From positions 1 through 13,907 of the forward strand of contig DAOVAE010000008.1 of the NCBI GenBank assembly GCA_030671225.1: DNA of 13,907 nt, read 5' to 3'. Below are positions 1 through 13,907 of this stretch, piece by piece (within the stretch, counting starts at the first letter, position 1; the number at the start of each line of letters is the position of its first letter). A program made the position numbers and the translations under genes. The stretch comes from Desulfobacteraceae bacterium (lineage in GTDB: Bacteria; Desulfobacterota; Desulfobacteria; Desulfobacterales; UBA11574). The notes beneath the pieces were generated by a model, which worked only from the letters and a program-made list of their open reading frames with translations, was not told the origin of the DNA and did no database searches.

Positions 1-249
1 AATCGACAGGGCGGAAAGACGGTGTTCCCTGATCAACATGATCGCGTAAACAGCCAGAAGTGCCAGAAAACCGGGAATTTCCCGGACCGATTGAATCATG
101 CCGACATACTGGCCGTTCAGGCCGGCAGCCTCGACGGCAAAATTGTTAAACAAAGTCCGCCAGGTCTGCAACCCCATGGTTGAACAGATTGATAGCACAA
201 TCAGATACAGGTACATCGGGTTCTTTTTGGCCTGTTCATAGTGATTCAT
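1..249 (-). CDS. MFS transporter, N-terminal part (truncated by window edge)
   Basis: An open frame of 83 codons runs from ATG at 249 down to base 1 with no stop, so only the N-terminus is in the window. A Shine-Dalgarno AAGGAG lies 12 bases before the ATG. The peptide begins MNHYEQAKKNPMYLYLIVLS and has two hydrophobic stretches (about residues 12-26 and 58-74). Between them is a WRTLFNNFAVE...GLNGQYVGMIQSVREIPGF segment of the kind found in the first helices and loop of major facilitator permeases. The likely role is solute transport across the inner membrane; the substrate cannot be told from this fragment. The gene is preceded by about 580 bases of AT-rich DNA with two GTTCA palindromes that could be its operators. 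The family call rests on a short fragment and is moderately sure. Confidence 0.75.
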   Translation of the reverse strand, partial: MNHYEQAKKNPMYLYLIVLSICSTMGLQTWRTLFNNFAVEAAGLNGQYVGMIQSVREIPGFLALLAVYAIMLIREHRLSALSI

Positions 250-280
250 CTGGTAAGTCTGCTCCTTATCCTGATCCAGA

Positions 281-296
281 GTTCAAAAGTGTGAAC
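281..296. promoter_or_regulatory. Imperfect palindrome GTTCAAAAGTGTGAAC, possible operator
   Basis: Six of the eight base pairs of this 16-mer are symmetric, with 5-bp arms GTTCA/TGAAC. It differs at only three positions from the perfect palindrome at 357-372. It sits 32 bases upstream of the MFS start codon, a suitable place for a repressor operator. A dimeric regulator of the TetR, MarR or GntR type could bind such a site, but no regulator gene is next to it in the window. Confidence 0.4.
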
Positions 297-356
297 CTCT
301 CAAAAAACATAAATATTAGATGGTTATGGATGTTCACCACTAACAGTAATTACAGG

Positions 357-372
357 GTTCAAAATTTTGAAC
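357..372. promoter_or_regulatory. Perfect 16-bp palindrome GTTCAAAATTTTGAAC, possible operator
   Basis: All eight base pairs are symmetric. The outer half-sites GTTCA/TGAAC are shared with the palindrome at 281-296, whose start is 76 bases away, about seven helical turns, so both sites could lie on the same DNA face. Single half-sites also occur at 332 (GTTCA) and 444 (TGAAC). The placement upstream of the MFS gene suggests a two-operator control region; this is inference. Confidence 0.45.
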
Positions 373-530
373 TTCACCTAATATTAAAAAATTGCTTTAA
401 TAACAACAGGTTTCTTGAATCTTATCCAAAATGGTTAAATATTGTGAACCCAATTTCCTGTTTAACGGCTTTGAAATGTAATTGGATAGAAGTGTTTGGT
501 TTGGGTTTAAAATTTTTATCTATCTGAACT

Positions 531-632
531 TTATATAAATACACCCCAATTGTTTATTTTTTTTAATTTAAATTTGAGTTTGGCAAGGCAATTGCAATAA
601 CCCATAAGCACAAAGCCTAATAATTTCTTCAT
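531..632 (-). CDS. Possible 33-residue peptide with strong ribosome binding site
   Basis: On the minus strand, AAGGAGGAG sits 5 bases before ATG at 632. It opens a 33-codon frame starting MKKLLGFVLMGYCNCLA and ending in a TAA. The N-terminus is basic and then hydrophobic, like a short membrane or signal-type peptide, followed by a Lys-rich tail (KLKFKLKK). The same DNA read on the plus strand looks like a sigma-54-driven small RNA, whose pyrimidine-rich anti-ribosome-site segment would automatically look like a ribosome site plus ATG in reverse. The two readings compete. Only protein or ribosome-profiling data can decide, and I lean slightly toward the RNA. No family was recognised. Confidence 0.3.
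   Translation of the reverse strand: MKKLLGFVLMGYCNCLAKLKFKLKKINNWGVFI
581..596 (+). promoter_or_regulatory. Sigma-54 (-24/-12) promoter candidate
   Basis: The sequence TGGCAAGGCAATTGCA matches the consensus TGGCACGNNNNTTGCW at every fixed position except one (A for C at position 6). GG and GC are exactly 10 bases apart, as sigma-54 requires. With GC at -13/-12, transcription should start near 607, just upstream of a pyrimidine-rich segment and an intrinsic terminator. A sigma-54 activator gene lies in the same window (10829-12166), though far away. The match is strong; function is unproven. Confidence 0.55.
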
Positions 633-684
633 CTGTTCTCCTCCTTAACGGCCAACTGGCAAAAACCAGTTGGCTGTTTTTTTT
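607..684 (+). ncRNA. Candidate sigma-54-dependent small RNA with anti-Shine-Dalgarno segment
   Basis: The predicted start (about 607) follows from the -24/-12 promoter at 581-596, and the predicted end is the U-tract after the terminator hairpin. The resulting transcript would be about 77 nt. It would have an unpaired 5' part of about 44 nt and a 9-bp terminator stem. The 5' part contains CTTCATCTGTTCTCCTCCTT (629-648), the exact complement of a ribosome binding site followed by an AUG. This is the usual form of a trans-acting RNA that blocks translation initiation. The promoter-terminator pairing and the anti-ribosome-site sequence are seen; transcription and targets are inference. A short peptide gene on the other strand is the alternative. 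Confidence 0.45.
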
Positions 685-685
685 T
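651..685 (+). terminator. Strong rho-independent terminator
   Basis: GCCAACTGG (651-659) pairs perfectly with CCAGTTGGC (666-674) around a CAAAAA loop, followed by TG and nine T residues (677-685). It has the polarity of a plus-strand terminator; on the minus strand no T-run follows the stem. No plus-strand protein gene ends here, which supports a short non-coding transcript upstream. Confidence 0.85.
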
Positions 686-826
686 GTTTTCCGGTTGGTT
701 TCTTAAAATCTTGCATGATACAGGTTGAAAGTTCGCAAGATCTCTATTAAGTAAACATTCAAACTTAGTATCTATACCCAACGGATCATACGTCTATAAT
801 TTCCTAAAACCACAGGATACAAATCC

Positions 827-1666
827 ATGATCATCGACGTACACACCCACATTTTTCCACCCGAAATTTGCCAAAGCAGGGAAAATTTTTTCCCATCGGA
901 ATCTACCTTTAAGCTTTTATACCAGTCACCCAAGGCCAGGCTGGTCGGTGGCCAGGACCTGATCAGTGCCATGGATGCAAACGGGGTGGACCGGGCGGTG
1001 GTATTCGGCTTCCCCTGGACAAATATTGAATTATCTAAAACCCATAATGATTACATCATGGAAACCGTTTTGAAATATCCTGACCGGCTCACTGGTTTGG
1101 GATGTTTCGATCCGGCCAGCCCCGGGGCGACGTCCGAGGCCGAACGGTGTCTTAGCGGGGGGCTTTGCGGAATCGGTGAACTGGCATTTTACCAGTCCGG
1201 TATTGACGATTTGGCCCTGGAGCAGCTGGCCCCTGTCATGGACATGTGCGCGCAGCGCAGCCTGCCGGTTTTAATCCATACCAATGAGCCGGTGGGTCAT
1301 GACTATCACGGCAAGACCCCGATCACCCTGTCTCAAATTTACGGGTTGATCAAACGCTTTACCGACAACAAAATCGTTTTGGCCCACTGGGGCGGCGGCC
1401 TGTTTTTTTATGCCCTGATGAAAAAAGAAGTCAAACAAATCCTGAAAAATGTTTACTTTGATACAGCCGCCTCCCCCTATCTCTACGATCCCGAAGTTTA
1501 TCAAAGTGCCATCCAATTTGTCGGAATTGACAAAATCCTTTTCGGCAGTGATTATCCCCTGCTGGCGCCCAAAAAATATTTCAGTGAAATGGAGCAATCC
1601 GGGCTGACGAAGGATGAAATCGACCCCATTTGCGGATTGAATGCCAAGCGCCTATTCAATTTATAA
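827..1666 (+). CDS. Amidohydrolase family protein (metal-dependent, TIM barrel)
   Basis: The 279-residue product has the pattern of the Amidohydro_2 (COG2159) branch: IDVHTHIF with His6 and His8 at the end of strand 1, PVLIHTNEP with His151, VLAHWGGG with His187, and ILFGSDYP with Asp242. These are the expected ligands and catalytic Asp of a mononuclear metal hydrolase or non-oxidative decarboxylase, a group that includes gamma-resorcylate- and ACMSD-like decarboxylases. Length is normal and there is no signal peptide, so it is cytoplasmic. The ATG at 827 has a weak AGGA site 9 bases upstream and a TATAAT box at 795-800 with no good -35. The gene ends 24 bases before the DUF362 gene, so the two are likely co-transcribed. 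The substrate is unknown. Confidence 0.88.
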   Translation: MIIDVHTHIFPPEICQSRENFFPSESTFKLLYQSPKARLVGGQDLISAMDANGVDRAVVFGFPWTNIELSKTHNDYIMETVLKYPDRLTGLGCFDPASPGATSEAERCLSGGLCGIGELAFYQSGIDDLALEQLAPVMDMCAQRSLPVLIHTNEPVGHDYHGKTPITLSQIYGLIKRFTDNKIVLAHWGGGLFFYALMKKEVKQILKNVYFDTAASPYLYDPEVYQSAIQFVGIDKILFGSDYPLLAPKKYFSEMEQSGLTKDEIDPICGLNAKRLFNL

Positions 1667-1690
1667 TTAAAAAGCTATTTGGAGGAGTCT

Positions 1691-3019
1691 ATGAGTAAAA
1701 ATCGGGTCGCCGTCGTGCGCTATGAAAAACCCCTGGAATCGGTTCGCCAAGCCGTTGAGCTTTGCCGTGGACTGGATCACCTGCCGTCAAAGGCCCGGGT
1801 GTTCATTAAGCCCAACATTGTTTTCTGGACCAAGGCCGTTCCTTTCCCCAAGTGGGGGGTTATCACCACCTCCCGGGTGGTGGAAGACGTGATCATTCTT
1901 TTAAAGGAGCGGGGCATCGATGACATTACCATCGGGGAGGGCACGGTCACCATGAATCCCAAAGACCTGGCCACGCCGGCCCACGCCTTTGAAACCCTCG
2001 GCTACGGAAAATTGAAGCAAAAATACGGCATTAAGTTTATGAATATCTTCGAGCGTCCGTTTAAAAAAGTGGATTTCGGAGACGGGGTCGAACTGCGCTT
2101 CAATGCCGATGCGCTGGATAGCGATTTTGTGGTGGATTTGCCGGTCATGAAAGCCCACAACCAGACGGTTGTCAGCCTGGGAATTAAAAACCTGAAGGGA
2201 CTGATTGACATCCCCTCCCGTAAAAAATGTCACAACATGACCCCTGGCAAAGATCTGAATTTCTGGGTGTCCAAACTGGCGGACAAGATGCCCCCCATGT
2301 TAACCCTTCAGGATGGCATTTACACCAACGAACGGGGTCCGGGGCCGGACGGCAAAATGCATCGCTCGAACCTGCTGGTGGCCTCGGCCGACGTGTTGTC
2401 AGCCGACCTGGTGGGTGCCGGAGTATTAGGGTACAAACCCGAGCAAGTGCCCCACATTATGCATGCCGCCGAAAATCACGGGCGCCCCTGGGATTTTTCA
2501 GATATCGAGGTGGTCGGTGAAAGCATCGACGCGGTTGCGCGCCACCATGCCTATAATGTTGAATACAGCGAAACCGAAGAAGTGATTCTTCCCACCCCGA
2601 TGGTCAAGCAGGGTCTCAAAGGGGTTTTTTACCAGAAGTACGATCTTTCCATGTGCACCTATTGCTCGGGGGTCAACGGCCTGATGATTTCCGCCATTCG
2701 CTTTGCGTGGAAAGGGAAAGCCTGGGATGACGTGGAGGTTCTTACCGGCAAATCCATGCGGCCGACGCCGGGCAAGAAAAAGACGATCCTGATGGGCAAA
2801 TGCATCTACCAGGCCCACAAGGACAATCCCGATATTCAGGAGGCCATCCCCATCAAAGGCTGCCCTCCCAAACCGGCCGATATGCTCAAGGCCCTGCACC
2901 AGGCCGGTATCGAAGCCGATCCCGGGTTGTTTGAAAATATTGATGCCCTGCCCGGATTTTATATGGGACGTTACCAGGATAAACCCGAATACGATGAGGC
3001 GTTTTTTCAGGTGGGATAG
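1691..3019 (+). CDS. DUF362 domain protein with C-terminal cysteines
   Basis: This product has 442 residues. I choose ATG at 1691 because GGAGGAG at 1681-1687 is its ribosome site; the longer frame from TTG at 1679 would translate that site. The N-terminal two thirds follow the DUF362 (COG2006) pattern: VFIKPNIV (37-44), IGEGTV (81-86), DFVVDLPVMKAHNQTVVSLGIKNLKG (145-170) and SADLVGAGVLGY (237-248). The C-terminal part has Cys322-x2-Cys325, Cys371 and Cys391, enough for one [4Fe-4S] cluster, though not in a standard ferredoxin arrangement. DUF362 proteins have no agreed function; redox or cluster roles are usually guessed. It is translated right behind the amidohydrolase. The gene looks GC-richer than the operon that follows. 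The family call is firm and the role unknown. Confidence 0.88.
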   Translation: MSKNRVAVVRYEKPLESVRQAVELCRGLDHLPSKARVFIKPNIVFWTKAVPFPKWGVITTSRVVEDVIILLKERGIDDITIGEGTVTMNPKDLATPAHAFETLGYGKLKQKYGIKFMNIFERPFKKVDFGDGVELRFNADALDSDFVVDLPVMKAHNQTVVSLGIKNLKGLIDIPSRKKCHNMTPGKDLNFWVSKLADKMPPMLTLQDGIYTNERGPGPDGKMHRSNLLVASADVLSADLVGAGVLGYKPEQVPHIMHAAENHGRPWDFSDIEVVGESIDAVARHHAYNVEYSETEEVILPTPMVKQGLKGVFYQKYDLSMCTYCSGVNGLMISAIRFAWKGKAWDDVEVLTGKSMRPTPGKKKTILMGKCIYQAHKDNPDIQEAIPIKGCPPKPADMLKALHQAGIEADPGLFENIDALPGFYMGRYQDKPEYDEAFFQVG

Positions 3020-3130
3020 GGGGCGAGGCTGGTTTCTTGAAATAAGATGGCTCAAGGCGCAGGGCCATGGGCTCATAGATTCCAGAACCTCAGCTATAAG
3101 TAATAACAATTCGGTATACAGTGGATATTT

Positions 3131-4273
3131 TTATATATATTTGTCAAGGCCCAAGTAATAATGCAATTGAAAAAACTCGTTACTGCCCATTTTAAAGAAA
3201 AGCTTTAAATATTGAAATCCTTCATAGGGCAGTGAATAACGTTCCAGCCCTGGCTCGGTGCATACCTGACACTGAGGTGACCTACCTATCTGCCTCCGAA
3301 TTACATTAGCCTTATTTGAGAAAAACAAATCGGAAATATCTTTTTCGGTGATATTGCCTACGCTCTCTTGGATCAGCGGACATAAGAACATCTCGCCGTT
3401 GCTGTGAACAAAGAAATAGTTGAAGCCGCAGGTGCAGGGCTTTTTTATTGTTCCGGTTTCGAAGAATTCAACCAGGGATTCCGCATGAAAACTCCAACGA
3501 AACTGATTGCCTGAAAAAAAATCAATCATTTTTTCGATGTTTTCTGGAGTGAAAGATAGTTCTTCAGCTCGGTCTGGATTCAAATAACGGCCTTCTGCTA
3601 TTATGCATGGAGAAATAATAGTAAAAAGTCCTTTTGAATCTGCATACGCCTGAATTTTGCTCAATTCATTAATATTTAATGGTAGAATTGTTGATTTCAA
3701 CCCGACAATCAGGTTCGGGTATCTATCTCTTAACGGAACGAGTCCTTCGATGGTTTTGCTGACCTTTGACCAGCCATTCTTATAATTTCTGATCCTGTTA
3801 TGGAGTTTTCCCACAGCATCCAATGAGCATACCACAACCAGATAAAGATCCCTTTTTTGTAATGCTTGTAAGATTTCTACCGTTGTTGTTAAAACGCGTT
3901 CCGTTAAAAAACCGTTTGTGGTGACGATAATAGACTTCAAGCGTTTGAGGTTTTTTTGCTTTAATTCGCAGATACCGTCGAAAAGATCGATTAAATCATC
4001 CCGAATAAACGGTTCGCCACCTGTAACATCCAGTTCTCTGATATCGGCAAACAGCTCTGATGAAAGTAGTTTAATCCATTCTGGCATAGAAAGGTTTGAT
4101 ACATCTCCTGGGATTTTCCAAATGTTGCACATTATGCACCGGGCAATGCACTCATGGGTAATTTCTAGACTTACAGACTGAGGTTTTCCAGGTTTTCCGG
4201 TACGTTTCAAGTACTGAAAACGGATTCCGTTGCTGATTAATCGTAAAAACAGTTTCAAGGTATAATTCATCAT
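3131..4273 (-). CDS. Radical SAM protein with SPASM/twitch-like C-terminus
   Basis: The 380-residue enzyme has the radical SAM cluster motif Cys42-x3-Cys46-x2-Cys49 (ECIARCIMCNIW) and the SAM-binding GGEP at 85-88. The C-terminal part has CTC (280-282), Cys298 in GEMFLCPL and CQVC (335-338), which suggests one auxiliary Fe-S cluster as in twitch or SPASM domains. Such enzymes modify peptides, sugars or small molecules by radical chemistry. It is the last gene of the minus-strand operon. The SD AAGGTG overlaps the stop codon of the glycosyltransferase, 8 bases away, so translation is probably coupled. The text does not resemble MftC: residues after the cluster motif are NIWK rather than LSSSG, and the C-terminal cysteine pattern differs. 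The substrate is unknown; the partner glycosyltransferase argues for peptide or cofactor modification. Confidence 0.85.
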   Translation of the reverse strand: MMNYTLKLFLRLISNGIRFQYLKRTGKPGKPQSVSLEITHECIARCIMCNIWKIPGDVSNLSMPEWIKLLSSELFADIRELDVTGGEPFIRDDLIDLFDGICELKQKNLKRLKSIIVTTNGFLTERVLTTTVEILQALQKRDLYLVVVCSLDAVGKLHNRIRNYKNGWSKVSKTIEGLVPLRDRYPNLIVGLKSTILPLNINELSKIQAYADSKGLFTIISPCIIAEGRYLNPDRAEELSFTPENIEKMIDFFSGNQFRWSFHAESLVEFFETGTIKKPCTCGFNYFFVHSNGEMFLCPLIQESVGNITEKDISDLFFSNKANVIRRQIGRSPQCQVCTEPGLERYSLPYEGFQYLKLFFKMGSNEFFQLHYYLGLDKYI

Positions 4274-4281
4274 TGTACACC

Positions 4282-5754
4282 TTAAACCTTTCTTTTATTT
4301 ACAAGTTTAGGATTGACAGAGGTAAAGGAAAAATGACGAAGGCATCCCCACCACACGCCGAGTTGATAAGACAACTGTTCGAGGGAAAAATAAATCAGAA
4401 ATGAGGCTAGGTTCAGGTATGGTCTTTTGATGAAATATTCAACGACTCCCGCTAAAAGATGCATACCCAGAATTGCCACTGAAAGCGTTAATAGAAAGGG
4501 AAGAAATACTATTGACCAAATTAAATAGTAGCGAGACACAAATGAACAACATTGGTAAAGGAACGCCAGATAACTTCTGGCAACAGCCAAGGCAATTTGG
4601 GCCGTGTTGGCTGGAATGCTTTTGAACCTAATCCACTTTGATAAAATATCGAATAAAACAGGGCCGGGGCTTAGCGCAAGTAACGGAAGATAACCAGAAA
4701 TAAATGACAGCGCAACAATACCCAAAAACAGACCTTTCGCGGGCGGGAAAACCAATTGTTTGATTTTTTCGGCATGCAATTGCTGAAGGAGAGGTTCTGA
4801 AGTCCCGTAATCGAAACGTCTTTTGCAAAAAGACATTAATTTATTGCGATGTTTGTGGTACACTTTGCCCACTGGTCGGTATTCGATGTGGAATCCTTCC
4901 TTTTGTAATCGCCAGCAAAAATCCACATCTTCACCAACGACAAGTGCTTCTTCAAATCCTTCCAATTGCAGAAAAACATCCCGCCTCACCAGGAGATTGC
5001 AGGATGGAACGTAAAAGAAAGGATCCTCCTTCGTTGATCGCTTCGGCCAGGCGCCCTTGTATAATGAAGACTTTACTTTCTCGTATTTGTCCAATCCGTT
5101 ATGCTCATAAAAAGAATCTACCATTCCACCTATTGCACCTAAAGAAGAATCCTTGAAAGTCGGAATTAGCTCCAGCAGCCATAGCGGGTCAGCCAGGCAG
5201 TCTGAATCGATGAATGCTAGAAGATCGTTTTTTGAATTTCGGGCAGCCAGATTGCGGCAAAAAGAGGCCTGCTTATTGTTTTTGAGGGAAATAAGATGAA
5301 CCGGAAATTGCGAAACCACATCAGGCGTATTGTCGGTGGATGCGTCGTCGACCACAATTATTTCAAGCTTTTCTTTCGGGTAATTCAATTGAGTCAACGA
5401 AGTTAGGCATGCCTTTATGTTTTGGGATCTGTTTCTGACTGGAATAATGATTGAGACAGGTGGAAAGTTCGGCATCCCGGAAACACCCTCTTGTAGCAGA
5501 AAACCTTTGCGGACCAGTTCGTTGAGAAAAAATTCGATTTTATCCGGCTCTGAATTATCAACCAGAGACAAAATATCATCGAAAGAGATAAATTCATAAA
5601 CGGACAGACCCTTGCAAAGTTCTCGCCAGGAGGGATGCAGAACGATAGATTTTAATGGATAGGAAAGAAGCAGCTGAGATGTCCCATCCTTTTCATGGTA
5701 GCTCACCGTCCTTCTCAATCGGTAGGCTAGTTTTTTTAATTGCTGGTGATGCAT
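4282..5754 (-). CDS. mftF-like: MftF-like family 2 glycosyltransferase with N-terminal PqqD-like domain
   Basis: The product has 490 residues from ATG at 5754; a TTG at 5796 would add 14. Neither start has a clear Shine-Dalgarno site, and ATG best fits the family N-terminus. Residues ~11-91 look like a PqqD-type winged helix (RiPP recognition element). The GT2 domain follows: SIIIPVRNR, IIVVDDAS, DSD metal motif (183-185), GEDVDFCWRL (274-283) and HKHRN. The C-terminus has three hydrophobic segments and a YFSLEQLSYQLGVWWGCLRH stretch. From memory, this order and the C-terminal pattern match the mycofactocin glycosyltransferase MftF, which adds glucose units to mycofactocin. It is probably attached to the inner membrane with the GT domain in the cytoplasm. 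It lies 80 bases after the SDR and is coupled to the radical SAM gene. No peptide precursor is seen nearby. Confidence 0.85.
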   Translation of the reverse strand: MHHQQLKKLAYRLRRTVSYHEKDGTSQLLLSYPLKSIVLHPSWRELCKGLSVYEFISFDDILSLVDNSEPDKIEFFLNELVRKGFLLQEGVSGMPNFPPVSIIIPVRNRSQNIKACLTSLTQLNYPKEKLEIIVVDDASTDNTPDVVSQFPVHLISLKNNKQASFCRNLAARNSKNDLLAFIDSDCLADPLWLLELIPTFKDSSLGAIGGMVDSFYEHNGLDKYEKVKSSLYKGAWPKRSTKEDPFFYVPSCNLLVRRDVFLQLEGFEEALVVGEDVDFCWRLQKEGFHIEYRPVGKVYHKHRNKLMSFCKRRFDYGTSEPLLQQLHAEKIKQLVFPPAKGLFLGIVALSFISGYLPLLALSPGPVLFDILSKWIRFKSIPANTAQIALAVARSYLAFLYQCCSFVSRYYLIWSIVFLPFLLTLSVAILGMHLLAGVVEYFIKRPYLNLASFLIYFSLEQLSYQLGVWWGCLRHFSFTSVNPKLVNKRKV

Positions 5755-5834
5755 TGTACAGATAAATAACCGACAGCCTAATCTGCTTAAAACCAAAATA
5801 TGAGTTAAAATTTGAAATGATGTTGAAAAATAAA

Positions 5835-6656
5835 TTATCCCCGGGCTGTCCAGCCCGCATCAACATTTATAACCGTTCCTGTCAGAAAACGGCTTTCGTC
5901 CGAAGCTAGCCAACGCACAGCATTGGCAATATCCTGAGGTGTGATTCGGCGATCTTTAATCAAATGTCCTTTAGAGAAATGCTCATAGGTGTCTTTCTCC
6001 AGTTCGATTTGAGACGCCAATCCCTCCAGCATGGGAGATTCTACAGTCCCCGGGCATATGGCATTGACATTAATATTATGGTCCGCGACCTCCATGGCCA
6101 GAGCCTTTGTGAGCCCGATGACGCCGTGCTTAGCGGCGGCGTAGTGAATCGAAAGCCCCAACCCTCTTAAACCCGCTACCGAAGAAATATTTACGATTTT
6201 GCCATACTTTCTTTCAACCATATAGGGCACGGCATACTTGCAGCAAAAAAAGGTCCCTTTGAGGCATACATCTAACACCTCATCCCAGGCTTTTTCGGTT
6301 ATTTCCTTTAGAGGAAAAAGAGAAATAATGCCGGCATTGTTGACCAATATGTCCAGTTTGCCAAACTCTTCCGCTACCCGATCAATTGTGTTTTGTACCT
6401 GATTTTCATTGCGCACATCGCAAGTCAGCCCAACGGCCTTGACACCTAAGGCTGATAGCTCTTTCACACTATTATCCAGGTCTGCTTCAGTTGAGAGACA
6501 ATAGGGAACGGTATCAAGATCATGGCAGATATCCACAATAGCAACAGAAGCTCCTCGGGAAGCCAGGTCCCGGGCAATGGCCAAGCCGATATTGCGGGCG
6601 CCGCCGGTAATTAAGGCCGTCTTTCCTTTGAAATATCGTTGGGTTTCCTCCACCAT
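5835..6656 (-). CDS. Mycofactocin-coupled-type SDR oxidoreductase
   Basis: The product is a 273-residue Rossmann-fold dehydrogenase with TGGARNIG (17-24), Asp42 after strand 2 (favouring NAD), NNAG (106-109), Ser159 in NISSVAG, and the YxxxK pair Tyr172/Lys176. Residues 41-71 read VDICHDLDTVPYCLSTEADL and onward. This insertion is the hallmark of SDRs coupled to mycofactocin, which hold NAD tightly and pass electrons to that cofactor rather than exchanging NAD. Two oddities: the third Gly of TGxxxGxG is Asn22, and the helix Asn of the catalytic tetrad is Cys131 (DVCLKG instead of DVNLKG). The start at 6656 follows GGGGAGGA, and a good sigma-70 promoter lies at 6712-6740. It is the first gene of the operon with the MftF-like transferase. 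The alcohol substrate is unknown. Confidence 0.88.
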   Translation of the reverse strand: MVEETQRYFKGKTALITGGARNIGLAIARDLASRGASVAIVDICHDLDTVPYCLSTEADLDNSVKELSALGVKAVGLTCDVRNENQVQNTIDRVAEEFGKLDILVNNAGIISLFPLKEITEKAWDEVLDVCLKGTFFCCKYAVPYMVERKYGKIVNISSVAGLRGLGLSIHYAAAKHGVIGLTKALAMEVADHNINVNAICPGTVESPMLEGLASQIELEKDTYEHFSKGHLIKDRRITPQDIANAVRWLASDESRFLTGTVINVDAGWTARG

Positions 6657-6711
6657 AGTGGTTAATCCTCCCCGGATTCGAGATAAAAGTTACAATGGGA
6701 GCAGCGGAGTA

Positions 6712-6740
6712 AATATTTTCGAAAATGGATTTTTTGTCAA
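6712..6740 (-). promoter_or_regulatory. Sigma-70 promoter for the SDR-glycosyltransferase-radical SAM operon
   Basis: On the minus strand a perfect -35 box TTGACA (6735-6740) is followed by a 17-base spacer and AATATT (6712-6717), which matches four of six -10 positions. It lies about 55 bases before the SDR start codon, so the leader would be about 50 nt. Confidence 0.5.
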
Positions 6741-6841
6741 TATTAAAATATATGGGCCTGCTGAAATCGAGTGGGCGAGATGTGTTAAGACGACACGCTG
6801 CATCGTTGGGGGGGAATGGAGACGTAACTCTGATGTATCCG

Positions 6842-6853
6842 TAAAGCGCTTTA
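6842..6853. promoter_or_regulatory. Palindrome TAAAGCGCTTTA, possible operator
   Basis: A perfect 12-bp palindrome with a central GCGC lies about 100 bases upstream of the SDR promoter, in the 276-base gap after the ABM-like gene. The CG-centred symmetry recalls LacI-type operators, but no such regulator is in the window and short palindromes occur by chance. Confidence 0.2.
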
Positions 6854-6932
6854 AGGTTTTACGAATTAAAAGATCCTTAGCCCAACTCTGAAACAAGGAT
6901 TAAACCACCTTTAAACCGTCTTCTTAAATCAA

Positions 6933-7295
6933 CTAGCGACGGAAACCATACTCCAGTGTGAAAAACTGGGGCTTCAATTCAGCCAAGGGTCCCCGTAGTT
7001 TTGCCAGTTCTTCTTCGGGGCCGTGAACTTCCAAGCGAGTGAGGTCGGAGATTTTCAGGGCGTCTTCCAGCAGAGACCCTACACTTTCAAGATGAATGAG
7101 CGCGCCCTCGGCATCTTCGTAGCCTTCACGGCAATGGGCCTGGTCTCCGTCGAAGCTAAATCCGTAATAGAGGCATTTGGGCTCCTCGTTGGTTTTCTCA
7201 ACAAACTGCTCGCACAATGCCTTAAACGCCTCAAGTTGGCCACTCTGAACTTTGAAATAGGGCACGATCGTACAGCACTTATCCTGGGTTGCCAT
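6933..7295 (-). CDS. Small ABM-like (dimeric alpha/beta barrel) protein
   Basis: The product has 120 residues with an excellent ribosome site, TAAGGAGG, 6 bases before ATG at 7295. The pattern is one ferredoxin-like alpha/beta-barrel unit: a strand (CCTIVPYFKV), a helix (GQLEAFKALCEQFVEKTNEE), a strand pair (LYYGFSFDGDQAHCREGYED) and a helix (AEGALIHLESVGSLLEDALK). This is typical of antibiotic-biosynthesis-monooxygenase-like proteins, which dimerise and act as small oxygenases, isomerases or ligand carriers. The C-terminus adds a helix and strand (EEELAKLRGPLAELKPQFFTLEYGFRR). It follows the DUF4242 gene after 154 bases and precedes the SDR operon by 276. The specific role is unknown; a heme-degrading function cannot be argued from the sequence. 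Confidence 0.7.
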   Translation of the reverse strand: MATQDKCCTIVPYFKVQSGQLEAFKALCEQFVEKTNEEPKCLYYGFSFDGDQAHCREGYEDAEGALIHLESVGSLLEDALKISDLTRLEVHGPEEELAKLRGPLAELKPQFFTLEYGFRR

Positions 7296-7449
7296 GGAAT
7301 CCTCCTTAGTTGGGATTATACCTCATCAAGCTACAAAGAATTGAGCAAGGTTGGTTTCGCTGAAACGGAGCATTCTTGCCACATCACTTAAAAAATCTAT
7401 AACATGGCGATTATATCAAATTCAACCAATTAAATATCTTTGCGAACGA

Positions 7450-7725
7450 TTAGGCCTCCGCAGTTGTTGGATCAATCATCGCTCGAACTTCGGAGATACG
7501 ATCTGCCGGAAAGCCGCCCTTTTGAGCGTGTTCGCGGATCGCCTCCTCGTCCGGAGCAATATAGACGCAGTAGATCTTGTCATCAGTGACGAAGCTTTCA
7601 ACCCATTGAATCTGGGGTCCCATTTCTTGAAGCACTCCGCAGGATTTCTGTGAAATACCTTGAAATTCTTCCGCGGACAGTTTTCCCGCTCCGGAGATTT
7701 CTCGCTCGATTACATATTTCGGCAT
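7450..7725 (-). CDS. DUF4242 family protein (SCO4226-like)
   Basis: The product has 91 residues, starting MPKYVIEREISGAGKLSAEE and containing SCGVLQEMGPQIQWVESFVTDDKIYCVYIAPDEEAIREHAQKGGFPADRISEVRAMIDPTTAE. This is the usual full-length DUF4242 pattern: a small alpha/beta-barrel homodimer for which nickel binding has been reported in the Streptomyces member SCO4226. AAAGGAG lies 9 bases before ATG at 7725. It is the first gene of a minus-strand pair with the ABM-like gene. A sigma-54 promoter candidate lies 184 bases upstream of the start (7909-7924). The family call is confident; the role is unknown, possibly metal or aldehyde chemistry next to the dehydrogenases. Confidence 0.85.
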   Translation of the reverse strand: MPKYVIEREISGAGKLSAEEFQGISQKSCGVLQEMGPQIQWVESFVTDDKIYCVYIAPDEEAIREHAQKGGFPADRISEVRAMIDPTTAEA

Positions 7726-7908
7726 GGGTGTTCTCCTTTCTTGATATATTTGAATTGATTATGAACGCAGGTTTGTTTCCGCTGAACGGGAAATTTCCGC
7801 GCTATCGAATAACACCTTGGCATTCATGTTAATCCACCATGCGCAAGATGAGCATATATAAATACAACATCTGCTCAGTTGAATCCATGAATCCAAATCC
7901 GGGCCTTT

Positions 7909-7924
7909 CGCAAAAATCACGCCA
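7909..7924 (-). promoter_or_regulatory. Sigma-54 promoter candidate upstream of DUF4242
   Basis: Read on the minus strand the site is TGGCGTGATTTTTGCG. TGGC, the G at position 7 and TTGC match the -24/-12 consensus, with GG and GC exactly 10 bases apart; the mismatches are GT for AC and the final G. The start would be near 7898, giving a leader of about 170 nt before DUF4242. The sigma-54 activator gene encoded in the divergent operon makes this site more credible. It is weaker than the site at 581-596. Confidence 0.4.
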
Positions 7925-8085
7925 TCCAAATATAATGGGAAACAATGATCTGAATTTCAATTTCCTGCAGATAATTTTGTTATAATTCCAAATAATTGAA
8001 CTCTTTAATGATGGAGGGTAGGCTTCCACCGTATTTTGTTGATGGTGCACATTTTTTTTCTCTTGCTGCAACGTTATCCCTTTTG

Positions 8086-8102
8086 ACCACACTCGACCCC
8101 AA
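8086..8102. repeat. GACCCC-type intergenic repeat, copy C
   Basis: ACCACACTCGACCCCAA resembles the copies at 13193-13209 and 13324-13340. With copy A the likeness extends upstream over a CCCTTTT stretch. The three copies share the core ACTYGACCCCA. It may be a remnant of a dispersed G-rich repeat or transposon end. Confidence 0.45.
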
Positions 8103-8104
8103 TA

Positions 8105-8116
8105 GGTATTTATACC
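8105..8116. promoter_or_regulatory. Inverted repeat GGTAT-TT-ATACC, possible activator site
   Basis: Five-base arms are separated by TT. The repeat is about 190 bases upstream of the sigma-54 candidate at 7909-7924, within the usual range for an enhancer bound by an NtrC-type activator. No second copy was found nearby, so the assignment is weak. Confidence 0.2.
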
Positions 8117-8391
8117 AATATAATCAATATATTATGAATCAGATAGCTGATATGGTTGGGACTTTTCTTCACTTATGAGACTAACCAAGCTGGAAAACGA
8201 TGTTGTTGGCTCAGTCTTTTTAACCAATTCTCAAATAAAACGACACAACCAAGAAATTAGGCGGTGGGATTTGCACGGCGAAGTAGGTTTACTTTTTTTA
8301 AATATACTGTTAAAAATTAGTTCGCTTCGCTCACATAGCGCTAAAAATCGATATTATTTTCCCGCGGCGGCGGGGTACCATTTTCGAGACG

Positions 8392-8419
8392 TTAAAAACC
8401 GCGTCAATTTTGATATAAT
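8392..8419 (+). promoter_or_regulatory. Promoter candidate abutting the alcohol dehydrogenase start
   Basis: TATAAT (8414-8419) is a perfect -10 box, with TTAAAA (8392-8397) as a weak -35 at 16 bases. Transcription would start near 8426, at or beside the second candidate ATG (8427), giving a leaderless or nearly leaderless message. That fits the missing ribosome binding site. Confidence 0.35.
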
Positions 8420-8420
8420 T

Positions 8421-9581
8421 ATGATTATGCCCGAGGACTCCCTGCTAAAATTTGAAATTCCAGAAGTCATTTATGGCTTAGGCGCGCTCTCCCAAATTGG
8501 TAAGTGTTGCAGACGTTTGGGCGGAGAGCGGATTTTATTGGTTACGGATCCTGGCCTTATCGCTGCGGGTTGGGTGGACGAGAGCATAAAATATTTAGCA
8601 CAAGAGGATCTTCAGTATGTTATTTACGACAATGTGGTGACAAATCCCCGTGATTTTCAGGTGGAACAAGGCCTAGAGCTTTATCGTCAAAAAAATTGTG
8701 ATGTTATTGCAGCGGTCGGCGGAGGCAGTCCTATTGATACGGCCAAGGGGATTGGGATTTTAACCTCTAATCATGGAAGGATTCATGAATACGAGGGGGC
8801 TAATCTGGTCACCCAACCAATACCGCCTTTGGTATGCGCTCCTACAACTGCCGGAACAGGAGCGGATGTCAGTCAATTTGCAGTGATTACCAACAAACGC
8901 GCCAACCTGAAAATGGCCATCCTCAGCAGGGCCATTACGCCCGACATTACCCTGGCTGATCCACTTCTCCTGAAAACCAAATCCCCTGAACTAATTGCTA
9001 CCACAGGTATGGATACCCTTTCCCATGCTATCGAAGCTTATGTGTCCTCTCTTTCTTGGCCCTTGACGGATCCACATGCCATTCATGCCATTGAACTAGT
9101 CGGTAAACATCTTGTCAATGCAGCCCAAACAAAAGATATGGATGCGTTGGAGGGTATGTCAATTGCCTGTTTGGAAGCCGGCATGGCCTTTTCAAATGCC
9201 ATTTTAGGAGCCGTACATGCGCTGGCCCATCCTTTAGGCGGCCTGTATGATATTCACCATGGGCTTGCTAACTCTTTACTGTTGCCGGTGGTGGTTCGAC
9301 AAAACATGGAACATGCGCTTCCTAAGTTTGCCGGAATCGCACGGGCATTGGGTGCTGAGACACGCGGTAAATCTATTGAAGCTGTCGCCCAGCAGGTTCC
9401 GGGGCAACTTCAGGATTTAATTGCAAAATTGGGACTGCCCACCAGGCTTTCTCAAGTGGGTGTCGATGAAGCGGATATTCCTCACCTGGCTCAGATGGCG
9501 GAAGAAGATATCTGTATGCTGACGAATCCTCACTGCTATATGAAAGCCGAAATAGAATCGATGTATCATGAAGTATTGTAG
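8421..9581 (+). CDS. Iron-containing (group III) alcohol dehydrogenase
   Basis: The product has 386 residues from ATG 8421 (384 from ATG 8427), the usual family length. It has the NAD-binding GGGSPIDTAKG (100-110), PTTAGTGADVS (141-151), and metal ligands Asp198 and His202 (GMDTLSHAIEAY), His266 (AVHALAHPLGG) and His280 (HHGLAN), matching the Fe-binding set of FucO-type enzymes. It oxidises or forms a short-chain alcohol with NAD(P); the substrate cannot be read. The open frame extends upstream to 8175, but that part has no family similarity and no ribosome site. Neither real start has a Shine-Dalgarno site; TATAAT at 8414-8419 would place transcription start almost on the codon. The histidine kinase gene follows after 9 bases. 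Some members of this family are known to use mycofactocin (methanol:NDMA oxidoreductases). Confidence 0.93.
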   Translation: MIMPEDSLLKFEIPEVIYGLGALSQIGKCCRRLGGERILLVTDPGLIAAGWVDESIKYLAQEDLQYVIYDNVVTNPRDFQVEQGLELYRQKNCDVIAAVGGGSPIDTAKGIGILTSNHGRIHEYEGANLVTQPIPPLVCAPTTAGTGADVSQFAVITNKRANLKMAILSRAITPDITLADPLLLKTKSPELIATTGMDTLSHAIEAYVSSLSWPLTDPHAIHAIELVGKHLVNAAQTKDMDALEGMSIACLEAGMAFSNAILGAVHALAHPLGGLYDIHHGLANSLLLPVVVRQNMEHALPKFAGIARALGAETRGKSIEAVAQQVPGQLQDLIAKLGLPTRLSQVGVDEADIPHLAQMAEEDICMLTNPHCYMKAEIESMYHEVL

Positions 9582-9590
9582 GTTTACTCT

Positions 9591-10793
9591 ATGAACCGCA
9601 ATGAAAAAATACCCATGCACGATTTTAAGGGCATCGGTTTTTCAAAAATAGGCCATTTTAAGGAAGTGCGAGCCAAAATTAAAGAACTCGAAAAACTGAA
9701 TGTCAAGCTTGCGCGACGAGGCAATCGGCTGGAAGCTATTTTCAATAGTATGAGCGATGGCGTGACGATTTTGGATCGAAACCTAAATATCGTTTTTGCC
9801 AATCATGTCCAAAAAAACATGTTTCCGGCTATTTCATTGAGTGGACAAAAATGTTTCACTACTTATTACAGAAAAAATAAAATATGCAAAAATTGTCCTG
9901 CGCTGCAAACCATTGAGACACAGGAAACTCGACGGGGTGAAACTTTGATTAAGGCTGGTAACTTTGCCGGCCGTTACTTGGAGTGGACCACTTCCCCCAT
10001 CGAGGATCCTCGGGGTAATGTTGAAGAAATTATCCTCTTGATGCGGGATATTACGGAACGTAAAGAATATGAATTCAAGCTCATGCAGGCGGATCGGATG
10101 ACAGCCATCGGTTTTTTGGCGGCGGGAATCGCCCATGAAATTAACAATCCGCTCGCCTCTATTGCGGGCTTTTCGGAAGGATTGCTGAAGCGGCTTAGCA
10201 AAATGGAGAAATTACGTGACCCCAAATACCTTTCTACCTTTAAGGAATATCTGAATATCATCAACAATGAAGCTTACCGGTGTAAAGATATCATCCAAAA
10301 TTTACAAGATTTCAGCCGAAGCTCAGAGGATGATTATGAAGTCATTCGGATTGACCAAATCATCGATGCCACCGCATCTCTTTTCCGGCAACATGCCAAA
10401 GATAACCACATCAGAATTATTACCAAAAACGATCTGGCCACCGGCTTCAATCAAGTTCTCGGCATTGAATCCCAGCTTAAGCATGTATTCCTGAATTTAT
10501 TTAATAATGCCTTTAAAGCAATGGTAAATGGAGGCGAATTAACTGTATTGGCCAGAAACGAAGGCAATTCGATTGAAATTCAGATTGCAGATACCAGAGA
10601 TGGTACTCCCGGTGAATCGGTTCTGGATCTATATGATCCTTCCTGTTTGAGCGAGCCAATTGGAAAAAGATCCAGTCTGGACCTATCCATTTGTCACAAT
10701 ATCATTCAACATCATAAGGGTGAATTTCAAATAATGAACAACAAAGGTCGGGGAATTACTTTCATCTTGCGTTTGGCGGTTAACTTGCCCTGA
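9591..10793 (+). CDS. PAS-domain histidine kinase with degenerate ATP-binding domain
   Basis: This product has 400 residues and no membrane segments, so it is cytoplasmic. Order: coiled-coil-like N-terminus (25-45), PAS domain (~46-155) with GQKCF...ICKNCP, i.e. Cys88-x10-Cys99-x2-Cys102, then a HisKA helix with His182 in AAGIAHEINNPLAS, then an HATPase_c-like domain (~285-398). The N-box is kept (LNLFNNAFKAM, 301-311). The G1 box reads DTRDGTP (334-340) where DTGxGIP is expected. The F-box is YDPSCLSE. The G2 motif GTGLGLS is RSSLDLS (360-366), so all three glycines are lost. ATP binding is therefore doubtful; it may act as a phosphatase, phosphotransfer scaffold or be phosphorylated by a partner. 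The cysteines may bind a cluster or sense redox. It lies 9 bases after the dehydrogenase and 35 before the regulator gene. Confidence 0.88.
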   Translation: MNRNEKIPMHDFKGIGFSKIGHFKEVRAKIKELEKLNVKLARRGNRLEAIFNSMSDGVTILDRNLNIVFANHVQKNMFPAISLSGQKCFTTYYRKNKICKNCPALQTIETQETRRGETLIKAGNFAGRYLEWTTSPIEDPRGNVEEIILLMRDITERKEYEFKLMQADRMTAIGFLAAGIAHEINNPLASIAGFSEGLLKRLSKMEKLRDPKYLSTFKEYLNIINNEAYRCKDIIQNLQDFSRSSEDDYEVIRIDQIIDATASLFRQHAKDNHIRIITKNDLATGFNQVLGIESQLKHVFLNLFNNAFKAMVNGGELTVLARNEGNSIEIQIADTRDGTPGESVLDLYDPSCLSEPIGKRSSLDLSICHNIIQHHKGEFQIMNNKGRGITFILRLAVNLP

Positions 10794-10828
10794 TTGCCGC
10801 AGGAATGAATCAAATAGGGAGATAAGAA

Positions 10829-12166
10829 ATGAGCCAAAGCAGCATATTGGCGATTGACGACGAACAAAACATCAGACACCTGATCAAAAGTGAGTTTTCC
10901 ATCGAAGGCTATGAGGTTGCTACCGCCGGAAGCGGTGAGGAAGGATTAAGGCTCTTTGATACTCGCGGGTTTGATGTGGTGCTGCTTGACATTAACTTGC
11001 CGAAATTAAATGGCATTGAAACGCTCCGAAGATTAAAACAAAAGTCTTCCACAACTGAAGTAATCATGATCACGGGTTATGGAGACATTAAATCGGCGGT
11101 GCAGTGTATAAAACTTGGGGCCCGAGATTATGTGACCAAGCCATTCAAACTTGATGAAATCTTCGCACTGGTCAAACAGGTCATAAAAGATAACCGCAGG
11201 CTTTCTGACCGGCAAGAGAAAGCAACGGAGTCGGAACGTGAAGTCAGCGGTGGATCCATCCGGTGTCCCAGTAAGGCCATGCAACCGGTCTATAAGTTGG
11301 TTAAAAAAGTGGCGTCCACCGATAAAACCGTTTTGATTCAGGGTGAAACCGGTACGGGTAAGGATGTCCTGGCACAGCATATTCACCTCCAAAGTAAACG
11401 CAAAAACGGTCCTTTTGTTACCCTGGATTGTGGCCTTCTTTCGCAAAATCTGGCCGAGAGCGAACTTTACGGACACCGGAAAGGGGCTTTCTCCGGGGCG
11501 TCGGAGAGCAAATTGGGGTTGGTGGAAAAAAGCCATAAAGGGACCCTTTTCCTGGATGAGATCGGAAACATTGCCCTGGAACTGCAAAAGAAATTCCTCC
11601 GTTTTCTGGAAACCAGACAATTTCGCAGGATCGGAGAAACCAAAGAGTCACAGGTGGACACCCGTATTATTCTGGCCACAAATAGGGATTTGCAGGAGGC
11701 TCTGAAGGAAGGCGCCTTGAGAGAAGACCTGTTTTACCGGATGGATGTTATCCAAATTTCTATTCCTCCTTTAAGGGATCGTTCTGAAGATATTGAATGC
11801 TTGGTTCCGCACTTTTTGAAGATGGACGCCGCCGAGGGTGAGCCGAAAAAAATTTCAGCTGAAGCTTTTAGAATGCTAAATACGCATGCCTGGCCGGGGA
11901 ATATAAGGGAGCTGAAATCCGTCATTAATAAAGGGACGATTTTAGCGGAATCGGATACCATCACAGCGGATGATTTACCAAACCACTTGTCTTTCAATAA
12001 AAGGGAGCTGCCCCGCCGGTTAAAAACCCTGCAAGACGTTGAAAGAGATCATATCCTGGAGGTTTTGGAAGAAACAGGTGGGAATCAGAGTAAAGCTTCC
12101 CAGATTCTGGGAATCAACCGCAAGACCCTTTATAAAAAGATTCATAAATACAAGATCTTTTCGTAA
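10829..12166 (+). CDS. NtrC-family sigma-54-dependent response regulator
   Basis: The product has 445 residues in three parts. The receiver domain (~5-120) has Asp10/Asp11, phospho-acceptor Asp54 (VVLLDINLP), Thr82 and Lys104. The AAA+ domain (~140-375) has Walker A GETGTGKD (172-179), the sigma-54 contact loop GAFSGA (219-224), Walker B GTLFLDEIG (238-246) and WPGNIREL (355-362). The C-terminal Fis-type helix-turn-helix (~405-441) contains GGNQSKASQILGINRKTLYKKI. It activates sigma-54 promoters by ATP hydrolysis and binds upstream enhancers. The contact loop has Ser where Thr is usual. GGGAG precedes ATG at 10829 by 8 bases. It is the partner of the kinase just upstream, and the operon also contains the alcohol dehydrogenase, so control of alcohol or aldehyde metabolism is likely. 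Sites at 581-596 and 7909-7924 are possible targets. Confidence 0.95.
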   Translation: MSQSSILAIDDEQNIRHLIKSEFSIEGYEVATAGSGEEGLRLFDTRGFDVVLLDINLPKLNGIETLRRLKQKSSTTEVIMITGYGDIKSAVQCIKLGARDYVTKPFKLDEIFALVKQVIKDNRRLSDRQEKATESEREVSGGSIRCPSKAMQPVYKLVKKVASTDKTVLIQGETGTGKDVLAQHIHLQSKRKNGPFVTLDCGLLSQNLAESELYGHRKGAFSGASESKLGLVEKSHKGTLFLDEIGNIALELQKKFLRFLETRQFRRIGETKESQVDTRIILATNRDLQEALKEGALREDLFYRMDVIQISIPPLRDRSEDIECLVPHFLKMDAAEGEPKKISAEAFRMLNTHAWPGNIRELKSVINKGTILAESDTITADDLPNHLSFNKRELPRRLKTLQDVERDHILEVLEETGGNQSKASQILGINRKTLYKKIHKYKIFS

Positions 12167-12180
12167 CCGTTTACGGGTTC

Positions 12181-12200
12181 AGAGGTTCAGGGTTCACTGC
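12181..12200 (+). repeat. Short GGTTCA tandem motif
   Basis: Three GGTTCA units lie close together (GGTTCAGA, GGTTCAGG, GTTCACT), with a fourth just upstream (GGGTTC at 12175-12180), directly after the regulator stop codon. Its function is not evident. It may be a fragment of a dispersed intergenic repeat. Confidence 0.35.
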
Positions 12201-12203
12201 TAA

Positions 12204-12236
12204 GATAACCCTTGCCCTGAAAAAGCAAGGGTTATC
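12204..12236. terminator. Hairpin between convergent genes, possible bidirectional terminator
   Basis: GATAACCCTTGC (12204-12215) pairs perfectly with GCAAGGGTTATC (12225-12236) around a 9-base loop. It sits in the 81-base gap between the stop codons of the response regulator and the AmiS-like gene. No T-run follows on either strand, so it is not a textbook intrinsic terminator; it may stabilise 3' ends or act with Rho. Confidence 0.45.
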
Positions 12237-12247
12237 CTCGAAATGCC

Positions 12248-12778
12248 CTAAAACGGCAGTGTGCCGGCAGTCAGCAGCCAGAAGGCGGGGATATACAGAC
12301 CCAAGGGCACCCACACGATAAGAGACCAGGCCAAAAGCTTGGCCGGACACTTGCCGTAACCGAAGCCCCATACCTCGATTGTTAGAATGGTGTACCCCAA
12401 GCAAGCAAATGCAAAGTAGTTGCTTTTGGCGACCAACTGCTCACCGTTTTCCAGGACCGGCCCACCTGTGAAGAAAAGAATCATATAGATAGCGGATACT
12501 ACAGCCGTCACTAAACTGACGTTGCCAACGGATCTCAGATCTTCTATCCCGCTTACCAGGGCGTAGCATGTGCTGAGGTAAAGGAGGCCGTGTACAAAGA
12601 GCAGGCCGGCGGTGAAGCCATCCTTGAAAACGGCTGCCTGCAGAATCGCGCCTATGACCACAACGGCGCCTACCAAGCCGCAGATGGCACCGGTAGTCTT
12701 GGCCTCCCCTTTACCTATTAAAAAAAGTCCCAAAGGTACCCACATAATACTAATTGCTATAAGAACTGGTAATGTCAT
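12248..12778 (-). CDS. AmiS/UreI-like small membrane transporter
   Basis: The product has 176 residues with about six hydrophobic helices and short loops, e.g. LPVLIAISIMWVPLGLFLIG, AICGLVGAVVVIGAILQAAVF, VSLVTAVVSAIYMILFFTGG and LLAWSLIVWVPLGLYIPAFWLL. The C-terminal half (SNYFAFACLGYTILTIEVWGFGYGK ... LGLYIPAFWLL) resembles the AmiS/UreI family of urea and short-amide channels, and the length fits. The charged loops are few, so it is an integral inner-membrane protein. ATG at 12778 follows a run of seven G and TAGGA. It is a single gene, converging on the regulator and preceded by a leader with an 8-bp inverted repeat (12818-12849). The family assignment comes from overall pattern and is moderate; a generic small membrane protein is possible. 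Confidence 0.55.
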   Translation of the reverse strand: MTLPVLIAISIMWVPLGLFLIGKGEAKTTGAICGLVGAVVVIGAILQAAVFKDGFTAGLLFVHGLLYLSTCYALVSGIEDLRSVGNVSLVTAVVSAIYMILFFTGGPVLENGEQLVAKSNYFAFACLGYTILTIEVWGFGYGKCPAKLLAWSLIVWVPLGLYIPAFWLLTAGTLPF

Positions 12779-12817
12779 TTCCTACCCCCCCTTTCTTTTT
12801 TTGGAAATAGATTTGAT

Positions 12818-12849
12818 GCCCCATTTAAGCCTCGTACCGTGAATGGGGC
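12818..12849 (-). promoter_or_regulatory. Stem-loop in the leader of the AmiS-like gene
   Basis: GCCCCATT and AATGGGGC form a perfect 8-bp stem around a 16-base loop, about 40 bases before the AmiS-like start codon. Long purine-rich stretches lie on both sides in the minus-strand RNA. It could be a regulatory leader; I do not recognise a known riboswitch class. Confidence 0.3.
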
Positions 12850-13192
12850 CAGCCAAAAAACTCTTCGACCTCCTTGTTTCCCTCCTTCCTTCCTTTCGTT
12901 AAGTAATCGGAGTGTCCCCACCTTTTATCCTGCAATCTTGGAATTTGCGCAGGCACTGGTGCCCTTCTCGATGTTCCAAATGAATGCCGCATTTTCAGTT
13001 TATTCAGCAAAATATGTGCCATGCTCTCTAAGACAAAAAGGAATCGAATTTAAAGATCAAGATCTGACCTTTGAGTAAGCTATCTAAAGTATAGGAAAAT
13101 CTTCTTCCACAGAAAGAGAAAAGTGTGGTTTTCGGTACAGCCTCATCATGCGAACTGCTTGACTACCCCGGATGGATATTAGACCCCTTTTC

Positions 13193-13209
13193 ACCCCACT
13201 TGACCCCAA
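13193..13209. repeat. GACCCC-type intergenic repeat, copy A
   Basis: ACCCCACTTGACCCCAA, preceded by GACCCCTTTTC. The minus strand reads as three spaced GGGGT blocks (GGGGTCAAGTGGGGTGAAAA then GGGGTC). It is related to copies B and C. Confidence 0.45.
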
Positions 13210-13323
13210 CTTCGCATTTTATCTATCATATCAAACAGTTAATTCCTCCAAGCGAATATAATGCTGAGGTTATTCTTCCCAAACCTTAGTCTTTATACTG
13301 GAGTCTGCTCTCTGGGGACTATT

Positions 13324-13340
13324 GTCCCACTCGACCCCAG
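13324..13340. repeat. GACCCC-type intergenic repeat, copy B
   Basis: GTCCCACTCGACCCCAG, sharing ACTCGACCCCA with copy C. Its left end overlaps a small hairpin GGGAC-TATT-GTCCC (13315-13328). Confidence 0.45.
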
Positions 13341-13782
13341 CTTGTTGCCTTTTTTGGTTATATCCGGATATCAATAAGTTATCTGGTTTCACCCGATAGA
13401 ATCGAGGCACTTTTAACCGGGTCGTTCTATGATAACTGTTTCCTCGACCATAGTCACAGTTTTCATTACCTCGGCGATATAACGGCATCTTTACGGGTAT
13501 CTACTTGATAATTATATAAATTTTCCAATTGTTCATTTCTTGCCGCCTAGCCTTTGGATATAACCTGACCAAAGCGGTATAAAGCTTGCACTGAACATTT
13601 AAGTTCGATGTATAAACTATCTGGTGAGTAACAGATGGACGGGGCGTTCTTTCCTGGACGATATTTGACTTGGTATCATTTTTTTTGTCCCCTGTCCGGT
13701 AGTTTGCATTGGGACTGCGGTTACCAAGCTGAATCAATGAGACACTTTATTTAACGCCGAAAGGAAAGGAGGTGATAGCAAA

Positions 13783-13801
13783 TTTTGACCTCTTGTCAAA
13801 A
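13783..13801. promoter_or_regulatory. Inverted repeat TTTTGAC-N5-GTCAAAA overlapping a -35 box, probable operator
   Basis: Two perfect 7-bp arms are separated by CTCTT. The right arm covers the -35 box of the promoter at 13793-13821, the classic position for a repressor that blocks RNA polymerase. The regulator is not in the window. Confidence 0.5.
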
Positions 13802-13821
13802 AATTCCTGAACAGGTATAAG
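13793..13821 (+). promoter_or_regulatory. Strong sigma-70 promoter for the gene at 13888
   Basis: The -35 box TTGTCA (5 of 6) and -10 box TATAAG (5 of 6) are separated by exactly 17 bases. Transcription should start near 13828, about 60 bases before the start codon at 13888. Confidence 0.65.
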
Positions 13822-13887
13822 ACATTTATCAGGATCTTTTTGGTTTGTGGAACCTATCACTCGTTATGAAGAAAGGAGGAAAAATCG

Positions 13888-13907
13888 ATGGTTGAATACA
13901 AGTATGA
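13888..13907 (+). CDS. Start of a protein gene (cut by window end)
   Basis: ATG at 13888 is preceded by AAAGGAGG (13873-13880) at 7 bases and by a good promoter/operator. Only MVEYKY and two bases of the next codon are in the window, so no family can be named. Confidence 0.7.

Follow-up and report, generated by a model that had tools for sequence, protein, structure and literature searches.

Probable displaced tail of a mycofactocin system, with a putative twitch-type radical SAM enzyme, in a Desulfobacteraceae bacterium

The window analyzed here, a stretch of 13,907 nucleotides (contig DAOVAE010000008.1, assembly GCA_030671225.1) from a relative of sulfate reducers, is most likely the displaced tail of a mycofactocin system. 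We put the probability at about 0.82 that its SDR gene, its mftF gene and a gene for an accessory radical SAM enzyme form the distal part of a mycofactocin system of anaerobe-rich groups, and that mftABC occupy another site in the genome, one that the incomplete assembly does not cover. The radical SAM enzyme is what is new in this locus; it seems to go along with mycofactocin genes and may help to build mycofactocin without oxygen. Loci and genomes are labeled L### and G###, respectively, G000 being the host assembly (68.71% complete, 1.06 Mb, 153 contigs).

The SDR, MftF and radical SAM genes adjoin one another on the minus strand between positions 3131 and 6656, all three where the preliminary description had placed them, and the ATG of the radical SAM gene lies 8 bases past the mftF stop codon. 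A scan of positions 2950-8250 for promoters and terminators gave no more matches than were found in shuffled sequences. The features of the window are:

3131-4273, minus strand: radical SAM enzyme, 380 aa
4282-5754, minus strand: MftF, 490 aa, with an RRE-like N-terminus, a GT2 domain and long C-terminal helices
5464-5754, minus strand: RRE/PqqD-like domain of MftF (residues 1-97), from hhalign to MftB and AlphaFold2
5835-6656, minus strand: SDR, mycofactocin-coupled type by best match, below the cut-off of that type
6933-7295, minus strand: small ABM-like protein upstream of the SDR gene (PF03992, E 0.0016, under the gathering score)
7450-7725, minus strand: SCO4226-like small protein (PF14026, 104.5 bits)
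8424-9581, plus strand: ErcA-like iron-containing alcohol dehydrogenase (NF041833, 472.8 bits, cut-off 550; start inferred)
9591-10793, plus strand: PAS histidine kinase (Pfam HisKA, HATPase_c and PAS)
10829-12166, plus strand: sigma-54-activating response regulator (Pfam Response_reg and Sigma54_activat)

The preliminary description had made its reading depend on significant matches of the transferase to TIGR03965 and of the SDR to TIGR03971. The transferase scored 350.9 bits against TIGR03965 (350.8 in the genome-wide search and 351 when read from the ATG at 5754), passing the NCBI curated cut-off of 280. Alignment with 29 relatives set its start at this ATG, and the listed TTG at 5796 probably lies upstream of the true start. 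The ORF is full length, retains the glycosyltransferase positions that are invariant in the alignment and gave an AlphaFold2 model with a pLDDT of 91.8. The SDR, on the other hand, nearly passed TIGR03971 (294.1 bits, cut-off 300). This family and NF040490 (380.6 bits, cut-off 385) are its two best, both mycofactocin-coupled and both missed by 4-6 bits, whereas the only cut-off passed among the best 25 of 232 families was that of the generic NF009466 'FabG' (223.4 bits, cut-off 222). The mycofactocin type claimed for the SDR thus holds as a best match but not at the level of the curated cut-offs. The protein is 77% identical to the SDR encoded directly upstream of MftF in L009, where the arrangement is the same as in the window.

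Residues 1-97 of MftF matched MftB by hhalign with a probability of 92.9% (E 3.7e-7, score 40.2), compared with a top score of 17.5 for MftB against 21 control slices, and this profile relation bears out the PqqD-like N-terminus proposed earlier for the transferase. The fold predicted by AlphaFold2 for this domain consists of four strands, three helices and one strand. Pfam PqqD gave no match at E<=10 with seven N-terminal segments, in a search where the HMMER filters discard most weak matches. A PDB sequence search with the N-terminus returned nothing under E 0.04, the top rows being the winged helix of MecI (0.042) and TigE, a radical SAM protein (0.21), and the same search with MftB returned nothing notable. 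Foldseek with whole MftF is no test of the N-terminus because all of the best 50 rows listed are glycosyltransferases.

The radical SAM enzyme carries CX3CX2C at residues 42, 46 and 49 and auxiliary-cluster cysteines at 280, 298, 335 and 338, which are Cys in 20/20, 18/18, 18/18 and 18/18 non-gap rows, respectively, of a 21-row alignment. It matches Pfam Radical_SAM and SPASM (31.3 bits for the SPASM profile) and came near no NCBIfam cut-off among the best 25 of 48 families at E<=0.01, the top one being NF033640 with 70.6 bits of 170. The seven-cysteine SPASM motif as given in PMC6231123, CX9-15GX4C-gap-CX2CX5CX3C-gap-C, is absent: only C280, C298, C335 and C338 are conserved throughout and there is no CX5CX3C. 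Judged by its sequence, the enzyme is a predicted BtrN-like twitch type with four ligands for one auxiliary cluster. Its AlphaFold2 model (pLDDT 92.2, folded from an alignment without the L085 row) was closest to SkfB, BlsE and SuiB, with BtrN ranking lower. That the enzyme is itself MftC was ruled out by a TIGR03962 score of 18.3 bits against a cut-off of 265. The mycofactocin literature searched (titles and abstract openings of the papers listed, with few subscription journals) showed no report of this accessory radical SAM enzyme.

The search with MftF gave 80 loci. L005-L050 (46 loci) were mapped, while L051-L084 align with no more than a portion of the GT2 domain (E 3e-24 or weaker). Of the 46, 28 were scored with TIGR03965 to check that they encode MftF, and all 28 match at E<=1e-60. 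The radical SAM family lay within the MftF locus in 21 of 46, on the same strand in 20 and within 336 bases in 15. It had no match at E<=1e-40 in 20 of the 46 genomes with MftF homologues and is therefore dispensable in some such systems.

Other neighbors recur near mft genes as well. In L183 an 82% identical copy of the ABM-like protein is encoded 2.2 kb away from the radical SAM gene, and the ABM-like gene possibly belongs to the operon. At a distance of up to about 10 kb from mft genes there are copies of the SCO4226-like protein (70-83% identical) in L015, L016, L017, L021, L023 and L040, and likewise relatives of the ErcA-like dehydrogenase (66-73% identity) in L015-L017, L019, L023, L029, L118 and L120; the dehydrogenase ORF opens at 8175, with homology from near 8442. 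The order dehydrogenase, kinase, regulator is repeated in L019, L029 and L118, and the histidine kinase and response regulator probably control this region.

No MftC passed the TIGR03962 cut-off in the 68.71% complete host assembly, where the three matches were AhbC (contig C83) and MoaA (contig C85), both discarded as candidates, and the radical SAM enzyme of the window. In the same assembly the best MftB match (TIGR03967) reached 12.1 bits against a cut-off of 33, and no mycofactocin OYE was found. A DGxCGVY-type MftA C-terminus was absent from the window, in agreement with the preliminary description, and an exact degenerate pattern was also blank across the host assembly. With so incomplete an assembly, the failure to find these core genes carries little weight.

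The relatives tell where such genes may belong. MftC was over its cut-off in 12 of the 19 genomes with the nearest MftF, and in 11 of these 12 loci a canonical MftA, ending DGICGVY or DGICGIY, lies next to it; the twelfth MftC sits at a contig end. L189, from a genome given as 100% complete (G319), has in succession on a single strand and within 14 kb mftA, mftB, mftC, two OYE genes, etfA, genes for a cytochrome and an Fe-S protein, etfB, mftF, a second radical SAM gene and then a radical SAM gene of the window type. L008/L122 have this layout with a single OYE and different ETF partners, L190 shares it from mftC onward, and L009/L124 share it with the radical SAM gene reduced to a remnant. 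The mycofactocin OYE and ETF types are already covered by NCBIfam models. The suggestion that the window is a satellite of a mycofactocin locus elsewhere is well supported by these relatives, whereas that of an unseen, different peptide found no support here, in searches aimed at MftA-type precursors.

The alternatives differ in how they explain the missing core. MftF and the radical SAM enzyme could form a self-contained pathway acting on a different, unrecognized peptide without MftA or MftC. Neither a canonical precursor nor MftC was seen in the window or the host assembly, and MftF without MftC also occurs in G214 (listed as 92% complete, with the radical SAM gene) and G326 (87%). However, in a draw of 297 genomes of the phylum, scored for at most 5 or 6 candidates per genome, MftC accompanies MftF in 12 of the 14 other MftF genomes, the two exceptions being fragmented drafts; all 15 MftC loci of the draw hold an MftA end, and in one relative mftABC share an operon with the same MftF-radical SAM pair. 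We therefore consider a self-contained pathway improbable. To the same small degree, the three genes could be what is left after loss of mycofactocin synthesis, since core genes were not found and decay does occur: in L009 all that is left of the radical SAM gene after MftF is a stretch of 33 residues. Partial loss has also been reported for Herbiconiux (PMC11778925), in which mftD, mftF and perhaps mftA are present while mftB, mftC and mftE are missing. Against such a remnant, none of the three ORFs is interrupted or shortened, the conserved cysteines and invariant glycosyltransferase positions are retained, and the assembly is incomplete.

Independently of both, the radical SAM enzyme could act on something unrelated to mycofactocin and lie here by chance. 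Its substrate is not given by sequence alone, and radical SAM genes are found close to glycosyltransferase genes in other settings too. The draw held the radical SAM family in 9 genomes, MftF in 15 and MftC in 13; with the host's own genome left out (296 genomes), all 8 radical SAM carriers were among the 14 MftF carriers (hypergeometric 2e-12, which is no true probability as the genomes are related). Two of these carriers, G071 and G331, have both genes without the genes being neighbors. The family also adjoins MftF in Chloroflexi/Dehalococcoidia loci (36-39% identical) and in a spirochaete (51%). Chance placement thus appears very improbable, the least credible of these readings, and the distal part of a mycofactocin system remains the preferred one.

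In the preferred reading, MftC, held to the peptide by MftB, would cyclize the C-terminal Val-Tyr (or Ile-Tyr) of MftA, and MftF, bearing its own MftB-like RRE, would attach sugars; the chemistry of MftC, MftF and MftD is as described in the cited literature. The radical SAM enzyme would be a mycofactocin-associated accessory maturase, and from the four cysteines of its twitch domain we infer that it takes two electrons from the intermediate bound to MftF, at the peptide core or the sugar. The SDR and the iron alcohol dehydrogenase would be nicotinoprotein users handing electrons to the cofactor, which would be reoxidized by OYE and ETF proteins together with a seven-haem cytochrome and an Fe-S protein of membrane type, as encoded next to MftF in relatives. 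The operons of these relatives suggest a respiratory reoxidation route through ETF, Fe-S protein and cytochrome. In all this, the family of MftF, the gene order, the co-occurrence, the cysteine pattern and the predicted fold are results, whereas the site of mftABC in this genome, the substrate, the reaction, the path of the electrons and an anaerobic way of life are deduced. About 25% of genomes with MftC have no MftG according to an eLife paper, where the matter was left open.

Mycofactocin is understood from aerobic actinobacteria, and the MftD step, the source of the key ketone, is described as aerobic (PMC8406134). Yet MftD was over its cut-off in none of the 46 genomes with MftF homologues, mostly from anaerobe-rich groups (lifestyle judged from record titles alone), which raises the question of how the redox-active group forms without oxygen. 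Weaker relatives of MftD occurred in 8 of the 46 at E<=1e-30 (best 174.4 bits of 470.85), and T. roseum, the control for the model, gave 715 bits. MftE was over its cut-off of 172 in none of 47 genomes; the best of the weaker matches, found in 17, was 170.4 in G005, and this absence is weak because a Haloterrigena record annotated as MftE reached just 176.7. The window supplies a candidate enzyme, confined in the phylum draw to genomes with MftF, and an oxygen-free mycofactocin route using this uncharacterized radical enzyme is plausible from the sequences. A more specific and doubtful proposal is that in anaerobes the twitch enzyme takes the place of the oxygen-dependent MftD, either by itself or together with the second radical SAM enzyme of relatives. 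It would oxidize the intermediate bound to MftF, either deaminating AHDP oxidatively or acting on its sugar, and the outcome would be a second route of biosynthesis or a mycofactocin of modified structure. As a universal MftD substitute the enzyme is unsupported: 20 of the 46 genomes without MftD over the cut-off also lack it (E<=1e-40), among them G022 (locus L026), whose record is titled a complete genome. The extra twitch radical SAM enzyme, the lack of MftD over the cut-off in 46/46 and the Ile-Tyr end of MftA in 9 of 26 genomes (L093 and L117-L127 left out as repeats of genomes already counted) suggest that the pathway is modified, not that the cofactor belongs to a new class; the variant pathway put forward earlier is thereby kept in a milder form.

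Compared with the mycofactocin cluster mftA-F (Haft 2011, PMC3023750; Pena-Ortiz 2020, PMC7491314), the locus shares an MftF over the curated cut-off, an SDR that is mycofactocin-coupled by best match and, in relatives, canonical mftA, mftB and mftC. It differs in having no mftABC in this assembly, in the extra twitch-type radical SAM enzyme after MftF, in the lack of MftD (0/46) and MftE (0/47) over the cut-offs in the genomes searched, and in the OYE, ETF and cytochrome genes of many relatives' loci. The N-terminal domain of MftF resembles the MftB/PqqD-type RRE in its match to the MftB profile but is fused to MftF and missed by the Pfam models; RRE-glycosyltransferase fusions as such were already noted by RRE-Finder (PMC7470986). 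With MftC (TIGR03962) the radical SAM enzyme has in common the superfamily, a C-terminal auxiliary-cluster domain and, in some relatives, the operon, but it is without the second half of the seven-cysteine SPASM motif; it has four cluster cysteines like BtrN, a twitch radical SAM dehydrogenase (PDB 4m7t).

The window is a real, intact and mostly ordinary portion of a known system, mycofactocin, most likely displaced from its core genes, and its radical SAM protein represents an enzyme family without a name that is linked to mycofactocin in groups rich in anaerobes. The features concerned were:

827-3019, plus: amidohydrolase (PF04909) and DUF362 protein
3131-4273, minus: radical SAM protein
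4282 to about 5754, minus: MftF glycosyltransferase (NCBIfam MftF model)
5835-6656, minus: SDR
12248-12778, minus: unassigned 176-residue probable membrane protein

The radical SAM gene starts 8 bases past the glycosyltransferase stop, and about 80 bases separate the SDR stop from the glycosyltransferase ATG. The glycosyltransferase scored 350.9 bits against a curated NCBIfam cut-off of 280. All three genes named in the preliminary description were confirmed. The mycofactocin-type SDR held only in part: mycofactocin-coupled SDR families are its two best NCBIfam models, yet it narrowly misses the cut-off of each and, among the best 25 families listed, passes only a generic FabG model (223.4 versus 222). 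The radical SAM protein approached no NCBIfam cut-off among its best 25 families.

The window is contig C106 of the host assembly (1,060,151 bases, 153 contigs, 68.71% complete). In this partial assembly the MftC model (TIGR03962) matched only AhbC, MoaA and the window protein, the MftB model (TIGR03967) gave nothing above cut-off, the MftA-end pattern had no match, and the mycofactocin OYE model (TIGR03997) gave weak partial matches only. An MftF scan of genome contigs yielded 80 loci, of which the best 46 were mapped; all 28 checked among these matched TIGR03965 at E<=1e-60. Among the 19 genomes whose MftF comes closest (48-62% identity), 12 carry MftC above cut-off, and in 11 of the 12 an MftA ending ...DGICGVY or ...DGICGIY lies near it; in the remaining one MftC sits at the end of its contig. 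Since the relatives hold mftA and mftC, the core genes missing from the host assembly are read as lying elsewhere in its genome, in agreement with the earlier proposal of a satellite of a mycofactocin locus elsewhere. Counting against this reading are the SDR's pass of the FabG cut-off, an MftE hit close to its cut-off (170.4 of 172 bits, G005) and the partial mft gene set reported for Herbiconiux (PMC11778925).

Two layouts were found in relatives. The single run is complete in locus L189, has one OYE in L122, is visible from mftC onward in L190, and has the radical SAM gene reduced to a remnant in L124 and L009. The split layout consists of SDR-mftA-mftB-mftC with LarE, LarB and LarC genes, and OYE-OYE-etfA-cytochrome-FeS-etfB-mftF-radical SAM, on separate contigs in L119 and L017 and on one contig in L120 and L015. 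The window is compatible with the MftF end of either, and is also rearranged, since no etfB precedes its SDR.

The nickel-pincer cofactor genes LarE, LarB and LarC have mftABC as neighbours in split loci (L117, L119, L120, L121) as well as where mftF follows mftC (L028, L029, L040:11532-15767); some of these loci also hold an aldehyde:ferredoxin-oxidoreductase-like gene, and LarA-like genes were seen in L018 and, by clustering, L038. Between the mft etfA and etfB genes (L009:5400-8122, L189:7896-10558) are encoded a seven-CXXCH c-type cytochrome and a membrane-type CCG/4Fe-4S protein, through which mycofactocin electrons might leave anaerobically. MftA ends in ...CGIY rather than ...CGVY in 9 of 26 non-reference genomes (L028, L029, L034, L040, L088, L090, L091, L092, L096), and also in L173 and L180 from the phylum draw; with an Ile-Tyr core, the dimethyl lactam would presumably be replaced by its ethyl-methyl analogue, a slightly different cofactor.

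Two other parts of the window are found again in relatives at distances of up to about 10 kb from mft genes: the SCO4226-like gene (7450-7725), and the ErcA-like iron alcohol dehydrogenase together with its kinase and regulator (8424-12166). The dehydrogenase reads VVTNPRDFQV where the mft-linked enzymes of L033, L046 and L024 have TSNPKDxE; Haft 2011 gives TSNPKDYEVH as a mycofactocin-predictive peak at the same spot. Homologues of the 176-residue protein occur in L029 (43%) and in L184 (63% identical, <1 kb from the radical SAM gene).

The radical SAM family was sought in a phylum draw of 297 genomes (alignment A1, E<=1e-60) and found in 9, with MftF above cut-off in 15 and MftC in 13; excluding the host (296), the counts were 8, 14 and 13. 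All 8 radical SAM genomes carry MftF (hypergeometric 2e-12, a guide only, the genomes being related) and 7 carry MftC. The link is more than adjacency, since about 20 kb separate the radical SAM gene from MftF in G071 and the two are on different contigs in G331. MftF occurred without MftC in the host (68.71% complete), G214 (92%) and G326 (87%), and MftC without MftF in G159 (76%); the MftA end accompanied 15 of 15 MftC loci of the draw. The family is absent from 6 of the 14 MftF genomes. It is present in 26 of the 46 mapped genomes (E<=1e-40) and lies inside the fetched MftF locus in 21, within 336 bases in 15 of these and with a second radical SAM gene in between in 5. The gene can be lost, since only a 33-residue stretch of it is seen after MftF in the Olavius Delta 1 symbiont (L009:11585-11683, 70% identical), whose genome gave no family match at E<=1e-40.

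The window-type gene is accompanied by a further radical SAM family, likewise unnamed, whose members share 25-29% identity with MftC (L007:3853-4941, L189:13070-14149, L190:9147-10217, L182:2589-3668 and others). Six tested members scored 104-127 TIGR03962 bits (cut-off 265), and no member of this family appeared in the TIGR03962 results for the 68.71% complete host assembly. Both families also occur together in L182, L183 and L184, fetched stretches without MftF.

MftD converts AHDP to the redox-active ketoamide (PMC11778925), in a step described as aerobic (PMC8406134); in M. smegmatis without MftF, PMFT formation is reported to stop too (PMC7491314). The MftD model (TIGR03966; T. roseum control, 715 bits) found nothing above cut-off in any of the 46 mapped genomes. 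Some may carry a divergent MftD, since weaker relatives turn up in 8 of the 46 (E<=1e-30); E. coli has such relatives too. A radical SAM oxidation beside MftF would fit this gap. Against the substitute idea, 20 of the 46 lack both model-grade MftD and the radical SAM family, so that the step must there be carried out by some other enzyme, an OYE perhaps, or else the family decorates the product. We consider it unlikely that the family replaces MftD or makes a modified product; as a candidate enzyme family it deserves a bench test.

The PqqD-like N-terminus attributed to MftF was borne out. A profile built from 25 N-terminal segments of MftF matched that of 15 MftB proteins by hhalign (probability 92.9%, E 3.7e-7, score 40.2, 83 columns), while the MftB profile scored <=17.5 with 21 slices from other alignments; Pfam models did not detect this N-terminus. 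Its predicted strand and helix order fits a PqqD/RRE winged helix. RRE-glycosyltransferase fusions in general were already noted by RRE-Finder (PMC7470986); the fused RRE of MftF suggests that this enzyme and MftC dock on a shared leader peptide.
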